A stretch of 64,000 nucleotides of DNA from Oceanicola sp. 22II-s10i (GTDB taxonomy: Bacteria; Pseudomonadota; Alphaproteobacteria; Rhodobacterales; Rhodobacteraceae). The translations under genes were made by a program, and so were the position numbers. How positions within the stretch are numbered: position 1 is the stretch's first letter; each line of letters opens with the position of its first letter. The stretch covers positions 248,001 through 312,000 of the forward strand of contig NZ_AQQU01000006.1 of the NCBI RefSeq assembly GCF_002210105.1. The letters are read 5' to 3'. Of the stretch, positions 1-64,000 are shown in pieces. The notes beneath the pieces were generated by a model that made no database searches, was not told the DNA's origin, and saw nothing but the letters and a program-made list of their open reading frames with translations.

Positions 1-174
1 CTTGTCGAGCGCCTGCGCCACGAAATCATGTCCGTCCCGCGCCGCGCGCAGGGCGACGAACAGGTCGCCGGGCTGGATGGTGCGGGTGTCGATCGACACG
101 CCGCCGACCGACCAGTCGCCGCGCGCTTCGCCACCCGTGGCCGCGACCGCCTCTGCGGCGGTCCAGAGGCTCAT
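1..174 (-). CDS. murF: MurF, N-terminal part (cut by window edge)
   Basis: This is the first 58 codons of UDP-N-acetylmuramoyl-tripeptide--D-alanyl-D-alanine ligase, the cytoplasmic enzyme that adds D-Ala-D-Ala to the peptidoglycan precursor. The visible part starts MSLWTAAEAVAAT and contains SIDTRTIQPGDLFVAL, the typical N-terminal substrate-binding segment of Mur ligases. Its ATG overlaps the murE stop codon (ATGA), so the two are translationally coupled. The ATPase and C-terminal domains lie beyond the left edge. Identity rests on this motif and on the position directly after murE. Confidence 0.85.
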   Translation of the reverse strand, partial: MSLWTAAEAVAATGGEARGDWSVGGVSIDTRTIQPGDLFVALRAARDGHDFVAQALDK

Positions 175-1667
175 GCGAGCCTCCCGTCAAGCGCGGCAAC
201 GGCGACGGAGGCCTGTTCCGCATCGTCGAACGGATAGGTGCTGGAGCCGATGATCTGCCCGGTCTCGTGTCCCTTGCCCGCGATCAGCAAGGTGTCGCCG
301 GGGCCGAGGGCGTCGACCGCGCGCAGGATCGCCTCGGCCCGGTCGCCCACTTCGATGGCGTCGGGGCAGCCCAGCAGGACGGCCTGACGGATCGCCGCCG
401 GGTCCTCGGACCGGGGGTTGTCATCGGTGACGAAGACCAGATCGGCATTCTCGGCCGCCGCCTGCCCCATGAGGGGCCGCTTGGTGGCATCGCGGTCCCC
501 GCCCGCGCCGATGACGGCGATCAGCCGGCCCATGACATGCGGACGCATCGCCTTGAGTGCTGTCGAGACGGCATCCGGGGTGTGGGCGTAATCGACATAG
601 ACCGTCGCCCCGTTCTCGCGCCGCGCGACAAGCTGCATCCGCCCGCGCACCGTCGTCAGGTCGGGCAGCGTGGCAAAGACATCCTCGGGCGCGTCGCCCG
701 ATCCGATGGCAAGGCCCGCCGCGACCAGCACGTTTTCGGACTGGAACCCGCCAAGCAGCGACAGGCGGACCTGATAGTGCCTGCCGTCCCAGCCAAAGCG
801 CAGGATTTGCCCGTCCGGTTCATATCGGTGGCTGAGAACCCGCAGCTGCGCACGCTCGCTTCGCCCGACGCCCAGCACCTGGATGCCGCGATCCACCGCG
901 ATCTGCGCCATGTCCTTGCCGCGGTGGCCGTCGAGGTTCACCACCGCGACACCCTCGGGCGACAACAGGCGGCGGAACAGGCCGGCCTTGGCCTCGAAAT
1001 ACTCCTCGAAGGTCGCGTGGTAATCGAGGTGATCCTGCGTGAAGTTCGTGAACCCCGCCGTCTTCAGCTGCACACCGTCCAGCCGCCGCTGCGCGAGGCC
1101 GTGGCTCGACGCCTCCATGCAGCCATGGGTGACACCCGCGCGGGCGGCCTCGGCCAGAACCCGGTGCAGGGTGATCGGTTCGGGCGTGGTGTGCTGCAGC
1201 GGCGCCTCATAGGCGCCTTCGACACCGGTGGTGCCGAAATTGCAGGCCGCGTGGCCCAGATGCGTCCAGATCTGGCGGGTGAAGGTGGCGACCGAGGTCT
1301 TGCCGTTGGTCCCGGTCACCGCCGCCATCACCTCGGGCTGGGCGCCCGACCAGAGCGCCGCGGCATAGGCGAGAACCTGCCGGGGATCCTCGGCCACGAT
1401 CAGCGCGGCGTCCGATGCGCGCAGCAGCGCCGCGTGCATGTAGGCGCCGTCCTGATCCGTCAGGATCGCCGCCGCACCGGCCTCCAGCGCCTGCGGAATG
1501 AAGCGGCCACCGTGGACCGCCGTGCCCGGAAGCGCCGCGAAAAGATTGCCCTTTTCGACGAACCGGCTGTCCACGCAGATACCCGTGATCCGCGCCTGTC
1601 CGCCCGCCGTGGCGGTCAGGCCCAGCTCGTCCAGTGTTGCCACCTTGCCTGCCGCCCGTGCCGCCAT
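171..1667 (-). CDS. murE: UDP-N-acetylmuramoyl-L-alanyl-D-glutamate--2,6-diaminopimelate ligase
   Basis: MurE (498 aa) adds the third amino acid to the UDP-MurNAc dipeptide in the cytoplasm. The N-terminal domain has ICVDSRFVEKGNLFAAL. The central ATPase P-loop is TGTNGKTS (about residue 117). The C-terminal domain has DDNPRSEDP; this DNPR motif is the known signature for meso-diaminopimelate rather than lysine, as expected for a Gram-negative. The length is normal for the family. The gene lies 17 bp after ftsI and overlaps murF by 4 bp, within the dcw cluster. Confidence 0.96.
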   Translation of the reverse strand: MAARAAGKVATLDELGLTATAGGQARITGICVDSRFVEKGNLFAALPGTAVHGGRFIPQALEAGAAAILTDQDGAYMHAALLRASDAALIVAEDPRQVLAYAAALWSGAQPEVMAAVTGTNGKTSVATFTRQIWTHLGHAACNFGTTGVEGAYEAPLQHTTPEPITLHRVLAEAARAGVTHGCMEASSHGLAQRRLDGVQLKTAGFTNFTQDHLDYHATFEEYFEAKAGLFRRLLSPEGVAVVNLDGHRGKDMAQIAVDRGIQVLGVGRSERAQLRVLSHRYEPDGQILRFGWDGRHYQVRLSLLGGFQSENVLVAAGLAIGSGDAPEDVFATLPDLTTVRGRMQLVARRENGATVYVDYAHTPDAVSTALKAMRPHVMGRLIAVIGAGGDRDATKRPLMGQAAAENADLVFVTDDNPRSEDPAAIRQAVLLGCPDAIEVGDRAEAILRAVDALGPGDTLLIAGKGHETGQIIGSSTYPFDDAEQASVAVAALDGRLA

Positions 1668-1684
1668 CGTGACCCTGCCCTTCG

Positions 1685-3475
1685 TCAGTTCGAGGATGTC
1701 AGGGTTATATCAGCCAGCTTGGCGGGTTCAATCTGCGGGCGCAGGCCAAGCAGCGGCGCGACGCGACGGATCATCTCGGCGGCGACCGGAACGGCGGTCC
1801 AGCCCGCGGTGCGGCGGGGCTGCGGGCCCGAGGTTTCCACCGGTTCGTCGAGGCTGACGATCAGCACGTACTTCGGATCGTGCGCCGGGAACATGGACGC
1901 GAAGGTGGCGATCACCTTGTCATCATAATAGCCGCCGGTCGGCTTGGGCTTGTCCGCGGTCCCGGTCTTGCCTGCGACCGCATAGCCCTCGACCTCGCCA
2001 AAACTCGCGGTGCCCTCGGTGACCACCTTGCGCAGCATCGCGCGCGCCCGGCGGGCGGCGATGGTCGACATCACCTCTTCCTGCGGCAGTGCCACGGACG
2101 GGTCGCGTTTCAGCAGCGTCGGCGTGACCTTGATCCCGTCGTTGGCGATGGTCGCATAGGCGGCGGCAAGGTGCAGCGGGCTAGCGGACATGCCGTGACC
2201 ATAGGAAATCGTCATCGAAGACAGTTCCGACCACTTCGCGGGCAGCAGCGGCTGCGCCTGCGCGGCTTCGGGCAGTTCCAGACCGCTGACCGTGGTCAGA
2301 CCCAGATCGGCCAGAAAGGCCTTCTGCCGGTCGATGCCGATCATCTGCACCAGACGTGCCGTGCCGATGTTGGAGCTCTTGACGATGATCTTCTCGACCG
2401 AGAGTTCCTTGCCATAGTAGTGGAAGTCGCGGATCCGGAACCGGCCGAAGGCGATCGGGCCACGGATGTCGATCATGGTCGTCGGCGCGACCAGCCCGAG
2501 GTCAAGCGCCTGCGCCGCGGTGAAGATCTTGAAGGTCGAACCCAGTTCATAAAGCCCCTGCGCCGCGCGGTTGAACAGCGGGCTGTCGTCGGGATGCCCC
2601 TCGGTCGGGGGGGCGGGCCGGTTGTTGGGGTCGAAATCCGGCAGCGAGGACATCGCGATGATCTCGCCCGTCTTCGCGTCCATCAGGACTGCCGCGGCAC
2701 CCTTGGCGTTCATCAGCTTCATGCCGCCATAAAGCACCCGTTCCGTCGCCGCCTGCACGCGCAAGTCCAGCGACAGCTCCAAGGGATGGTCGATCTTGGC
2801 CGGATCGCGCAGCTGGCTGTCGAACTGCCGCTCGACGCCCGCCGTGCCGATCACCTCGGCGCTGTGCACGCCTTCGTTGCCGAAGGACGCGCCGCCAAGG
2901 ATATGCGCCGCGATCCGCCCGTTGGGATAAAGCCGCAGCTCACGCGGGCCGAGCAGCAGGCCCGGTTCGCCGATGTCCATCACAGCCTGCTGCTGTTCAG
3001 GCGACAACTGTTTCTTGATCCACAGGAATTTCCGCTTGCCGGTCAGGTCGCGCAGCAGGCGGTCGCCGTCCAGTTCGGGGAATATAGCCGACAGCTTTTC
3101 AGCCGCGCGCAGCGGGTCCACCATCTGCTGGGGATGCGCGTAAAGCGCGTGGGTCTCGATATTGGTGGCGAGGATACGGCCGTTGCGGTCGACGATGTCG
3201 GCCCGTTCGGCCTGGATCGACGCGCCGCCGACAGAAGAGATCGGTTCGGCCGGTTCGGAGCCCGCCATCGCGCCCATCCGGAAGCCGATGACCGTGAAGG
3301 CGCAGAAGAACATCGCGCCAAGCACCAGCAGCCGCCCCTCGGCACGATTGCGGTCGCGGTCGCGCATTTCCTCGTGGCGCAGGCGCAGGTTCTCGCGTTC
3401 GATGGCGTCGGGGTTCTCGCCTTTCGCGCGGGCGTCGATCACGCGGGCGAGCGGGCGTAGGGGGGTGCGGATCAT
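1685..3475 (-). CDS. ftsI: Peptidoglycan transpeptidase FtsI (PBP3)
   Basis: Septal class B penicillin-binding protein (596 aa) that cross-links peptidoglycan at the division site. It has a cytoplasmic N-terminal tail of about 47 residues, then one membrane segment (LLVLGAMFFCAFTVIGF). The non-catalytic domain follows, then the transpeptidase domain with all three active-site motifs: SxxK as STFK (about residue 312), SxN as SSN (about 365) and KTG as KTGTAD (about 501). The start overlaps the ftsL stop by 4 bp. The protein is intact and typical. Confidence 0.96.
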   Translation of the reverse strand: MIRTPLRPLARVIDARAKGENPDAIERENLRLRHEEMRDRDRNRAEGRLLVLGAMFFCAFTVIGFRMGAMAGSEPAEPISSVGGASIQAERADIVDRNGRILATNIETHALYAHPQQMVDPLRAAEKLSAIFPELDGDRLLRDLTGKRKFLWIKKQLSPEQQQAVMDIGEPGLLLGPRELRLYPNGRIAAHILGGASFGNEGVHSAEVIGTAGVERQFDSQLRDPAKIDHPLELSLDLRVQAATERVLYGGMKLMNAKGAAAVLMDAKTGEIIAMSSLPDFDPNNRPAPPTEGHPDDSPLFNRAAQGLYELGSTFKIFTAAQALDLGLVAPTTMIDIRGPIAFGRFRIRDFHYYGKELSVEKIIVKSSNIGTARLVQMIGIDRQKAFLADLGLTTVSGLELPEAAQAQPLLPAKWSELSSMTISYGHGMSASPLHLAAAYATIANDGIKVTPTLLKRDPSVALPQEEVMSTIAARRARAMLRKVVTEGTASFGEVEGYAVAGKTGTADKPKPTGGYYDDKVIATFASMFPAHDPKYVLIVSLDEPVETSGPQPRRTAGWTAVPVAAEMIRRVAPLLGLRPQIEPAKLADITLTSSN

Positions 3476-3816
3476 GGTTTGTCTCCGTCGCTGGATACGG
3501 ACACGGGTTCGGTCACAAGCAGCTTTTCAGTCTGCGGATAGGCGACCTGGTCGATACGGCCGAACTGGTCGGGGCGCAGCGGCAGCAGGCCGAGGCTCTC
3601 GAAATTCATCTCGGCCAGATCGCGCAGGCGGTCGGGGCGGTTCAGATAGGCCCATTCGGCCTTGAGCATCGCCAGCCGTGCGCGCGATTGACCGATGTCC
3701 TTCTGCACCCGCTCCACCTGGTTCATGGCATGCTGGGTCTCGTAGTTCTCGTGGTAGGCCCAGAAGGCCAGACCGATCACGGCAAGTGCCGATACGATAT
3801 ACAGAAATCCCTTCAT
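3472..3816 (-). CDS. ftsL: Cell division protein FtsL
   Basis: Small bitopic divisome protein (114 aa) that forms a complex with FtsB and FtsQ. It starts [21 protein letters not shown], a short cytoplasmic end and one membrane helix. A periplasmic coiled-coil region follows ([20 protein letters not shown]), then the short conserved [15 protein letters not shown] segment seen in alphaproteobacterial FtsL. It overlaps both rsmH and ftsI by 4 bp. Sequence conservation in this family is low, so position between rsmH and ftsI is a major part of the call. Confidence 0.9.
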
Positions 3817-4808
3817 CGTTTCCCCCTGAGCTTGGGCATCCCCAGTGCCCCTTCATCCACCGGACCCGCCGGTGCATCGGTGCGGCGCGCGACCCGCAGC
3901 CGGGCCGAGCGGGCCCGCGGGTTCTGCGCCAATTCATCATCGTCCGGGCCGACCGCCTTGCGGGTCACGACCTCGAACCGCGGCGCGTCCTGTTCCGTCT
4001 CGGGCGCGTAGCGGTTGGCCCGCCCCATCCCGCCGGACCGCAGCTGCAGGAACCGTTTGACCATCCGGTCCTCGACCGAATGGAAGGTCACCACCGCCAG
4101 CATCCCGCCGGGCTTCAGCGCCCGTTCGGCGGCCTGCAGACCGCCCGCCAGTTCGCCGTATTCGTCGTTCACCGCGATCCTGAGCGCCTGAAAGCTGCGG
4201 GTCGCCGGATGCGACTGGCCTGGCTTCTGACGGGGCAGGCAGCCCTCGATCACCTGCGCCAGCTGCAGCGTCCGCTCGAACGGCTGCGCCTCGCGCTGCT
4301 TGACGATGGCGCGGGCGATGCGGCGGCTGGCCCGCTCCTCGCCGAACAGGAACAGGATGTCGGCCAGCTCCGCCTCGGACGCCGTGTTGACGATATCCGC
4401 CGCGCTCATCCCGTCGCTGCTCATCCGCATGTCGAGGGGGCCGTCCTTCATGAAGGAGAAGCCCCGCTCGGCCAGATCGAGCTGCATGGACGACACGCCG
4501 AGATCCAGCACGATGCCGTCGAGCGGTTCGGACGTGGCCTCGTCGAGGCGGGAAAAGACGCCCTGCACCAGTTCCAGCCGGCTGCCGTAGTCGCCGGACC
4601 AGTCGCGGGCCATGACAAAGACCATCGGATCGCGGTCGAGGCCGATCACCTTGTCCGCCCCCGCCTCCAGCAGTCCGCGCGTGTAGCCGCCTGCGCCGAA
4701 CGTGCCGTCCAGCCAGACGCCACGCACCGGCGCCACGGCCTTCAGAAGCGGGCGCAGCAGGACCGGGACATGGGGCTGGTCGACCGATGGTTCACCCTGC
4801 CCCATCAC
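3813..4808 (-). CDS. rsmH: 16S rRNA (cytosine1402-N4)-methyltransferase RsmH
   Basis: RsmH/MraW (331 aa) methylates N4 of C1402 in the 16S rRNA P-site using S-adenosylmethionine. The SAM-binding motif is [19 protein letters not shown] and is followed by VIGLDRDP. Other family motifs are [12 protein letters not shown] near residue 100 and [13 protein letters not shown] near the C-terminus. It starts directly after the mraZ stop, as in dcw clusters generally. Confidence 0.96.
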
Positions 4809-5339
4809 CTACTCCCGCGCGTCCCGGCGTTGCCGGATGTCGTTGAGGCGCTGTTTCGGGTTGAGACCACGCAGCCGTTCGCGGCGGGCGGTATCGTCCT
4901 GTTCGGGGAAGGCTTCGCGGTAGGCTTCGGGGTTCCACAGCTCGAAGGTCTTGCCACGGCCACGGACGAACATCTGCATCCCGTCGGCGGCGCCCATCTT
5001 GTCGCGCAGCTTCTGCGGCATCACCGCACGACCGGTGTCGTCGAGGCGGACCATCTCGGACTGCGAGGTGTAGAGCGTGATCATCTCTTCCTGCTCTTCC
5101 GATCCCATGTCCATGTCGTCGATCAGATCCTCGATCTCGCGCAGGGCGGCGACGGAATAGACCTCGAGACAGCCGGGCAGAAGGTGGTCGCCGTAGTTGA
5201 TGAACATCGTGGGGGCCGCACCTTCACTCCAGGTCGGATCACCGGCTTCGAGCACACGGCGGAACTCTGCAGGGATCGACACGCGTCCCTTGCTGTCCAT
5301 CTTCAGATGGTGTTCGCCTCTGAACCGTCCCAGGTCCAC
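4809..5339 (-). CDS. mraZ: Transcriptional regulator MraZ
   Basis: MraZ (176 aa) is a ring-forming DNA-binding protein with two SpoVT/AbrB-like swapped-hairpin repeats; it controls the dcw operon it heads. Repeat 1 is FRGEHHLKMDSKGRVSIP and repeat 2 contains LDDTGRAVMPQKLRD. The start used is a GTG that gives MDLGRFRGEHH, matching usual alphaproteobacterial MraZ N-termini; its ribosome-binding site is weak. The long leader upstream carries a terminator and an sRNA (see those entries), so expression probably depends on read-through. Confidence 0.93.
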   Translation of the reverse strand: MDLGRFRGEHHLKMDSKGRVSIPAEFRRVLEAGDPTWSEGAAPTMFINYGDHLLPGCLEVYSVAALREIEDLIDDMDMGSEEQEEMITLYTSQSEMVRLDDTGRAVMPQKLRDKMGAADGMQMFVRGRGKTFELWNPEAYREAFPEQDDTARRERLRGLNPKQRLNDIRQRRDARE

Positions 5340-5400
5340 GCTCGATTACCGTCCCACATCCCCCTTGTTTCACAATCCCTTATAGGGCACCCTTAAACGG

Positions 5401-5442
5401 GAAAACGGCGGATAGGTGCTGCTGCCACTGCCCTATCCGCCG
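5401..5442 (-). terminator. Rho-independent terminator inside the mraZ leader
   Basis: An 11-bp perfect stem (5406-5416 pairing with 5432-5442, arm CGGCGGATAGG) with a 15-nt loop is followed on the minus strand by TTTTCCCGTTT. It lies about 60 bp before the mraZ start, so a promoter upstream of it would yield mostly a short RNA and a minority of dcw read-through. Confidence 0.8.
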
Positions 5443-5615
5443 CCCTCGTCCCGTCTCCGGGGGTGGTCCGTTTAGCGCGCGCCACCTGGGGGGATGTCTG
5501 CTCGCTCGCGCTACGGATCTCTTCGTGTGATGAAGCGGGTTGCCTGTATGAACACTGCCTTGGGAAGTTTTGTTTGGGGTCTTTGTTGCGCCCCGTTTCC
5601 CGTCCTCATCTTGTG
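5402..5615 (-). ncRNA. UpsM-like sRNA from the mraZ 5' leader
   Basis: Predicted small RNA of roughly 210 nt, bounded by a candidate promoter (5622-5650) and the terminator at 5401-5442. In Rhodobacter sphaeroides the abundant sRNA UpsM (about 206 nt) comes from the mraZ 5' UTR by partial termination before the dcw cluster. Position, strand, length and terminator all agree here. The stretch has no convincing coding frame. The 5' end is an estimate from the promoter, not an observed start. Confidence 0.65.
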
Positions 5616-5621
5616 CATTCA

Positions 5622-5650
5622 GTTATGACTTGGGAAATGACGGGGGGCAA
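5622..5650 (-). promoter_or_regulatory. Candidate promoter of the dcw leader
   Basis: On the minus strand, TTGCCC (5645-5650) and CATAAC (5622-5627) are separated by exactly 17 nt. Each matches 4 of 6 consensus positions of a housekeeping promoter. Transcription would begin near 5615. This is a consensus match only. Confidence 0.4.
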
Positions 5651-5698
5651 CGGTTATTTTTGGGAAAGCATGCCACCGAGGGATGGGACAGACTGGGA
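5631..5698 (+). promoter_or_regulatory. TGGGA boxes, possible MraZ operator
   Basis: TGGGA occurs at 5631, 5661, 5684 and 5694 (plus-strand reading), and also at 5561 downstream. The 5684/5694 pair is exactly 10 bp apart, the spacing of known MraZ boxes (TGGGN with 5-nt spacers). The 5631 copy lies in the spacer of the candidate dcw promoter. The boxes read away from mraZ, which weakens the assignment. The rest of the gene-free stretch 5651-6013 shows nothing else recognisable. Confidence 0.35.
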
Positions 5699-6013
5699 TC
5701 GTCCGGCCCAACTGACCGCTCGGCCAGCCCATATGGTCACATCCAACAACATCCACACCAGATGTTGTGCCGAGAGCCGTCCCGGCGGCATTCCCATGCA
5801 GTTCCACCTGATCCCGAAAAAAGTTTCCCGGATGCCGATCTGAGGGGCTGCGTGGCTGCCACGAGGATAAATCGAGCCTCGAATCCGCACGAATCACACC
5901 GCCGTGATTCCTGAATCACGGCCATTCCCGGCAATGCGAGCCGTCAGGGCATGCCGGTGGAGGCAAATCCCACGAGTCGGCAAACTGCAGTGAATCGGAA
6001 GCTAGGGCGCGCT

Positions 6014-6478
6014 TCAGGCCAGGTTGATGACCAGTTGCGGCAGGTTTCGCCCCGGAATGCTGCCCGAGGGGCTGAGCCCCACGCGCTGCGCGCCTTCGGA
6101 CAGATAGAAGGCTTCGGCATTCGGATCGCTGTCGATCCGCAGCCGCGAGGCACCCCGCGCGCGCGCCGCCGCACGCGCCCAGACCATCAGAGCCCGGCCA
6201 AAGCCCTGCCGCATCGCCTCGGGCGCGACGAAAAGGCGGTCCAGTTCGGCCTCGTCCGGTGTGGGGCCAGCGCCGACCTGCGCCATCGCCACCGCCCTGC
6301 CCGCCTTTTCAAGCATCACGACATCCGCCCCGCGCAGATCGGCCCGCGTCACCGTGAGTTCGGCGACGCAGCCCTGCATGAAGGCATCGTCATAGCCCCA
6401 TGCCGCCTTGGACCGCAGGCACAAGTCGGACAGCGCCCTGAGGTCGCCGCTCCCTGCCCTGCGGATCACCAGCGCCAT
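6014..6478 (-). CDS. GNAT family N-acetyltransferase
   Basis: Small acetyltransferase (154 aa) of the Gcn5-related family, which transfers an acetyl group from acetyl-CoA to an amine. Strand-4/acetyl-CoA binding motif A is LDRLFVAPEAMRQGFGRALM (about residues 84-103), with the RQGFG turn. The substrate is unknown. It starts 3 bp after the mrp stop, so it is probably the last gene of that transcript. The end (RNLPQLVINLA) is complete. Confidence 0.8.
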   Translation of the reverse strand: MALVIRRAGSGDLRALSDLCLRSKAAWGYDDAFMQGCVAELTVTRADLRGADVVMLEKAGRAVAMAQVGAGPTPDEAELDRLFVAPEAMRQGFGRALMVWARAAARARGASRLRIDSDPNAEAFYLSEGAQRVGLSPSGSIPGRNLPQLVINLA

Positions 6479-6481
6479 GGC

Positions 6482-7549
6482 TCAGGCCATCCCGCCCTTC
6501 ACCAGCCGGTCGGCCAGTTGCGCATAGGCCTGCGCCATCGGCCCGTCCCCCGCGGCGATCGGCGTGCCGGCATCGCCCGCCAGCCGGGTGTCGAGATCGA
6601 GCGGCAGCGCCCCGAGGAACGGCACGCCGATCCGCTCGGCCTCGGCCGCGACACCGCCGTGACCGAAGGGGTGGCTTTCGTGTCCGCAGTTCGGGCAGAC
6701 GAAGCTCGCCATGTTCTCGATCAGCCCCAGCACCGGGGTCTTGAGCGTGTTGAACATGTCGATGGCCTTGCGCGCGTCGATCAAGGCCACGTCCTGCGGG
6801 GTCGAAACGACCAGCGCCCCGGTCATCGCCGCGCGCTGGCATAATGTAAGCTGCACGTCACCGGTCCCCGGAGGCAGGTCGACGATCAGCACGTCCAGTT
6901 CGCCCCAGGCCACCTGCCCCAGCATCTGCTGGAGCGCCCCCATCAGCATCGGCCCGCGCCAGACCACCGCCTTGCCCTCGTCCACCATAAGGCCGATCGA
7001 CATCATGGTGACGCCATGCGCGTGCTTGGGTTCGATGATCTTGCCGTCGGGAGACGCGGGCCGCCCCGAGACACCCATCATGCGCGGTTGCGACGGACCG
7101 TATATATCGGCGTCCAGCAGACCGACCTTGCGCCCGGCCTTGGCCAGCGCCACGGCAAGGTTCGCGCTGACCGTCGATTTGCCGACCCCGCCCTTGCCGG
7201 AGGCAACGGCGAGGATACGGTCAACGCCGGCCGGTCGCATCGGCCCGGCCTGAGGCGTCGGATGGCCGCCGATCTTGAGCCCCTGCGGCGGCGCCTTCTG
7301 CGCGGCGGGTCCATGCGCCGTCAGCGCCACCTGCACCCTGCCGACACCCGGCATCGCGGCAATCGCCGCCTCGGCTGCGGCGCGGACCGGCTCCATCGCA
7401 CGGGCCGACTCGGGGGTCGGCGCCTCGATCACGAAACGAACCGAGTCGCCCTCGACCGCAAGCGCCCGGATCATGTCACGCGAAACGAGGTCGCCGCCGT
7501 CGGGCAGCCCGACCTTCGATAACGTGGCGTAAATCTGATCCTTGGTCAT
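6482..7549 (-). CDS. mrp: Mrp/ApbC-type iron-sulfur cluster carrier ATPase
   Basis: P-loop NTPase (355 aa) of the Mrp/NBP35 family, thought to carry and deliver Fe-S clusters. An N-terminal MIP18/DUF59 domain (about 1-85) precedes a deviant Walker [11 protein letters not shown] (about 118-127). [11 protein letters not shown] and the cluster-binding CxxC in [14 protein letters not shown] follow. A good ribosome-binding site (GAGGAG, 8 nt) supports the ATG start. It is followed closely by the GNAT gene, and its leader contains the inverted repeat at 7566-7591. Confidence 0.92.
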
Positions 7550-7565
7550 GGTTCCGACTCCTCAT

Positions 7566-7591
7566 TGTGCAACCGGCAGACGACTTGCACA
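7566..7591. promoter_or_regulatory. Inverted repeat TGTGCAA-N12-TTGCACA
   Basis: Perfect 7-bp arms separated by 12 nt, lying 17 bp before the mrp start codon in the divergent mrp/DUF1127 gap. It could be an operator for a dimeric regulator or a leader hairpin of mrp. A further half-site-like TTGTGCA is at 7700-7706. The regulator is unknown. Confidence 0.35.
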
Positions 7592-7699
7592 GACCATGGG
7601 CTGTTTCCGAACGGAAAGCGGAAAATCCAGCGATTTCAACTACCGTTAGGTCAACATTGCGTATGCATTTGCTGCATGGCGGCATTGACGAACCGTTCA

Positions 7700-7727
7700 T
7701 TGTGCAGGCGCAGCAATTTGCTATCTT
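7700..7727 (+). promoter_or_regulatory. Candidate promoter for DUF1127 and the sRNA array
   Basis: TTGTGC (7700-7705), a 16-nt spacer and TATCTT (7722-7727) resemble a promoter reading toward the DUF1127 gene, about 70 bp upstream of its start. In Rhodobacter sphaeroides the equivalent operon is driven by heat-shock-type sigma factors (RpoHI/RpoHII). I cannot tell from the sequence which sigma factor applies here. Confidence 0.4.
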
Positions 7728-7798
7728 CAGTCTCAACAGACGGCACAACGGAGCACGCTCCGGCCGCCGCAGAGAAGACATGAAGGCTAGACGACCAA

Positions 7799-8017
7799 AT
7801 GGCAATGATCACTGAAACCCACGCAGGTGTCTCTTCCGAACAGGGTCTGTTCGCGCGCCTGGCAGAGAAATTCGTTGCAGGCTACAGCCGCTACGCAACC
7901 TACAAACGCACCGTGGCCGAGCTGTCGATGCTCAACGACCGCGAACTGCGGGACTTCGGCGCCAACCGCTCGATGATCCGCTCCATGGCTTACGAGCAGG
8001 CCTACCGCTCGATGTAA
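7799..8017 (+). CDS. DUF1127 small protein (CcaF1-like)
   Basis: A 72-aa basic protein with the DUF1127 signature near its end: TVAELSMLNDRELRDFGANRSMI. In Rhodobacter sphaeroides the homologous DUF1127 protein CcaF1 binds RNA and acts in maturation of the CcsR sRNAs encoded just downstream; the same arrangement occurs here with six sRNA hairpins. Two possible starts exist (ATG at 7799 and 7805). An 11-codon frame (7780-7815, MKARRPNGNDH) overlaps the start and may modulate its translation. Confidence 0.88.
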   Translation: MAMITETHAGVSSEQGLFARLAEKFVAGYSRYATYKRTVAELSMLNDRELRDFGANRSMIRSMAYEQAYRSM

Positions 8018-8027
8018 ATTCCGGGAT

Positions 8028-8060
8028 CAGAAGGCCCTCTCCTCCTCCCTGGGTCTTCTG
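8028..8060 (+). ncRNA. Cuckoo/CcsR-type sRNA hairpin, copy 1
   Basis: The loop motif CTCTCCTCCTCCCTGG (8037-8052) is enclosed by CAGAAG...CTTCTG arms. It begins 11 bp after the DUF1127 stop. The CCUCCUCCC loop can pair with purine-rich (anti-SD-complementary) sequences and defines the Cuckoo RNA family of Alphaproteobacteria. Processing ends are not known. Confidence 0.85.
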
Positions 8061-8067
8061 TGAACTC

Positions 8068-8102
8068 GCGGCGGCACCTCTCCTCCTCCCTGGTGTCGCC
8101 GC
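8068..8102 (+). ncRNA. Cuckoo/CcsR-type sRNA hairpin, copy 2
   Basis: Same 16-nt loop motif at 8078-8093. The stem is 11 bp (8068-8078 with 8092-8102) with one G-U pair. A separate small hairpin (GAGGCA...TGCCTC, 8114-8131) lies between this copy and the next and may be part of a mature RNA. Confidence 0.85.
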
Positions 8103-8140
8103 ATCTTATCCCCGAGGCAGGGTCATGCCTCAGACAGAAT

Positions 8141-8173
8141 GCGCCGGTCCTCTCCTCCTCCCTGGGCCGGTTG
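8141..8173 (+). ncRNA. Cuckoo/CcsR-type sRNA hairpin, copy 3
   Basis: Loop motif at 8150-8165, identical to the other copies. The stem has a CCGG core (8144-8150 with 8164-8170) and weaker outer pairs. Arm sequence differs from copies 1 and 2 while pairing is kept, which supports an RNA function. Confidence 0.85.
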
Positions 8174-8181
8174 CTGCAAGA

Positions 8182-8216
8182 CCGGCGGTGCCTCTCCTCC
8201 TCCCTGGCACCGTCGG
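8182..8216 (+). ncRNA. Cuckoo/CcsR-type sRNA hairpin, copy 4
   Basis: Loop motif at 8192-8207. The 11-bp stem (8182-8192 with 8206-8216, arm CCGGCGGTGCC) has a single G-U pair. The stretch between copies 4 and 5 contains another hairpin (CTTGC...GCAAG enclosing GAGCG-TTA-CGCTC). Confidence 0.85.
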
Positions 8217-8252
8217 AACTTGCAGGCGAAAAGAGCGTTACGCTCGCAAGGA

Positions 8253-8285
8253 TCGGTGACCCTCTCCTCCTCCCTGGGCACCGAG
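8253..8285 (+). ncRNA. Cuckoo/CcsR-type sRNA hairpin, copy 5
   Basis: Loop motif at 8262-8277. The stem TCGGTG/CACCGA (8253-8258 with 8279-8284) has one mismatch near the loop. The loop is identical to the other five copies. Confidence 0.85.
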
Positions 8286-8291
8286 AAATGG

Positions 8292-8328
8292 AACGGCGGT
8301 GCCTCTCCTCCTCCCTGGCACCGCCGTT
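8292..8328 (+). ncRNA. Cuckoo/CcsR-type sRNA hairpin, copy 6
   Basis: Loop motif at 8303-8318 with the longest stem, a 12-bp perfect arm AACGGCGGTGCC (8292-8303 with 8317-8328). It is followed by TTTTCCTTTTTT, so this copy may itself terminate some transcripts before the stronger terminator at 8360. Confidence 0.85.
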
Positions 8329-8359
8329 TTCCTTTTTTCAGACTCCTGAAAACGAAAAA

Positions 8360-8385
8360 GACGGCCCGAGGGCCGTCTCTTTTTC
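8360..8385 (+). terminator. Rho-independent terminator of the DUF1127-sRNA operon
   Basis: GACGGCC-CGAG-GGCCGTC stem with a stable tetraloop, then a T-rich tract. It closes the sRNA array and lies just before the convergent bphP stop. Read on the minus strand it is preceded by AAAAAG (complement TTTTT), so it may work in both directions. Confidence 0.85.
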
Positions 8386-8408
8386 TTCATTGACCGAGTG
8401 ACCGCCCC

Positions 8409-10979
8409 CTAGTCGGGGCCTGCGCTGAATGCGACGGCCAGCGTTTCGATGCTGAACGGCTTCTGCACCATCCGCGCGGGCGGATAGCTCTCCACGATCT
8501 CGGATGTCTCGCCATAGCCCGTCGCCAGCACGAACGGGATGCCAAGCGCATGAAGCCGCTCGGCCACGGTCACCGACTGCTCGGCCCCGAGGTTGATGTC
8601 CAGCAGGGCGAAAGCCGGGGGATCGCGGTCGATTTCCTGCATGGCCTGCTCGACGGACGAGGCGATGGCGACCTTGGAGGCACCCATTTCCTCGAGCATC
8701 GCCGCCGCATCCATCGCGATGATCAGCGCATCCTCCAGCACCAGCCCGTTGCCGCTGAGACGGATCATGTTCGACAGTGCCGGCTGGGGGGTGGCATCCC
8801 GCGAGTCGTCGTCCTCGCGGCGAATCCGGTCGATATGGCGCGGCGGGATGCGGAAATGCGCCTCGACCCCGGTGGTCTTGTAAGACACCTCGGCATCCCC
8901 CTGCAGTTCATGCGGAATCGAACGTTCGAGAATCGTCGTGCCAAAGCCCCTGCGGCTCGGCGGGCGGACGGGCGGGCCGCCCTTTTCCACCCAGTCGATA
9001 TTCAGCCCGCCGCTGCGGTCCTGCCGCAGGCTGATCTCGACCCGCCCCGCCTGATCGCAGAGCGCGCCGTATTTCAGCGAGTTGGTCGCCATCTCGTGCA
9101 GGACCAGCGCCATCGTCGTATAGGCCGCCGGAGAGATCATCGCATCCGGACCGTCGATCAGGACCCGTGCTGATTTTGCCTGGGCGTAGGCTTCGAATTC
9201 GCAGTGGATCAGCGCCTTGAGCGAGGACGGTTCCCACTTCTCGCTGGTCAGCTGGTCGTGGGCGCGGGCCAGCGACTGGATGCGTCCGTCAAGGCTGTCG
9301 GTGAAATCCGTCAGGCTGCGCGCGCCGCTGCTGGACTGGGACACCAGCCCCCGCATCAGGTTCAGGATGTTGCGAACCCGGTGGTTGAGTTCGGAAATCA
9401 GCAGCTGCTGCTGTTCCTGCGCCCGCTTGCGTTCGCCGTTGGCGGCATCGGTGATCTTCAGGAAGATCTCCAGCAGGACGATGCGCAGCCGCTCGGCGAC
9501 GTGGTTGTCCTGGACCGACCAGGGGGCCGACCTGCCCTCGACCGTCTCGGTCCAGACCTCGAAGCTCTTGCGCGGGGTCAGGCGGGTGCCGTTCGGACCG
9601 AGGGTCGCGGGCTTGGCCGGATCGCCGGCCCAGTTGACCTTGGACGCAATCGGCTTGCGGAACAGGATCAGGTAGTCGCGCGGCCGGCGCGAGATCGGGA
9701 TCGCCAGCATCCCGGACGCCCGGTTCATGTAATCGCGGGCATCCGGCAGCAGCCGGGACAGGCTGTCGCTGGCGAACACCGACGGACCGGCGCGTGTATC
9801 CAGCATCCGAGCGATCTTGCGGAACTCTTCCTCGGTCGGGACGCTGCCGGTGGCGGTAAAGGTCTCGTCCAGATAAAGGACCATCCCGTCATGGCTTACG
9901 GACCGGCCAATGTCGCGCGAGACGGAGAACAGGGTCTCCGACAGACCCCGCCCCTCGGCCAGATTCGCCATCAGCGCGGTCTGCATCCGGCCGCTTTCGT
10001 CCTGCGCCTTCAGTCGGAACGACTCCTCCTGCCGGCTGATCTCGTAGGAGAACATGTGCCCGAACATCTCGATCGCCGTGCGGCGCTCGTAGTCGATGTA
10101 GCGCGAACTGTCGTGGTGGCAGGCGAACAGCCCCCACAACTCGCCGTTTCGGAGGATAGAGACGGACATCGACGCGCCGACGCCCATGTTCTTGAGGTAT
10201 TCAATATGGATGGGCGAAACGGCGCGGGTGACGGCCAGAGACAGGTCGATCGGGCTGCCGTCCAGGCTGAGTTGCGGCTCGATCATCGAACCGTCGTCCT
10301 CGACATCGGCGATCAGCCGCAGCAGGGACCGGCGATAAAGCTCGCGCGCCTGCGCGGGGATGTCCGACGCGGGAAAGTTCAGCCCCATATAACGCGACTG
10401 CCCGTCCGCCCGGTCCTCGGCGATGACACGTCCGGACTTGTCGGGTTGAAACTGGTAGACCATCACGCTGTCGAAACCCGACAGCATCCGCAGCCCGCGC
10501 GCGGCCTCTCGGGCGAGGTCCGGCAGCTCGTTCAGCCCCTTCAGCCTGTTCAGGCAGGGATAGACCTCGGACATGACGTCGGCTTCGCGGGGGCCGGCCT
10601 TGGGCTCGAACTCGATGATCAGGTGACGCCCGCTCTGGTGCACGGACACGTCGAACAGCTTGTCCTGTCCGCGCAGGACGATGCCGAACAGCCGCACCGC
10701 CCCGTCACGGCCTTCCAGCGCGCCCATGTTGCGGCGGATGCGGTCCATCGCATCGGACACGATCAGCTCGGACAGGGGACGGCCAAGCGCCTCTTCCACC
10801 TCGAAGCCCAGCACCGCGGGCAGGTTGTCGGAAGCGTGCTGCACTAGCCAGTCGGACGAAAGCGCCAGAAGGGCGCCATAGGACTGGACACGGCCCAGAA
10901 GGTGGATCGGTTCACGATCGCAGTTCGTCAGGTCGACAGCCTGTTCGGCGGACTGACCTGCAGAAGGGTGGGAAGTCAC
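8409..10979 (-). CDS. bphP: Bacteriophytochrome HWE histidine kinase with C-terminal receiver
   Basis: Red/far-red photoreceptor kinase (856 aa). Order: PAS (about 20-120) with the biliverdin-attachment Cys20 in TNCDREPIHLLG; GAF (about 145-310) with the PASDIP motif; PHY (to about 505) with the tongue motif PRKSF; an HWE-type kinase with H-box ELNHRVRNILN (His near 532), N-box HEMATNSLKYG and the WVEKGGP tryptophan/glutamate motif; and a receiver domain (about 735-850) with LLDINLG as phosphoacceptor region and VQKPF. The fused receiver resembles the Agp2 architecture. Its ATG overlaps the bphO stop, so chromophore supply and apoprotein are coupled. Confidence 0.93.
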   Translation of the reverse strand: MTSHPSAGQSAEQAVDLTNCDREPIHLLGRVQSYGALLALSSDWLVQHASDNLPAVLGFEVEEALGRPLSELIVSDAMDRIRRNMGALEGRDGAVRLFGIVLRGQDKLFDVSVHQSGRHLIIEFEPKAGPREADVMSEVYPCLNRLKGLNELPDLAREAARGLRMLSGFDSVMVYQFQPDKSGRVIAEDRADGQSRYMGLNFPASDIPAQARELYRRSLLRLIADVEDDGSMIEPQLSLDGSPIDLSLAVTRAVSPIHIEYLKNMGVGASMSVSILRNGELWGLFACHHDSSRYIDYERRTAIEMFGHMFSYEISRQEESFRLKAQDESGRMQTALMANLAEGRGLSETLFSVSRDIGRSVSHDGMVLYLDETFTATGSVPTEEEFRKIARMLDTRAGPSVFASDSLSRLLPDARDYMNRASGMLAIPISRRPRDYLILFRKPIASKVNWAGDPAKPATLGPNGTRLTPRKSFEVWTETVEGRSAPWSVQDNHVAERLRIVLLEIFLKITDAANGERKRAQEQQQLLISELNHRVRNILNLMRGLVSQSSSGARSLTDFTDSLDGRIQSLARAHDQLTSEKWEPSSLKALIHCEFEAYAQAKSARVLIDGPDAMISPAAYTTMALVLHEMATNSLKYGALCDQAGRVEISLRQDRSGGLNIDWVEKGGPPVRPPSRRGFGTTILERSIPHELQGDAEVSYKTTGVEAHFRIPPRHIDRIRREDDDSRDATPQPALSNMIRLSGNGLVLEDALIIAMDAAAMLEEMGASKVAIASSVEQAMQEIDRDPPAFALLDINLGAEQSVTVAERLHALGIPFVLATGYGETSEIVESYPPARMVQKPFSIETLAVAFSAGPD

Positions 10980-11569
10980 ACGAACCCGCCAGTGGACGTT
11001 GCCGATATGGCAGAGGCCCGGATGAAGATGTCAAAGCAGCAGTCGGTGTCCATCACGATGCGGATCGCGCGTTCCGACTCCGGGTCTATTGCGTCCAGCC
11101 GCGCGCACAGATCGCGCCAGTCGCCCCCCGAGCGGTTCGTGAAATAGGACGGCAGCGGGTCGATTCCGCCGGCGAGCAGTTTCCTGCGGATCACCTCGGT
11201 CCCCAGTCCGGAGCCGAGCACGACATAGGCCACCGCCAACGGGTCCAGCCCACGCGGCGCGATCATGTTGTCCGTCGCCGGTATCCCCCACGCCGCACAG
11301 TCCGTCCGCAACGCCGAAACGGCCGCCGCCAGCGCCTCGTCCGTGCCGGACGGCAGACCGCCCAGCGACACACGGGCCAGCGCGCTGAAAGCTGTCAGGT
11401 GAGTTGAGAGAAACGCCGCCATGTGGCCCTTGGGATCCGTCAACACAGATCCCAGCACCTCTTCTGCGCGGTCGTGGGCGGGGCGGGTTGCATCGCGCAG
11501 ATAAAAACGGAAACCCCTGCGCGGGTCTTGTATCGGGCCAAGTCGACCGGCCCCGGCATGTGCGTTCAA
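10976..11569 (-). CDS. bphO: Biliverdin-producing heme oxygenase
   Basis: Heme oxygenase (197 aa) that opens heme to biliverdin IX-alpha, the chromophore of BphP. The proximal-histidine region is LRDATRPAHDRAEEVLG (about residues 27-43), and the distal-helix glycine motif is AYVVLGSGLGTEVIRRK (about 124-140). It is typical of BphO proteins, which are often encoded next to the phytochrome. It heads a two-gene operon with bphP and overlaps it by 4 bp. Confidence 0.88.
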   Translation of the reverse strand: MNAHAGAGRLGPIQDPRRGFRFYLRDATRPAHDRAEEVLGSVLTDPKGHMAAFLSTHLTAFSALARVSLGGLPSGTDEALAAAVSALRTDCAAWGIPATDNMIAPRGLDPLAVAYVVLGSGLGTEVIRRKLLAGGIDPLPSYFTNRSGGDWRDLCARLDAIDPESERAIRIVMDTDCCFDIFIRASAISATSTGGFV

Positions 11570-11686
11570 CGACTCAACCCTGTCAGAAAGTGTTCTGGTT
11601 CTAAGCTGTCAAACGCAGCGCAGGCGGGAAGGTTCCACGCCCATTCAACTTTTTTTGCGGGTGGCCACGGCGGTTATATCCCGGCT

Positions 11687-12811
11687 TCAGTCCAGAGTCC
11701 GGCGGAACCTCAGCAGCGTGACCGCCGTCAGCGCCAGAACGAAAATTCCGAGCGAGATGAAGGGCCCCGCGACGATGGCCACATCCGCGCCTTTCAGCAT
11801 GACGGACCGGATCAACCGCAGGAAATGCGTCAGCGGAAACACTTCGCCCAGAACCTGAGCCCAGGCCGGCATGCCCCTGTAGGGAAACATGAATCCCGAC
11901 AGCAGGAGCGACGGCAGAAAGAAGAAGAACGTCAGTTGCATCGCCTGCATCTGTGTCCGCGCGACGGTCGAGATCAGGTAGCCGAGGATCACCAGCGCCA
12001 GAACGAAGACAAAGACCCCCGCAAGGATCAGCGGCAGGCTTCCGACAAAGGGGATCGCGAACAGCAGCCGCGCCGCGATCAGGACCACCGTCACCTGCAC
12101 CGCGCCGACGGCGAGGTAGGGGACGATCTTGCCCAGCATGATCTCCAGCGGCGTGGCGGGCATCGACAGCAGGTTCTCCATCGTCCCCCGCTCGGTCTCG
12201 CGCGTCAGGGCCATGGCGGTCATCATCACCATCGTGAGTTGCAGGATCACCCCCAGCAGGGCCGGGACGATGTTGTATTGCGTAACGCCCTCGGGATTGA
12301 ACCGCTTGTGCACGGTGATCGCGACGCCGTGTGGCGCGGCGGGGGAGGAACCCGCCTCGCGCTCCAGCGCCTCGGCCGCAACAGTCGAGAGGGTGGAAAT
12401 CGCCCCCGAGGCGACCGAAGGATCGGTCGCGTCCGCCTCGATCAGCATCGGCGCGGCCTCGCCCCGCTCGATCCGGCGCCCGAAATCCGAGGGCACGGTC
12501 ACGACGAAGGCGACGTCGCCCCGTTCGATCATCGCCTCGGCCTCGCCCGCCGTCGCGTTCGGGGCGACGAAGCGGTAGTAGCCGGTCAGCTCCAGCGCCG
12601 AGACCATGGCGCGGGTGAACCGGTCCTGAGTGGGCGCGACGAGGGCCGCGGGCAGTTCCTTGGGGTCGGTGTTGATGGCATAGCCGAACAGGACGAGCTG
12701 CAGCAGCGGAATGCCCAGCATCATCCCGAAGGTCAGCCGGTCGCGCCGCATCTGGATCGTTTCCTTGGTCAGCAGCGCGCGCAGGCGGAGGAACGAGAAG
12801 AAGCGGCTCAT
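11687..12811 (-). CDS. ABC-2 type exporter permease
   Basis: Integral membrane subunit (374 aa) of an ABC exporter of the YbhS/YbhR/YhhJ kind. It has one N-terminal helix, a large extracytoplasmic region (about 45-170), then five further hydrophobic helices (for example IVPALLGVILQLTMVMMTAMAL). The motif TRETERGTMENLLSMPATPLEIMLGKI precedes the transporter core and is typical of ABC2_membrane_3 proteins. It overlaps the ATPase gene by 4 bp and is the last gene of the exporter operon. The transported compound is unknown. Confidence 0.88.
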   Translation of the reverse strand: MSRFFSFLRLRALLTKETIQMRRDRLTFGMMLGIPLLQLVLFGYAINTDPKELPAALVAPTQDRFTRAMVSALELTGYYRFVAPNATAGEAEAMIERGDVAFVVTVPSDFGRRIERGEAAPMLIEADATDPSVASGAISTLSTVAAEALEREAGSSPAAPHGVAITVHKRFNPEGVTQYNIVPALLGVILQLTMVMMTAMALTRETERGTMENLLSMPATPLEIMLGKIVPYLAVGAVQVTVVLIAARLLFAIPFVGSLPLILAGVFVFVLALVILGYLISTVARTQMQAMQLTFFFFLPSLLLSGFMFPYRGMPAWAQVLGEVFPLTHFLRLIRSVMLKGADVAIVAGPFISLGIFVLALTAVTLLRFRRTLD

Positions 12812-13731
12812 GCCATGTTGTCCTCTGCCGTCGACATAAGTTCGATGAACACGTCCTCGAGGCTCGTTTCGGCCACCGACGTGGTTGCGCCGACCTCTTT
12901 CGCCACCGCCTCCACACTAGCCTTCAGCGCCGCCGCATCTTCACCCACCACGTGAAGAGTGGCCCCGAAAGGTGCGACCTGCGACACACCTTTCGCGCCG
13001 CGCAGCCTGCGGGCGGCCTCGGACAGCCCCTGCCCCTCCAGCACCATGGTCGTCAGCCCGGCTTCACGCACGACCTGCGCCACGGTGCCATGCGCGATCA
13101 GTTGGCCGTAGGAGATATAGGCGATCCGGTGACAGCGCTCGGCCTCGTCCATGTAGTGGGTCGAAACGAGGACGGTCAGCCCGTCCGCCGCCAGCCGGTG
13201 GATCTCGTCCCAGAAATCGCGCCGCGCCTTGGGGTCCACACCCGCCGTCGGTTCGTCCAGCATCAGCAGGTCGGGTTTGTGCATGATGCAGGCCGCCAGG
13301 GCCAGGCGCTGTTTCCACCCGCCCGACAGCGATCCCGCCAGCTGGTTGCGGCGCGAGGTCAGGCCGAGGTCCTCGAGCGTGTCCGCGACGACCTTCCGAG
13401 CCGGCGTCATCCCGTAGAGGCCGGCGACGAAACGCAGGTTCTCGGCGATCGTGAGGTCCTCGTAGAAGGAGAACTTCTGCGTCATGTAGCCGACCCGCCG
13501 CTTGATCGCCCGCCTCTCGCGCCGGATGTCGTGGCCCAGCACCCTGCCCTCGCCCTCGGTCGGTTCCAGCAGGCCGCACATCATGCGGATGGTGGTGGTC
13601 TTGCCCGACCCGTTCGGGCCGAGAAAGCCCATGATCTCGCCCTTGCGCACATCCAGCGACACGCCGTTCACGACGGTCTTGTCCCCGAACCGCTTGGTCA
13701 GGTCGGTGACGCGGATCGCGGGCTCGGTCAC
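12808..13731 (-). CDS. ABC exporter ATP-binding protein
   Basis: Cytoplasmic ATPase (307 aa) driving the neighbouring permease. Walker A is GPNGSGKTT, the ABC signature is LSGGWKQRLALA, and Walker B is LLMLDEPTAGVDP. The GTG start (VTEPAIRVTDLTKRFG) overlaps the HlyD-gene stop as GTGA. A longer open frame runs upstream, but it only shadows the HlyD gene. The C-terminal part (about 225-307) resembles DrrA/YbhF tails. Only one ATPase domain is present, unlike the double-domain YbhF of E. coli. Confidence 0.9.
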   Translation of the reverse strand: MTEPAIRVTDLTKRFGDKTVVNGVSLDVRKGEIMGFLGPNGSGKTTTIRMMCGLLEPTEGEGRVLGHDIRRERRAIKRRVGYMTQKFSFYEDLTIAENLRFVAGLYGMTPARKVVADTLEDLGLTSRRNQLAGSLSGGWKQRLALAACIMHKPDLLMLDEPTAGVDPKARRDFWDEIHRLAADGLTVLVSTHYMDEAERCHRIAYISYGQLIAHGTVAQVVREAGLTTMVLEGQGLSEAARRLRGAKGVSQVAPFGATLHVVGEDAAALKASVEAVAKEVGATTSVAETSLEDVFIELMSTAEDNMA

Positions 13732-14678
13732 CGCGCGGCCCCCGGCAGGGTGACATCGACGATCTGGCCCGGCTTCAAACGGCTTTCGCCCTCGGGCCGG
13801 GCCTCGATCAGGTAGACCAGCTTCTGCCGGTTCTCGAGCGAGTAGATCACTGGCGGCGTGAACTCCGGCTCGTCTGAGATGTAGATGATCCGCGCCGTCA
13901 GCCCCGCCGCGCAGCCGTCGCAGCCGACCCTGAGCGCATCGCCGACCGCGATCTCGGCAAACGACCGTTCGGGGACGTAGAGCCGCAGCTTGACGGCATT
14001 CGCGCCCAGCACCGACAGAACCGGGGCGGAGGGGCCAGCGATCTCGCCGCCCGTGCGGATCACGTCGACCACCGTCACCGGCTCGTCCAGCTTCAGTTCG
14101 CGCTGCGTCAGCTTCCACTTGACCTGATCGCGAGCCGCCTTTGCCGCGCTGACGGCGGCGCGGGCGCGGGCGATCTCCTGCTCGCGCGCGGGCAGGCGCG
14201 CGACGGTCAGCTGCGCCTCGATCTCGGCCACCTTGGCGGCGGCGACCTGCGCGGCGGTCACGGCATCCTCGCGCTGTGCGTCGGTGGTCACGCCGCGCTC
14301 GGCCAGCCGCACGATCCGTTCGCGCTGCCGCTCGGCCTCCTCGGCCTGAAGCCGTGCGGAGGCGAGGTTCGCTTCGATGACGCTGATCTCCTCCTGCCGC
14401 GCGCCCTGCAGCAGGTTCGCAAGCTCGCTGTCCGCCTGCGCCAGCTGTGCCTCGGCCTGCGCCAGCGCGATCTCGGCATCCTCGCGCTCCATGGCGACCA
14501 GCACCGCCCCGGCCTCCACCCGGTCGCCGCGTTCGACGTTCACCGCGCGGATCTGCGCGGTCTCGACCGGGGCGACGAGGGTATATTCGCCCTCGACATA
14601 GCCGGTCGCGAAAGGGGATGGCGCGGCGCAGGAGGCAAAGAGCGAGGCCGCGAGCGGCAGAGAACAGAGACTCATCAT
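13728..14678 (-). CDS. HlyD-family membrane fusion lipoprotein of the ABC exporter
   Basis: Periplasmic adaptor (316 aa) linking the ABC pump to an outer-membrane channel. It has an N-terminal signal with a lipobox-like LFASC. A biotinyl-lipoyl half (about 25-50, ERGDRVEAGAVL) and a long alpha-helical coiled-coil hairpin (about 55-165, rich in AQAEAQLAQADSEL) follow. The second lipoyl half and beta-barrel contain [24 protein letters not shown]. It resembles YbhG. It overlaps the TetR and ATPase genes by 4 bp, so all four genes form one tight operon. Confidence 0.88.
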   Translation of the reverse strand: MMSLCSLPLAASLFASCAAPSPFATGYVEGEYTLVAPVETAQIRAVNVERGDRVEAGAVLVAMEREDAEIALAQAEAQLAQADSELANLLQGARQEEISVIEANLASARLQAEEAERQRERIVRLAERGVTTDAQREDAVTAAQVAAAKVAEIEAQLTVARLPAREQEIARARAAVSAAKAARDQVKWKLTQRELKLDEPVTVVDVIRTGGEIAGPSAPVLSVLGANAVKLRLYVPERSFAEIAVGDALRVGCDGCAAGLTARIIYISDEPEFTPPVIYSLENRQKLVYLIEARPEGESRLKPGQIVDVTLPGAAR

Positions 14679-15319
14679 ACACGGTGCCTTTCGATGGCGG
14701 CATGCAGGTTGGCGACGACGGTGTCGGCGATGACCCCGGCCTCGGCGGGGCCGATGGCGGACCAGCCCATGCGACGGGCGACCAGCGGCGACGCGACGTT
14801 GAAGTAAAGGACCTGCCCCACCATCGCGAAGACGGTCAGGCGGACCTCGTCCGCCTCCGCGTTCTGCCCGGTGGCCATGGCCCAGAGGCTACAGAGCGCC
14901 TTGTGACGCGGCTCGATCACCTGCGCATAGAACCTGTCGGACATGCTGCCCGCGCCGGTGATGTCCCGGACGACGAAAGCCACCAGGTCGCGGGCCTCCG
15001 GCGCCGTCGCCATGACCGAGGCCATGCCCCTCAGGATCCGCTCCAGCATGCGTGCGGCGGTCTCGGGCGTGGCGGCGCGGGGCGCCTCGCCGGCGTCACC
15101 CCACGCCTCGGTGATCCGGGCGGCCAGGGCTTCGATACAGGCGTCGCGCAGACCTTCCTTGCCGCCGAAGTGGTAGGCGATGGAGGCGACGTTGGTGTCA
15201 GCCTGCCCCGCGATGGCGCGGGTCGACGCACCGTCATAGCCGTCGCGGCCGAACAGCTTGAGCGCCGCCTCGATCAGGCGGGTGCGGGTGTCGGTGGAGG
15301 ATCGGGGCGACTCGGTCAT
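14675..15319 (-). CDS. TetR/CecR-family repressor of the exporter operon
   Basis: Regulator (214 aa) with an N-terminal TetR helix-turn-helix (RLIEAALKLFGRDGYDGASTRAIAGQADTNVASIAYHFGGKEGLRD, beginning at residue 15) and a C-terminal DUF1956-like ligand domain, as in E. coli CecR (YbiH). CecR likewise lies with ybhGFSR, the same exporter type. A perfect palindrome begins 10 bp upstream of the start, so autorepression of the four-gene operon is the simplest model. The ligand is unknown. Confidence 0.88.
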   Translation of the reverse strand: MTESPRSSTDTRTRLIEAALKLFGRDGYDGASTRAIAGQADTNVASIAYHFGGKEGLRDACIEALAARITEAWGDAGEAPRAATPETAARMLERILRGMASVMATAPEARDLVAFVVRDITGAGSMSDRFYAQVIEPRHKALCSLWAMATGQNAEADEVRLTVFAMVGQVLYFNVASPLVARRMGWSAIGPAEAGVIADTVVANLHAAIERHRV

Positions 15320-15328
15320 GGCTCAATC

Positions 15329-15348
15329 TTAATCAATCGTTTGATTAA
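15329..15348. promoter_or_regulatory. Palindromic operator of the TetR/CecR-type repressor
   Basis: TTAATCAA-TCGT-TTGATTAA, with perfect 8-bp arms, sits 10 bp before the repressor start codon in the gap to the divergent crotonase gene. Its AT content stands out strongly. Its size and place fit a TetR-family dimer site overlapping the operon promoter. Confidence 0.75.
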
Positions 15349-15472
15349 ATCCAATCCCCGGCAATGCACGTCCCTGAATTCGCGCCCCGCAGGTTGGACG
15401 GCCACCGCCCCTGCCCCAAGATGCCGCGACTGGCGGCGCCGAGGGACGGGCGCGATATGAGGAGGGCCGGAC

Positions 15473-16267
15473 ATGACCGAACTGGTGACCACATCCGATA
15501 GCGGGCACGTGCGCACGATCACGCTGAACCGGCCGGACAAGATGAACGCGCTCAGCCGCGAACTGGCCTGGGGCGTGATCGAGGCGGTGGATGCCGCCGC
15601 CAAGGATGACAACGTCTGGGTCGTCGCGCTGACAGGCTCGGGCAAGGCATTCTGCGCCGGGCTCGACCTGACCGGATCGGCGGACTATTCGCCCAAGTCC
15701 CCGATGGACGCGCAGCTCGACGATGTGGGCTGGGTCGGCAACTTCGTCCTCGCTCTGCGCAAGCGCTGCGACAAGCCCGTGGTGGCCGGGGTCAACGGCG
15801 TGGCGGTCGGCGCGGGGCTGGGCCTCGCCATGGCCGCCGACGTGCGGATCGTGGCCGACAGCGCGCGGCTGATGGCGGGCTACACGCGGATCGGCGGGTC
15901 GCCGGATGCGGGGCTGACGATCACGCTGCCGCAGGCCATGGGCTACGAGAAGGCGATGCGCTTCATGATGGAAAACCGCACCGTCACCGGGGCGGAGGCG
16001 GTCGAGTGGGGCATGGCGGGCGAAGCCGTGGCCGACGACGCGCTGGCGGGCCGGTTGCAGGAGTATTGCCAGACCCTGTGCAACTGGTCGCCGATCACCA
16101 TGCGCCTGCTGAAACGGGGCATCGTGAAGTCCTACGAGTCCACCGACATGGAACAGCAGCTGCGCTACGAGGTGCAGAACATCCGCATGGCCTTTGCCAG
16201 CGAGGATGCGAAGGAGGCCCGCAAGGCGTTCCTCGAAAAGCGGTCGCCGGTGTTCAAGGGACGCTGA
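15473..16267 (+). CDS. Enoyl-CoA hydratase/isomerase (crotonase) family protein
   Basis: Crotonase-fold enzyme (264 aa) acting on acyl-CoA thioesters. The oxyanion-hole segments are AFCAGLDLTG (about 59-68) and VNGVAVGAGLGLAMAADVRI (about 105-124). The region of the second catalytic acid reads YTRIGGSPDAG, with Asp where many hydratases have Glu, so an isomerase or other crotonase reaction is possible. A C-terminal KAFLEKRSPVFKGR tail is typical. It is divergent from the TetR gene and 270 bp before pepM; no tie to either is proven. Confidence 0.85.
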   Translation: MTELVTTSDSGHVRTITLNRPDKMNALSRELAWGVIEAVDAAAKDDNVWVVALTGSGKAFCAGLDLTGSADYSPKSPMDAQLDDVGWVGNFVLALRKRCDKPVVAGVNGVAVGAGLGLAMAADVRIVADSARLMAGYTRIGGSPDAGLTITLPQAMGYEKAMRFMMENRTVTGAEAVEWGMAGEAVADDALAGRLQEYCQTLCNWSPITMRLLKRGIVKSYESTDMEQQLRYEVQNIRMAFASEDAKEARKAFLEKRSPVFKGR

Positions 16268-16307
16268 GCCCGCAGGCCGGGGCGCGGCCTTGTCCGCGCC
16301 TCGACCT

Positions 16308-16344
16308 ATAAGTTTCACAGATGATTTCATAAGTGTTGCAGATG
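16308..16344 (+). promoter_or_regulatory. Tandem direct repeat upstream of pepM
   Basis: Two copies of ATAAGTnTnnCAGATG (16308-16323 and 16329-16344) start exactly 21 bp apart, two helical turns, about 195 bp before the pepM start. This spacing suits a regulator binding one DNA face. The regulator is unknown. The remaining gap to pepM shows no clear structure. Confidence 0.4.
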
Positions 16345-16537
16345 CGCGCGCTTTTCAGCATAAGCTCGCGCATTCGCGTTGCGACACGGACTCCGACACG
16401 CCCGAACGGGCCCCGCCCGCATTGACGGGACCGCCCCGAGAGCTTTCCTTGACGCAATCGACCAGACGGGAACGGGCCGGACCAAGGCCCGGATTGCAAC
16501 GAAGCGGCGCACCGGCCGCACAAGGAACGGGACGACC

Positions 16538-17410
16538 ATGACGAAAACCAAGGCACGCCAGCTGCGGGACATGATCCAGAGCAGCGAACTGGAATTCCTG
16601 ATGGAGGCGCATAACGGCGTCAGCGCCAAGATCGCCGAACGGACGGGGTTCAAGGGCCTCTGGGCGTCGGGCCTGTGCCTGTCGACCTCCTACGGCATCC
16701 GCGACCGGAACGAGGCGTCGTGGACGCAGGTTCTGGAGACCGTGGAGTTCATGGCGGACGCGACCGATGTGCCGATCCTGCTGGACGGCGACACCGGCTA
16801 TGGCGACTTCAACAACGTGGCGCGGCTGGTCAAGAAGCTGTGCCAGCGCGACGTGGCCGGCGTCTGCATCGAGGACAAGCTGTTCCCCAAGCAGAACTCC
16901 TTCCTCGGCGACGCGCAGCCGCTGCTGACGATCCCCGACTTCACCGCCAAGATCCGGGCGGCCAAGGATGCGCAGTCCGATCCCGACTTCATCTTCGTGG
17001 CACGGGTCGAGGCGCTGATCGCCGGGCGGTCGATGCAGGAGGCGCTGGACCGTGCCGGGGCCTACCGGCAGGCCGGGGCCGACGCGATCCTGATTCACTC
17101 CAAGAAGGCGGACTCGAAAGAGATCGAGGAGTTCTGCCGCCAGTGGGACAACGCCTGCCCCGTCGTCATCGTGCCGACCAAGTATCACCAGACCCCGATG
17201 GACGTGTTCCGCGATCTGGGCGTCTCGACCACGATCTGGGCGAACCACGCCATGCGCGCCGCCATCGTCGCGATTTCCGAGGTCTGCGAAGAGATCTACC
17301 GCACGCAGTCGATCTCGGCGGTCGAGCAGAAGGTCGCCACGCTGACCGAGGTCTTCGACCTGACCGGCGAGAACGTCTTTGACGATTTCGTCCGCAAGGT
17401 CAGCGCCTGA
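16538..17410 (+). CDS. pepM: Phosphoenolpyruvate phosphomutase
   Basis: PEP mutase (290 aa) isomerises PEP to phosphonopyruvate, the step that makes the C-P bond in nearly all phosphonate pathways. It belongs to the isocitrate lyase/PEP mutase superfamily. The diagnostic EDKxxxxxNS motif that separates true PEP mutases from relatives is intact: [15 protein letters not shown] (about residues 111-125). The metal/substrate motif [13 protein letters not shown] lies near residue 79. The ATG at 16538 follows an AAGGA. An upstream in-frame extension lacks conserved sequence. It heads the pepM-ppd-phnW operon. Confidence 0.93.
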
Positions 17411-17418
17411 GTCCCGTC

Positions 17419-18570
17419 ATGGTGTCCACCGCACGTTGGGCCACCGCGCTGGTCGAAGCCGGTTACGGCTTCGCCTCGGGCGTGCCCTGCTCCAGCCTTG
17501 CCGCGCTCCAGACGTTCTTCCTGTCCTCCCCGCGTGTCGACTATGTCGCCGCGACGAACGAAGGTCAGGCCGTCGCCGCCGCCGCCGGGGCCGTCATGGC
17601 CGGGCGGCGGTCGGTCGTTCTGATGCAGAACTCCGGGTTGGGAAACGCCGTCAACCCGCTGACATCGCTGATCGAACCCTTCGGACTGCCGCTGCTGCTG
17701 ATCACCTCGTGGCGCGGCAAGCCGGGCATGAAGGACGAGCCTCAGCACGAACGCATGGGCCACGCCACGCACCCCCTGCTGGACGCGATGGAGATCCCGT
17801 GGGTCACGCTGTCGGATGACGAGGACACGGCGCTGGCGCAACTGGCCGAGGTGCTGGCGCGGATCGAGACCGAACAGCGCTGCATCGCCATCGTCGTGCC
17901 CGACAAGACCTTCGACAAGATCAAGGCCGAGGAAAAGCCGGTCAGCCGCCGCGACGAAGGCGATTACGCCGACCTCACCACCGGCGGCGCGCTGTTGCCC
18001 CGGATCGAGGTCCTGCGCCACATCACCCACGGGTTCGACCCCGCCGCGATCCGCCTCGCCACCACCGGCAAGACCGGGCGCGAGATGTTCGCGACCGCCG
18101 ATCTGGACAGCAACCTCTACGTGGTCGGCTCCATGGGCCTCGCCTCGTCCATCGGGCTGGGCATGGCGCTGTCGACCAAGGAAAAGGTGCTGGTCATCGA
18201 CGGCGACGGCGCGGCGCTGATGCACATGGGCGCGATCCCGATGATCGCGAGCTATGCGCCCGCCAACCTGATCCACCTCGTGCTGGACAACGGCGCCTAC
18301 GATTCCACCGGCGGGCAGGCGACGATCTCGCTCAACACGCCGTTCGCCAAGGTCGCCGCCGCCTGCGGCTATGCCAGTTCCTACCGGGTCGACGACCTCG
18401 CCGGGCTGGACCGCGCGCTCGCGGGGAACCAGGAGGGGCCGGTCATGATCCACATGCCGATCCTGCCCGGCTCGATGGACGACCTGCCCCGCCCCGACAA
18501 GACCCCGCGCGAGGTGCTGTCGCGCCTGCGCACCCGCTTCGATTTCCCGACCTTGGAGGCCACCGCATGA
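17419..18570 (+). CDS. ppd: Phosphonopyruvate decarboxylase
   Basis: Thiamine-diphosphate enzyme (383 aa) that decarboxylates phosphonopyruvate to phosphonoacetaldehyde and so pulls the unfavourable PEP mutase reaction forward. The pyrimidine-binding half has GVPCSSLAALQ and TNEGQAVAAAAGAVMAGR, with the activating Glu. The diphosphate-binding half has the GDG...N motif: DGDGAALMHMGAIP through VLDNGAYDSTGGQ. It starts 8 bp after pepM and overlaps phnW by 4 bp. Confidence 0.93.
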   Translation: MVSTARWATALVEAGYGFASGVPCSSLAALQTFFLSSPRVDYVAATNEGQAVAAAAGAVMAGRRSVVLMQNSGLGNAVNPLTSLIEPFGLPLLLITSWRGKPGMKDEPQHERMGHATHPLLDAMEIPWVTLSDDEDTALAQLAEVLARIETEQRCIAIVVPDKTFDKIKAEEKPVSRRDEGDYADLTTGGALLPRIEVLRHITHGFDPAAIRLATTGKTGREMFATADLDSNLYVVGSMGLASSIGLGMALSTKEKVLVIDGDGAALMHMGAIPMIASYAPANLIHLVLDNGAYDSTGGQATISLNTPFAKVAAACGYASSYRVDDLAGLDRALAGNQEGPVMIHMPILPGSMDDLPRPDKTPREVLSRLRTRFDFPTLEATA

Positions 18571-19679
18571 GCGCCTACCTCTTCACCCCCGGCCCGCTGA
18601 CCACCTCCGACGCCGTGCGTCAGGCGATGACGACCGACTGGGGCTCCCGCGACAAGCGCTTCATCGCGCTGACCTCCGAGGTGCGCACCCGTCTGGAGGC
18701 GCTGGTCAACGCGGGCGACAGCCACGCGGCGGTGCTGATGCAGGGCAGCGGGACATTCGCGGTCGAAGCGGCGATCGCCACGCTGGTCGGCCCGGAGGAT
18801 CGCCTGCTGGTGGTCATCAACGGCGAATACGGCAAGCGCATCCGCACCATCGCGGCCCGGATGGGCAAATCGGTGGAAACGCTGGAATTCGGCGAGACCG
18901 AAGCGGTCGATCCCGCCCGCCTCGCCACGCATCTGGCCGCGAACCCCGGCATCACCATGGTCGCCGTCGTCCACCTGGAAACCACGACCGGCCTGCTCAA
19001 CCCGCTGCCCGAGATTGCCGCGACCGTGGCAGACGCCGGCGCGCTGCTCCTGCTCGACGCGATGGCCAGCTTCGGCGCATATGACATCGACGTCGCCGCC
19101 CTGCCCTGCGCCGCCGTCATCGCATCGTCCAACAAGGGGCTGCACGGCACGCCCGGCATCGGCTTCGTCATCGCCGACCGCGCGCTGCTGGCCGCACGCG
19201 CCGGGGTCTCGCCCTCGCTGTCGCTCGACCTGCAGGACCAACTGCGCGGCTTCGAGGCGAATGGCCAGTGGCGGTTCACACCGCCGACCCACGTTCTCGC
19301 CGCGCTACACTGCGCGCTGGAGGAACATGCGGCCGAAGGCGGCTGCGCCGGACGGCTGACGACCTATCAGGCCAACGCCGCGCGGGTGACGAAGGGGCTG
19401 GAGGCGCTCGGCTACCGCGCGACCCTGCCCGAGGCACTGCGCTCGGCGGTGATCCTGACCTTCGACAGCCCCGAGGGCGGCTGGTTCGACTTCACCCGCC
19501 TCTATGACGCGCTGGCCGAGCGGGGCTGCTGCATCTACCCCGGCAAGCTGACGCAGACCGAGACGTTCCGCGTCGGCTGCATCGGCGCCCTGCCCCCGCA
19601 GGCCTTCGACGCGCTGCTCTCCGGTTTCGCCGAGGTCACGCAGCAGATGCGCCAGCGCGACCTCGCAGGGGTCAAGTGA
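18567..19679 (+). CDS. phnW: 2-aminoethylphosphonate--pyruvate transaminase
   Basis: PLP-dependent class V aminotransferase (370 aa) interconverting phosphonoacetaldehyde and 2-aminoethylphosphonate (AEP). It starts YLFTPGPLTTS, typical of PhnW. The cofactor Lys is in VIASSNKGLHGTPGIGF (about residue 189). PhnW is usually catabolic, but here it follows pepM and ppd in one transcript, so the biosynthetic direction (making AEP) is inferred. No phnX phosphonatase or C-P lyase gene is visible in the window. Confidence 0.93.
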   Translation: MSAYLFTPGPLTTSDAVRQAMTTDWGSRDKRFIALTSEVRTRLEALVNAGDSHAAVLMQGSGTFAVEAAIATLVGPEDRLLVVINGEYGKRIRTIAARMGKSVETLEFGETEAVDPARLATHLAANPGITMVAVVHLETTTGLLNPLPEIAATVADAGALLLLDAMASFGAYDIDVAALPCAAVIASSNKGLHGTPGIGFVIADRALLAARAGVSPSLSLDLQDQLRGFEANGQWRFTPPTHVLAALHCALEEHAAEGGCAGRLTTYQANAARVTKGLEALGYRATLPEALRSAVILTFDSPEGGWFDFTRLYDALAERGCCIYPGKLTQTETFRVGCIGALPPQAFDALLSGFAEVTQQMRQRDLAGVK

Positions 19680-19695
19680 CCCGCTGGCCCCACGC

Positions 19696-20295
19696 TCAGT
19701 CGTCGGGCCGCGCCAGTTCCCACAACTCGGTGACCGTCGCGTAGTCGCGATAGCCAAGGCGCGAGATCGGTCGCGCCTTTTCCACGTCGAACCGGCCCTC
19801 GCGGATGTAATCGTCGTTGATGTGCGTCCGGACGAAATCTCCGATCACGAAATACTTGTTCAGCAAGGTCCCGTGGCGGTCACGCATCTGCTCCGCCGAC
19901 AACGTCACGCATTCCAGCGCCGCCGGGCTCTCGGCGACGAAGGGGGCGGCAATCTCGACCGACTTGCCTATGGTCACGCCCGCCTTGGCGAACTCGTCCA
20001 CGCCATCCGGATGCGCGGAGGACGAGATGTTCATGGCCGTGATCAGCGCCTCGGTGGACAGTGAAAACGTGAACTCTCCGGTGGCCTTGGCATTCACGTA
20101 GGAATGTTTCGCCCCCTCGCTGCTGAAGCCGATCATGTTCGGGTTGGACCCGACCCCGCAAAAGAAGGAATAGGGCCCCAGGTTCGGAACGCCGTCCGCA
20201 TTGAGCGTGCCGATCCAGCCGATCGGGCGGGGTGCGATGATTGCCTTGAACGGGTCATGGCTGAGGATCGCGGGCCGGTCTTTTCCATAGTGCAT
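19696..20295 (-). CDS. Flavin reductase-like domain protein
   Basis: FMN-binding split-barrel protein (about 199 aa) of the flavin reductase-like family. It contains APRPIGWIGTLNADGVPNLGPYSFFCGVGSNP, the usual FMN-binding start, and SPAALECVTLS further on. Start at 20295 (MHYGKDRP) has AAGGA about 10 nt upstream; ATG at 20304 is possible. A longer frame upstream has no family features. It converges on phnW and diverges from the TPP-enzyme gene. Its redox partner is unknown. Confidence 0.82.
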   Translation of the reverse strand: MHYGKDRPAILSHDPFKAIIAPRPIGWIGTLNADGVPNLGPYSFFCGVGSNPNMIGFSSEGAKHSYVNAKATGEFTFSLSTEALITAMNISSSAHPDGVDEFAKAGVTIGKSVEIAAPFVAESPAALECVTLSAEQMRDRHGTLLNKYFVIGDFVRTHINDDYIREGRFDVEKARPISRLGYRDYATVTELWELARPDD

Positions 20296-20391
20296 GAGCG
20301 ACATTTCCTTGTGGTGCCTGGACTTTGCGCGCGCCGGTCGGGTCCGGCCATGGCCGCCGGGACGGCTGCCGCGCGCGGGGATAAGCTGAGT

Positions 20392-20417
20392 TTGCGGTGC
20401 CGAATTTGCGACCGCAA
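20392..20417. promoter_or_regulatory. Inverted repeat TTGCGGT-N12-ACCGCAA
   Basis: Perfect 7-bp arms, 12-nt spacer, in the 413-bp divergent gap (20296-20708) between the flavin reductase and TPP-enzyme genes. It has the same 7-12-7 layout as the repeat before mrp, but a different sequence. It may be an operator controlling one or both divergent units. No other clear structure was seen in this gap. Confidence 0.35.
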
Positions 20418-20708
20418 CCATCCCCAACGCTGCATATGAGAAAAGTCAATGGTTCCAGACGCTTGCGGAAAGTCAGTCCGCAGGGCGGAACCCCGGCCTA
20501 ACCCTCTGTGATCGCAAGAGGAAAAAACCTCGCCCATCGGGAAATCACCGGAAATGGGGATATGTCGGGCCGACACGGCCCGGATGACCCGCTTGACGCG
20601 ATACCGGGCCGCACGAAGATTGAGCGCGACATCAGCATGTTCCACAGGCGGGAGGAGACTTCGGCAGCGCCGGAGCCGCGGGACATGCGACAGGAGCGAG
20701 GAGGCCCC

Positions 20709-22415
20709 GTGGAAACCCGCAGGATTTATCAGGCCATTGCCGAAGCCTTTCATGCCGAGGGCGTGCGCACCGCGTTCAGCCTGACCGGCGACGGCAACAT
20801 GCACTGGGAAGCGGCGCTGGCCGCGATGCCGGGCGTTCACAGCTATCACGTCCGCCACGAACATGCGGCGGTCGCCATGGCCTCTGCCTGGGCGCGCAAG
20901 ACGGGCGAGGTCGGCGTGGCCTCGGTCACCTGCGGACCGGGCCTGACGCAGATCATGACCGCCCTGGCCACCGCTGCGCATGCCCGCATCCCGCTGGTGG
21001 TGTTCTCGGGCGAGGATCCGATCGATTCCACATGGTACAACCAGCGCATCGACCAGGAACCGCTGGTGCTGGGCTGCGGCGCCGCTTACGTCGCCGCGCG
21101 CTCGGCCAAGCTGATCGACCACCACGTCATGGAGGCCTTCACCATCGCGCGCAGCGAACGGCGCCCGGTGGTTCTGGCCGCGCCCCTCGACCTGCAGAAG
21201 CAGGCGATCCCGACGGGCACCTACATCCCGTCACACGTCCTGATGCCCGAAGACTCGCCCCGGCGCCCCGATCCCGCCCAGATCGAGCGCGCGGTGGAAC
21301 GGATCCGTGCCGCGAAACGCATCGTGATCCTCGGCGGACGGGGGGCCCATGCCTCTGGTTGCCGCGCGATCTGCGAGGAGCTGGCGGAAGCCTGGGACGC
21401 CGCGCTAACCGTCACCCTGCCCGCCAAGGGCCTGTTCGAGGGCAATCCGCGCTACATCGGCGTGACCGGCGGCTTTGCGCATGTGGCGACACGGGCGGTG
21501 ATGGAACAGGCGGATCTCGTGCTGGCCGTCGGGGCCAGCCTGTCGTCGCACACCAGCGACGCCAACGCGCTGTTCTCGCCCGAGGACGTGATCCAGATCG
21601 ACCCGACCCCGCCTATGCTGAAACACGGCCAGACCCCGGCCCGCCAACATGTCACCGCAGATGCGGCGCTGGCGCTGGCCGAGATCGCGGAATGGGTGCG
21701 CAACGACGCGCCCCGCAGCCCGCAGTCCGGCTGGGACGTCGCCACGCACGCGAAACGCGTGATGACCGAGGCCCCGGACGCCACCCCGCGCCCCGCGCTC
21801 AACGGCTATCACGACCCGATGGACGTCGCCGCCGCGCTGTCGAAAGCGGCCCCGTCGCACTGGGCCCATGTCGGTGCGGCAGGCCACTGCGCGTGGTTCA
21901 CCGCGCATATCCACGGCCGCGACGCGGACAACACCCTGACCATCCGCGAATTCGGCGCGATCGGGAACGGCATCTGCTATGCCGCCGGTCGCTGGGCCGC
22001 GGGCGGCGGCCAGCCGGTGATGATGACCGAGGGCGACGGCGGCTTCCTGATGCACGTGCAGGAGCTGGAGACGGTCGCCCGCTACAACATGAAGATCCTG
22101 TTCTGCATCTTCAACGACGGCGCCTACGGGTCCGAGATCCACAAGCTGCGCGCTGACGGGCTGACCGACCACGGCGCCGTCTTCGGACACCGCGACCTTG
22201 CCGCGCTGGCGCGGGGCTTCGGGATATCCGGCACCCGCGTGGACGACCTGTCGCAACTGCCCGATCTCGTGAAGGATTTCGAGGCGGGTGACGGGCCGAT
22301 GCTGTGGGATTTCCACGTTTCCGATCAGGTCATGGCCCCCACGATGCGGCGCCAGACCCAGAGTTCGCCACTCAGACGCCAACAGCCCGGAGGGGCCAGC
22401 GCAGCGAAAACCTGA
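20709..22415 (+). CDS. Thiamine-diphosphate-dependent enzyme (acetolactate synthase/decarboxylase family)
   Basis: Three-domain TPP enzyme (568 aa). The N-terminal domain has RHEHAAVAMASAWARKTG, with the conserved activating Glu, and VTCGPGLTQIMTALATA. The central domain begins near RIVILGGRGAHASG. The C-terminal cofactor motif is TEGDGGFLMHVQELETVARYNMKILFCIFND. The GTG start has GAGGAGG 4 nt upstream; in-frame ATGs upstream lack a good site. It heads a run with TTT transporter and RraA-like genes, so it probably cleaves or decarboxylates the imported 2-oxo acid. The exact reaction is not assignable. Confidence 0.85.
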   Translation: METRRIYQAIAEAFHAEGVRTAFSLTGDGNMHWEAALAAMPGVHSYHVRHEHAAVAMASAWARKTGEVGVASVTCGPGLTQIMTALATAAHARIPLVVFSGEDPIDSTWYNQRIDQEPLVLGCGAAYVAARSAKLIDHHVMEAFTIARSERRPVVLAAPLDLQKQAIPTGTYIPSHVLMPEDSPRRPDPAQIERAVERIRAAKRIVILGGRGAHASGCRAICEELAEAWDAALTVTLPAKGLFEGNPRYIGVTGGFAHVATRAVMEQADLVLAVGASLSSHTSDANALFSPEDVIQIDPTPPMLKHGQTPARQHVTADAALALAEIAEWVRNDAPRSPQSGWDVATHAKRVMTEAPDATPRPALNGYHDPMDVAAALSKAAPSHWAHVGAAGHCAWFTAHIHGRDADNTLTIREFGAIGNGICYAAGRWAAGGGQPVMMTEGDGGFLMHVQELETVARYNMKILFCIFNDGAYGSEIHKLRADGLTDHGAVFGHRDLAALARGFGISGTRVDDLSQLPDLVKDFEAGDGPMLWDFHVSDQVMAPTMRRQTQSSPLRRQQPGGASAAKT

Positions 22416-22437
22416 AACATCAAGGGAGGAGTCAAAA

Positions 22438-23394
22438 ATGAAACTGAAGGCACTTGGCCTCACGGCCGCACTGGCCGCACTGCCGTTCGGCGCGATGGCG
22501 CAGGACTTTCCGAACCGCGACGTCACGATCGTCGTGCCCTACAGCCCGGCGGGCTCGACCGACCCGGTCGCGCGCTTCATCGGCGGCGAGCTGCAGAAGA
22601 TGTGGGGCGTCAACGTCCTGATCGAAAGCAAGCCCGGCGCGGGCGCGACCATCGGCACCGCCTATGTCGCGACCCAGCCCGCGGATGGCTACACCGTCCT
22701 GCTGACGACCCCCGCCTATACGACGGCCCCGTCGGTCTACAAGGATCTGCCCTACGATCCGCTCAATGACCTCGTGCCCGTCGCGCAGACCGGGTTCACC
22801 CAGTTCGTCGTCGCCGCCGGGCCGAGCGTGAAATCCGATACGCTCGAAGGCTTCATCGAAGAGGCGCAGAGCCGGCAGATCTTCATGTCGACGTCCGGCC
22901 TCGGGTCGTCGGGGCACTTCGTGTCCGAACTCTTTGCCCGCGCCGCGGGCCTGCCCGACGCGATCCCGGTGCACTACAAGGGCGGATCGCCCGCGCAGGT
23001 CGACGTGATCGGCGGACGGGCCGACACCTATGTCGGTTCGGTGCTGGCCGTTCTGGGCAACGTCGAGGCGGGCAAGATGAAACCGCTGGTCGTGCTGGGC
23101 AACACCCCGGCGGCCAAGTTCCCCGACACGCCCACCGCGGCAGAGGCCGGGATCGACGCCGACGTGACCTTCTGGTGGGGCGTCTTTGCCCCGGCCGGCA
23201 CGCCGGATGACATCGTCAAGAAGATCCACGACGACATGATGACGGTGCTGGAAAGCGATGTGGGGCAGGAATACCTCGCCTCGAATTCCGCCGCCCTGAA
23301 CAACCTGTCGGTCGAAGAGTTCCAGGACTTCATCAAGAAGGACCTCGAGGAATGGAAGAAGCTGGCCGAGGAACGCGGGATCGAAGCGAACTGA
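22438..23394 (+). CDS. tctC: Tripartite tricarboxylate transporter substrate-binding protein (TctC/Bug)
   Basis: Periplasmic binding protein (318 aa) with a Sec signal ending GAMA-QDFPNRDV. Family hallmarks are VTIVVPYSPAGSTDPVARF, where backbone groups bind the substrate carboxylate, and ESKPGAGATIGTAYVATQPADGYT. A strong ribosome-binding site (GGAGGA) precedes the ATG. It supplies the TctAB membrane unit encoded after the RraA-like gene. Bug proteins bind many carboxylates, so the ligand is open. Confidence 0.92.
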   Translation: MKLKALGLTAALAALPFGAMAQDFPNRDVTIVVPYSPAGSTDPVARFIGGELQKMWGVNVLIESKPGAGATIGTAYVATQPADGYTVLLTTPAYTTAPSVYKDLPYDPLNDLVPVAQTGFTQFVVAAGPSVKSDTLEGFIEEAQSRQIFMSTSGLGSSGHFVSELFARAAGLPDAIPVHYKGGSPAQVDVIGGRADTYVGSVLAVLGNVEAGKMKPLVVLGNTPAAKFPDTPTAAEAGIDADVTFWWGVFAPAGTPDDIVKKIHDDMMTVLESDVGQEYLASNSAALNNLSVEEFQDFIKKDLEEWKKLAEERGIEAN

Positions 23395-23443
23395 TCGCCA
23401 CTCTTGCGGCGCGGCCGGGACCGGCCGCGTCCACCCCGACAGG

Positions 23444-24184
23444 ATGACCGACATGAAAAGACTGACCGGCAAGATCGCCGAAGACCGCATCCGGCTGATG
23501 GACACGCCGCGTCCGCCCGATGGCATCATCGACCGCATCCGCGCCATCGGCTGCGACACGAGCCTGCTGAGCGACGCTATGGACGACCTCGGCATCGCCG
23601 GGGCGCTGAACGCGTCGGACTACCGCCCGACACTGCCGGGTGCGGCGACGGTCGGCCCCGCCGTCACCGTCCGCAACATTCCGGCCGAGAAGCACCCGAC
23701 CCCGCTGGACCGCGCCCGCGCCAAGCAGAACGGCATGGCCGAGATGGAGGCGCACAACCTCGCCAGCCCCGGCGACATCATCGTGATCGAGGGCGTGCCG
23801 GGCCTGTCGAACATGGGCGGCATCTCGGCCCTGATCGCCAAGGTGCGCGGCATCGCAGGCGCCGTCATCAAGGGCGGCATCCGCGACGTGGCGCATTCGC
23901 GCGGCGAAGGTTTTCCGATCTGGGCGACCGAGGTCAGCCCGATCACAGGCAAATGGCGGATCGAGACGGTCGAGATCAACGGCACCATCAACCTCGACGG
24001 CGTGCGGGTGCGGGCGGGCGACCTGATCGTGGCCGACGACACCGGCGTCTGCGTGGTGCCGCCCGAACATGCCGATGCGATCCTCAAGATCGCCGAAGGC
24101 CAGAAGGCGCTGGAGGACATCAAGATCGAAGCGGTCAAGTCCGGCGCCCATATCGCAGACCTCCCGGCCAAGCTGCCGGGCTGA
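23444..24184 (+). CDS. RraA-like / HMG-type aldolase family protein
   Basis: RraA-fold protein (246 aa). Members are 4-hydroxy-4-methyl-2-oxoglutarate aldolases or oxaloacetate decarboxylases, not true RNase E inhibitors, when found in catabolic clusters. Key segments are ISALIAKVRGIAGAVIKGGIRDV (catalytic Arg/Asp region, about 129-151) and VADDTGVCVVPPEHADAIL (about 196-214). It lies between tctC and tctB, so a role in cleaving the imported acid is inferred. ATG at 23453 is an alternative start. Confidence 0.85.
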   Translation: MTDMKRLTGKIAEDRIRLMDTPRPPDGIIDRIRAIGCDTSLLSDAMDDLGIAGALNASDYRPTLPGAATVGPAVTVRNIPAEKHPTPLDRARAKQNGMAEMEAHNLASPGDIIVIEGVPGLSNMGGISALIAKVRGIAGAVIKGGIRDVAHSRGEGFPIWATEVSPITGKWRIETVEINGTINLDGVRVRAGDLIVADDTGVCVVPPEHADAILKIAEGQKALEDIKIEAVKSGAHIADLPAKLPG

Positions 24185-24203
24185 AACCGAGCGGAGGACT
24201 TAA

Positions 24204-24650
24204 GTGAACCGACTGGACCGGACCGACCTGCTGGCGGGCCTCTTCGTGATCGCCATGGGGCTCTACTTCGCCATCGGCGGCCTTGAATACCGGATGGGCA
24301 CCGTGGTCCGCATGGGACCGGGCTTCGTCCCCGTAAGCCTCGGTGTGCTGGCGGTCATCCTCGGCGCAGGCATCTGCCTCGCCGCGTTCCGCCGCGCCGG
24401 GGCGCTGCCCGAGATCGACCTGCGTCAGACGCTGTTCGTGCTGGGCACCATCGTCGTCTTCGCGCTGCTGCTGGAACGTCTGGGGCTGATCCCCGCGGCC
24501 TTCCTCTCGGTTCTGACCGCTTCGGCGGCACTGCCCGTCACGCGGCCCGTCAGCAACCTCGTGCTGGCGGTCTGCGTGGCCGTCGGCACATGGGCGGTCT
24601 TCGTCCTGATCCTCGGCCTTCCCATTCCCGCTTTCAGGTTCGCATTCTGA
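24204..24650 (+). CDS. tctB: Tripartite tricarboxylate transporter small membrane subunit TctB
   Basis: Hydrophobic 148-aa protein with four predicted helices: LLAGLFVIAMGLYFAIGG; LGVLAVILGAGICLAAF; LFVLGTIVVFALLLERLG; and LAVCVAVGTWAVFVLILG. The segment GTVVRMGPGFVP between helices 1 and 2 is the TctB-family signature. The stop overlaps the tctA start (TGATG). Confidence 0.9.
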   Translation: MNRLDRTDLLAGLFVIAMGLYFAIGGLEYRMGTVVRMGPGFVPVSLGVLAVILGAGICLAAFRRAGALPEIDLRQTLFVLGTIVVFALLLERLGLIPAAFLSVLTASAALPVTRPVSNLVLAVCVAVGTWAVFVLILGLPIPAFRFAF

Positions 24651-26149
24651 TGGGCCTTTATGACAACATCATCCTCGGGTTCAGCACGGCGATCAGCCCG
24701 GTAAACCTGCTGTACTGCTTCATCGGCGTGTTCTTCGGCACCCTCCTCGGCGCCCTGCCCGGCATCGGATCGCTTGCCGCCGTATCGATCCTGCTGCCGC
24801 TCACCTTCTCGCTCGACCCGACCACCGCGCTGGTGATGCTGGCCGGGGTCTATTATGGGGCGGAATACGGCGGCTCGACCTCGTCGATCCTGCTGAACCT
24901 GCCGGGCACACCTTCGAACGCGATCACCTGCCTCGACGGCTACCCGATGGCCCAGCAGGGCCGCGCTGGCGTGGCGCTGTTCACGACGACCATCGCGTCG
25001 TTCTTCGGTGGCTCGGTCGGGATCATCGCGCTCTACACCATTTCGCCCCTGCTGGCCGATGCGGCCATCGCCATGGGACCGGCGGATTACTTCTCGCTCA
25101 TGGTGGCCGGGCTGGTGGCCGCCGCCGCCGTCACGCAGGAAGAGCCGCTCAAGGGGCTGGCCATGGTCGTATTCGGCCTCGCGCTCGGCACCGTCGGCAC
25201 GGATATCGACAGCGGCGTCGCCCGGTTCCACTGGGACATGCTGGAGCTGCGCGACGGGATCAGCTTCATCGCGCTGGCCATGGGCCTGTTCGGGGTGAGC
25301 GAGGTGATCCTGTCCCTGTCGACCATGGACCAGCGCAACGTCAAGCAGCGCGTCACCCTGCGGGGCATGCTGCCGACCCGCGACGAATGGCGGCGCAGCG
25401 TCAAACCCGCGCTGCGCGGCGCGGGCATCGGCGGCGTCTTCGGCGCATTGCCCGGCACCGGGCCGACCATCGGCACCTTCATCGGCTACACGCTGGAACA
25501 GCGGCTGCACAAGGATCCGTCGATCTTCGGCAAGGGCGCGATCGAGGGCATTGTGTCGCCCGAGACGGCGAACAACGCCGCCGTCCAGACCGCCTTCATC
25601 CCGACGCTGACACTGGGCGTTCCGGGCAGTGCGACCATGGCGATCATGCTGGGCGCGCTGATGATGAACGGGGTGGCGCCGGGGCCGAACCTGATCAACT
25701 CGAACCCCGAGATCTTCTGGGGCCTCGCCGCCAGTTTCTGGATCGGCAATGTGTTCCTGCTGATCCTGAACATCCCGCTGATCGGCATCTGGGTGCGGCT
25801 GCTGCAGATCCCCTATCACCTGCTCTACCCGGCGATCCTGATCCTGATCTGCGTGGGCACCTACACGATCCGGTCGAACGTGTTCGACATCTTCCTCGTG
25901 CTGACCTTCGGCATGATCGGCTTTGTCCTGCGCAAGCTCAGGTTCCAGCTTGCGCCCGTTCTGATCGGTTTCATCCTAGGCCCGATGATCGAGGAGAACT
26001 TCAAGCGGGCGATGATCTTTGGACGGGGTGACTTCACCTATCTCGTCAAGCAGCCGGTCTCGGGCGTGTTCCTTGCCCTCACCGCGCTGCTGATCGGCTG
26101 GGCGATCTACAAGACCGTCCGCCGCCGTCCCCGCCGGTCCGAGGCCTGA
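24650..26149 (+). CDS. tctA: Tripartite tricarboxylate transporter large membrane subunit TctA
   Basis: Main permease subunit (499 aa) with about 11-12 helices. TctA motifs are FGTLLGALPGIGSLAAVSILLPLTFSLDP near the N-terminus, YYGAEYGGSTSSILLNLPGTPS, and the repeated counterpart ALPGTGPTIGTFIGYTLEQ in the second half. The protein is full length. It ends the TPP-tctC-rraA-tctB-tctA run and converges on the 2-hydroxyacid dehydrogenase gene. Confidence 0.94.
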   Translation: MGLYDNIILGFSTAISPVNLLYCFIGVFFGTLLGALPGIGSLAAVSILLPLTFSLDPTTALVMLAGVYYGAEYGGSTSSILLNLPGTPSNAITCLDGYPMAQQGRAGVALFTTTIASFFGGSVGIIALYTISPLLADAAIAMGPADYFSLMVAGLVAAAAVTQEEPLKGLAMVVFGLALGTVGTDIDSGVARFHWDMLELRDGISFIALAMGLFGVSEVILSLSTMDQRNVKQRVTLRGMLPTRDEWRRSVKPALRGAGIGGVFGALPGTGPTIGTFIGYTLEQRLHKDPSIFGKGAIEGIVSPETANNAAVQTAFIPTLTLGVPGSATMAIMLGALMMNGVAPGPNLINSNPEIFWGLAASFWIGNVFLLILNIPLIGIWVRLLQIPYHLLYPAILILICVGTYTIRSNVFDIFLVLTFGMIGFVLRKLRFQLAPVLIGFILGPMIEENFKRAMIFGRGDFTYLVKQPVSGVFLALTALLIGWAIYKTVRRRPRRSEA

Positions 26150-26174
26150 TCGCCCCGGACCCGCGCGGCGCGGT

Positions 26175-27221
26175 TCACACCCGCGCCGCCGCGCTGTCCT
26201 TCAACGCTGCGGCGACGCGCTCAGCAATCTCGGGGTTCAGCAGGCGCGGCGGCACACGGCCCGCGCCCGCTTCGCAGAACACCTCGGCCGCCATCCGCGC
26301 CACGCGGGCGCGGCTTTCGCCGGTCACCCCGGCTGCGTGGTTGGTCGAGATCACCAGCGGGTGCCGGTAGAGCGGATGGTCCGCCGCCGGCGGCTCCTTC
26401 TCCCAGACATCCAGCCCGGCCCCCGACAGGTGCCCGCTTTGCAGCGCGGCCAGAACCGCGTCCTCGTCATGGATGCTGCCCCGCGCCGTCGTGACCAGCA
26501 CGGCACCCTTCGGCAGCTTCGCCAGCGCCTCGGTCCCGATCATGCCCCGCGTTTCGGAGGTCAGCGGGCAATGCAGGCTCAGTATGTCCGACCGAGCCAG
26601 CAGATCGTCCAGTTCGACCTTCTCGGCACCGCGTTCCTGCGCTGTCTCCGCGTCTATATTGGGATCGTAGGCCAGCACATTGCAGTCGAAGGCCCGCATG
26701 TAGGCCGCAGTCCGCGTGCCCACATGGCCAAGGCCGACGATGCCCACCGTCCGCCCATGCAGTTCCCGCCCCATGAAGGCGCTGCGGTCCGCGGCCGTGC
26801 CGGAGCCGATGGCGGCACTGCATTCCGGGATGCGCTTGAGAATCGCCAGCATGAAGGCCAGCGCATGCTCCGCCACCGCCTCGGCATTGCCGCCGGCCTG
26901 GTTGCAGACGGCCACCCCGGCGCTGGAACAGGCGGGGACGTCGATGGTGTCGTAGCCGGCACCATAGGTCGCGGCCACCTTGAGGTTCGGCAGCTTGTCG
27001 AGCAGCTCCTGCCCCAGATGCAGGGGCAGCGGCAGTTCATCGCGCGAGGCGCGGACATAGTAGCCGTCGCATTCCGATAGCTCGCGGATAATTTCGTCGA
27101 TCCCGTCGGCAAGCTTGAGTTGCACCAGCTCGCAGGTCTGGGCCGCTTCGATCGCCGTCAGGAAATCGGGATGCATCGGGCGTTCAAGATAGCCCACGCG
27201 GAATTTGGAATTGCGGATCAT
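26175..27221 (-). CDS. D-2-hydroxyacid dehydrogenase (phosphoglycerate dehydrogenase-like)
   Basis: NAD(P)-dependent oxidoreductase (348 aa) of the D-isomer 2-hydroxyacid family, reducing 2-oxo acids or oxidising D-2-hydroxy acids. The nucleotide motif is GIVGLGHVGTRTAAYM (about 160-175). Catalytic residues are Arg in TTARGS, Glu in DVWEKEPP and His in STNHAAGVT. There is no ACT domain, so a serine-pathway SerA with feedback control is unlikely. The start at MIRNSKFRVGYLERP is preferred over a longer frame. It converges on tctA and may act on the same carboxylate. Confidence 0.85.
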   Translation of the reverse strand: MIRNSKFRVGYLERPMHPDFLTAIEAAQTCELVQLKLADGIDEIIRELSECDGYYVRASRDELPLPLHLGQELLDKLPNLKVAATYGAGYDTIDVPACSSAGVAVCNQAGGNAEAVAEHALAFMLAILKRIPECSAAIGSGTAADRSAFMGRELHGRTVGIVGLGHVGTRTAAYMRAFDCNVLAYDPNIDAETAQERGAEKVELDDLLARSDILSLHCPLTSETRGMIGTEALAKLPKGAVLVTTARGSIHDEDAVLAALQSGHLSGAGLDVWEKEPPAADHPLYRHPLVISTNHAAGVTGESRARVARMAAEVFCEAGAGRVPPRLLNPEIAERVAAALKDSAAARV

Positions 27222-27434
27222 GCGGTCTCTCCCCTGCCGCGCCTGCGGCCTTGCTCCCGTCCGGGCCATGATCGGCGCCGGTATTGAAAGGCAAGTCTAG
27301 GGTTTCGATGCCGGACGCGCGACACCGGTGCCGCAGATCACAGGTGGAGGAACGCGGGCACGCCGGGCGTCGGTCATATGCTTGAGGGCCGGTTTGCTGG
27401 CCGCTGCCGGAAGGTCTCTTCGGATCATTCCGGT

Positions 27435-27449
27435 GCAAGTGGCGGACCG
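27435..27449. repeat. Distal attachment-site repeat of the islet
   Basis: GCAAGTGGCGGACCG duplicates the 3' end of tRNA-Arg at 29670-29684 but is followed by unrelated sequence. It marks the far end of the islet. The flanking gap 27222-27434 holds only the leader of the dehydrogenase gene, with nothing else recognisable. Confidence 0.8.
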
Positions 27450-27477
27450 GGGAACACACCGATCAGCGTTGATAGCG

Positions 27478-27579
27478 CTAGTCTTTTCCGGGCGCGGCAC
27501 CGCAATCGGCAGGGAACTGATCGTAGGGCTTGGCCTCCGCTGCCATGTCCCGGAGCAGTTCAAATTGTGTCTTGCTCAT
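27478..27579 (-). CDS. Possible 33-aa hypothetical protein in the islet
   Basis: Short frame MSKTQFELLRDMAAEAKPYD... with GGAG 8 nt before the ATG. It lies inside the islet downstream of the sulfotransferase gene on the same strand. I do not recognise it; the amphipathic first half is plausible protein, but coding potential is unproven. Confidence 0.25.
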   Translation of the reverse strand: MSKTQFELLRDMAAEAKPYDQFPADCGAAPGKD

Positions 27580-27678
27580 CTTGTCGCTCCAAGCCGGACG
27601 CAGAGGCCGATCGACAAAGGCTTAACATCAGTGTTTTGGCGACGACCAGGGAGGGGATCCCGGTGCCTGGCAAAGACC

Positions 27679-28386
27679 TCAATCTGTTCCGCGCGATGAG
27701 TTGCTCTGCCTCGTAAGTTCGGCAACATAGCTATACAGGTCAACGGCCTCTTGGTTCCTCCGAAGCCATCGCGCTCGAACAGCTTCGCTAACCTCCTCCG
27801 TCCTTTCTGCTGAGTTCAGGTGAGGGAGTTCAAGCGATACGTCGAACACGCGCTGGAACTGCCCTTCAAGTGCCGCGGGATCCTCGAGACAGCCGATGAA
27901 GACACAGCTATTGTGAATGAATTTTTCAGGATCGTCCCTCATCTCAAGCGGTAGATGGTCCCAAACCTGAGAGTCATTCTTCATCAAGTAGTCATCTAAG
28001 GACTCGAACGGGAACGGCGCGCGCAACCCGTTTTCAATCATCTTCTTGCTATAGAAGTAGTTCGATATCACCGCCTCAAAAGGATCTCGCAAGACCGTCA
28101 TGAACTGCCTGGCTTCAGGATAGTATTGCTCCGCGCTCGTGTTCTCCGAATGGCGAAAGTGCCCGTGAACACAAATCGGTGAAGTTTTTGCAGCATTGAC
28201 CAGATCTCGCCAGATGTAGCGAGCAGCCAGTTCCCGAACCAAGCCGCCAGGAACATCAATCCCCTTATTGTAATGAGTTAGCAAACCTTTTCGAAAATTC
28301 TCTTTGAGCCCCGGCCGAAAAGACGTCCCGCCCATTTTCGGAATATGCAAGGAAACAACCGGATCACGAGCATCGTACTCTCTCAT
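27679..28386 (-). CDS. Sulfotransferase family protein
   Basis: A 235-aa cytoplasmic or Golgi-type sulfotransferase homologue that would transfer sulfate from PAPS. The 5'-phosphosulfate loop reads SLHIPKMGGTSFRP (about 12-25). The 3'-phosphate motif is MTVLRDPFEAVISNYFYS (about 95-112). The end is complete. Base composition is markedly more AT-rich than neighbours, and the gene lies inside the tRNA-Arg islet, so transfer is likely. The acceptor (polysaccharide, lipid or other) is unknown. Confidence 0.8.
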   Translation of the reverse strand: MREYDARDPVVSLHIPKMGGTSFRPGLKENFRKGLLTHYNKGIDVPGGLVRELAARYIWRDLVNAAKTSPICVHGHFRHSENTSAEQYYPEARQFMTVLRDPFEAVISNYFYSKKMIENGLRAPFPFESLDDYLMKNDSQVWDHLPLEMRDDPEKFIHNSCVFIGCLEDPAALEGQFQRVFDVSLELPHLNSAERTEEVSEAVRARWLRRNQEAVDLYSYVAELTRQSNSSRGTD

Positions 28387-28572
28387 GTTGATCTCAGCCT
28401 TTTTCTTGAGTGTCTCACCCCATTAACCATAGAGCAATATGCTCCGCTATTTGAATATAGGCCGGAAGCGCCACAGGAAAAGATTTGGATTAAGCCAAAT
28501 CCGAATCTCGCTTTTTAATTTGGCCTTCTCAATAGGTTAGAGAGTCAATTCCTCATTATGAGCCAAACCCTC

Positions 28573-28762
28573 CTATCTGGACTTGTCTTTGCGAGCGCCC
28601 CAGGCCGCAACCTCGGCCCGGCTGAAGCGCTCAATCCGGCCCGTCTGGTCGACCATCAGCCAGCCCGCCATGCGAATGCGCGTCGTCCCGTGCCGCCTCG
28701 AGGTGCAGATCGATGTGGTCAACCAGCTCTTGCGCTGTCAGGCCCCGGCCGAACTTGATCAT
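28573..28762 (-). pseudogene. Decayed fragment of unknown gene in the islet
   Basis: Two frames appear to be pieces of one protein: MIKFGRGLTAQELVDHIDLHLEA, then after a shift RIRMAGWLMVDQTGRIERFSRAE. Both look like real protein, and the first runs into a stop soon after the shift point. I cannot name the family. The wider gene-free stretch 28387-28978 also contains the AT-rich leader of the sulfotransferase gene (28390-28560); nothing else was recognised. Confidence 0.4.
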
Positions 28763-28978
28763 CGCCTCGCCGGTGCGCGACGGGTGATGACCCGGAGTTT
28801 CTGGCCGCATATTCCGAGGCGCGTAGGGCACCGGCTCCACCAACCGAGCGCCACGGTCCGAACAGCATCGCCGCCCTGTGACTCGCTTGCGCGAAGTCCG
28901 CCAAGTTCTCCGCTGCATCAAAGGGATATCAAGCGATCCTGCTGCGTCACGTAAAAGAAATGGTTGCCGACCACGGGC

Positions 28979-29641
28979 ATGTCAGCTTTCGGGCAGTCCA
29001 TCCCCGGCATATTCAGAAAGACGTTCGATCCGCGTCCGACAGAAGGCCACCCGCCGTGGACGCATGACGAGATGGACACCTTTCGGGACATGCGGTCGCC
29101 CAATACCACGAAGCGGCTCGTCTTCGAGGTGTTGTTCTGAACAGGCGCGCGGATCAGCGACGCGGTGTTGATAGGCCTTGGCATGGTCGGAAGAGGCGGC
29201 GTGCTGGCATACAAGCAGGTCAAGACCGGCGGAATGGCCTATGTCCCCTGGACGTGCCCTTTGCCTTCCTGCGGGGGCTCGTTAGGTGCCGACAGAGACC
29301 TGATGCGCGCTGCGTTGGCTGCGGCGACCAGCCGCCATATGACATTCCTCGCCACCGCGACAGGGCGCACAGGCTCCAACACGGCACTCGGAACGACGAT
29401 CCGTGAAGCAGCGCGGGAAGCGAAGATCGAAAAGTCAGCTCACGGACTGAGAAAGGCAACAGCCGTAGCACTGGCCGACGCCGGAGGCACAACGCACCAA
29501 GTCGGCGCCTGAACGGGCCACGAGTCCCTAAAAGGAATAGAGCATTACACGCGTCAGGCTGATCGGAGGCGGGCGGTTCTAGGGATAGAGCCAGAACAGG
29601 ACGTTGCAAAACACATCGAACTAAGTGCAAAACGGCAATGA
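28979..29641 (+). pseudogene. Tyrosine recombinase/integrase with two in-frame TGA codons
   Basis: Catalytic part of a phage-type integrase. In one continuous frame it has HPPWTHDEMDTFRDM, then TGA at 29138-29140, TGARISDAVLIGLGMV (box I Arg), KTGGMAYVPW, SAHGLRKATAVALADAGGTTHQVGA, TGA at 29510-29512, TGHESLKGIEHYTRQADRRRAV (catalytic His and Tyr), and a final stop at 29639. All catalytic residues survive. Both stops fall where relatives have Trp before TG (WTGAR and WTGH). The N-terminal domain is missing or scrambled. It points into the tRNA-Arg attachment site. Confidence 0.85.
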
Positions 29642-29669
29642 AGTCCGTTTTTGTTCAATGCGTTACGAG

Positions 29670-29684
29670 GCAAGTGGCGGACCG
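29670..29684. repeat. tRNA-proximal attachment-site repeat of the islet
   Basis: GCAAGTGGCGGACCG, identical to 27435-27449. It covers the 3' acceptor end and CCA of tRNA-Arg on the minus strand. Integration here keeps the tRNA intact. Confidence 0.8.
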
Positions 29685-29751
29685 AGGAGGATTCGAACCC
29701 CCGACCCCTTGATTCGTAGTCAAGTACTCTATCCAGCTGAGCTATCGGTCC
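29675..29751 (-). tRNA. tRNA-Arg (anticodon ACG)
   Basis: A full cloverleaf of 77 nt with encoded CCA. The 7-bp acceptor stem is GGACCGA/TCGGTCC, the D-arm is TAGCTCAGCTGGATAGAGTA, and the anticodon stem-loop is CTTGA-CTACGAA-TCAAG (anticodon ACG, read as ICG after editing). The T-arm contains GGTTCGAATCC. It decodes CGU, CGC and CGA. Its 3' end is the islet attachment site. Confidence 0.97.
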
Positions 29752-29830
29752 GTGGTGTGGGCATGTAACGGTCAGCGCAGAGAGGTGCAAGGGGGAAATT
29801 CCCGGAAACCTGACCTGCCGCGGCGAAAGG

Positions 29831-31231
29831 CTACTGGGCCGCCTCCTCGAGCCCGGCCATCAGGCGCGGCAGCAGGATACGGAACCGGGTGCCCTCGGGG
29901 CCGGTGCTCTCCAGCACCAGCTGGCCGCCGTGTCCGCGCACCAGTTCCGCCGAGATCACGAGGCCCAGCCCAGCCCCGCCCTTGCGGGCCCCGCCCTGGA
30001 ACGGGGTGAAGAGGTTGGCCTGCGCCTTGGGCGGCAGACCGGGGCCGGTGTCGGTCACGGTGATGACCCACTGCGCGTCTTCCTCCACGGCGGCGACCGA
30101 GATCTCGCCCTCCTCGCCCGTCGCCACGATGGCCTGCCGCGCGTTGCGCACGAGGTTGGCCAGAACGCGGTACAGCTGTTCCGAATCCGCCCGCACGGTC
30201 ATCGTCGCGGGGATGTCCTCGGAAAAGTTCACCTCGCCGTCCCCGACGGCCAGCCGTTCACCGTCGATCACGTCCGACACGATGTCGGCCAGCCGCACCA
30301 GCCCGAGGCGCGGCGCGGGTTCCTCGGCACGGCCGAAGGCGAGCGTGCTTTCGCACAGGTTCACCGCACGGGTGATCGAGTTCACCAGCTTGGGCGCCAG
30401 CCGCTTGACCGACGGGTCCTCGGACGCCTCGATCCGGTCGGTGAACAGCTGCGCCGAGGTCAGGATGTTGCGCAGGTCGTGGCTGATCTTGGCGACCGCG
30501 CCGCCGAGCTGGGCGAGCCGTTCCTTCTGCTTGAGCGAGGCGGTGAGCTGCGTTTCCAGCTTCTGCAGCGCCTCCTCGGCGTCGCGCAGTTCGCGGATGC
30601 CCGCGTTCGGCTCGATGATCCGGCGCGCGTCCTCGGGCGCCTCGGCATAGAGCTGCATCGACCGGATCACGCCCTTGATCGGCTTCACCAGCAGCTGCCG
30701 GACGGACAGGAACAGCAGCAGCGCGGTAAAGACCGAGATCACCGCAGACATCATCAGGATGCGCAGGCCATAGGCGATCATCGCCTTGCGCATCGGCTGG
30801 CTTTCCATCGACACTTCGATCAGCAGCCCGGCCTCGTTCACCGGGTTGCCGATGACGCGGATCACCTTGGGATCGGGATCGGCCAGCCGCACCAGCGCAT
30901 CGCGGATCAGTTCCCATGCCGACGCGTCGCGCAGGTCGAAGGTGGCCGCGATCGGGCGCGGCACGGGCGAGGACAGGATCAGTTCCCGCGCCTCGTTCCG
31001 GCGCAGCACGACGTTGAACACCTCGGCGTTGCGCAGCAGTTCCTCTTCGACATCCGGGTCGATCTGGTCGTTCGACAGCAGCGCGAGCGAGGCGATCTGC
31101 GCCCGTTCGAGGCGGGACAGCAGGTATTCCTCGCGGAATCGGGCCACCGACGGCGCGAAGATGAAGATCTCGGCCAGCATGACGAACAGCGTCGTCAGAA
31201 TCAGGAATCGGCCTGAGAGAGAGTTCAGCAT
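29831..31231 (-). CDS. Membrane sensor histidine kinase
   Basis: Two-component sensor kinase (466 aa). A first membrane helix (ILTTLFVMLAEIFIFAPSVA) and a second near residue 155 (MMSAVISVFTALLLFLSV) enclose a periplasmic sensing region of about 125 residues; a HAMP-like linker follows. The H-box is AKISHDLRNILTSAQLF (His near 245). The ATPase domain has VLANLVRNARQA, TDTGPGLPP and GGAGLGLVIS. No response regulator gene is adjacent, so it is an orphan within this window. The ATG at 31231 fits the membrane start; a longer frame only shadows rpmH/rnpA. Confidence 0.9.
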   Translation of the reverse strand: MLNSLSGRFLILTTLFVMLAEIFIFAPSVARFREEYLLSRLERAQIASLALLSNDQIDPDVEEELLRNAEVFNVVLRRNEARELILSSPVPRPIAATFDLRDASAWELIRDALVRLADPDPKVIRVIGNPVNEAGLLIEVSMESQPMRKAMIAYGLRILMMSAVISVFTALLLFLSVRQLLVKPIKGVIRSMQLYAEAPEDARRIIEPNAGIRELRDAEEALQKLETQLTASLKQKERLAQLGGAVAKISHDLRNILTSAQLFTDRIEASEDPSVKRLAPKLVNSITRAVNLCESTLAFGRAEEPAPRLGLVRLADIVSDVIDGERLAVGDGEVNFSEDIPATMTVRADSEQLYRVLANLVRNARQAIVATGEEGEISVAAVEEDAQWVITVTDTGPGLPPKAQANLFTPFQGGARKGGAGLGLVISAELVRGHGGQLVLESTGPEGTRFRILLPRLMAGLEEAAQ

Positions 31232-31397
31232 GGTCCTTGTTTCGGCTGCCCGGCCTTGTTGCTGTGATGTATTACAGAAAATAGGGCAGACTACACGAAT
31301 TTGCGAGGTGCGCGGCATCCTGCCCACCCGGATCCGGCCGGTATCCTGCGCCGATCCGCCCTGACTGGAAAAAACTTCGGCAAGGGCCCGCACGGGT

Positions 31398-31426
31398 TTG
31401 ACTTGTCTACAGGGCGGCGGTATAGC
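31398..31426 (+). promoter_or_regulatory. Candidate rpmH promoter
   Basis: TTGACT (31398-31403), a 17-nt spacer and TATAGC (31421-31426) closely match a housekeeping promoter, about 105 bp before rpmH. It lies in the 300-bp divergent gap (31232-31531) between the sensor kinase and rpmH genes, in which nothing else was recognised. Confidence 0.7.
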
Positions 31427-31531
31427 CCGGCCTCCAATAGAGATATGCGGGCCGCGGGGCGATTCCCGGATTGCACCCGCTTGGCCAAGGGCGCTGCCGC
31501 AACGCGGGCCCGAACAGACGGAGACGGAGCG

Positions 31532-31666
31532 ATGAAGCGCACCTACCAACCCTCGAACCTGGTCCGCAAGCGGCGCCACGGCTTCCGCGCGCGCATGGCC
31601 ACCAAGGCTGGCCGCAAGATCCTGAACGCCCGCCGCGCGCGTGGCCGCAAGGAACTGAGCGCGTAA
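31532..31666 (+). CDS. rpmH: 50S ribosomal protein L34
   Basis: 44-aa basic protein beginning [20 protein letters not shown] and ending [12 protein letters not shown], matching L34 across its length. A ribosome-binding site GGAG precedes the ATG. It heads the conserved rpmH-rnpA-yidD order. Confidence 0.97.
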
Positions 31667-31692
31667 TTCGCGCCAGCCCGAACGCTGACGAC

Positions 31693-32124
31693 ATGGTGCC
31701 GCCGGAGGCCCCCGCAACAGGCGCGAATGCGCATGAGGCGGCGGTGCCACCGGCGGCTTCCGTTTGCGCGCCGGGCAGCATGACCGTGCTGCGCCACCGC
31801 CGCGACTTCCTCGCCGCCGCCCGCGCCGCACGGGCCGGGGCGACCTCGCTGAGCCTTCAGGGGCGGGAACGCCGCAAAGACGAAGAGGCCGAGGGCATCC
31901 GCGTCGGCTTCACCTGTTCCAAGAAGGTCGGCAACGCCGTCGCCCGCAACCGCGCCAAGCGCCGCCTGCGCGAAGCCGCCCGCGCGGTGATCGCCGCCGA
32001 GGGGCGGCCCGGCTGGGACTACGTCCTGATCGGCCGCAAGGAGATCACGGCCGAACGCCCCTTCGAAGACCTCAAGGCCGACCTGCGCCATGCCCTGCGG
32101 CGGGTCCACGGGGCACGGGGATGA
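31693..32124 (+). CDS. rnpA: Ribonuclease P protein component
   Basis: Protein subunit of RNase P, which with its RNA trims 5' leaders of tRNA precursors. The core begins TVLRHRRDFLAAARA; the RNA-binding RNR motif is GNAVARNRAKRRLREAAR. Two starts are possible: ATG at 31693 (143 aa, with a Pro/Ala-rich tail common in this order) and ATG at 31780 (114 aa). Neither has a clear ribosome-binding site. It overlaps yidD by 4 bp. Confidence 0.93.
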   Translation: MVPPEAPATGANAHEAAVPPAASVCAPGSMTVLRHRRDFLAAARAARAGATSLSLQGRERRKDEEAEGIRVGFTCSKKVGNAVARNRAKRRLREAARAVIAAEGRPGWDYVLIGRKEITAERPFEDLKADLRHALRRVHGARG

Positions 32125-32342
32125 CGCCGCTCGCCCGTCTCTTCGCCCTGCCCTTCCATCTCTACCGGGCGACCTTCTCGCCCTGGGTCGGGCACAACTG
32201 CCGCTATGACCCGACTTGTTCGGCCTATGCGCTGGAGGCGCTCCGCAAGCACGGCGGGATCAAGGGGCTGTGGCTGACGATCCGCCGTGTGTCGCGCTGC
32301 CACCCGTGGGGCGGCATGGGCGTGGACGACGTGCCGGATTAA
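32121..32342 (+). CDS. yidD: Membrane protein insertion efficiency factor YidD
   Basis: Small (73 aa) protein that assists YidC-dependent membrane protein insertion. Family motifs PWVGHNCRYDPTCSAYALEAL and RVSRCHPWGGMGVDDVP are intact, with the three conserved cysteines. The ATG overlaps the rnpA stop. Confidence 0.95.
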   Translation: MTPLARLFALPFHLYRATFSPWVGHNCRYDPTCSAYALEALRKHGGIKGLWLTIRRVSRCHPWGGMGVDDVPD

Positions 32343-34066
32343 TCCGGCTGCGCCTCTGCGTCCGGACCGTCGGCCTCTTCGGCAACCGGCGCCTCGAACG
32401 GCGCGATGCGCTCCACCCGGAAGGCCCGTTCGCTGCCCGCCGCCTCGATGGCCGCCTGCCGCCCGTACATCGTGAAGGCGGACACGGTCGCAAAGACCTC
32501 GTCCAGTCCCACCTCGACCAGCCGGAACCGGTCCGCGCGGAACGTCTCGGGCGCGGCGACCTCGGCCAGGTGATCGAGGAAATCCTCCCGGAACACATAA
32601 GCGCCATCGAAATCCACCGACAGCAGTTCCGCCCCGTCGAAATCCGCCGCGACGATCACGCTGCCCAGCCACGTCGCGCCCGAAAAATCGGAACCGCTGT
32701 AGTCCACGTCCACCAGCGTCGCCCCATCGAACCGGGCCGCGCTGCCGTGGACTTCGCGGAAATCCACCCCCATCAATAGCGATCCCGAGAAATCCGCGCC
32801 GTTGACTGCCGTGGTGAACACCTCGGCCCGATCCGCCTGGTAGGGCGGACGCACCTGCCGGAAGGGCAGCCCCCGGAACGCCACCCCCTCCAGCCGCGCC
32901 TTGCGGAACCGCGTGTTTTCCAGCTGGGCCCCGGCGAAATCCGTATCCCCGATCTGCGAGCGGTCGAAGGTCGAGAAGCTCAGCTGCGCGCCCTGCAGGG
33001 TCAGCCCGATCAGGTTGGTGTCCTCGGCATGGGCGAAGGACAGGTCCAGACCGAAGTGGTTCAGGAATTCGAAGTTCCGGATCCCCGCGCTGATCAGCAC
33101 CTGCAGCAGCTGTGCCCGTTCGGGACTGGCGGGGCGGTCGATCAGCCGATCCACCTCGGGCGGCTGCTCCCATCCCCAGGTGCGGGACATCGCGGCATAG
33201 GCCGTCGGCAGGTCCTCGCGCCGCCGCTCCATCGCCACCCGCAGCTTGTCCTCGTTGTCATGCGCCCGATACCGCGCATCCAGAAACCGATAGGGCTTGG
33301 CCGCGCGCGAGGCCGAGGCGATGCGCATCACCAGAGGCTTGCCCAGATCGAGCCAGGGGTTCACGTTCGGCACGAAGGCGTTGATCCCGCCCCGCACAGG
33401 CTGCCCCGTCGCGGCGGCCTGCGCCTGTTCCCGCTCCTCGGCACGCAGCATCGCGTCACCCAGCATTTCCGCGATCGCCGTGATCTCCACCGCGATCTGC
33501 GCGTTCCGCTCGGCCTCGGACAACTGCACGTCCTGGATCAGCAGCTCATTTTGCAGCTCGATCTTCTCGTTCTGATCCCGCAACAGCGCGGACTGCTCGA
33601 GGATCAGCGCGTTCTGCTCGAACAGCAGCGCCGTGCCCGCAAGCGCTGCCATCGCCGCGATCAGCCCGGTCAGCGCCGCCACGATCCACCTGCGGGTCGA
33701 GGTCCACGCGAACCGCGCCAGCTTCAGCTGCACCAGCAGCCGCGTCGCCGCCGTCACTCGTGCCGCATCGCGCAGCATCGCCCCCTCGGCCACCTCGCCG
33801 AGCGGCTTGGACAAGGTCTCAAGCTGCGTGTTCGCCGTGCCGAACACACGCCGCAGCACGGGACGGCGGATCAGGAAGGCGATGGCCCCGACGAAGGTCA
33901 CGAAGAAGATCGCGGTCAGGAACACCACGACCAGCAGGTTGGCGCTCTCGCGAAGGACGGCGTAGCCCGAGAAGGCCATCAGCACGCCCGCCGCGATCCC
34001 GAACAGGAAGACCATCAGCGACATCGCCGCGCCCAGCCCTTTCGGGTCCGGCGTCACCTCGGGCAT
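32339..34066 (-). CDS. Membrane-anchored pentapeptide-repeat protein
   Basis: A 575-aa protein with two hydrophobic helices near the N-terminus (about 15-60), a third around residue 130, and a Gln/Glu/Leu-rich coiled coil right after it (FEQNALILEQSALLRDQNEK). The C-terminal half contains A(D/N)LxX-type pentapeptide repeats such as FDGATLVDVDYSGSDFSGATW, which build a quadrilateral beta helix. The start chosen is MPEVTPDPKGLG; a longer frame shadows ttcA. It overlaps the yidD end by 4 bp on the opposite strand. Function unknown; a membrane scaffold is a guess. Confidence 0.75.
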   Translation of the reverse strand: MPEVTPDPKGLGAAMSLMVFLFGIAAGVLMAFSGYAVLRESANLLVVVFLTAIFFVTFVGAIAFLIRRPVLRRVFGTANTQLETLSKPLGEVAEGAMLRDAARVTAATRLLVQLKLARFAWTSTRRWIVAALTGLIAAMAALAGTALLFEQNALILEQSALLRDQNEKIELQNELLIQDVQLSEAERNAQIAVEITAIAEMLGDAMLRAEEREQAQAAATGQPVRGGINAFVPNVNPWLDLGKPLVMRIASASRAAKPYRFLDARYRAHDNEDKLRVAMERRREDLPTAYAAMSRTWGWEQPPEVDRLIDRPASPERAQLLQVLISAGIRNFEFLNHFGLDLSFAHAEDTNLIGLTLQGAQLSFSTFDRSQIGDTDFAGAQLENTRFRKARLEGVAFRGLPFRQVRPPYQADRAEVFTTAVNGADFSGSLLMGVDFREVHGSAARFDGATLVDVDYSGSDFSGATWLGSVIVAADFDGAELLSVDFDGAYVFREDFLDHLAEVAAPETFRADRFRLVEVGLDEVFATVSAFTMYGRQAAIEAAGSERAFRVERIAPFEAPVAEEADGPDAEAQPD

Positions 34067-34223
34067 CGACAGCAGCGGGCGGCCGCCCTCGGGGGTGTTC
34101 TCAGCCAAACGCGCCTCCGTTGCCTCTGCGCCTGCCGAAACCTGCCAAGACCGCCCCCCGCTGGCAAGACCCTCGGCCACACGCCCCCTTCCCTGCCGCC
34201 CCGCGATCTGGCAATAGGCGCAC

Positions 34224-35108
34224 ATGCTGGACGATGGCGACGACATCCACCCGCTCTTTTCGGGCGCCCCCTCCACCACCGAATTCCGCAAGCTGCGCAA
34301 AAGGATCGTGCGGCAGGTGCGCGAAGCGGTGGAGGATTTCGGCATGGTCGAACGGCTGGAGGGCGACGCGCGGCCGAAATGGCTGGTCTGCCTCTCCGGC
34401 GGCAAGGACAGCTACACCCTGCTCGCCGTCCTGCACGAGCTGCAGTGGCGCGGTCTGCTGCCGGTCGACATTCTCGCCTGCAACCTCGACCAGGGCCAGC
34501 CGGGCTTTCCCGCGACGGTGCTGCCCGAGTTCCTCGAACGGATGCGCGTGCCGCACCGGATCGAGTATCAGGACACCTATTCCATCGTCGTCGACAAGGT
34601 CCCCGCGGGCCGCACCTACTGCGCGCTCTGCTCGCGCCTGCGCCGCGGCAACCTCTACCGCATCGCGCGCGAGGAGGGCTGTTCCGCGGTCGTCCTCGGC
34701 CATCATCGCGACGACATCCTGGAAACGTTCTTCATGAACCTGTTCCACGGCGCGCGGCTGGCCACGATGCCGCCCAAGCTGGTGAACGAGGACGGCGATC
34801 TCTTCGTCTATCGCCCGCTGGCCTACGTGGCCGAGGCCGATTGCGAGAAGTTCGCCCGCGACATGAACTATCCCATCATTCCCTGCGACCTCTGCGGCTC
34901 GCAGGACGGGCTGCAGCGCCAGCAGGTCAAGGGCATCCTCGACCAGTGGGAACGCAACGCGCCGGGGCGGCGGCAGAAGATGTTCCGGGCGCTGATGAAC
35001 ACCCGGCCCTCGCACCTGCTCGACCCCGCGCTGTTCGATTTCAAGGGCCTGATGCGCGATCCCGGCCGGGCCGAGCGGGCCGAGGACGGAATTCCCAAGC
35101 TCCGTTAA
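34224..35108 (+). CDS. ttcA: tRNA 2-thiocytidine(32) synthetase TtcA
   Basis: TtcA (294 aa) adds sulfur to C32 of certain tRNAs, using ATP and an Fe-S cluster. The PP-loop is [12 protein letters not shown] (about residues 57-68). Cluster cysteines are in [15 protein letters not shown] (CxxC) plus the later Cys in [10 protein letters not shown]. The motif [15 protein letters not shown] is also typical. It diverges from the pentapeptide gene with a 157-bp gap. Confidence 0.95.
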
Positions 35109-35164
35109 GGGGCCGTTCAAAGGTCTGTGCCTAAGCTCCCCCCGAACTCTCGAGGGGAATGACG

Positions 35165-36718
35165 ATGCCCAGACTGTCCTCAAGACGGATCAGGGAACTG
35201 CGCGCCCTGTGGCGACAGATCGTGCTGGGGCCGCAGGTGCTGGCCTTTTTTCCTGCCACTGTACTGGCGGCCTTCTGGATCGGGGGCGAGGTCTGGCTGA
35301 TCATCGTGGCCCTCGCGATCCCCGCGCTCTACTCGATGACCGGGACCTTCAGGCTGGCGGTGCAGCCGCCGGATCTGCATCCGCGCGACAGCACCACGGG
35401 GCTGCCCCTGCGCAAGGCACTGGAAGAGGTGATGGACGACCGGCTGACCACCGCCTTTACCCGTGGTCGGACCACCGCGTGTTTCACGCTCTGCATCGAC
35501 GATTTCGGCGAGCTAGCGGAACGCTACGGACGCAGCGCGGCCGAGGAGGTTCTGGCCCGCACCGCCGACCGGATCCGGGCGGCCGTGCGCGGCGACGACA
35601 TGGTCGCCCGCCTGGGCGAGGACAGCTATGGCATTGGGCTGGCCGCGGTGTCCTATCTGGACCTCGAGGTGGCGATCCAGCTGGCCGCCCGCCTGCAATC
35701 CGCGGTCGAGGAACCGATCGCCCTTGGCGCCACCTCGATCTACATCTCGTGTTCCGTCGGGTTCTGCCTGTCCAGCCGCACGCCGGAACGGACCGGGCTG
35801 GGCATCATCGTCGCCGCCGAAGACGCGCTGGAAGAGGCGCGGCGCAATGCACCCTCCGCGATCCGGTCGTTTTCGGCCGAACTGGGCAAGCGGCGGCCCG
35901 CGCTGGCCATGCCCACGTCCGAGCTGGAAAGCGCGCTGGAGACGGGGCATATCCGGCCCTTCTTCCAGCCCCAGATTTCAACCGACACCGGACGGGTCAC
36001 GGGGTTCGAGGCGCTGGCAAGGTGGTGCCATCCGGAACGCGGCGTGATTTCCCCGGCCGAATTCCTGCCGGTGGTCGAACGGATGGGCATGATGCAGAGG
36101 CTGGGCGAGAAGATGCTGGAAAGCGCGCTCGCCGCGCTGCGTGACTGGGACCGGGCGGGACTCAGCGTGCCACAGATCGGCGTGAACTTTGCCGCGGGCG
36201 AACTGCTGGATCCCAAGCTGATGGAAAAGGTCCAGTGGCAGCTCGACCGCTACGACCTCGCGCCCGAACGGCTGACGGTCGAGGTGCTGGAAACCGTCGT
36301 CGCCGCCTCGCCCGAGGATGTGGTATCGCGCAACATCAACGGGCTGGCACGCATGGGCTGCCGCATAGACCTGGACGATTTCGGCACCGGTCATGCCTCC
36401 ATCTCCTCGATTCGGCGGTTCGCGGTGGCGCGGATCAAGATCGACCGCAGTTTCGTGATGAAGGTCGACCGGGATTCGGAACAGCAAAAGATGGTTTCGG
36501 CCATCCTGACCATGGCGGAACGGCTGGGTCTCGACACGTTGGCCGAGGGGGTCGAGACGCGGGGCGAACATGCGATGCTGGCACAGCTCGGCTGTCAGAA
36601 CGTGCAGGGCTTCGGCATCGCCCGGCCGATGCCGATGGAACAGACCGTGGACTGGGTCCGCGCCCATGATGCCACCGTGGACGAGATGCCACGGGTCGAA
36701 CGGCGCACCGGGCCGTGA
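35165..36718 (+). CDS. GGDEF/EAL protein, probably c-di-GMP phosphodiesterase
   Basis: A 517-aa protein with two N-terminal hydrophobic segments (about 18-60), a degenerate GGDEF domain and a C-terminal EAL domain. The GGDEF active loop reads ARLGEDSYG, so cyclase activity is unlikely. The EAL domain keeps its motifs: FEALARW, NFAAGELLDP, the metal-binding DDFGTGHASI, IKIDRSFV and AEGVET, so c-di-GMP breakdown is likely. ATG at 35165 has GAGGGG 7 nt upstream; ATG at 35159 is too close to it. Confidence 0.88.
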   Translation: MPRLSSRRIRELRALWRQIVLGPQVLAFFPATVLAAFWIGGEVWLIIVALAIPALYSMTGTFRLAVQPPDLHPRDSTTGLPLRKALEEVMDDRLTTAFTRGRTTACFTLCIDDFGELAERYGRSAAEEVLARTADRIRAAVRGDDMVARLGEDSYGIGLAAVSYLDLEVAIQLAARLQSAVEEPIALGATSIYISCSVGFCLSSRTPERTGLGIIVAAEDALEEARRNAPSAIRSFSAELGKRRPALAMPTSELESALETGHIRPFFQPQISTDTGRVTGFEALARWCHPERGVISPAEFLPVVERMGMMQRLGEKMLESALAALRDWDRAGLSVPQIGVNFAAGELLDPKLMEKVQWQLDRYDLAPERLTVEVLETVVAASPEDVVSRNINGLARMGCRIDLDDFGTGHASISSIRRFAVARIKIDRSFVMKVDRDSEQQKMVSAILTMAERLGLDTLAEGVETRGEHAMLAQLGCQNVQGFGIARPMPMEQTVDWVRAHDATVDEMPRVERRTGP

Positions 36719-36951
36719 TGTACCCCGACGCCAGACGCTGTTCGACGACCGGACCGGCGCCGGGATCCGCGAGATGTCCGGGGCCCCGCCGGCGGATGCA
36801 AGGGCATCCGCAGTGTCGGGCCGGACCTGCACCACACCGCCAACGCAGCGGCAAATCCGCCCCGCCGGCGTCAGCAGGGGAAAGACCCTTGACCTTTGAC
36901 GCCATGGCCTGTTGAACCGCCGTGACTCTCACGGACGGATGGCAAGGCCAA

Positions 36952-38787
36952 ATGGACGATCAGAACAAGAACCTGCTGCTGGCAACGCTGCTGAGCTTTG
37001 TCGTCATCGTGATCTGGTTCGTGCTGTTTCCACCGCCCGACAAACCGGCCGACCCGAACGCGCCGGTCGAAAACGCGTCGACGGAAACCGGCGGCGCGGC
37101 CTCGGGCGACGGCAACATGGTCCCCGGCTCGGGCGACACATCGGGCGGCGGGGCCAGCGCGGCCGGTGGCGAAACGGCCGAAACCGCCGTGCCCCGCGTT
37201 GCCATCGACACCCCGCGCATGGCCGGCTCGATCTCGCTGCGCGGCGGGCGCCTGGACGACCTGCGGCTGAAGGATTACCGCGAAACGCTGGCACCTGACT
37301 CGCCCGAAGTGACCGTGCTGCGCCCGGTCGGCGAACGCGACCCCTATTACGCGCTGTTCGGCTGGATCGCGGGCACCGGCGCCAGCACCGACGACGTGCC
37401 CGGCCCCGACACCATGTGGCAGGCCGAGGGCGACTCGGTTCTGACCCCCGACAGCCCGGTCACCCTGACCTGGACCAGCCCCTCGGGCCTGACCTTCACC
37501 CGCACCATCACGGTCGATCGCGACTACATGTTCAACCTGTCGCAGTCGGTCTCGAACGGCGGCGACGCCACCGTCGGTCTGCGCCCCTATGGCCTGCTGC
37601 GCCGCCACGGCACGCCATCTGACCTCAAGAAGTTCTTCGTCCTGCACGAAGGCATGATCCGCATGTCGGATGGCGAACTGCAGGAAGCAGACTACGGCGA
37701 CATGGAAGACCTCGACGTCGACGACCGCGAAGGCGTGCCCGCCGACCGTCTCGACGTGGCCCAGAATGGCTGGATCGGCTTCACCGACCACTACTGGATG
37801 GCCATGCTGATCCCCGAACAGGGCGATCCCTTCCGCTCCACCGCCAAGTATTTCCCGAACCAGGACATCTTCCAGGCCGAGGCCGTGCTGCCGCTGATGG
37901 AGATCGAGCCGGGCGCAACCGTGACGACGCAGACGCGTATGTTCGCGGGCGCCAAGGAATGGGAAACCATCCGCGAATACCAGAACGAGAAAGGCGTCGA
38001 CCGCTTCGTCGACGCGATCGACTGGGGCTGGTTCTTCTTCCTGACCAAGCCGATCTTTTCGGTCCTGCACTGGCTGCACAGCTTTATCGGCAACATGGGC
38101 TGGTCGATCATCGCCCTGACTTTCCTGCTGAAAATCATCCTCTTCCCGCTGGCCTACAAATCCTACGCCTCGATGGCGCGGATGAAGGAACTGCAGCCGG
38201 AAATGGAACGGCTGAAGGAACGCGCCGGCGACGACCGCCAGAAGCTCCAGAAGGAGATGATGGAGCTCTATCGCAAGGAAAAGGTGAACCCGGCCGCCGG
38301 CTGTCTGCCGATCCTGCTGCAGATCCCGATCTTCTTCTCGCTCTACAAGGTGATCTTCGTCACGCTGGAACTGCGGCACGCACCGTGGATCGGCTGGATC
38401 CGCGACCTCAGCGCGCCGGACCCGTCGTCGATCCTGAACCTGTTCGGCCTGCTGCCCTTCGCGCCGCCCGATCCGACCTCGTTCCTGGCGATCATCAGCC
38501 TCGGCATCCTGCCGATCCTCCTCGGCATCTCGATGTGGCTGCAGCAGAAACTGAACCCGGCACCCACCGATCCGACGCAGGCGATGATCTTTGCCTGGAT
38601 GCCCTGGGTGTTCATGTTCATGCTGGGCAACTTCGCCAGCGGCCTGGTGGTCTACTGGATCACGAACAACACGATCACCTTCATCCAGCAGTATGCGATC
38701 ATGCGCAGCCACGGGTACAAGCCGGACGTCTTCGGCAATATCCGCAAGGGCTTCAGCCGCAAGAAAGCCACCGAAGGGAAGAAGTGA
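36952..38787 (+). CDS. yidC: Membrane protein insertase YidC
   Basis: YidC/Oxa1 insertase (611 aa) that folds inner-membrane proteins with or without SecYEG. It has an N-terminal helix (LLLATLLSFVVIVIWFVLF) and a large periplasmic domain (about 60-340) rich in Gly/Ala/Glu at first. The conserved core of five helices follows, with the positive cytoplasmic hairpin MARMKELQPEMERLKERAGDD and the AAGCLPILLQIPIFFSLYKV motif. MDDQNKNLLLA is the usual start in Rhodobacterales. It ends 1 bp before the MOSC gene. Confidence 0.96.
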   Translation: MDDQNKNLLLATLLSFVVIVIWFVLFPPPDKPADPNAPVENASTETGGAASGDGNMVPGSGDTSGGGASAAGGETAETAVPRVAIDTPRMAGSISLRGGRLDDLRLKDYRETLAPDSPEVTVLRPVGERDPYYALFGWIAGTGASTDDVPGPDTMWQAEGDSVLTPDSPVTLTWTSPSGLTFTRTITVDRDYMFNLSQSVSNGGDATVGLRPYGLLRRHGTPSDLKKFFVLHEGMIRMSDGELQEADYGDMEDLDVDDREGVPADRLDVAQNGWIGFTDHYWMAMLIPEQGDPFRSTAKYFPNQDIFQAEAVLPLMEIEPGATVTTQTRMFAGAKEWETIREYQNEKGVDRFVDAIDWGWFFFLTKPIFSVLHWLHSFIGNMGWSIIALTFLLKIILFPLAYKSYASMARMKELQPEMERLKERAGDDRQKLQKEMMELYRKEKVNPAAGCLPILLQIPIFFSLYKVIFVTLELRHAPWIGWIRDLSAPDPSSILNLFGLLPFAPPDPTSFLAIISLGILPILLGISMWLQQKLNPAPTDPTQAMIFAWMPWVFMFMLGNFASGLVVYWITNNTITFIQQYAIMRSHGYKPDVFGNIRKGFSRKKATEGKK

Positions 38788-38788
38788 C

Positions 38789-39526
38789 ATGGCCACCCTC
38801 GCCCGGATCTGGCGGCATCCCGTCAAGGGCGTGGGCTGCGAAACTCTGGACGGGGCCATGCTGGCCCCGGACCGTCCCCTGCCCGGCGACCGCGCCTACG
38901 GGATCCTGACCGGCGACACGCAGGACACCGGCGACTGGCAGTCCTGCCGCTACTTCGCCCGCGGCTGCTACGGCCCCGCGCTGATGGCGGTCACGGCCGA
39001 GACGCAGGCCGACGGCCGGATCACATTCCGCCATCCCGACCGGCCCGAGATCACGCTGGACCCCGAAACCGAGGGCGCGCGGCTGGTCGCATGGACCGCC
39101 GCCATGTATCCCGACGAACGCCCCGCCCCGCGCGAGCTGGTCAAGGCGCCGTCGATCGGGCTGTCGGACGCGAACTATCCCTCGATCTCGATCCTCGGCC
39201 TGGCCGCGCTGGACGCGCTGAGCCTTGCCGCCGGCGTGCCGATGGATCCGCGCCGGTTCCGCGGCAACCTCTGGCTCGACGGGCTGAGCCCGTTCGAGGA
39301 ATTCGACTGGGTCGGCAAGCGCATCCGCATCGGCGGGGCCGAGCTCGAAGTGACCGAACGCATCGACCGCTGCCGCGCGACCGAGGCCGATCCGGAAACC
39401 GGCCAGCGCAACGTCAACACGCTGGCCGTCCTGCGGGACAACTTCGGTCACGTGGATTTCGGCGTGAAGGCGCGGGTCGTCACCGGCGGGCAGATCGCGA
39501 CCGGCGATACGGTGGCTTTCGCATGA
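38789..39526 (+). CDS. MOSC domain protein
   Basis: 245-aa protein with an N-terminal MOSC-N beta-barrel-like half (LARIWRHPVKGVGCETLDGA) and a C-terminal MOSC domain (FRGNLWLDGLSPFEEFDWVGKRIRIGGAELEVTERIDRCRAT). The conserved Cys in RIDRCRAT is the presumed molybdenum-cofactor/sulfur-binding residue, as in YcbX/YiiM relatives. It lies between yidC and engB, overlapping engB by 4 bp; this place is conserved in related genomes, but the reaction is not known. Confidence 0.88.
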   Translation: MATLARIWRHPVKGVGCETLDGAMLAPDRPLPGDRAYGILTGDTQDTGDWQSCRYFARGCYGPALMAVTAETQADGRITFRHPDRPEITLDPETEGARLVAWTAAMYPDERPAPRELVKAPSIGLSDANYPSISILGLAALDALSLAAGVPMDPRRFRGNLWLDGLSPFEEFDWVGKRIRIGGAELEVTERIDRCRATEADPETGQRNVNTLAVLRDNFGHVDFGVKARVVTGGQIATGDTVAFA

Positions 39527-40173
39527 GCACCCTGCCCTTCCCCCTTGCCGACGTGACCGAGGCCGAGGTCGAAAAAGGCCGCCTGCTGTTCGCGGGCCAG
39601 ACCGATTTCCTGAAGGGCGTCGTCGCGATGTCGGGCCTGCCGCCCGACGACCGGACCGAGGTCTGCTTTGCGGGCCGCTCCAACGTCGGGAAGTCGACGC
39701 TGATCAACGCGCTGACCGGCCGTAAGGGGCTGGCCCGCGCGTCGAACACGCCGGGCCGGACGCAGGAGATCAACTTCTTCACGCTGGCCGACAGCCACTA
39801 CCTCGTCGACCTGCCGGGCTATGGCTATGCCAACGCGCCGGTGAAGGTGGTCGAGCAGTGGCAGAAGCTGCTGAAACAGTACCTGCAGGGCCGCGCCACG
39901 CTGCGCCGGGCCTTCGTGCTGATCGACACGCGCCACGGCATCAAGGCGGTGGACGAGGAAATCATGAAGCTGCTGGACACCGCCGCCGTCACCTTCCAGT
40001 GCGTGCTGACCAAGGCGGACAAGGTCAAGGCGGCCGAGCAGGAGAAAATCCTTGCGCAGGTGCGGGCGAAACTGGCCACCCATCCGGCGGCCTTCCCCGA
40101 GATCATCATGACCTCAAGCGAAAAGGGTGACGGTATCGCCACCCTTCGCGCCGTAATCGCCGGGATCGGCTGA
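39523..40173 (+). CDS. engB: Ribosome biogenesis GTPase EngB (YsxC/YihA)
   Basis: TRAFAC-class GTPase (216 aa) needed for large-subunit assembly and normal division. G1 is AGRSNVGKSTLIN, G2/switch I TPGRTQEINFF, G3 VDLPGYGYA, G4 TKADK, and the G5 region SSEKG. The start overlaps the MOSC-gene stop. Confidence 0.96.
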   Translation: MSTLPFPLADVTEAEVEKGRLLFAGQTDFLKGVVAMSGLPPDDRTEVCFAGRSNVGKSTLINALTGRKGLARASNTPGRTQEINFFTLADSHYLVDLPGYGYANAPVKVVEQWQKLLKQYLQGRATLRRAFVLIDTRHGIKAVDEEIMKLLDTAAVTFQCVLTKADKVKAAEQEKILAQVRAKLATHPAAFPEIIMTSSEKGDGIATLRAVIAGIG

Positions 40174-40218
40174 CCCCGGCGGAGTGCGCGGCCCGGCAAC
40201 CCGGACCGCACCTGTTCA

Positions 40219-40794
40219 TCAGAACCGGAAGTTCACGCGCATCGCGACGGTCGAGCCGTCCAGATCGTTGCCGGTGCCATTGAAGTTGTCGAACTTGTTG
40301 TAGAGGTACTCGGCGCCCACACCGATGCTCGGGGTGACCTTGTATTCAAGACCGGCGCCGATGGCCCAGCCGAGGTCGTCGCCGATGGTGGTGTCCGCGC
40401 GGGCCAGACCGCCCGTTGCATAGACCAGCGCGTCGCCCATGCCGTAACCGGCACGCAGCTTGGCGTGCTGCAGGCTGTCCAGATCGGTGCCGCCGAAGCT
40501 CATGTCGGAGCCGACCCAGTCAAGTTCGGCACCGACCACGAAGTTGTTGCCCATCTGGTAGTCGTAGCCAAGCTGGGCGCCGTAGATCCAGCCTTCGTCG
40601 CCCGCGCCGCCGAGATCCATCGAGCCGTAGCCCAGCTGGATACCGCCGTAGGGGCCGGTCCAGCCGGTGTCCATGACGACGGGCGCCGGGGTGTAGGGGA
40701 CCGGATCGGCTGCGGGCGGGGCCATGCTCCCGGCGAAAACGGGCGCAGCAACAAAGCCCGCCGCGGCGGCGGAGATAGCAAGTGTACGGAACAT
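40219..40794 (-). CDS. Outer membrane beta-barrel protein (Omp25/31-like)
   Basis: 191-aa secreted protein with signal [23 protein letters not shown] Pro-rich linker and an eight-stranded porin-like barrel follow, with alternating strands such as [14 protein letters not shown] and [19 protein letters not shown]. It ends in VAMRVNFRF, the terminal aromatic of outer-membrane barrels. The ATG has AGGAG at good distance. It converges on engB. Its role is probably structural or permeability-related. Confidence 0.88.
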
Positions 40795-41090
40795 TAAGTT
40801 CTCCTGATACTTTTGGACTTGGCGTCCTGTTGTTTTCCAAGGGTCCCGACTTCGTCGCCTCAACCCTCCCTGCCCGGCATTCCTCACCGCGGCATCGAAG
40901 TCTCAACAACTACAACGGGCGAAGGGTTTCCAGCGCGCGCGCAGAAAGGAAGGAAACCGGCCAAACCGTGCCGATTGGGCAACAGACCGCTCACGAAGAT
41001 GTCCGAAGTGTTTCAATTCGCTTGGTCAGGAAGGGCTTCACACGTGCCGCCATCGCGCGTAACAAACATGTCAGCCACAGGAAATTCCCG

Positions 41091-41954
41091 ATGAGAACAC
41101 AGAATATGAATCGCGACTGGATCGCCACCGCCAGAACCCTGAGCCAGGCCCTGCCCTATCTGCAACGCTACGAGGGCGCGGTTGTCGTCGTGAAGTTCGG
41201 CGGCCATGCCATGGGCGACGACGAGGCGATGGAGACATTTGCCCGCGACATCGTGCTGATGCGGCAGGTCGGGGGGAACCCGGTGATCGTCCACGGCGGC
41301 GGGCCGATGATCAACGAGATGCTGGACCGGCTGGACATCAAGTCCGAGTTCGTGAAGGGCAAGCGCGTCACCGACGAGGCCACGGTCGAGGTGGTCGAGA
41401 TGGTGCTCTCGGGCCGGATCAACAAGCGCATCGTACAGGCGATTTCCAGCCAGGGCGGCAAGGGCGTCGGCCTGTCGGGCAAGGATGCGAACCTGATGAT
41501 CTGCGAGCCGACCGACCCGTCGCTGGGCCTCGTCGGCACGCCGGTGGATTGCGACACGACGATCCTGCGCGCCATGTTCGCCGCCGACATCATTCCGGTC
41601 ATCGCGCCGCTCGGCATGGGCCGCAACGGCGAGACGTTCAACGTCAACGGCGACACGGCGGCGGGCGCCATCGCGGCGGCGCTCAAGGCCGACCGGCTGC
41701 TGCTGCTGACCGACGTGGCGGGCGTGAAGAACGCCAATGGCGAGGTGATGACGGAACTGACGGCCAGCCAGATCCGCGAATGGACGGCGGACGGCACCAT
41801 CGCGGGCGGCATGATCCCCAAGACCGAGACCGCGCTGATGGCGATCGAGGGCGGCGTGCGTGCCGCCGTGATCCTCGACGGGCGCGCGCCGAACGCGACC
41901 CTGCTGGAGCTGTTCACGGAACACGGCGCCGGTTCGATCATCCGCAAGGGCTGA
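41091..41954 (+). CDS. argB: Acetylglutamate kinase
   Basis: N-acetyl-L-glutamate kinase (287 aa), second step of arginine synthesis. Motifs: [16 protein letters not shown] (ATP-site Lys/Gly), [14 protein letters not shown] (substrate loop), [39 protein letters not shown], and the metal/phosphate region [11 protein letters not shown]. The ATG at 41091 has AGGA 8 nt upstream; ATG at 41106 is a second choice. The 296-bp gap before it (40795-41090) shows no clear structure. Confidence 0.96.
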
Positions 41955-41971
41955 CGGGACCGCGGGCTGCG

Positions 41972-42640
41972 ATGACGCCTGAGCCCCCGGCACCTCACTT
42001 TGCCTCTCTGGCGCGCGCTGCGGCAGAGAGGCACCTCACGATCTTTGCCGCCTTCCATCCACCCGCCGGGCCGGACCTGCCCGACGGCACCGGGACACTG
42101 CTGCTGCTTGGACCAGCCTCGCCCGGTTTCTGGCCGCATGTCACCGCAGGGCCGGAATGGCTGGACGGCGCGCCCGATCCGATGGACCGCTGGTCCCGCA
42201 GGGTGATCGGGGACTGGGCCGGCGCGATCGGGGCGACCCCGCTCTACCCCTTTGACGGCCCGCCGTTCCTGCCGTTCTTCAGTTGGGCCTGCGGCAGTGG
42301 CTGGGTGCACGCCTCGCCCGTCACCCTGCTGGTGCATCCGGATGCCGGCCTGTGGGTGTCGTTCCGCGGCGCGCTGGCCCTGCGCCAGCGGATCGCCCTG
42401 CCCCCGCCGCCGCCGTCGCCCTGTTCAACCTGCGCCGACCGCCCCTGCCTGACCGCCTGCCCCGCCGGTGCACTGACCGGCACGGGCTATGACGTCCCCG
42501 CCTGCCGCGACCACCTTGCATCGCCCGCGGGCGCCCCCTGCATGTCCGGCGGCTGCGCAGTGCGTTCCGCTTGCCCTGTCAGCCAGAGGCATGGCAGAGT
42601 TCCGTCGCATTCTGCATATCATATGTCCCGATTTCTTTAA
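41972..42640 (+). CDS. Ferredoxin-like protein, Cys-rich C-terminus
   Basis: A 222-aa protein with a C-terminal cluster of cysteines resembling 4Fe-4S ferredoxin segments: CSTCADRPCLTACPAGAL, then a second group (CRDHL, CMSGGCAVRSACPVS). This pattern occurs in the tail of QueG-like and related Fe-S proteins, but the N-terminal half (HFASLARAAAERHLTIFAAFHPPAG) is not that of QueG. It lies 17 bp after argB and before the SixA-like gene. Electron-carrier or cofactor role is inferred from the cysteines only. Confidence 0.75.
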   Translation: MTPEPPAPHFASLARAAAERHLTIFAAFHPPAGPDLPDGTGTLLLLGPASPGFWPHVTAGPEWLDGAPDPMDRWSRRVIGDWAGAIGATPLYPFDGPPFLPFFSWACGSGWVHASPVTLLVHPDAGLWVSFRGALALRQRIALPPPPPSPCSTCADRPCLTACPAGALTGTGYDVPACRDHLASPAGAPCMSGGCAVRSACPVSQRHGRVPSHSAYHMSRFL

Positions 42641-42657
42641 TTTCCGACCGGACCAGC

Positions 42658-43155
42658 ATGACAAAGCGACTTATCGTGATCCGCCACGCCAAGGCGGTGC
42701 CCGGCACGCCCGCCCTGCGCGATTTCGACCGCACCCTGAACAAGCGCGGCCAGCGCTCGGCCGAGGCGATCGGCGCATGGCTGGCGCGGATGGGCTATCT
42801 GCCCGATCTGATCCTGTGCTCCTCGGCGCAGCGGACGCGGGAAACCGCGCAGAGCCTCGGACTGGACGTGCCCGTCCGCCACGAGGACGCGCTGTACGAG
42901 GCCTCGCCGGACCGGATCATGTCGCTTGTGCAGGGCGCACAAGGCGCGACGGTGGCGGTGATCGGTCACAACCCCGGCATCGGCGGCTTTGCGGCCGACC
43001 TGCTGGACGCGGCCCCGCCGCACGGGCGGTTCTTCGACTATCCGACCTGCGCGACGCTGGTCGCGGATTTCGATGCCGACGACTGGCCCGACGTAAGCTT
43101 CGGCACGGGGCGCTTCGTCAACTTCATCACCCCGCGCGAACTGATCGGGGACTGA
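42658..43155 (+). CDS. SixA-like phosphohistidine phosphatase
   Basis: 165-aa member of the histidine-phosphatase (phosphoglycerate mutase-like) superfamily. The catalytic RHG-type motif is VIRHAKAVPGTPALRDFDRTLNKRG; a second histidine is in VAVIGHNPGIGG. In E. coli SixA acts on phosphohistidine of PTS-type proteins. The target here is unknown. A bidirectional terminator follows at 43162. Confidence 0.88.
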   Translation: MTKRLIVIRHAKAVPGTPALRDFDRTLNKRGQRSAEAIGAWLARMGYLPDLILCSSAQRTRETAQSLGLDVPVRHEDALYEASPDRIMSLVQGAQGATVAVIGHNPGIGGFAADLLDAAPPHGRFFDYPTCATLVADFDADDWPDVSFGTGRFVNFITPRELIGD

Positions 43156-43161
43156 ACGCAG

Positions 43162-43186
43162 AAAGGGCGGCCCGAAGCCGCCCTTT
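43162..43186. terminator. Bidirectional Rho-independent terminator
   Basis: AAAGGGCGGC-CCGAA-GCCGCCCTTT, a 10-bp perfect stem whose A and T ends give U-tracts in both directions. It separates the convergent SixA-like gene and the aapJQMP operon. Confidence 0.85.
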
Positions 43187-43206
43187 CGTCCGCAAGCGCG
43201 GGTATC

Positions 43207-43998
43207 TCAGTGGCCGAGGATCTGCGACAGGAACAGCTTGGTCCGTTCCGAGCGCGGGTTGTTAAAGAACTCCTCCGGCTCGTTCTGTTCGACGATCTGG
43301 CCCTGGTCCATGAAGATCACGCGGTTCGCGACCTGACGGGCAAAGCCCATCTCGTGCGTGACGCAGAGCATGGTCATGCCCTCCTGCGCCAGCTCGATCA
43401 TGGTGTCGAGAACCTCCTTGATCATCTCGGGGTCGAGCGCCGAGGTCGGTTCGTCGAACAGCATGATCCGCGGCCGCATGCAGAGCGAGCGGGCGATCGC
43501 CACACGCTGCTGCTGACCGCCCGAAAGCTGGCCGGGATACTTGTTGGCCTGCTCGGGGATCTTCACCTTTTCGAGGAAGTACATCGCCGTATCCACGGCT
43601 TCCTTGCGCGGGACCTTGCGGACCCAGATCGGCGCGAGGGTGCAGTTCTCGAGGATCGTCAGGTGCGGGAACAGGTTGAAGTGCTGAAAGCACATCCCGA
43701 CCTCGGACCGCACCTTGTCGATGTTCTTGAGGTCGCTGGTCAGTTCGGTTCCGTCCACGACGATCTTTCCGGACTGGTGTTCCTCCAGCCGGTTGATGCA
43801 GCGGATCATCGTCGACTTGCCCGAGCCTGAAGGCCCGGCAATGACGATCCGTTCGCCCCGGTTCACGGTCAGGTTGATGTCACGCAGCACGTGGAACGAG
43901 CCGTACCACTTGTTCATGTTGACGATGTCGATGGCGACCTCGTCGGACACCTTCATCTGCGAGCGGTCGACTTCGCGGTCTACAGCCAGATCGGACAT
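43207..43998 (-). CDS. aapP: General L-amino acid ABC transporter ATP-binding protein AapP
   Basis: Cytoplasmic ATPase (263 aa) of a polar-amino-acid importer. Walker A is GPSGSGKST, the ABC signature is [14 protein letters not shown], and Walker B is [13 protein letters not shown] with an H-loop [18 protein letters not shown] at the start is typical of AapP/GlnQ proteins. It is the last gene of aapJ-Q-M-P, 13 bp after aapM. Confidence 0.94.
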
Positions 43999-44011
43999 GA
44001 TGGATTACCTC

Positions 44012-45316
44012 TTAGCGGTGCCCGGTCTGAAGCTTGCGCTCCAGATACATCGAGTAGCGGGACATGGAGAAACAGAAGATGAAGAAGACGGCGCCGATGA
44101 AGATGAACAGCTCCCAGTAGACGCCGTTCCAGGCGGTGTCGGCGCGGATGGCGTTCGACAGGCCCAGCGGGTCGAACATCGAGATGATCGACACCAGCGT
44201 GGTGTCCTTGAACACCCCGATGAAGGTCGACACGATGCCCGGGATCGAGATCTTGAGCGCCTGCGGCATGATGATCAGCCGCTGCGACTGCCAGTAGTCC
44301 AGCCCGAGGCTGTCCGCCCCTTCATACTGGCCCTTGGGCAGCGCCGCCAAACCGCCGCGGATCACTTCGGCCATGTAGGCCGAGGCGAACAGCGTCACCA
44401 TGATCATCACCCGCAGGATGATGTCGAAGTTGGTGCCCGGCGGCATGAAGATGTTCAGCAGGGTCGAGGCCACGAACAGCAGCGTGATCAGCGGCACGCC
44501 GCGGATGAACTCGATGAAGCCGACGCAGATCGCCTTGACCAGCACGAGGTCCGACTGACGCCCGAGCGCCAGCAGGATGCCGATCGGCAGAGAGCACATG
44601 ATCGCCGTGACGCCGATGGTGATCGACAGCATGAAGCCACCGAACTGGCGGGACTGCACCGCTTCGATGCCGATCGGCAGGAGGCGGGACAGGTCGGGCG
44701 TGATCGCCGGGGTGATCACCATCCACCACAGCAATGCCGCGATGACACCCGCGATCAGCGCCAGCGCCGGCGAGATCTGCTTGGATGCGTAGCGGAACAC
44801 GAAGAACGCCACGACAAAGCCCAGCAGGGCCATGACCGGCGCCCAGATCGTGCCGCCCCACAGCAGCCAGACCGCGATGAACGGATAGAGCGCCGTAAAG
44901 CCCAGCAGTTTGGACGGGACGTAGTCGGCGAACAGCACCGGCGCGACGGCCACGAAGAGCAGCACCAGCGCCAGAACCGGCCGCCAGTACAGCTCGGACG
45001 GGTAGAAGCCGAACATCAGCTGCAGCCAGCGTTCGCGGATCACCCCCCAGCAGGCGCCTTCGTGGCCCGCCAGTATCTCGCGGCACTCGGTCAGGGAGGC
45101 CGCGTACCACGTCGGAGAGGCAAACCACGGGACCAGCCCGGAAAGGAGATACAGGATGAACAGCGCCGACAGGATCGTCAGCGTGGTGTTGAACCAGCCC
45201 GAGAACAGGTTCGCCTTGGCCCAGCCGAGCGCCCCGACGGTCGAGGCCGGCGGCTCCTGCTGGGGCAGCATGGTGTCCCGGACAAACAGGACGGTATCAG
45301 CATGTGTGTTGGACAT
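44012..45316 (-). CDS. aapM: General L-amino acid ABC transporter permease AapM
   Basis: Membrane subunit (434 aa) with an extended N-terminal half of hydrophobic segments before the core permease domain. The EAA loop is AEVIRGGLAALPKGQYEGADSLGL, preceded by FIEFIRGVPLITLL. It pairs with AapQ to form the heterodimeric channel. It lies 1 bp after the aapQ stop. Confidence 0.94.
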   Translation of the reverse strand: MSNTHADTVLFVRDTMLPQQEPPASTVGALGWAKANLFSGWFNTTLTILSALFILYLLSGLVPWFASPTWYAASLTECREILAGHEGACWGVIRERWLQLMFGFYPSELYWRPVLALVLLFVAVAPVLFADYVPSKLLGFTALYPFIAVWLLWGGTIWAPVMALLGFVVAFFVFRYASKQISPALALIAGVIAALLWWMVITPAITPDLSRLLPIGIEAVQSRQFGGFMLSITIGVTAIMCSLPIGILLALGRQSDLVLVKAICVGFIEFIRGVPLITLLFVASTLLNIFMPPGTNFDIILRVMIMVTLFASAYMAEVIRGGLAALPKGQYEGADSLGLDYWQSQRLIIMPQALKISIPGIVSTFIGVFKDTTLVSIISMFDPLGLSNAIRADTAWNGVYWELFIFIGAVFFIFCFSMSRYSMYLERKLQTGHR

Positions 45317-45317
45317 C

Positions 45318-46574
45318 TTACCGCTCCACCAGTTTGACGCGAGAGTTGTACCAGTTCATCGCCGAAGAGATGATCAGCGAGATCGACAGGTAGATGAGCA
45401 TGCCCAGCAGAACCGTCTCGAGCTCGCGACCCGTCTGGTTCAGGGTGATCCCCATCAGGGTGCCGGTGATGTCCATGTAGCCGACCGCGATGGCCAGCGA
45501 GGAGTTCTTGGTCAGGTTCAGGTATTGCGAGATCAGCGGCGGAATGATGACCCGCAGCGCCTGCGGCAGGATCACCAAGCTCATGATCCGGCGCGGCCGG
45601 ATGCCGAGCGCGGCCGCCGCCTCGGTCTGGCCCTTGGAGATCGCCATGATCCCCGCCCGCACGATCTCGGCGATGAAGGCGGCGGTATAGAGCGACAGCG
45701 CCAGCCAGAGCGCGATGAGCGAGTTCCTCAGGTGGATGCCCCCCGAGAAGTTGAAGCCAGACAGCTCCGGGTAGCCGAGATGGAAGCCGAGGATCACCAG
45801 AAGGATCAGCAGCGGGACCACGATGACACCGGTCCGCAGGTGCCACGTCCGGGGCCGGACGCCGGTGGCGTTCTGTGTGACGTCCGCCCGCTTCTTGATG
45901 AGGTTCGACACGAACAGGCCGCCGCCCAGCACCACGAGGATCGCGATCAGGTCGAGGCTGATTTCGAACAGGCCGCCGACCGACACGTCGCCGAGCCCGC
46001 GTGCGAACAGCGGCTCGGGCACGTAGACACCGCGGTTGGTGACCGCGACGCTGTCAAAGACGGACATCGAAGCCACGGCATCCTCGCCCCGGAAATCCCG
46101 TGGCGATGGCAGGCCCTCGATCAGGATGGCCATGGCAAGGACGATCCACATCAGCACCGGCACGTTGCGGAACATTTCCACGTAGACCGTCATCAGACGC
46201 GCGACCAGCCAGTTGCCCGACAGGCGCAGCACGCCGACGATGACACCCACGACCGTCGCCGTGATACAGCCGAGCACGGCCACCAGCAGCGTGTTCAGCA
46301 ACCCGACAAAGGCCGCCCGCAGGTGCGAGGACTGAGAGTTGTATTCGATCAGCCGCTGGTTGATGTCATAGCCGGCCGGTTCGTTCATGAAGCCGAACGA
46401 CGGCTCCTTGCCCAGATCGACAAGGTTCTGCGCCGTGTTGTTGATCAGCCATCCGATCAGAAGCAGGAAGGCGATCAAGGCAATCGTCTGGAATGTGATC
46501 GACCGATACCGCGTATCGTAGATCAGCATCGACAGCTTGAACGACTCCGCCGGCGGGTCGGTTAATGTGGTCAT
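45318..46574 (-). CDS. aapQ: General L-amino acid ABC transporter permease AapQ
   Basis: Membrane subunit (418 aa). The cytoplasmic EAA loop is AEIVRAGIMAISKGQTEAAAALGI, preceded by VEMFRNVPVLMWI. A soluble insertion (about 85-200) is usual for AapQ. With AapM, AapP and AapJ it makes a broad-range L-amino acid importer as first described in Rhizobium. Confidence 0.94.
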   Translation of the reverse strand: MTTLTDPPAESFKLSMLIYDTRYRSITFQTIALIAFLLLIGWLINNTAQNLVDLGKEPSFGFMNEPAGYDINQRLIEYNSQSSHLRAAFVGLLNTLLVAVLGCITATVVGVIVGVLRLSGNWLVARLMTVYVEMFRNVPVLMWIVLAMAILIEGLPSPRDFRGEDAVASMSVFDSVAVTNRGVYVPEPLFARGLGDVSVGGLFEISLDLIAILVVLGGGLFVSNLIKKRADVTQNATGVRPRTWHLRTGVIVVPLLILLVILGFHLGYPELSGFNFSGGIHLRNSLIALWLALSLYTAAFIAEIVRAGIMAISKGQTEAAAALGIRPRRIMSLVILPQALRVIIPPLISQYLNLTKNSSLAIAVGYMDITGTLMGITLNQTGRELETVLLGMLIYLSISLIISSAMNWYNSRVKLVER

Positions 46575-46678
46575 CCTGAATGTTCCCCGTTGCCCCGGCC
46601 CTGTGATCTGGGGTCTTGTGCGCCCCGGCCGGAAATTGCCCGTCCCGCCGTTGAACCCGCGGTGACGGTGAAAGGAGT

Positions 46679-46706
46679 GGGGGCGCGGGTTTCATCCCGC
46701 GCCCCC
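46679..46706 (-). terminator. GC-rich stem-loop after aapJ
   Basis: GGGGGCGCGGG-TTTCAT-CCCGCGCCCCC, an 11-bp perfect stem between aapJ and aapQ with no long U-tract. Such structures downstream of binding-protein genes commonly protect the upstream mRNA from 3' exonucleases and reduce expression of the membrane genes, giving excess AapJ. Confidence 0.65.
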
Positions 46707-46716
46707 ATCCGTTGTC

Positions 46717-47736
46717 TTAGCGGAACGGCGGCGAGTAGAGCAGGCCGCCTTCGGTCCACTGCGCGTTCAGGCCGCGCGCCAGCCCGATCGGGGTGGACTC
46801 GCCGATGTTCTTCTCGAACACCTCGCCGTAGTTGCCACCGGCCGAAATCGCGTTGACCGCCCAGTTGGCGTCGAGGCCGAGCATTTCGCCCAGGTTGCCT
46901 TCGGTGCCGAGCATGCGGTTGATCTCGGGGCTGTCGCCCGCTGCCGCTGCCATGTCGGCCACGTTGGCCGAGGTGATGCCGAACTCCTCCGCCGCGATCA
47001 GCGCGTTCAGCGACCAGCGGACGATGTCACCCCATTCGTCGTCGCCATGGCGGACGAGCGGGCCGAGCGGCTCTTTCGAGATGATCTCGGGCAGGATGAC
47101 GTGTGCCGACGGATCCTCGAAGGTCGCACGGGTCGATGCGAGGCCCGAGGCGTCCGTCGTGTAGACGTCGCAGGCACCGGCAAGGTACTGCTGCTGCGCT
47201 TCGGCGTTGGTTTCGATCGGAACCGGCTCGTAGCTCATGTTGTTCTTGCGGAAGTAGTCGGCAAGGTTGAGCTCGGTCGTGGTGCCGGTCTGGATGCAGA
47301 CGGTCGCACCGTCCAGTTCCTTGGCCGAGCTCACGCCCAGTTCCTTCGGAGCCATGAAGCCCTGGCCGTCGTAGTAGTTGACGCCCACGAAGGTGAACTT
47401 GAGGTCCGCGTCGCGCGACAGGGTCCAGGTGGTGTTCCGGGCCAGCATGTCGATTTCGCCGGACGCCAGCGCGGTGAAGCGCGTCTTGCCGGTGGTCGGC
47501 ACGAATTCGACCGCGTTTGCGTCACCCAGAACGGCACCCGCGACAGCGCGGCAGACCGCGACGTCGAAGCCTTCCCAGTTGCCGTTTGCGTCCGGGTTCG
47601 AGAAACCCGCGAGACCGGTGGACACGCCGCAGTTCAGCTTGCCGCGCGCTTTGACATCGTCAAGCGTGGCGGCGCCAGCTGCGCCAGCCATCAGGCCGGC
47701 CACTGTCAGCGCTCCGAAAATAGCGGTTTTTTTCAT
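46717..47736 (-). CDS. aapJ: General L-amino acid ABC transporter substrate-binding protein AapJ
   Basis: Periplasmic binding protein (339 aa) with a signal peptide ending AGAAGAATLDDVKARG. The family start GKLNCGVSTGLAGFSNPDANGNWEGFDVAVCRAVAGAVLG binds the ligand amino group. Domain features continue to ISAGGNYGEVFEKNIG. It is the first gene of the aap operon; the gap 47737-47999 holds its leader and presumably its promoter, which I cannot place. Confidence 0.95.
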   Translation of the reverse strand: MKKTAIFGALTVAGLMAGAAGAATLDDVKARGKLNCGVSTGLAGFSNPDANGNWEGFDVAVCRAVAGAVLGDANAVEFVPTTGKTRFTALASGEIDMLARNTTWTLSRDADLKFTFVGVNYYDGQGFMAPKELGVSSAKELDGATVCIQTGTTTELNLADYFRKNNMSYEPVPIETNAEAQQQYLAGACDVYTTDASGLASTRATFEDPSAHVILPEIISKEPLGPLVRHGDDEWGDIVRWSLNALIAAEEFGITSANVADMAAAAGDSPEINRMLGTEGNLGEMLGLDANWAVNAISAGGNYGEVFEKNIGESTPIGLARGLNAQWTEGGLLYSPPFR

Positions 47737-47999
47737 TTTTACCTCTTCCTGAGTTCCCGCCCTTCAGTTCTGGCGGTTTAGGTCCGATCCGTCCGGACCG
47801 GCTGCGATACTGCGACAAGGGCGCTCCCCCCCGTCTGCATTGCAGGAGTGTGGTCGGATTCATTCCGGTTGGTCAAGGGTATCATCACCAAAATCAATGA
47901 CCCCGACCGGGCCTTTCCGTATGGTCAGGTCAAGGTTTGGTCATACTGTTCAAACGCGATGTGAACACTAACCATGCTTTTGCCCTTCGGGGGCTTCGA

Positions 48000-48716
48000 T
48001 CAGGGGTCAATCCGGCTCAGATCGAAAAACTGTTTCGCATTCAGAAACGCCTGCCGTTTGATCTCGGCGACCTCCGCCGCCTCTTCGTCAGCGCCCCAAA
48101 GCTCTTCCTGCCATAGCTCGTCCAGTCGCGAGAGGGTCCAGAGGTCGTCGGCCGGGCGGTGATCGCGGGCGGCGGCAAGGCCGATGACCAAGGAACCGGA
48201 GAGGCTGACGAGGTCGTGAAAGGCGGTGAGTTCAAAGCTGCTCAGCCGCCTGACCTCGGCATCCAGCCGCGCCAGCGCCTCGGGGTCCTGCGGTTCGTGC
48301 ATCAGGCCTGTCCGCGCCTCCAGCCGGGCGCCATAGACCTCGGCCGCCCAGTCGAGCAGCGGATCCCACGCCTCGGCCTGCCGCTGCACAAGCTCATGCG
48401 GGGCCTCGGCGCGGTAGCACAGCAGGTCCGCATCGCCGTAGGCCGCCAGCATCTCCGCCACCGCGTCGAACTGGGTCGCGACCTTTTCAATCGCGGAGTT
48501 TGCCGCGCGGGTGGCGGGCATGGAGTTCGGGTCGATGGTGGTGTCCTGCGCGTCCCATTCCGCCGCGATCAGCTCGGCCATCGCGCGGCTCGGCAGGATC
48601 AGCGGCGACTTGCCCGGCGTGCGGACCGGTCGCCCGTCCAGTTCCACGGTGAACCCGTCGCCAGCCGGCACGACGCCCGCCGATTTCCAGAACCGTTTCG
48701 CCTTCCACTCGGTCAC
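48000..48716 (-). CDS. ATP12-family F1-ATPase assembly chaperone
   Basis: 238-aa protein of the ATP12 family, which in mitochondria holds the F1 alpha subunit during ATP synthase assembly. It starts MTEWKAKRFWKSAGVVPAGDGFTVELDGRPVRTPGK. RPVRTP and the alpha-helical C-terminal half (DLVSLSGSLVIGLAAA) are typical of the alphaproteobacterial members. It overlaps the HAD gene by 4 bp. Its role in bacteria is less tested. Confidence 0.9.
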   Translation of the reverse strand: MTEWKAKRFWKSAGVVPAGDGFTVELDGRPVRTPGKSPLILPSRAMAELIAAEWDAQDTTIDPNSMPATRAANSAIEKVATQFDAVAEMLAAYGDADLLCYRAEAPHELVQRQAEAWDPLLDWAAEVYGARLEARTGLMHEPQDPEALARLDAEVRRLSSFELTAFHDLVSLSGSLVIGLAAARDHRPADDLWTLSRLDELWQEELWGADEEAAEVAEIKRQAFLNAKQFFDLSRIDP

Positions 48717-49399
48717 GCCGTCGCCTCCGCCCTTGGCAGCAGGGTGTCGATCGCGTTGCGCAGTTCGGCAGCGCTTCGCGCCAGCGTCGTCGCGGACGCC
48801 AGCTCCGTTTCAGGATGATAGCCCCAGCCGACCGCGATGCCCCGCATTCCCGCCGCGCGCGCCATGTCCATGTCGAACGAGGTGTCGCCGATCATCACCG
48901 ACCGCTCCGGCCCGACGCCCGCATCGGCCATCGCCGACAACAGCATCGCCGGATGCGGTTTCGAGGGGTGATTGTCCGCAGTCTGCAGCGACACGAAATG
49001 CTTCTCCAGCCCGTTGCCTTCCAGCAGCGCCCGCAATCCGCGCATCGACTTGCCGGTGGCGACGGCCAGCAGCGTCTCGGGCTCGGCCGCCAGTTCGGTC
49101 ACCAGTTGGGCCATCCCGTCGTAGAGCGGCGTGGCCGACACGCCCCCCGCCTCACGCCGCCGCCGGAATCCGGCGCGGTAGCCGTCCACCATCGCCTGAT
49201 GCGCCGCCGCGTCCAGCTGTGGCGCAAGGCGCGGTATCGCGACCTCCAGCGACAGACCGACGATCGACAGCACCACCTCGCGCGGGGGCAGCGGCGCGCC
49301 GACCGCGTCGAAAGCGTCCCGCATCGACGCCAGGATATGCCCCTGGCTATCGGACAGCGTGCCGTCCACGTCGAATATCACCAGCCGTGCGCCGGTCAT
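48713..49399 (-). CDS. HAD-family hydrolase, phosphoglycolate phosphatase-like
   Basis: 228-aa HAD phosphatase of subfamily IA. Motif I is VIFDVDGTLSDSQG (nucleophile Asp), motif II is LLAVATGK, and motif III/IV is KPHPAMLLSAM...MIGDTSFDMDMARAAGM. The cap domain lies between. It resembles Gph/PpaX-type enzymes, but the substrate cannot be read from sequence. It overlaps the rluC and ATP12 genes by 4 bp. Confidence 0.88.
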   Translation of the reverse strand: MTGARLVIFDVDGTLSDSQGHILASMRDAFDAVGAPLPPREVVLSIVGLSLEVAIPRLAPQLDAAAHQAMVDGYRAGFRRRREAGGVSATPLYDGMAQLVTELAAEPETLLAVATGKSMRGLRALLEGNGLEKHFVSLQTADNHPSKPHPAMLLSAMADAGVGPERSVMIGDTSFDMDMARAAGMRGIAVGWGYHPETELASATTLARSAAELRNAIDTLLPRAEATA

Positions 49400-50436
49400 T
49401 CCTCGTCCTCGAACGGGTCCGCCAGCACCTCGTCCTGATGCCAGCCGACGGCTTCCCACGTCCTCAGCATGTGCTCGGGCAGCGGCGCGGTCAGCTCCAG
49501 CGGCTTGCCGGTCACCGGATGCGTCAGTTTGAGCGACCGGGCATGCAGGTGCAGCTTGCGGCTCAGCTCGCCGCCCAGTTGCGCGCCCCAGCCGTCGCCG
49601 AGGTTCTCCTGCCCGGAGCCGCCGTATTTGCCGTCGCCGATCACCGGATGCCCGATCTCGGCCATATGCGCCCTCAGCTGATGCGTCCGGCCCGTCACCG
49701 GCACGAGCGCACACCACGAGGCCCTTCTGCCGAGCGCTGTCAGCACCGCGTAGTCGCTGACCGCGTGCTTGGCGCCCTCGGTCTTGGCGACGTCGTTCGG
49801 GTGGATGCAGAGCATCTTTTCGCCCTCGCCGCCCGCGCCATGCCCCGGCGCCTTGACCAGACCGAAGCGGATCGTGCCCATCCGGGGCGACGGGACGCCG
49901 GCGACGGCGGCCCAGTATATCTTGCGGGTCGTGCGGTCGCGGAACGCCTCGGTCAGCCCCGCCGCCGCCTCACGTGTCCGCGCGAGCAGCAGCAGGCCCG
50001 AGGTGTCCTTGTCCAGCCGATGCACCAGCCGGGGTTTCTCGCCACCTTCGGGCCGTAGCGCCTCGACCAGCTGATCGACGTGGCGGGTCAGCTTGCTGCC
50101 GCCCTGCACGGGCAGACCCGGCGGCTTGTTCAGCGCGATGATGTGATCGTCCTGCCAGAGGATGCAGGACCGGATGAAGCGCGCATCGGCCTCGGACACG
50201 CGGGGCTTGCGCACCGTGGGGGCCGCGACCTCGGGCAGCGGGGGAATGCGGACGTCCTGCCCCGGCTCCAGCCGGGCGTTGGCCTTGACCCGCGCGCCAT
50301 CGACGCGCAGCTCGCCCTTGCGGCACATCTTCTCGATCCGGCCCTGCGGAACATGCGGAAACATCCGGCGCAGCCAGCGGTCGAGCCTCTGGCCCGCATC
50401 GCCGGGGCCCACGGTGACAGTCTGAACCTGGCTCAT
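49396..50436 (-). CDS. rluC: 23S rRNA pseudouridine synthase RluC
   Basis: RluA-family pseudouridine synthase (346 aa) with an N-terminal S4 RNA-binding domain (about 15-75, RLDRWLRRMFPHVPQGRIEKM). The catalytic motif is LVHRLDKDTSGLLLLARTREAA. Later family motifs include GRTHQLRAHMAEIGHPVIGDGKYGG. The S4 domain and length suggest RluC (23S positions 955, 2504, 2580) rather than RluD, but the choice is inferred. It overlaps crcB by 4 bp. Confidence 0.9.
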   Translation of the reverse strand: MSQVQTVTVGPGDAGQRLDRWLRRMFPHVPQGRIEKMCRKGELRVDGARVKANARLEPGQDVRIPPLPEVAAPTVRKPRVSEADARFIRSCILWQDDHIIALNKPPGLPVQGGSKLTRHVDQLVEALRPEGGEKPRLVHRLDKDTSGLLLLARTREAAAGLTEAFRDRTTRKIYWAAVAGVPSPRMGTIRFGLVKAPGHGAGGEGEKMLCIHPNDVAKTEGAKHAVSDYAVLTALGRRASWCALVPVTGRTHQLRAHMAEIGHPVIGDGKYGGSGQENLGDGWGAQLGGELSRKLHLHARSLKLTHPVTGKPLELTAPLPEHMLRTWEAVGWHQDEVLADPFEDEE

Positions 50437-50813
50437 GCCAATGCAGTCCTTGCGATATGTGCCCCCGCGACGAGCGCGGCGAGCGACAGGATGACCGAGG
50501 CCCCGACATAGACCGCCGCCTGCCCCGTCGCGCCACGTTCCCAGAGCGTGAAGGCTTCCAGCGAAAAGGCCGAAAACGTCGTGAACCCGCCCAGCACACC
50601 GGTCATCACCAGCGGGTTGAGATACGTCAGCCCCTTGTGGGCAAAGACGACGACCAGTGCGCCCATGATCCCGGAGCCCAGAATATTGACGAAGATCACC
50701 CCCAGCGGGAAACCCCCGGTGCCGAACATCCGCGCGATCCCGACCCCGGACAGATACCGGAGCGCGGCGCCGAGCGCGCCGCCGAGTGCGACCTGGATGA
50801 CGGTGGTGAACAT
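50433..50813 (-). CDS. crcB: Fluoride channel CrcB/Fluc
   Basis: 126-aa membrane protein with four helices. The family motifs are GGALGAALRYLSG, NILGSGIMGALVV (conserved Asn) and GFTTFSAFSLEAF, which line the fluoride pore. A single crcB means a homodimeric Fluc channel. No fluoride riboswitch was seen upstream. A stem CCGGTCTC...GAGACCGG (50816-50838) ends 2 bp before the ATG and may hinder initiation. Confidence 0.92.
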   Translation of the reverse strand: MFTTVIQVALGGALGAALRYLSGVGIARMFGTGGFPLGVIFVNILGSGIMGALVVVFAHKGLTYLNPLVMTGVLGGFTTFSAFSLEAFTLWERGATGQAAVYVGASVILSLAALVAGAHIARTALA

Positions 50814-50924
50814 GGCCGGTCTCTCGCCCGGAGACCGGGTTTTGTCAAGGTTCGCGGCCTCGGCGTTGTGGGCTGGCCCCCGCTGGAGTAAGCCGAAACA
50901 TCGCAACATCGCGGGAGCGGCCAG

Positions 50925-51385
50925 ATGGAAAGCAAGTATGACAGCCTCACCCAGCTGGGACAGGCCACCGGCCTGCCCGCCTCGCCCGACGAGGCGGTGC
51001 TGGAGCGGGTCGAGAATTCGCAGGCTGACGTCGATTACTGCGTCCGCTTCACCGCGCCCGAGTTCACGTCGCTCTGCCCCATGACCGGGCAGCCGGATTT
51101 CGCGCATATCGTCATCGACTACGTCCCGGACGCGTGGCTGGTCGAAAGCAAGTCGCTCAAGCCTTCCTCGGCGCGTTCCGCAACCACGGCGCGTTCCACG
51201 AGGACTGCACGATCATGATCGCCCGGCGGCTGGTCGACCTGCTGTCCCCGCGCTGGCTGCGCATCGGCGGCTACTGGTATCCGCGCGGCGGGATACCGAT
51301 CGATGTGTTCTGGCAGACCGGCCCGGTGCCCGGCGGCGTGTGGATCCCGGATCAGGGCGTCCCGCCCTATCGCGGACGCGGCTGA
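50925..51385 (+). pseudogene. queF: QueF 7-cyano-7-deazaguanine reductase with a 1-bp frameshift
   Basis: QueF reduces preQ0 to preQ1 in queuosine synthesis. The first frame starts [17 protein letters not shown] and has the catalytic Cys/Asp motif [13 protein letters not shown]. At 51159-51163 the expected [18 protein letters not shown] reads AAG then CC TTC, one base short. The rest ([12 protein letters not shown] to PPYRGRG) is intact in the next frame. Corrected length would be about 153 aa, normal for this type. It may be a true mutation, or a sequencing or assembly error at a C-run. Confidence 0.9.
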
Positions 51386-51389
51386 AGCC

Positions 51390-52703
51390 TCAGCCCCGCT
51401 TGGCCCTGAGCTTTTCAAACCAGTCGAGCCGCTTTTTTAACTCCCGCTCGAACCCGCGCTCGACGGGCTGGTAGAACGCTTCGCGCCGCATGTCGTCGGG
51501 AAAGTAGTTCTGACCGGAAAACCCGTCCTCGGCGTCGTGGTCATAGGCATAGCCCGCGCCATAGCCCTGATCCTTCATCAGCCGCGTCGGCGCGTTCAGG
51601 ATATGCTTGGGCGGCGGCGTGCTGCCGGTCTTGCGGGCGGCCGCCATCGCGCCCTTGTAGGCCACGTAGCCCGCGTTGGATTTCGGGGCGAGCGCGAGGT
51701 AGAGCACCGCCTGCGCCAGCGCCAGTTCGCCCTCGGGCGAGCCGAGGCGCTCGTAGACCTGCCAGGCCTCCAGGCAGATGCCCTGCGCCTGCGGATCGGC
51801 CAGACCGATGTCCTCGATCGCCATGCGGGTGATCCGGCGGGCAAGGAAACGCGGGTCCTCGCCGCCCGCCAGCATCCGCGCCAGCCAGTAGACCGCCGCG
51901 TCGGGGTCCGAGCCGCGGACGGATTTGTGCAGCGCCGAGATCAGGTTGTAATGTTCGTCGCCCGACTTGTCGTATTTCGTCGCCCGCCGCATCAGCCGCT
52001 TGGTCAGCGCCTCGGTGTCGAGCTTGCCCTCGACCCGCCATGCCGCGACCTGCTCGACGAGGTTCAGAAGCGCCCGGCCATCGCCATCCGCCATCTCCTG
52101 CAGCGCCTCGCGGGCATGGCCGTCGAGTGGCAGCGCGCGGTCCAGTTCCTTTTCCGCCCGCTGGGTCAGCCGCTCCAGCTCGGCGGGCGTGAGACGTTCC
52201 AGCACCAGCACCTGCGCACGCGACAGAAGTGCCGCGTTCAGTTCGAACGACGGGTTCTCGGTCGTGGCGCCGACCAGCAGGATCGTCCCGTCCTCCATAT
52301 GCGGCAGGAAGCCGTCCTGCTGCGCCTTGTTGAAGCGGTGGATCTCGTCCACGAACAACAGCGTCCCCTGCCCGTTCTGCCGCCGGATCCTGGCCGCCTC
52401 GAAGACCTTCCGCAGCTCCGGCACGCCGGTGAAGATCGCGCTGATCTGGACGAAATGCAGGTCCGTCTCGCGTGCCAGCAGGCGGGCGATAGTGGTCTTG
52501 CCGACCCCCGGCGGGCCCCAGAACACCAGCGACGACAGCGAGCCGGAGGCCAGCATCACCCCGAGCGGCGCGTCGGGGCCCAGAACCTGTTCCTGCCCGA
52601 TGACCTCGGCCAGTGCCTGCGGCCGCAGCCGGTCGGCCAGCGGACGGGGTGCGCCGGGGCCGGGTTCCTCCGACTGGGGATCGCTGTCGAAGAGATCGGT
52701 CAT
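51390..52703 (-). CDS. rarA: Replication-associated recombination protein RarA (MgsA)
   Basis: AAA+ ATPase (437 aa) acting at stalled replication forks, related to clamp-loader subunits. Walker A is GPPGVGKTTIARL, Walker B is LLFVDEIHRFNKAQQDGFLP and sensor 1 is GATTENPSFELN. The C-terminal tetramerisation part has PPKHILNAPTRLMKD. It is convergent with queF (4 bp apart) and 2 bp after the protease gene. Confidence 0.95.
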   Translation of the reverse strand: MTDLFDSDPQSEEPGPGAPRPLADRLRPQALAEVIGQEQVLGPDAPLGVMLASGSLSSLVFWGPPGVGKTTIARLLARETDLHFVQISAIFTGVPELRKVFEAARIRRQNGQGTLLFVDEIHRFNKAQQDGFLPHMEDGTILLVGATTENPSFELNAALLSRAQVLVLERLTPAELERLTQRAEKELDRALPLDGHAREALQEMADGDGRALLNLVEQVAAWRVEGKLDTEALTKRLMRRATKYDKSGDEHYNLISALHKSVRGSDPDAAVYWLARMLAGGEDPRFLARRITRMAIEDIGLADPQAQGICLEAWQVYERLGSPEGELALAQAVLYLALAPKSNAGYVAYKGAMAAARKTGSTPPPKHILNAPTRLMKDQGYGAGYAYDHDAEDGFSGQNYFPDDMRREAFYQPVERGFERELKKRLDWFEKLRAKRG

Positions 52704-52705
52704 CG

Positions 52706-54106
52706 CTAGAGCCGGAAGCGGAGCGACATCCGCTCCAGCCCGCGCTGCAGGTCGATGGTCAGCCAGCGGCCCGTGGCCGCCAGCGCCTCGTCGGCGTCAC
52801 TGCTGGCCGTGATCTCGGTGCCGTTCACGCCCGTGATCACGTCGCCCCGCCGCAACCCGGCACGCAGGCCGATGGGGCCGGGATCGGTCACGACCGCCCC
52901 CGCAGCCGTCAGCGGCAGGCCGTATTCCGCCAGAACCGCCGGGTTGATGCCCGACAGCCCGAGACCCGGAATGGGCGACCGGTCGCCGGTGGTCAGCGCG
53001 TTGCGCGCGGGCGTGTCGGGCGGCTCGCTCAGGCGGACGGTCAGGTCGCGGACCTCGCCGCGCTGGACGACCCTGACGCCGACGTCCGAGCCCTCGCCCG
53101 CCACCGACATGCGATAGACCATCTCGGCCGCCGTGTTCACAGGCTGGCCGCCGACCTCGAGCACCACGTCCCCCGCCTCGACCCCGGCGCGGTGAAACGC
53201 GCTCTCGGGGTGCAGGTCGGAAATCACGATGCCGCCGGGGCGGTCCAGCCCAAGCCCCTCGGCCATGGCGGCATCCACCGGCTGACCGTTCAGACCGGCC
53301 CATGGGCGGCGGAACGAGGTCTCGCCGTTGCGCGCCTGTTTCACGAACTGGCGGACGAGCGAGGACGGGATGGCGAAGCCGATCCCGTTCGACCCGCCGG
53401 ACTTGGTCAGGATCGAGGTGTTGATGCCGATCAGGTCGCCGTTCAGATCGACCAGCGCCCCGCCCGAGTTGCCGGGATTGATCGGCGCGTCGGTCTGGAT
53501 GAAGTAGCCGCGCGCGTTGCCCGTGGCGGTGCCGGACCGGGCAAGGCCCGAGACGATGCCGCTGCTGACGGTCTGGCCCACGCCGAAGGGGTTGCCGATG
53601 GCCAGCACCAGCTCGCCCACCTCGACCCCGTCGCTGTCGCGCACGTCGAGGTGCGGCAGGTCGCCGACATCGCGCAGCTTGAGGATGGCAAGGTCGGCCT
53701 CGGCATCCGCCAGCAGGATGTCGGCCCGGTATTCGCGCCGGTCCTGCAGCACGACGCGGATGTCGTCGGCTTGTCCGACTACGTGGTAGTTCGACACCAC
53801 GATCCCGTCGCCGGACAGGATCACGCCGGACCCGAGCGAGTTCTGCACCTGTGGTCGCGCGGGGCCGTAATTGCGGAAGAAATCGCGGAAGAACGGATCC
53901 TCGGCAAAGGCCGAGCGCTGCGATTCCACAACGCGGCTGGCGTAGATGTTCACCACGGCGGGCGCCGCATGCTTGACCACGGGCGCAAAACTCAGCGCGA
54001 TCTGGGCCTTGCTTTCCGGGACGGCGGTCTGCGCCAGCGCCGCGCCGGGGCCGGTCGCGGCGAGGATCAGGGCGAGGACGGGGGCGAGAGGTCTGAGCAT
54101 CTGCAT
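52706..54106 (-). CDS. Periplasmic serine protease, DegP/DegQ (HtrA) type
   Basis: Trypsin-like protease with two PDZ domains (466 aa). The signal peptide ends near GAALAQTAVPES. The catalytic triad is intact: His in VVSNYHVVG, Asp in AEADLAILKL and Ser in NPGNSGGALV. PDZ1 is around 275-365, with IVISDLHPESAFHRAGVEAGDVVLEVGG, and PDZ2 is near the end with GVNGTEI. ATG at 54100 is a near alternative start. It follows the alpha operon terminator and precedes rarA, so it is likely cotranscribed with rarA. Confidence 0.9.
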   Translation of the reverse strand: MQMLRPLAPVLALILAATGPGAALAQTAVPESKAQIALSFAPVVKHAAPAVVNIYASRVVESQRSAFAEDPFFRDFFRNYGPARPQVQNSLGSGVILSGDGIVVSNYHVVGQADDIRVVLQDRREYRADILLADAEADLAILKLRDVGDLPHLDVRDSDGVEVGELVLAIGNPFGVGQTVSSGIVSGLARSGTATGNARGYFIQTDAPINPGNSGGALVDLNGDLIGINTSILTKSGGSNGIGFAIPSSLVRQFVKQARNGETSFRRPWAGLNGQPVDAAMAEGLGLDRPGGIVISDLHPESAFHRAGVEAGDVVLEVGGQPVNTAAEMVYRMSVAGEGSDVGVRVVQRGEVRDLTVRLSEPPDTPARNALTTGDRSPIPGLGLSGINPAVLAEYGLPLTAAGAVVTDPGPIGLRAGLRRGDVITGVNGTEITASSDADEALAATGRWLTIDLQRGLERMSLRFRL

Positions 54107-54193
54107 GGTGCAAACGGATATGCGGAGCGGCGGACGGGAATGCAAGCGGATGGTCCGGCGCACCCGCGCACAGCCGCCACGATCGCGTGAGCG

Positions 54194-54230
54194 CAAAGAA
54201 AAGGCCCCCGCCCTTTCCGGGGCGGAGGCC
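54194..54230 (-). terminator. Rho-independent terminator of the spc/alpha operon
   Basis: On the minus strand GGCCTCCGCCCC...GGGCGGGGGCC followed by TTTTCTTT. It lies about 30 bp after the rplQ stop and ends the ribosomal-protein transcript. Confidence 0.85.
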
Positions 54231-54257
54231 ATCACTGTCCCCTTGGGGATTCTTCTA

Positions 54258-54677
54258 TCAGTCTTCCAGCGACTCTTCGGCGGCGACGCGGGCCTTGTCG
54301 CCTGCGCCTTTCGCGTCGACGTCACGGTCGACGAATTCGATGATCGCCATCGGCGCCATGTCGCCGTAGCGGAAGCCGGCTTTCATGATGCGGATGTAGC
54401 CACCCTGACGGTCCTTGTAGCGCGGGCCGAGGATGTCGAACAGTTTCGCCACGTAGGCGTCCTGCTTGAGCTGCGATGCGGCCTGACGGCGGGCATGCAG
54501 ATCGCCGCGCTTGCCGAGGGTGATCAGCTTTTCGACGATCGGACGCAGTTCTTTTGCCTTGGGCAGGGTCGTCTTGATCTGTTCGTGTTCGATGAGCGAG
54601 CCGGCCATGTTGGCCCACAGGGCCTTGCGGTGCTCATGGGTGCGGTTCAGGCGGCGATAGCCACGTGCGTGACGCAT
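54258..54677 (-). CDS. rplQ: 50S ribosomal protein L17
   Basis: 139-aa protein beginning [31 protein letters not shown], the L17 signature, with [23 protein letters not shown] near the end. It is the last gene of the alpha operon, 160 bp after rpoA across a hairpin repeat. Confidence 0.97.
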
Positions 54678-54758
54678 TTTCGTTTCTCCAATATGTGCCC
54701 TCTACGGGCGTTTTTGCTTTGTCCGGCCGGGGATGCGTGTCTCCCGGCTCTCCTTGGG

Positions 54759-54830
54759 GTCGCGCGGTGCGTGGCAAGCACGCACCGCGCGACCCATCGT
54801 TGCGGCAGGGTGCGTGATCTCACGCACCCT
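54759..54830. repeat. Palindromic repeat in the rpoA-rplQ gap
   Basis: Two hairpins in tandem: a 15-bp perfect stem GTCGCGCGGTGCGTG/CACGCACCGCGCGAC (54759-54793) and an 11-bp stem AGGGTGCGTGA/TCACGCACCCT (54807-54830). The core GGTGCGTG...CACGCACC recurs at 63410-63468 between rplR and rpsE, so this is a dispersed repeat family. Confidence 0.75.
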
Positions 54831-54837
54831 CCATTTC

Positions 54838-55854
54838 TCAGAACTGGTCTTCGAACTTCTTCGCCAGATCCTCGATGTTGTCGGGCGGCCAGTCCTCGAC
54901 ATCCATGCCGAGGTGCAGGCCCATGCCGGACAGCACTTCCTTGATCTCGTTCAGCGACTTGCGGCCGAAGTTCGGGGTGCGCAGCATCTCGGCTTCGGTT
55001 TTCTGGATCAGGTCGCCGATATAGACGATGTTGTCGTTCTTCAGGCAGTTCGCCGAACGGACCGACAGTTCCAGCTCGTCCACCTTCTTGAGGAGGAGCG
55101 GGTTGAACTCCAGCCCGTCGTCGTCGTCCTGGCGGGACGCCGATTCCGGCTCTTCGAAGTTGACGAAGATCGACAGCTGGTCCTGCAGGATGCGCGCGGC
55201 ATAGGCCACGGCGTCATCCGGCGTCAGTGAGCCGTCGGTTTCGATCTTCATGGTCAGCTTGTCGTAGTCCAGAACCTGACCTTCGCGGGTTGGCTGGACG
55301 TCGTAGGAGACCTTGCGGATCGGCGAATAGATCGCGTCGATCGGGATCAGGCCGATCGGTGCGTCCTCGGGCTTGTTCTTGTCGGCGGCGACATAGCCCT
55401 TGCCGGTGTTCACGGTCAGTTCCATGAACAGGTCCGCGCCTTCGTCGAGGTGGCAGATCACGTGATCCTTGTTCAGGATCTCGATACCGGCGGTTTCGGC
55501 GATGTCGGCACCGGTCACGACGCCCGGACCCTTTGCATTGACCGAAAGGCGCTTCGGCCCCTCGACGTCCATGCGGATCGCGATACCCTTGAGGTTCAGG
55601 ACGATGTCGGTCACGTCTTCACGGACGCCCGCGACGGACGAGAACTCGTGCAGGACGTTGTCGATCTGCACGCTCGTGATTGCCCCGCCCTGGAGCGAGG
55701 ACATCAGCACGCGGCGCAGCGCGTTGCCCAGCGTCAGGCCAAAGCCGCGCTCGAGCGGTTCTGCGATGACGGTGGCCTGTTTGTGCGGATCGTTGCCCGG
55801 CTTCACTTCAAGCTGCGTCGGCTTGATCAGTTCGGCCCAGTTCTTGTGGATCAT
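54838..55854 (-). CDS. rpoA: RNA polymerase alpha subunit
   Basis: 338-aa alpha subunit with N-terminal assembly domain ([18 protein letters not shown]) and C-terminal promoter/activator-contact domain ([25 protein letters not shown] and [21 protein letters not shown]). It nucleates RNA polymerase assembly. It lies in the usual rpsM-rpsK-rpoA-rplQ order. Confidence 0.98.
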
Positions 55855-55923
55855 GCGTGTCTCCTCAATTCCTGTCCGGTCCCCATGTCCAAAGGATCAG
55901 ACGCCCGAGGTTGAATGACGTAT

Positions 55924-55951
55924 GGGAGGCCGCGCCTTGGCGCAGCCTCCC
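55924..55951. repeat. Hairpin in the rpsK-rpoA gap
   Basis: GGGAGGC...GCCTCCC with an inner GCGCC/GGCGC pairing after a mismatch, in the 115-bp gap between rpsK and rpoA. It could be an mRNA stability or processing element. Confidence 0.5.
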
Positions 55952-55969
55952 GAAAGCCGTTGACCGGGG

Positions 55970-56365
55970 TCAGACGCGGCGCCGTTTCGGCGGGCGGCAG
56001 CCGTTGTGGGCGATCGGCGTCACGTCGCGGATCGACGTGATGTTGAAGCCGACAGCGGCCAGCGCGCGGAGCGCCGATTCACGGCCCGAACCGGGGCCCT
56101 GAACTTCGACTTCCAGCGTCTTGACGCCGTGTTCCTGTGCCTTGCGGCCCGCGTCTTCGGCGGCCATCTGCGCGGCATAGGGGGTCGACTTGCGCGAGCC
56201 CTTGAAGCCCATGGTGCCGGCGGACGACCACGAGATCGCGTTGCCCTGCACGTCGGAGATCAGGATCTTGGTGTTGTTGAACGAAGAGTTCACATGAGCA
56301 ACGCCAGCGGCGATGTTCTTGGAGACCTTCTTCTTGCCGCTCGCGCGGCGGGTATCGCGTGCCAT
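55970..56365 (-). CDS. rpsK: 30S ribosomal protein S11
   Basis: 131-aa S11, platform protein of the small subunit. Typical sequence [42 protein letters not shown] and the end [23 protein letters not shown]. It follows rpsM by 15 bp. Confidence 0.97.
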
Positions 56366-56380
56366 TGGTCCGTTCTCCCC

Positions 56381-56749
56381 TTACTTCTTCTTGCCGGCGA
56401 TGGCCTTTGCGGGGCCTTTGCGCGTGCGAGCGTTGGTGTGAGTCCGCTGACCGCGGACAGGGAGGTTGCGGCGATGACGCAGGCCGCGGTAGCAGCCGAG
56501 GTCCATCAGGCGCTTGATGTTCATCTGGGTCTCGCGGCGCAGGTCGCCTTCGACGGTGTAGTTCGCGTCGATGTGCTCGCGGATGGAGAGGACTTCCGCG
56601 TCGGAGAGTTCGTTCACCCGGCGGGTCTGCTCGATGCCGACGGCGTCGCAGATTGCCTTGGCCGAGGTGTGGCCAATTCCGGTGATGTAGGTGAGGGCAA
56701 TCGGAACCCTCTTGGCGGTCGGGATGTTAACGCCGGCGATACGTGCCAC
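56381..56749 (-). CDS. rpsM: 30S ribosomal protein S13
   Basis: 122-aa S13, which contacts tRNA and the 50S bridge. It starts [26 protein letters not shown] and ends in the basic [24 protein letters not shown]. It opens the alpha operon after adk. Confidence 0.97.
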
Positions 56750-56858
56750 GTGTCACTTTCCTTTGGTTGCGGTTCCGTAGCTCCAGAACCTTTTTTCACA
56801 ACATCGGATCACGGGCGGCGTGCCGGGGATCCTGTCGAATTTTGGTGGTCCAAACGGA

Positions 56859-56888
56859 CCCCGGCGGCAATGGGAATCGCCGCCGGGG
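56859..56888. repeat. Hairpin in the rpsM-adk gap
   Basis: CCCCGGCGGC and GCCGCCGGGG, perfect 10-bp arms with a 10-nt loop, between adk and rpsM on the minus strand. No U-tract follows, so processing or attenuation is more likely than simple termination. Confidence 0.5.
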
Positions 56889-56938
56889 TTCGGGATAGGG
56901 CTGACTATGGAGATTTGCCCTGATGGTCAAGGGCAGAT

Positions 56939-57586
56939 TCAGGTTTTGTCCAGAACCCGCGCAATCGCGCCTTCGACCTCGTCGATCTCGGCCAGGCCGT
57001 TGACCGAGGCGAGCTGACCCTTGGCATAGTAATAGCCGATCAGCGGAGAGGTCTTCTTGTAGTATTCCATCAGCCGGACCTTGAGGCTTTCCTCGTTGTC
57101 GTCGGCCCGGCGCTTGAATTCCTTGCCGCCGCAGACGGGGCAGACGCCATCCGCAGGGATCGGCTTGGTCACGTCGTTATAGACCTCGCCGCAGGACCCG
57201 CAGGTCGCGCGGCCCGCGATGCGGCTGACGAGTGCGGCGTCATCCACCTGCATCTCGATCACGGCATCCAGCGTTTCGCCCTTCTCGGCCAGCAGGTCCG
57301 CCAGCGCGTCGGCCTGCGGCAGCGTCCGGGGGAAACCGTCGAAGATGAAGCCGCCCTGCTTGTCGCCCTCGAGCTTTTCGCGGATCAGGCCGATGACGAT
57401 CTCGTCGGTCACGAGCCCGCCGGAATCCATCACCTCGGCGACCTTCTGGCCCATCTCGGTGCCCGAGGTCCGCGCCTCGCGGAGCATGTCGCCGGTCGAC
57501 AGCTGGATCATGTCCCGCTTGTCCACGAGCGTACGGGCCTGGGTGCCTTTGCCGGCACCCGGCGGTCCGAGAAGGATGATGTTCAT
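56939..57586 (-). CDS. adk: Adenylate kinase
   Basis: 215-aa enzyme interconverting ATP+AMP and 2 ADP. P-loop [14 protein letters not shown] site [16 protein letters not shown]. The LID carries four cysteines ([10 protein letters not shown] and CPVCGG), so it is a zinc-type adenylate kinase. It overlaps the secY stop by 4 bp, as often in spc operons. Confidence 0.97.
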
Positions 57587-58944
57587 CTGCGAGCCGTTCC
57601 TTTCCGAGCGCGGCGTTTGCCCTTGCCGCGCAGACGCGATTTCTCGATCAGGCTTTCATACTGGTGGGCCTGAAGATGCGAATGGACCTGTTCGATCGTG
57701 TCCATGGTCACCGAGACCACGATCAGCACCGAGGTGCCGCCGAAGTAGAACGGGATCGCCAGCTGGCTGCGCAGGACCTCGGGCAGCATGCAGACCATGG
57801 CGAGGTAGAAGGAGCCGAGGACGAGGATGCGGTTCACCACGTATTCGAGGTATTCCGCCGTCCGCTTGCCCGGACGGATACCGGGGACAAAGCCGTTCTG
57901 GTTCTTGAGGTTGTCCGCCACGTCTTCGGTCTTGAACGCCACGTTGTGCGTGTAGAAGTAGGCGAAGAACACGATCATGCCGGTGAAGAACAGCAGGTAG
58001 AGCGGCTGTCCCGGACCGAAATAGGCGAGGATCGTGGACATGATCGGCCCGGTCTGCTGACCCGAGAAGGTCGAGATCGTGACCGGCAGCAGCAGCAGCG
58101 ACGAGGCGAAGATCGCCGGGATCACGCCCGCCGGGTTGACCTTGACCGGCAGGTGGCTGGAGCCGCCGTCATAGACCTTCATCCCGACCTGGCGGCGGGG
58201 ATACTGGATGTGGATCTTGCGCAGCGCGCGTTCCATGAACACCACCAGCGCGATCACGGCGACCACCATGATCATGACGCCGACGATGACCACCGGGCTG
58301 ATCGCGCCGGACCGGCCCTGGCTGAAGAACTGCGCGAGCGCTGCGGGGATTTCGGCGATGATGCCGACGAAGATGATCAGCGAGATGCCGTTGCCGACGC
58401 CGCGTGCGGTGATCTGTTCACCCAGCCACATCAGGAACATGGTGCCGCCGACCAGCGTGATCAGGCAGGACATGCGGAAGAACATGCCGGGATCGGTGAC
58501 CAGATCGCCCGCCTCCAGCGACACGGCAAGGCCGTAGGCCTGCATCGTCGCCAGCGCCACGGTGCCGTAGCGGGTGTACTGGTTCATCTTCTTGCGGCCC
58601 TGCTCGCCCTCTTTCTTGAGCTGCTCCATCGACGGAACCATGGAGGCGAGAAGCTGCACGATGATCGAGGCCGAGATGTAGGGCATGATCCCGAGCGCGA
58701 AGATCCCCATCCGCCCGAGCGCACCGCCCGTGAACATGGTGAGGATGCCGCCCAGCCCGGACGCCGCGCCTTCCATGAACTCGCGCAGCGCCGCGCCGTC
58801 GATGCCGGGGACCGGAATGAAGGTCCCGAGGCGGTAGACGATGAGGAGCAGGATTGTGAAGAAGATGCGTTGGCGCAGTTCGGTGGCCTTGCCGAGCGCG
58901 GCCCAGCTGGTGTTGGCCGCCATCTGTTCTGCTGCAGATACCAT
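57583..58944 (-). CDS. secY: Preprotein translocase subunit SecY
   Basis: 453-aa core of the SecYEG channel with ten helices. Conserved sites: [31 protein letters not shown] and, in the C-terminal cytoplasmic loop, [24 protein letters not shown]. It follows rplO, as in typical spc operons. Confidence 0.97.
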
Positions 58945-58969
58945 TGCGCTGATGTCTCTTTCGAAGCGG

Positions 58970-59007
58970 AAACGCCGCCGGGTCCGTTTCCCGGTCCGGC
59001 GGCGTTT
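58970..59007. repeat. Hairpin in the rplO-secY gap
   Basis: AAACGCCGCCGG and CCGGCGGCGTTT, perfect 12-bp arms around a 14-nt loop, in the 112-bp gap between rplO and secY. Its ends are A- and T-rich, so weak termination in either direction is possible. Confidence 0.5.
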
Positions 59008-59056
59008 ATGGAAAACTGAAGGCTATGTAAGCGCCCGTGCGGGCGCCCACAACCTG

Positions 59057-59527
59057 TTATTCGGCCGCGGCGTTCGTGACCTTGAGCGAACCGCCCGCCT
59101 TTTCGACGGCGTCGATGGCCGCTTTGGAGGCGCCGGTCACTTCGATGTTCAGCGCGGTGCCGATGTCACCCTTGGCCAGAACCCGGATGCCGTCCAGCTT
59201 GCGGCGGATGGCGCCGGAGGCGACCAGCGCGTCCTCGGTGATCGCGGATTTCCCGTCGAGCTTGCCCGCTTCGACGAATTTCGCGATGATGCCGAGGTTG
59301 ATGACGGCGAAGTGTTTCTTGTTCGGCTTGTTGAAGCCACGCTTGGGCAGACGCTGGTAGAGCGGCATCTGACCGCCCTCGTAGCCGGCGATCGCCACGC
59401 CCGAACGGGATTTCTGACCCTTGATACCGCGACCGGCGGTCTTGCCCTTGCCGGAGCCGGGGCCGCGCGCCACGCGCTTTTTCTTGGGGGCCGCGCCGGG
59501 ATTGTCGCGCAGTTCGTTGAGTTTCAT
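59057..59527 (-). CDS. rplO: 50S ribosomal protein L15
   Basis: 156-aa L15 starting [41 protein letters not shown], typical of the glycine/lysine-rich N-terminus that enters the 23S core. In most bacteria it directly follows rpmD; here about 3 kb of plus-strand genes separate the two, so rplO needs its own promoter or a long read-through. Confidence 0.97.
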
Positions 59528-59680
59528 GTCGCTTCTCCTGAGCCGGAACCGCCCCCGAAGCGTATTGGGCGGACACGGCGTTTCTTGGTTGATGAGTCGG
59601 GCCCGTGCCGGGCCACCGGGGGCGTATAGACTCTGTGGCCTGCGGGATCAAGCGCCGCCTGAAGGCGTCGCCCGTGGAGT

Positions 59681-59749
59681 GCGCTGACAGGGGATCGACC
59701 CCTGTCAGCGCAGCCTCCGGCGGGCATATTTGGGGCAAGATGAAGCTGG
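59681..59749. repeat. Hairpin GCGCTGACAGGGG plus conserved tail
   Basis: A 13-bp perfect stem, GCGCTGACAGGGG-ATCGA-CCCCTGTCAGCGC (59681-59711), is followed by CTCCGGCGGGCATATTTGGG and CAAGATGAAG. I recall similar CGGCGGG-ATATTT-AAGATGAAG segments dispersed in Rhodobacterales genomes, so a REP-like element is likely; this is not tested here. The rest of the gene-free stretch 59528-60061, which must hold the divergent rplO and helicase promoters, shows nothing else clear. Confidence 0.55.
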
Positions 59750-60061
59750 AGACAATCTGCACCTCTGCGCGGAGCGCATGGCGGACAGGTGGGCAGAACC
59801 ATTGACAGGAGCGCCATCTGCGCGCATATGCCGCCCGAGCCGTCGCTGCCGCGTGAGCAGCCTTTCCGCCCGAGAGCGCGGAACACGGCCCCACTCTAAC
59901 ATGGTTCCCACATCACGCGGGGGGTCAGACGCCCGGACGGCTGGCGCGGCATTCGGCCCGCAGGCCCGTTCAGGGTTGAACCCGAGCGTGACGCATGGCC
60001 CCCGGACGGGGCCTGCCCGCTTTTCGCGGATGGCAAATGTCATCCGCAGCAAGGACGTATT

Positions 60062-61408
60062 TTGGATTTCGACATGCTGGGACTTCCGTCCCGCCTCTCC
60101 GCCAACCTCACCGAGCTTGGCATCACCGACCCCACCCCCATCCAGCGCCAGGCGATCCCGCACGCGATGAACGGCCGCGATGTCATGGGCCTGGCCCAGA
60201 CCGGCACCGGCAAGACCGCGGCCTTCGGCCTGCCCATCCTGACCGCGCTGATGCGCGCCGAGGGCAAGCCCGCGCCGCGCAGCGCGCGCAGCCTGATCCT
60301 CGCCCCCACGCGGGAACTGGCCAAGCAGATCCTCGACAGCCTGCGCGGGTTCGCCAAGGGCACCTCGGTCCGGATCGAGCTGATCGTCGGCGGCGGGTCG
60401 ATCAACGCGCAGGTCCAGCGGATGCAGCGCGGCACCGACGTGCTGGTCGCCACGCCCGGACGGCTGATCGACCTGATCGACCGCAATGCCGTGCGGCTGG
60501 ACGAAACCGTTTTCCTCGTGCTCGACGAGGCCGACCAGATGCTGGACATGGGCTTCATCCACGCCCTGCGCCGGATCGCGCCGCTGCTGCCCAAGGAACG
60601 GCAGACGATGCTGTTCTCGGCCACCATGCCCAAGCTGATGGCCGATCTGTCGCGCGACTACCTGACCAACCCGGTCCGGATCGAGACCAACCCGCCGGGC
60701 AAGCCTGCCGACAAGATCGACCAGCACGTGCACTTCGTGGCGCAGGCCGCGAAGTCCGGCCTGCTGATCGAGCATCTGGGCGAACACACGCAAGAGGCCG
60801 CGCTGGTCTTTGCCCGCACCAAGCACGGGGCCGAGCGACTGATGAAGTCGCTGGTCAACGCGGGCTTCGGCGCGGCGTCGATCCACGGCAACAAGAGCCA
60901 GGGCCAGCGGGACCGGGCGCTGAAGGCCTTCAAGGACGGCGAGATCAAGGTGCTGGTGGCCACCGACGTCGCCGCGCGCGGGATCGACATTCCCGATGTC
61001 CGCTACGTCTACAACTACGACCTGCCGAACGTGCCGGACAACTACGTCCACCGCATCGGCCGGACCGCGCGTGCGGGCCGTGACGGCACGGCCATCGCCT
61101 ATTGCGCACCGGCCGAGATGTCGGAACTGCGCGACATCCAGAAGGTGATGGGCCGCGAGATCCCCGTGGCCGGCGGCACCCCGTGGGAGCCGCAGCCGGG
61201 CGAGGAGCCCAAGCGTCAGGGCCGTGGCGGCGGCAAGCCGGGCGGAAACCGTGGCGGCGCCGGTGGCGGCGGACGCGGCAAGCCGGGCCGTCGTGGCGGC
61301 GGCAAGCCGGGCCAGTCGGCCAGCGCGGCGCCGGGCGGCGCACCCGCCAAGCACAAGCCGCGCCGGTCGCGTCCCAACCGTGGCAAGGCGAACGCCCGCG
61401 CCGCATGA
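60062..61408 (+). CDS. DEAD-box RNA helicase (RhlE-like)
   Basis: 448-aa ATP-dependent RNA helicase. Q motif PTPIQRQAIPHAM; motif I AQTGTGKT; motif Ia PTRELAKQ; motif II VLDEADQM; motif III FSATMP; motif VI HRIGRTARAG. The C-terminal tail (about 380-448) is rich in Gly/Arg/Lys, a likely RNA anchor. The start is TTG at 60062 with AAGGA 6 nt upstream; the next Met is at residue 5. It sits on the opposite strand inside the spc operon. Confidence 0.92.
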   Translation: MDFDMLGLPSRLSANLTELGITDPTPIQRQAIPHAMNGRDVMGLAQTGTGKTAAFGLPILTALMRAEGKPAPRSARSLILAPTRELAKQILDSLRGFAKGTSVRIELIVGGGSINAQVQRMQRGTDVLVATPGRLIDLIDRNAVRLDETVFLVLDEADQMLDMGFIHALRRIAPLLPKERQTMLFSATMPKLMADLSRDYLTNPVRIETNPPGKPADKIDQHVHFVAQAAKSGLLIEHLGEHTQEAALVFARTKHGAERLMKSLVNAGFGAASIHGNKSQGQRDRALKAFKDGEIKVLVATDVAARGIDIPDVRYVYNYDLPNVPDNYVHRIGRTARAGRDGTAIAYCAPAEMSELRDIQKVMGREIPVAGGTPWEPQPGEEPKRQGRGGGKPGGNRGGAGGGGRGKPGRRGGGKPGQSASAAPGGAPAKHKPRRSRPNRGKANARAA

Positions 61409-61454
61409 TCGGCTGACGATTGCTTTTGGTGCGGGCGCGGTGTGTCATGGCGAC

Positions 61455-62225
61455 ATGACCGCGCCCGCCCCCCCTGCCCTGCCACGTGTCCGCCGCCTGA
61501 TCGGACTGACCGCCGCGATGGCGCTGGCAGGACAATTTGCCTCTCCCCTCTCTGCAAGTGATTGTTCGGTCGATGCGATGCTGGTCTTCGACGGCTCCGC
61601 CTCGATGGCCGAGATCGGGTTCGAGGCCTCCGCCCTGACCCGCATCGACGAAGCGCGCGAGGCGGTGCGACGGGCCATGCCGGATATCGCGGCCTACCGC
61701 CGCGTCGGGCTCGTCACCTATGGCCCGGAGGGCGTGGACAGCTGTTCGGGGATCACCCGGCACTTTGTCCCGCGCGCCGATGCCGCCCCCCCGATCATTA
61801 CCGCGATCGACGCCCTCGCGCCCGGCGGGCTGACTCCGCTGGCCGCCTCCGTGACGGTCGCAGCCGAAACGCTGGGCTACCGCACGCAGCCGGGGGTCGT
61901 CGTGCTTGTGACGGATGGCAATGAGACCTGTGGCGGACGCCCCTGCGCGCTCGGCGATGCGCTGGCGCGGGACGCGGCCGACCTGACGGTGCACGTGATC
62001 GGATTTCGGGTCGAGGTCGACTTCTGGACCTGGAACAACCCGGAGCAGGAGAACTCCGCCCATGACCGGAGCGTGGCACGCTGCCTCGCCGAGCGGACGG
62101 GCGGGCTCTACGTCACGACCGAGACGGTGGAGGAACTGGTGGACGCGCTGAAGGCGACGCTGGGATGCCCGGTGATCGGACGGCTGGACCCGTCAGAGGG
62201 CACGCCGGGACGATCGACGGGCTAG
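61455..62225 (+). CDS. Secreted von Willebrand factor A-domain protein
   Basis: 256-aa exported protein. The N-terminal hydrophobic segment (LIGLTAAMALAGQFASPLSASDC) is a signal peptide or anchor. The VWA domain has a MIDAS-type metal motif: AMLVFDGSASMAEIGFEA (DxSxS), with the Thr near GGLTPLAAS and the Asp in LVTDGNETCGG. Conserved cysteines suggest disulfides. It follows the helicase gene by 46 bp on the same strand. Ligand and role are unknown. Confidence 0.85.
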   Translation: MTAPAPPALPRVRRLIGLTAAMALAGQFASPLSASDCSVDAMLVFDGSASMAEIGFEASALTRIDEAREAVRRAMPDIAAYRRVGLVTYGPEGVDSCSGITRHFVPRADAAPPIITAIDALAPGGLTPLAASVTVAAETLGYRTQPGVVVLVTDGNETCGGRPCALGDALARDAADLTVHVIGFRVEVDFWTWNNPEQENSAHDRSVARCLAERTGGLYVTTETVEELVDALKATLGCPVIGRLDPSEGTPGRSTG

Positions 62226-62407
62226 TGGCAATGCACCTTGCCCACAGGTTTCTCCATGTGACAGCACTGCCCTCGGGGTGAGGACTTGCGGCAACCGCCA
62301 CCGTGCCCCGTCGCCTCTGGACCAGCGATCACCTGTGGGGCGGCCCTGACCGCGGCCAGGCTGGGCGAGGCGACGACAGAAATTGCGGTCAGAAGGATGG
62401 AAAGGGA
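62222..62407 (-). CDS. Small Cys/His-rich secreted protein, no canonical start codon
   Basis: An open frame of about 60 codons that looks coding: a hydrophobic ILLTAISVVASPSLAA signal-like start, then GGGCRKSSPRGQCCHMEKPVGKVHCH with a dense Cys/His pattern suited to metal binding. An upstream in-frame stop (TAA, 62408-62410) comes before any ATG, GTG or TTG. So either an ATC/CTG start is used or the gene has lost its start. Its stop overlaps that of the convergent VWA gene. I do not have a family name for it. Confidence 0.4.
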   Translation of the reverse strand, partial: SLSILLTAISVVASPSLAAVRAAPQVIAGPEATGHGGGCRKSSPRGQCCHMEKPVGKVHCH

Positions 62408-62524
62408 TTAACTCACGATGTCCCGGAACTAACCGTGTTAACGAGATTGCCTCGCAGGCCACGGGTAAAGAAAAACCCCCGATTTTCACCGGGGGCGTTC
62501 ATCAATCCGTTTCCGAAAAAAGGC

Positions 62525-62710
62525 TTACGCCTTTTCCTCGATGATCTCGACCAGGTGCGGAATCTTGGCGACCATGCCGCGGACCGAGGGCGTATCCTCG
62601 AGCTCGCGGGTCTTGTGCATCTTGTTCAGGCCCAGGCCGATCAGCGTCTGGCGCTGCTTGGCGGGGCGACGGATCGGCGAACCGATCTGTTTCACGACGA
62701 TCGTAGCCAT
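62525..62710 (-). CDS. rpmD: 50S ribosomal protein L30
   Basis: 61-aa L30 with [38 protein letters not shown], the standard L30 core. It is 3 bp after rpsE. In most spc operons rplO follows at once; here it does not. Confidence 0.96.
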
Positions 62711-62713
62711 CTA

Positions 62714-63289
62714 TCAGGCCTCCTCGGCAACCTGCGAAGACTCGGCCGGAGCCTCGTCACGCTTGGGAAGGATGTCGGCCACTTTCTTGCCCCGGCGCTG
62801 AGCGACGGTGCGCGGGGAGTACTGCTTCTGCAGGCCTTCCAGGGTGGCGCGGATCATGTTGTAGGGGTTCTGCGAGCCGATCGACTTGGCGACCACGTCG
62901 TGCACGCCCAGCATTTCGAACACGGCGCGCATCGGACCACCGGCGATGATCCCGGTGCCGTGCGGTGCGGTGCGCATCACGACCTTGCCGGCGCCATGAC
63001 GGCCTTCGACGTCGTGGTGCAGGGTGCGGCCTTCGCGCAGCGGAACACGGATCATCTGGCGCTTGGCCTGTTCCGTTGCCTTGCGGATCGCCTCGGGGAC
63101 TTCCTTGGCCTTGCCCTTGCCGAAGCCGACACGGCCCTTCTGGTCGCCCACGACGACGAGGGCTGCGAAGCCGAAGCGCTTACCACCCTTGACGGTCTTG
63201 GACACGCGGTTGATCGCGACGAGGCGATCGGCGAATTCGGGTGCTTCGTCGCGGTCGCGACGGTCCCGGCGGTTGTCTTCACGAGCCAT
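62714..63289 (-). CDS. rpsE: 30S ribosomal protein S5
   Basis: 191-aa S5. The N-terminal double-stranded RNA-binding domain has [31 protein letters not shown], and the C-terminal domain has [32 protein letters not shown]. It is important for decoding accuracy. It is 185 bp after rplR, across a palindromic repeat. Confidence 0.97.
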
Positions 63290-63409
63290 TGGCTCTCCTT
63301 CTCGACATGGGCGGTGGCGCCCGGTTGGGTCGATCCTTGGTGAGGCCCTCCGCCAGCGGCGGAACCTCCCGGATCATCGGGGCGCGTGTCGCGCCCTCGG
63401 GTTGCGCAA

Positions 63410-63468
63410 GGTGCGTGACAAGCACGCACCCTACGGAGCTGCGGTAGGGTGCGTGCTGTGCACGCACC
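63410..63468. repeat. Palindromic repeat in the rplR-rpsE gap
   Basis: GGTGCGTG/CACGCACC units in tandem allow competing stems: 63410-63430, a 13-bp perfect stem GCACGCACCCTAC/GTAGGGTGCGTGC (63422-63456), and GGTGCGTGC/GCACGCACC (63448-63468). It is the same family as 54759-54830. It enlarges the normally short rplR-rpsE gap. Confidence 0.75.
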
Positions 63469-63474
63469 GGCCCG

Positions 63475-63834
63475 TCAGATGCGGAGCCCGCCCTCGCGCG
63501 CGGCGTCGGCCAGAGCCTTCACCTTGCCGTGGAACAGGAAGCCACCGCGGTCGAAGTACGCTTCTTCCACACCAGCCTTCTTGGCGCGCTCGGCAATCGC
63601 CGCGCCGACCTTGGTCGCCGCTTCGATGTTGTTCTTGCCGACAACGCCCAGGTCCTTCTCCAGCGAGGAGGCCGAGGCGATCGTGACGCCGTTCACATCG
63701 TCGATCAGCTGAGCGCTGATGTTCTTGTTCGAGCGGTGGACGGAGAGCCGCACGCGGCCTGCATTCACCTTGCGAAGCTTGTTCCGGACCCGCACGCGGC
63801 GCTTCAGGAACAGTTCCCTTTTGGAAAGTGCCAT
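63475..63834 (-). CDS. rplR: 50S ribosomal protein L18
   Basis: 119-aa 5S-rRNA-binding protein starting [22 protein letters not shown], with [18 protein letters not shown] and the end [26 protein letters not shown]. It is 11 bp after rplF in the spc operon. Confidence 0.97.
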
Positions 63835-63845
63835 CTGTCTGGTCC

Positions 63846-64000
63846 TTACTTCTTCTTGCCTTCCTTACGGAAGATGAACTCGCCCTTGTAACGGATGCCC
63901 TTGCCTTTGTACGGCTCGGGCGCACGCCACTCGCGGATGTTGGCGGCAACCTGGCCGACCAGCTGCGGATCGGTGCCTTCGATGATCACTTCGGTCGGCT
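63846..64000 (-). CDS. rplF: 50S ribosomal protein L6, C-terminal part (cut by window edge)
   Basis: Only the last 51 codons are visible: [21 protein letters not shown]...[20 protein letters not shown], the conserved end of L6. The N-terminal part lies beyond the right edge. It lies directly before rplR as in spc operons. Confidence 0.96.

Follow-up and report, generated by a model that had tools for sequence, protein, structure and literature searches.

The 64-kb stretch of DNA analysed here (the window) carries, behind a gene for a DUF1127 protein, a tract of six hairpins having the same loop. What kind of locus is this, into how many RNAs would it be divided, and what controls its promoter?

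The hairpin array

The DUF1127 gene, which is ccaF1-like and codes for 72 amino acids, is situated at 7799-8017 of the forward strand. Its product matches PF06568 with 36.2 bits (cutoff 23.3, E = 4.9e-9). The stop codon is separated from the first conserved segment by 19 nt, and the locus has the short DUF1127 gene directly upstream that characterizes CIN1 loci.

The 16-nt segment CTCTCCTCCTCCCTGG occurs six times without change, always on the forward strand, at 8037, 8078, 8150, 8192, 8262 and 8303, and no further match with up to three mismatches is present elsewhere in the 64-kb window. In shuffled sequence the mean number of matches was 0.79, and six were reached in none of 100 shuffles. 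Upon folding, every copy forms a hairpin with a loop of 13 nt, giving the array the cuckoo trait of hairpins with a conserved CCUCCUCCC loop. The stems differ in sequence from one hairpin to another; five of the six have uninterrupted runs of 8 to 14 pairs, while the hairpin with the 8262 loop contains a one-base bulge after three pairs. The region 8018-8390 folds with -175.8 kcal/mol (z = -7.6), a stability equalled in none of 100 shuffles. The preliminary description had correctly given the six identical loops and their placement in hairpins, the pairing of the dissimilar arms and the DUF1127 gene in front of the loops. Its reading of the loops as anti-Shine-Dalgarno in character was also judged to be right.

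The stems were compared in 192 hairpins from 21 loci of the genus (own locus included), 95 being the first and 95 the second of a pair, with two unassigned hairpins omitted; after the removal of duplicates, 73 first-of-pair and 62 second-of-pair hairpins are distinct. At the nine inner positions, 92% of the cells are paired in the first hairpins and 97% in the second. Swapping the arms between hairpins leaves 68% and 79% of the pairs formed (maxima 73% and 82%), and sliding one arm leaves 33-57%. Many stem positions have changed on both sides. Because related hairpins are not independent of each other, the size of this effect weighs more than any probability. The comparison indicates that the stems are maintained by pairing and the loop by sequence, and stems that are free in sequence yet paired are a further property of cuckoo RNAs. 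In favor of regarding the hairpins as a chance GC-rich repeat, or as an element acting at the DNA level without RNA function, one can cite only that GC-rich DNA is in general expected to contain many short inverted repeats. Given that the stems have changed in a compensatory manner while the loop stayed invariant, and given the fixed orientation behind the same gene and the z-score of -7.6, such an origin has a negligible probability.

The start-to-start distances between the loops are 41, 72, 42, 70 and 41 nt, so that the six hairpins form three pairs. Each pair is matched over the full length of the Rfam model of CcsR1 (RF02791, 83 positions): unit 1, with the loops 8037 and 8078, at 8024-8107 (56.2 bits, E = 5.5e-13); unit 2, with the loops 8150 and 8192, at 8137-8221 (44.5 bits, E = 1.5e-9); and unit 3, with the loops 8262 and 8303, at 8250-8332 (38.7 bits, E = 8.2e-8), all on the forward strand. 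These matches come from a search in E-value mode, the Rfam search at the gathering threshold giving nothing at the array. All three scores are below the gathering score of 65.3 bits, and the array is therefore not filed under RF02791. The covariance-model search that had been suggested for the array thus succeeded in yielding a full-length match to each pair but not in reaching the gathering score. The ar14 model (RF02344) also matches around each loop pair, with 45.1, 44.4 and 43.3 bits, and misses its gathering score of 58.8. The ar14 RNA, or NfeR1, shares the loop motif, but has three hairpins and a gene of its own.

In R. sphaeroides, the RNA RS0680a is described as two stem-loops, each with an anti-Shine-Dalgarno motif (PMC3927594). 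This precedent, together with the full-length RF02791 match to each pair, points to a series of three two-hairpin units. The earlier count of six RNAs is very probably wrong, since the loops are paired and the model fits each pair. The cuckoo family of Reinkensmeier and Giegerich (2015), in the description given by PMC4504443, has in common with the array the free stems and the conserved loop. Its members have two to four hairpins per RNA, whereas here six are found in a single tract, for which both the spacing and the Rfam matches point to three times two. That this is a locus of the cuckoo/CcsR type following a DUF1127 gene is borne out by the loops, the hairpins, PF06568 and the RF02791 match to each pair. 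The locus is almost certainly an array of the ccaF1-CcsR ("cuckoo") type in a relative of Pseudooceanicola, and from its sequence it is best read as a ccaF1-CcsR operon of three units. The array itself is a further example of an already known kind.

Small hairpins are seen at 8114-8131 and 8233-8245, in the spacers separating the three units; they could be processing signals. A T-rich run follows directly behind the last hairpin of unit 3, and an intrinsic-terminator-like stem with a T-run occupies 8359-8378 of the forward strand (eight pairs, six of them G-C, a loop of four, tail CTTTTTCTTC). Of the strong terminator previously assigned to the end of the array, the stem and T-run are present, but the terminator scan over 6500-10000 found no excess (two sites against a shuffle mean of 2.1). 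Convergent with the array, the reverse strand encodes at 8412-10979 a bacteriophytochrome-like histidine kinase with PAS_2, GAF, PHY and HWE kinase domains; a receiver match in this kinase is slightly under its cutoff. The adjoining ORF at 10976-11569 is heme oxygenase-like by eye.

Number and spacing of loops among relatives

As far as its published description goes, the CIN1-type locus ccaF1-CcsR1-4 of R. sphaeroides likewise consists of a DUF1127 gene of 71-72 amino acids, RNAs in tandem whose loops are of the CCUCCUCCC type, and a terminator (PMC10253847). It has four units as compared to three here, and the six loops, which had been taken for an enlarged array, thus represent a smaller one.

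A DUF1127 protein was matched at E <= 0.001 in 108 of the 194 genomes searched (own included), among them 20 of 21 genus mates, and all 20 have an array behind the gene. Counting exact CCTCCTCCC only, with some contigs cut, one of these 20 arrays has 5 loops, seven have 6 and twelve have 9-16. A second sample consists of 80 named DUF1127 loci, about ten of them from the same genomes as the genus mates. They are the best-scoring 80 of at least 309 that were confirmed, and therefore lean to close relatives. In this sample six loops is the commonest number (14 of 80), 32 of the 80 have more, and in five no loop is found by exact match. At least one loop pair is present in 304 of 395 family genomes, with at most 17 pattern matches in any one genome. 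A six-loop array is therefore ordinary for the family and low for the genus. An enlargement is rejected, twelve of the 20 genus mates and 32 of the best 80 of at least 309 named loci having more loops. A giant tract in the family genome G250 (L165) has, in a span of 1.5 kb from the upstream element, 24 loops in near-identical repeated units. The natural arrays of 5 to 16 loops in the genus provide material for studying the effect of unit number.

The spacing is regular in the genus, mostly 38-43 nt within pairs and 45-79 nt between pairs, and at the named loci most gaps between loops fall within 37-46 or 62-79 nt, which is what pairs would give. The pairing of hairpins is not universal: some arrays, among them L106, L130, L132 and L146, have a nearly even spacing of 34-46 nt, or mostly so. 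This even spacing in some relatives, the position of all six hairpins in a single tract and the T-rich sequence behind the last of them are consistent with an uncut 3' UTR that would act as one six-loop sponge or protect the DUF1127 mRNA. The regular pairing in the window and the genus and the full-length CcsR1 match to each pair argue against this, as does the precedent of R. sphaeroides, where processing by RNase E into CcsR1-4 is reported (PMC10253847, PMC7866481). An uncut UTR is thus improbable, and the three-unit reading is retained below.

The upstream element

The alignment of 14 upstream regions from the genus contains one block that is far better conserved than its surroundings. It consists of a core, TGCATRGCNGCATTG, followed after 11-12 nt by ATTGTGCA-NN-YGCAG. 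In the window, the site TGCATGGCGGCATTG at 7673-7687 (forward strand) agrees in 14 of 15 positions with the reverse complement of the Brucella VtlR motif as published (PMC12595884), and may be called a VtlR/LsrB-type operator-like site. It is the sole site in the 64-kb window with up to two mismatches to that motif, and the only TGCATRGCNGCATTG site without mismatch in the 5.1-Mb genome. Nine more have one mismatch; apart from the site in front of the L244 ORF (see below), the one-mismatch sites, judged by their short flanks, are probably chance. With respect to the form GCAT-N3-TG-N3-T, the window site has G in place of the T of TG; 64 of 73 element sites at named loci deviate solely at that T and four fit fully, in a count for which the search expression itself prescribed parts of the core.

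The left end of the site is overlapped by a box of the form TGCA-N6-GCAT at 7664-7677 (forward strand), which recurs at the corresponding position in 57 of the 75 element rows of the alignment. The same form is described for the ar14 RNA NfeR1, whose promoter has it near -72 to -60 as the site of LsrB (PMC10746234), suggesting a similar function here. A putative core promoter, TTGTGC-N16-TATCTT, lies at 7700-7727 of the forward strand and is recognized by its position in the conserved block, a sigma-70 consensus scan having given nothing at 7700-7727. The TTG was required by the search expression; the GC following it was not, and is kept in all 73 aligned upstream regions, while the -10 side is looser. 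Transcription would start at about 7733-7735. With a start at about 7734, the GCAT core would fall at about -60 to -48, nearly where the LsrB box of abcR1 is reported (-61 to -49; PMC8844928).

The published Brucella motif, allowing two mismatches, occurs within 260 nt upstream of 54 of the 80 named DUF1127 loci (the best 80 of at least 309), in none of 78 stretches further upstream and in none of 80 when the motif is reversed. This test is independent of the bias in constructing the long element pattern, which was written after both loci of the own genome and the genus alignment and matches there without mismatch by construction. A loose form of the element is present upstream of 73 of the 80 loci, with zero of 78 and zero of 80 in the same two controls; as this expression fixes several bases, the invariance of those bases is uninformative. 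The seven loci that it missed include some with clearly related sequence. A stricter pattern with 12-nt spacing was found, at up to two mismatches, in 35 of the 80 loci and in neither control.

For R. sphaeroides, published work describes an RpoHI/RpoHII promoter (PMC10253847, PMC3320616), the first of these accounts, in the parts available, mentioning no LysR regulator. In the window, the putative core TTGTGC-N16-TATCTT may be of the RpoH or of a housekeeping type. The array being as described, the upstream element might belong to an RpoHI/RpoHII promoter or be bound by a different regulator. The element's second half does coincide with the putative -35, and -10 sequences resembling CCATGTT are found at some loci (L096, L101 and L124). 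However, TGCATRGCNGCATTG begins some 27 nt ahead of the putative -35, beyond the limits of a core promoter, and this part fits the VtlR motif, as far as published, far above the controls. Furthermore, only two loci in the 5.1 Mb of the own genome have the full element free of mismatches, and both are of the cuckoo kind: the array and, on another contig (C24), a lone ar14-type RNA. A third match, with three mismatches, looks like chance. An origin of the element in the RpoH promoter or with another regulator is therefore possible but rather doubtful, and a VtlR/LsrB-type site is preferred.

With up to two mismatches allowed, the element is present in 134 of the 296 genomes of the family, the control counts being zero among the rows listed. 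When the element alone served as the query, 28 of 30 fetched loci had CCTCCTCCC loops downstream; the other two (L166 and L175) are both two-mismatch sites. Of 120 control stretches taken at trxB loci, each 1.5 kb long, one had such a loop.

The lone RNA is on the reverse strand of the 6.2-kb contig C24 (L001, 1411-1532) and scores 68.9 bits with RF02344, above gathering. It shares the promoter element of the array, and its terminator-like hairpin carries a CCACCTCCC loop. The Pfam search of the genome gave no DUF1127 match on this contig. A relative with 75% identity over 85% of the query is found on the 111-kb plasmid pTPRO7 of Salipiger profundus (L264, 2001-2227), having loops at 2124 and 2162 and a GCATAGCTGCATTG core at 2045, 79 nt before the first loop. 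The PLSDB table, which holds no RNA genes, lists no gene there, and the search of distant plasmid DNA for the lone RNA returned Salipiger and Yoonia records only. At 16 ar14-type loci of the class (own omitted), a search for TGCA-N6-GCAW in the 420 nt before the first loop was mostly negative. Five of them have no loop by the pattern used, nine have a loop without the box (one with a loose form), and two, both from one Rhodobacteraceae genome, contain the box twice.

Two other DUF1127 genes of the own genome are without a VtlR-type site. On contig C12 (L244, 1603-1824), a 73-aa DUF1127-like ORF lies behind a one-mismatch VtlR-type site and in front of a histidine-rich ORF resembling ureE by eye. 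Profile comparison with DUF1127 gave a probability of 55.7 (E = 1.1e-4). Neither Pfam (E <= 1) nor NCBIfam (E <= 0.01) gives a match to the ORF, which is for this reason considered only a weak third target.

A candidate LysR regulator

The VtlR/LsrB regulon is described from Brucella, Agrobacterium and Sinorhizobium as one in which a LysR protein acts on sRNAs and, in the case of Brucella, also on DUF1127 genes (PMC7486931, PMC12595884); Brucella VtlR is reported to regulate positively AbcR2 and three DUF1127 genes (PMC12595884). The neighborhood given for lsrB/vtlR is beside trxB (PMC11975290, PMC7486931). A LysR gene beside trxB was recognized in six of 30 trxB loci fetched from genomes of the class, using a motif expression that may miss others. 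With one of these proteins as the query in eight genomes, one outstanding LysR was found in each of the six Rhodobacteraceae genomes among them, with 46-52% identity as compared to 30-32% for the next best protein of each genome.

In the own genome the corresponding gene is at C36:120698-121567 (L253, 1504-2424), on the same contig as the window. The helix-turn-helix of its product is identical to that of the trxB-linked query in 54 of 62 residues, as opposed to 22-23 in four paralogues. Over its length the protein is identical to the trxB-linked LysR of S. meliloti in 114 of 293 residues (about 39%) and to the annotated VtlR of R. leguminosarum in about 42%, with 46 of 60 helix-turn-helix residues in either case. 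The only solved relative at E <= 1e-30 is 9HH1, the LsrB of a study on A. tumefaciens. The gene is not beside trxB, the trxB-lysR synteny being absent from the own genome. The own trxB keeps an Lrp-like neighbor (by eye), as in two Rhizobiales records. The region behind the trxB-linked LysR gene of S. meliloti contains only weak 15-bp sites, with 3-4 mismatches.

LsrB has been stated to be unique to Rhizobiales (PMC11975290), while VtlR/LsrB is elsewhere called conserved in many Alphaproteobacteria (PMC7486931). As far as these statements go, the Rhodobacteraceae results speak against the former and agree with the latter. Judged by operator-like site and gene, a VtlR/LsrB-type LysR probably controls the ccaF1-CcsR operons here. 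In the openly licensed papers searched, no description of the VtlR/LsrB regulon extending to CcsR arrays, and none of VtlR/LsrB control of ccaF1-CcsR loci, was found. Those joining VtlR and DUF1127 concern Brucella and Agrobacterium only, LsrB appears together with CcaF1 only in a reference list, and none of the matches listed has LsrB or VtlR together with CcsR. By title, none of the matches listed for the promoter element strings is on the element.

An operon of the ccaF1-CcsR type with three units and a VtlR/LsrB-type switch is very probably the best overall explanation. The cellular steps below are modelled on R. sphaeroides, as described in PMC10253847, PMC8307010 and PMC7866481, and on what is published for Rhizobiales and Brucella. 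Stress would alter the activity of the LysR protein, which, bound at 7664-7687, would switch an RpoH-like or housekeeping-like core promoter, so that the operon is transcribed. A single transcript from about 7734 would comprise the DUF1127 gene and the three tandem two-hairpin RNAs and end at the terminator. On the R. sphaeroides model, RNase E would cut the 3' part into three CcsR RNAs with the help of the DUF1127 protein. The two CCUCCUCCC loops of each RNA may then pair with purine-rich ribosome-binding sites, which would lower the translation or stability of the target mRNAs, and several equal units would supply a larger dose of the same loop. From the loop, the repression or titration of many mRNAs proposed earlier is plausible.

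The significance of the locus lies in its promoter, that is, in one operator-like sequence and one gene, the array being ordinary for the family. The wider proposal is that across the Rhodobacteraceae a VtlR/LsrB-type LysR is the dedicated master switch of loci for DUF1127 proteins and cuckoo RNAs. One old alphaproteobacterial circuit, in which a redox LysR controls a DUF1127 protein and anti-Shine-Dalgarno RNAs, would then underlie both the sRNA-DUF1127 regulon of Brucella and Sinorhizobium and the CcsR stress response of R. sphaeroides. This proposal is held with slightly more belief than doubt. It offers a named candidate regulator for the stress induction of CcsR RNAs and, if true, would join the literature on VtlR/LsrB, DUF1127 and AbcR/NfeR in Rhizobiales to that on the RpoH-driven ccaF1-CcsR operon of Rhodobacter.
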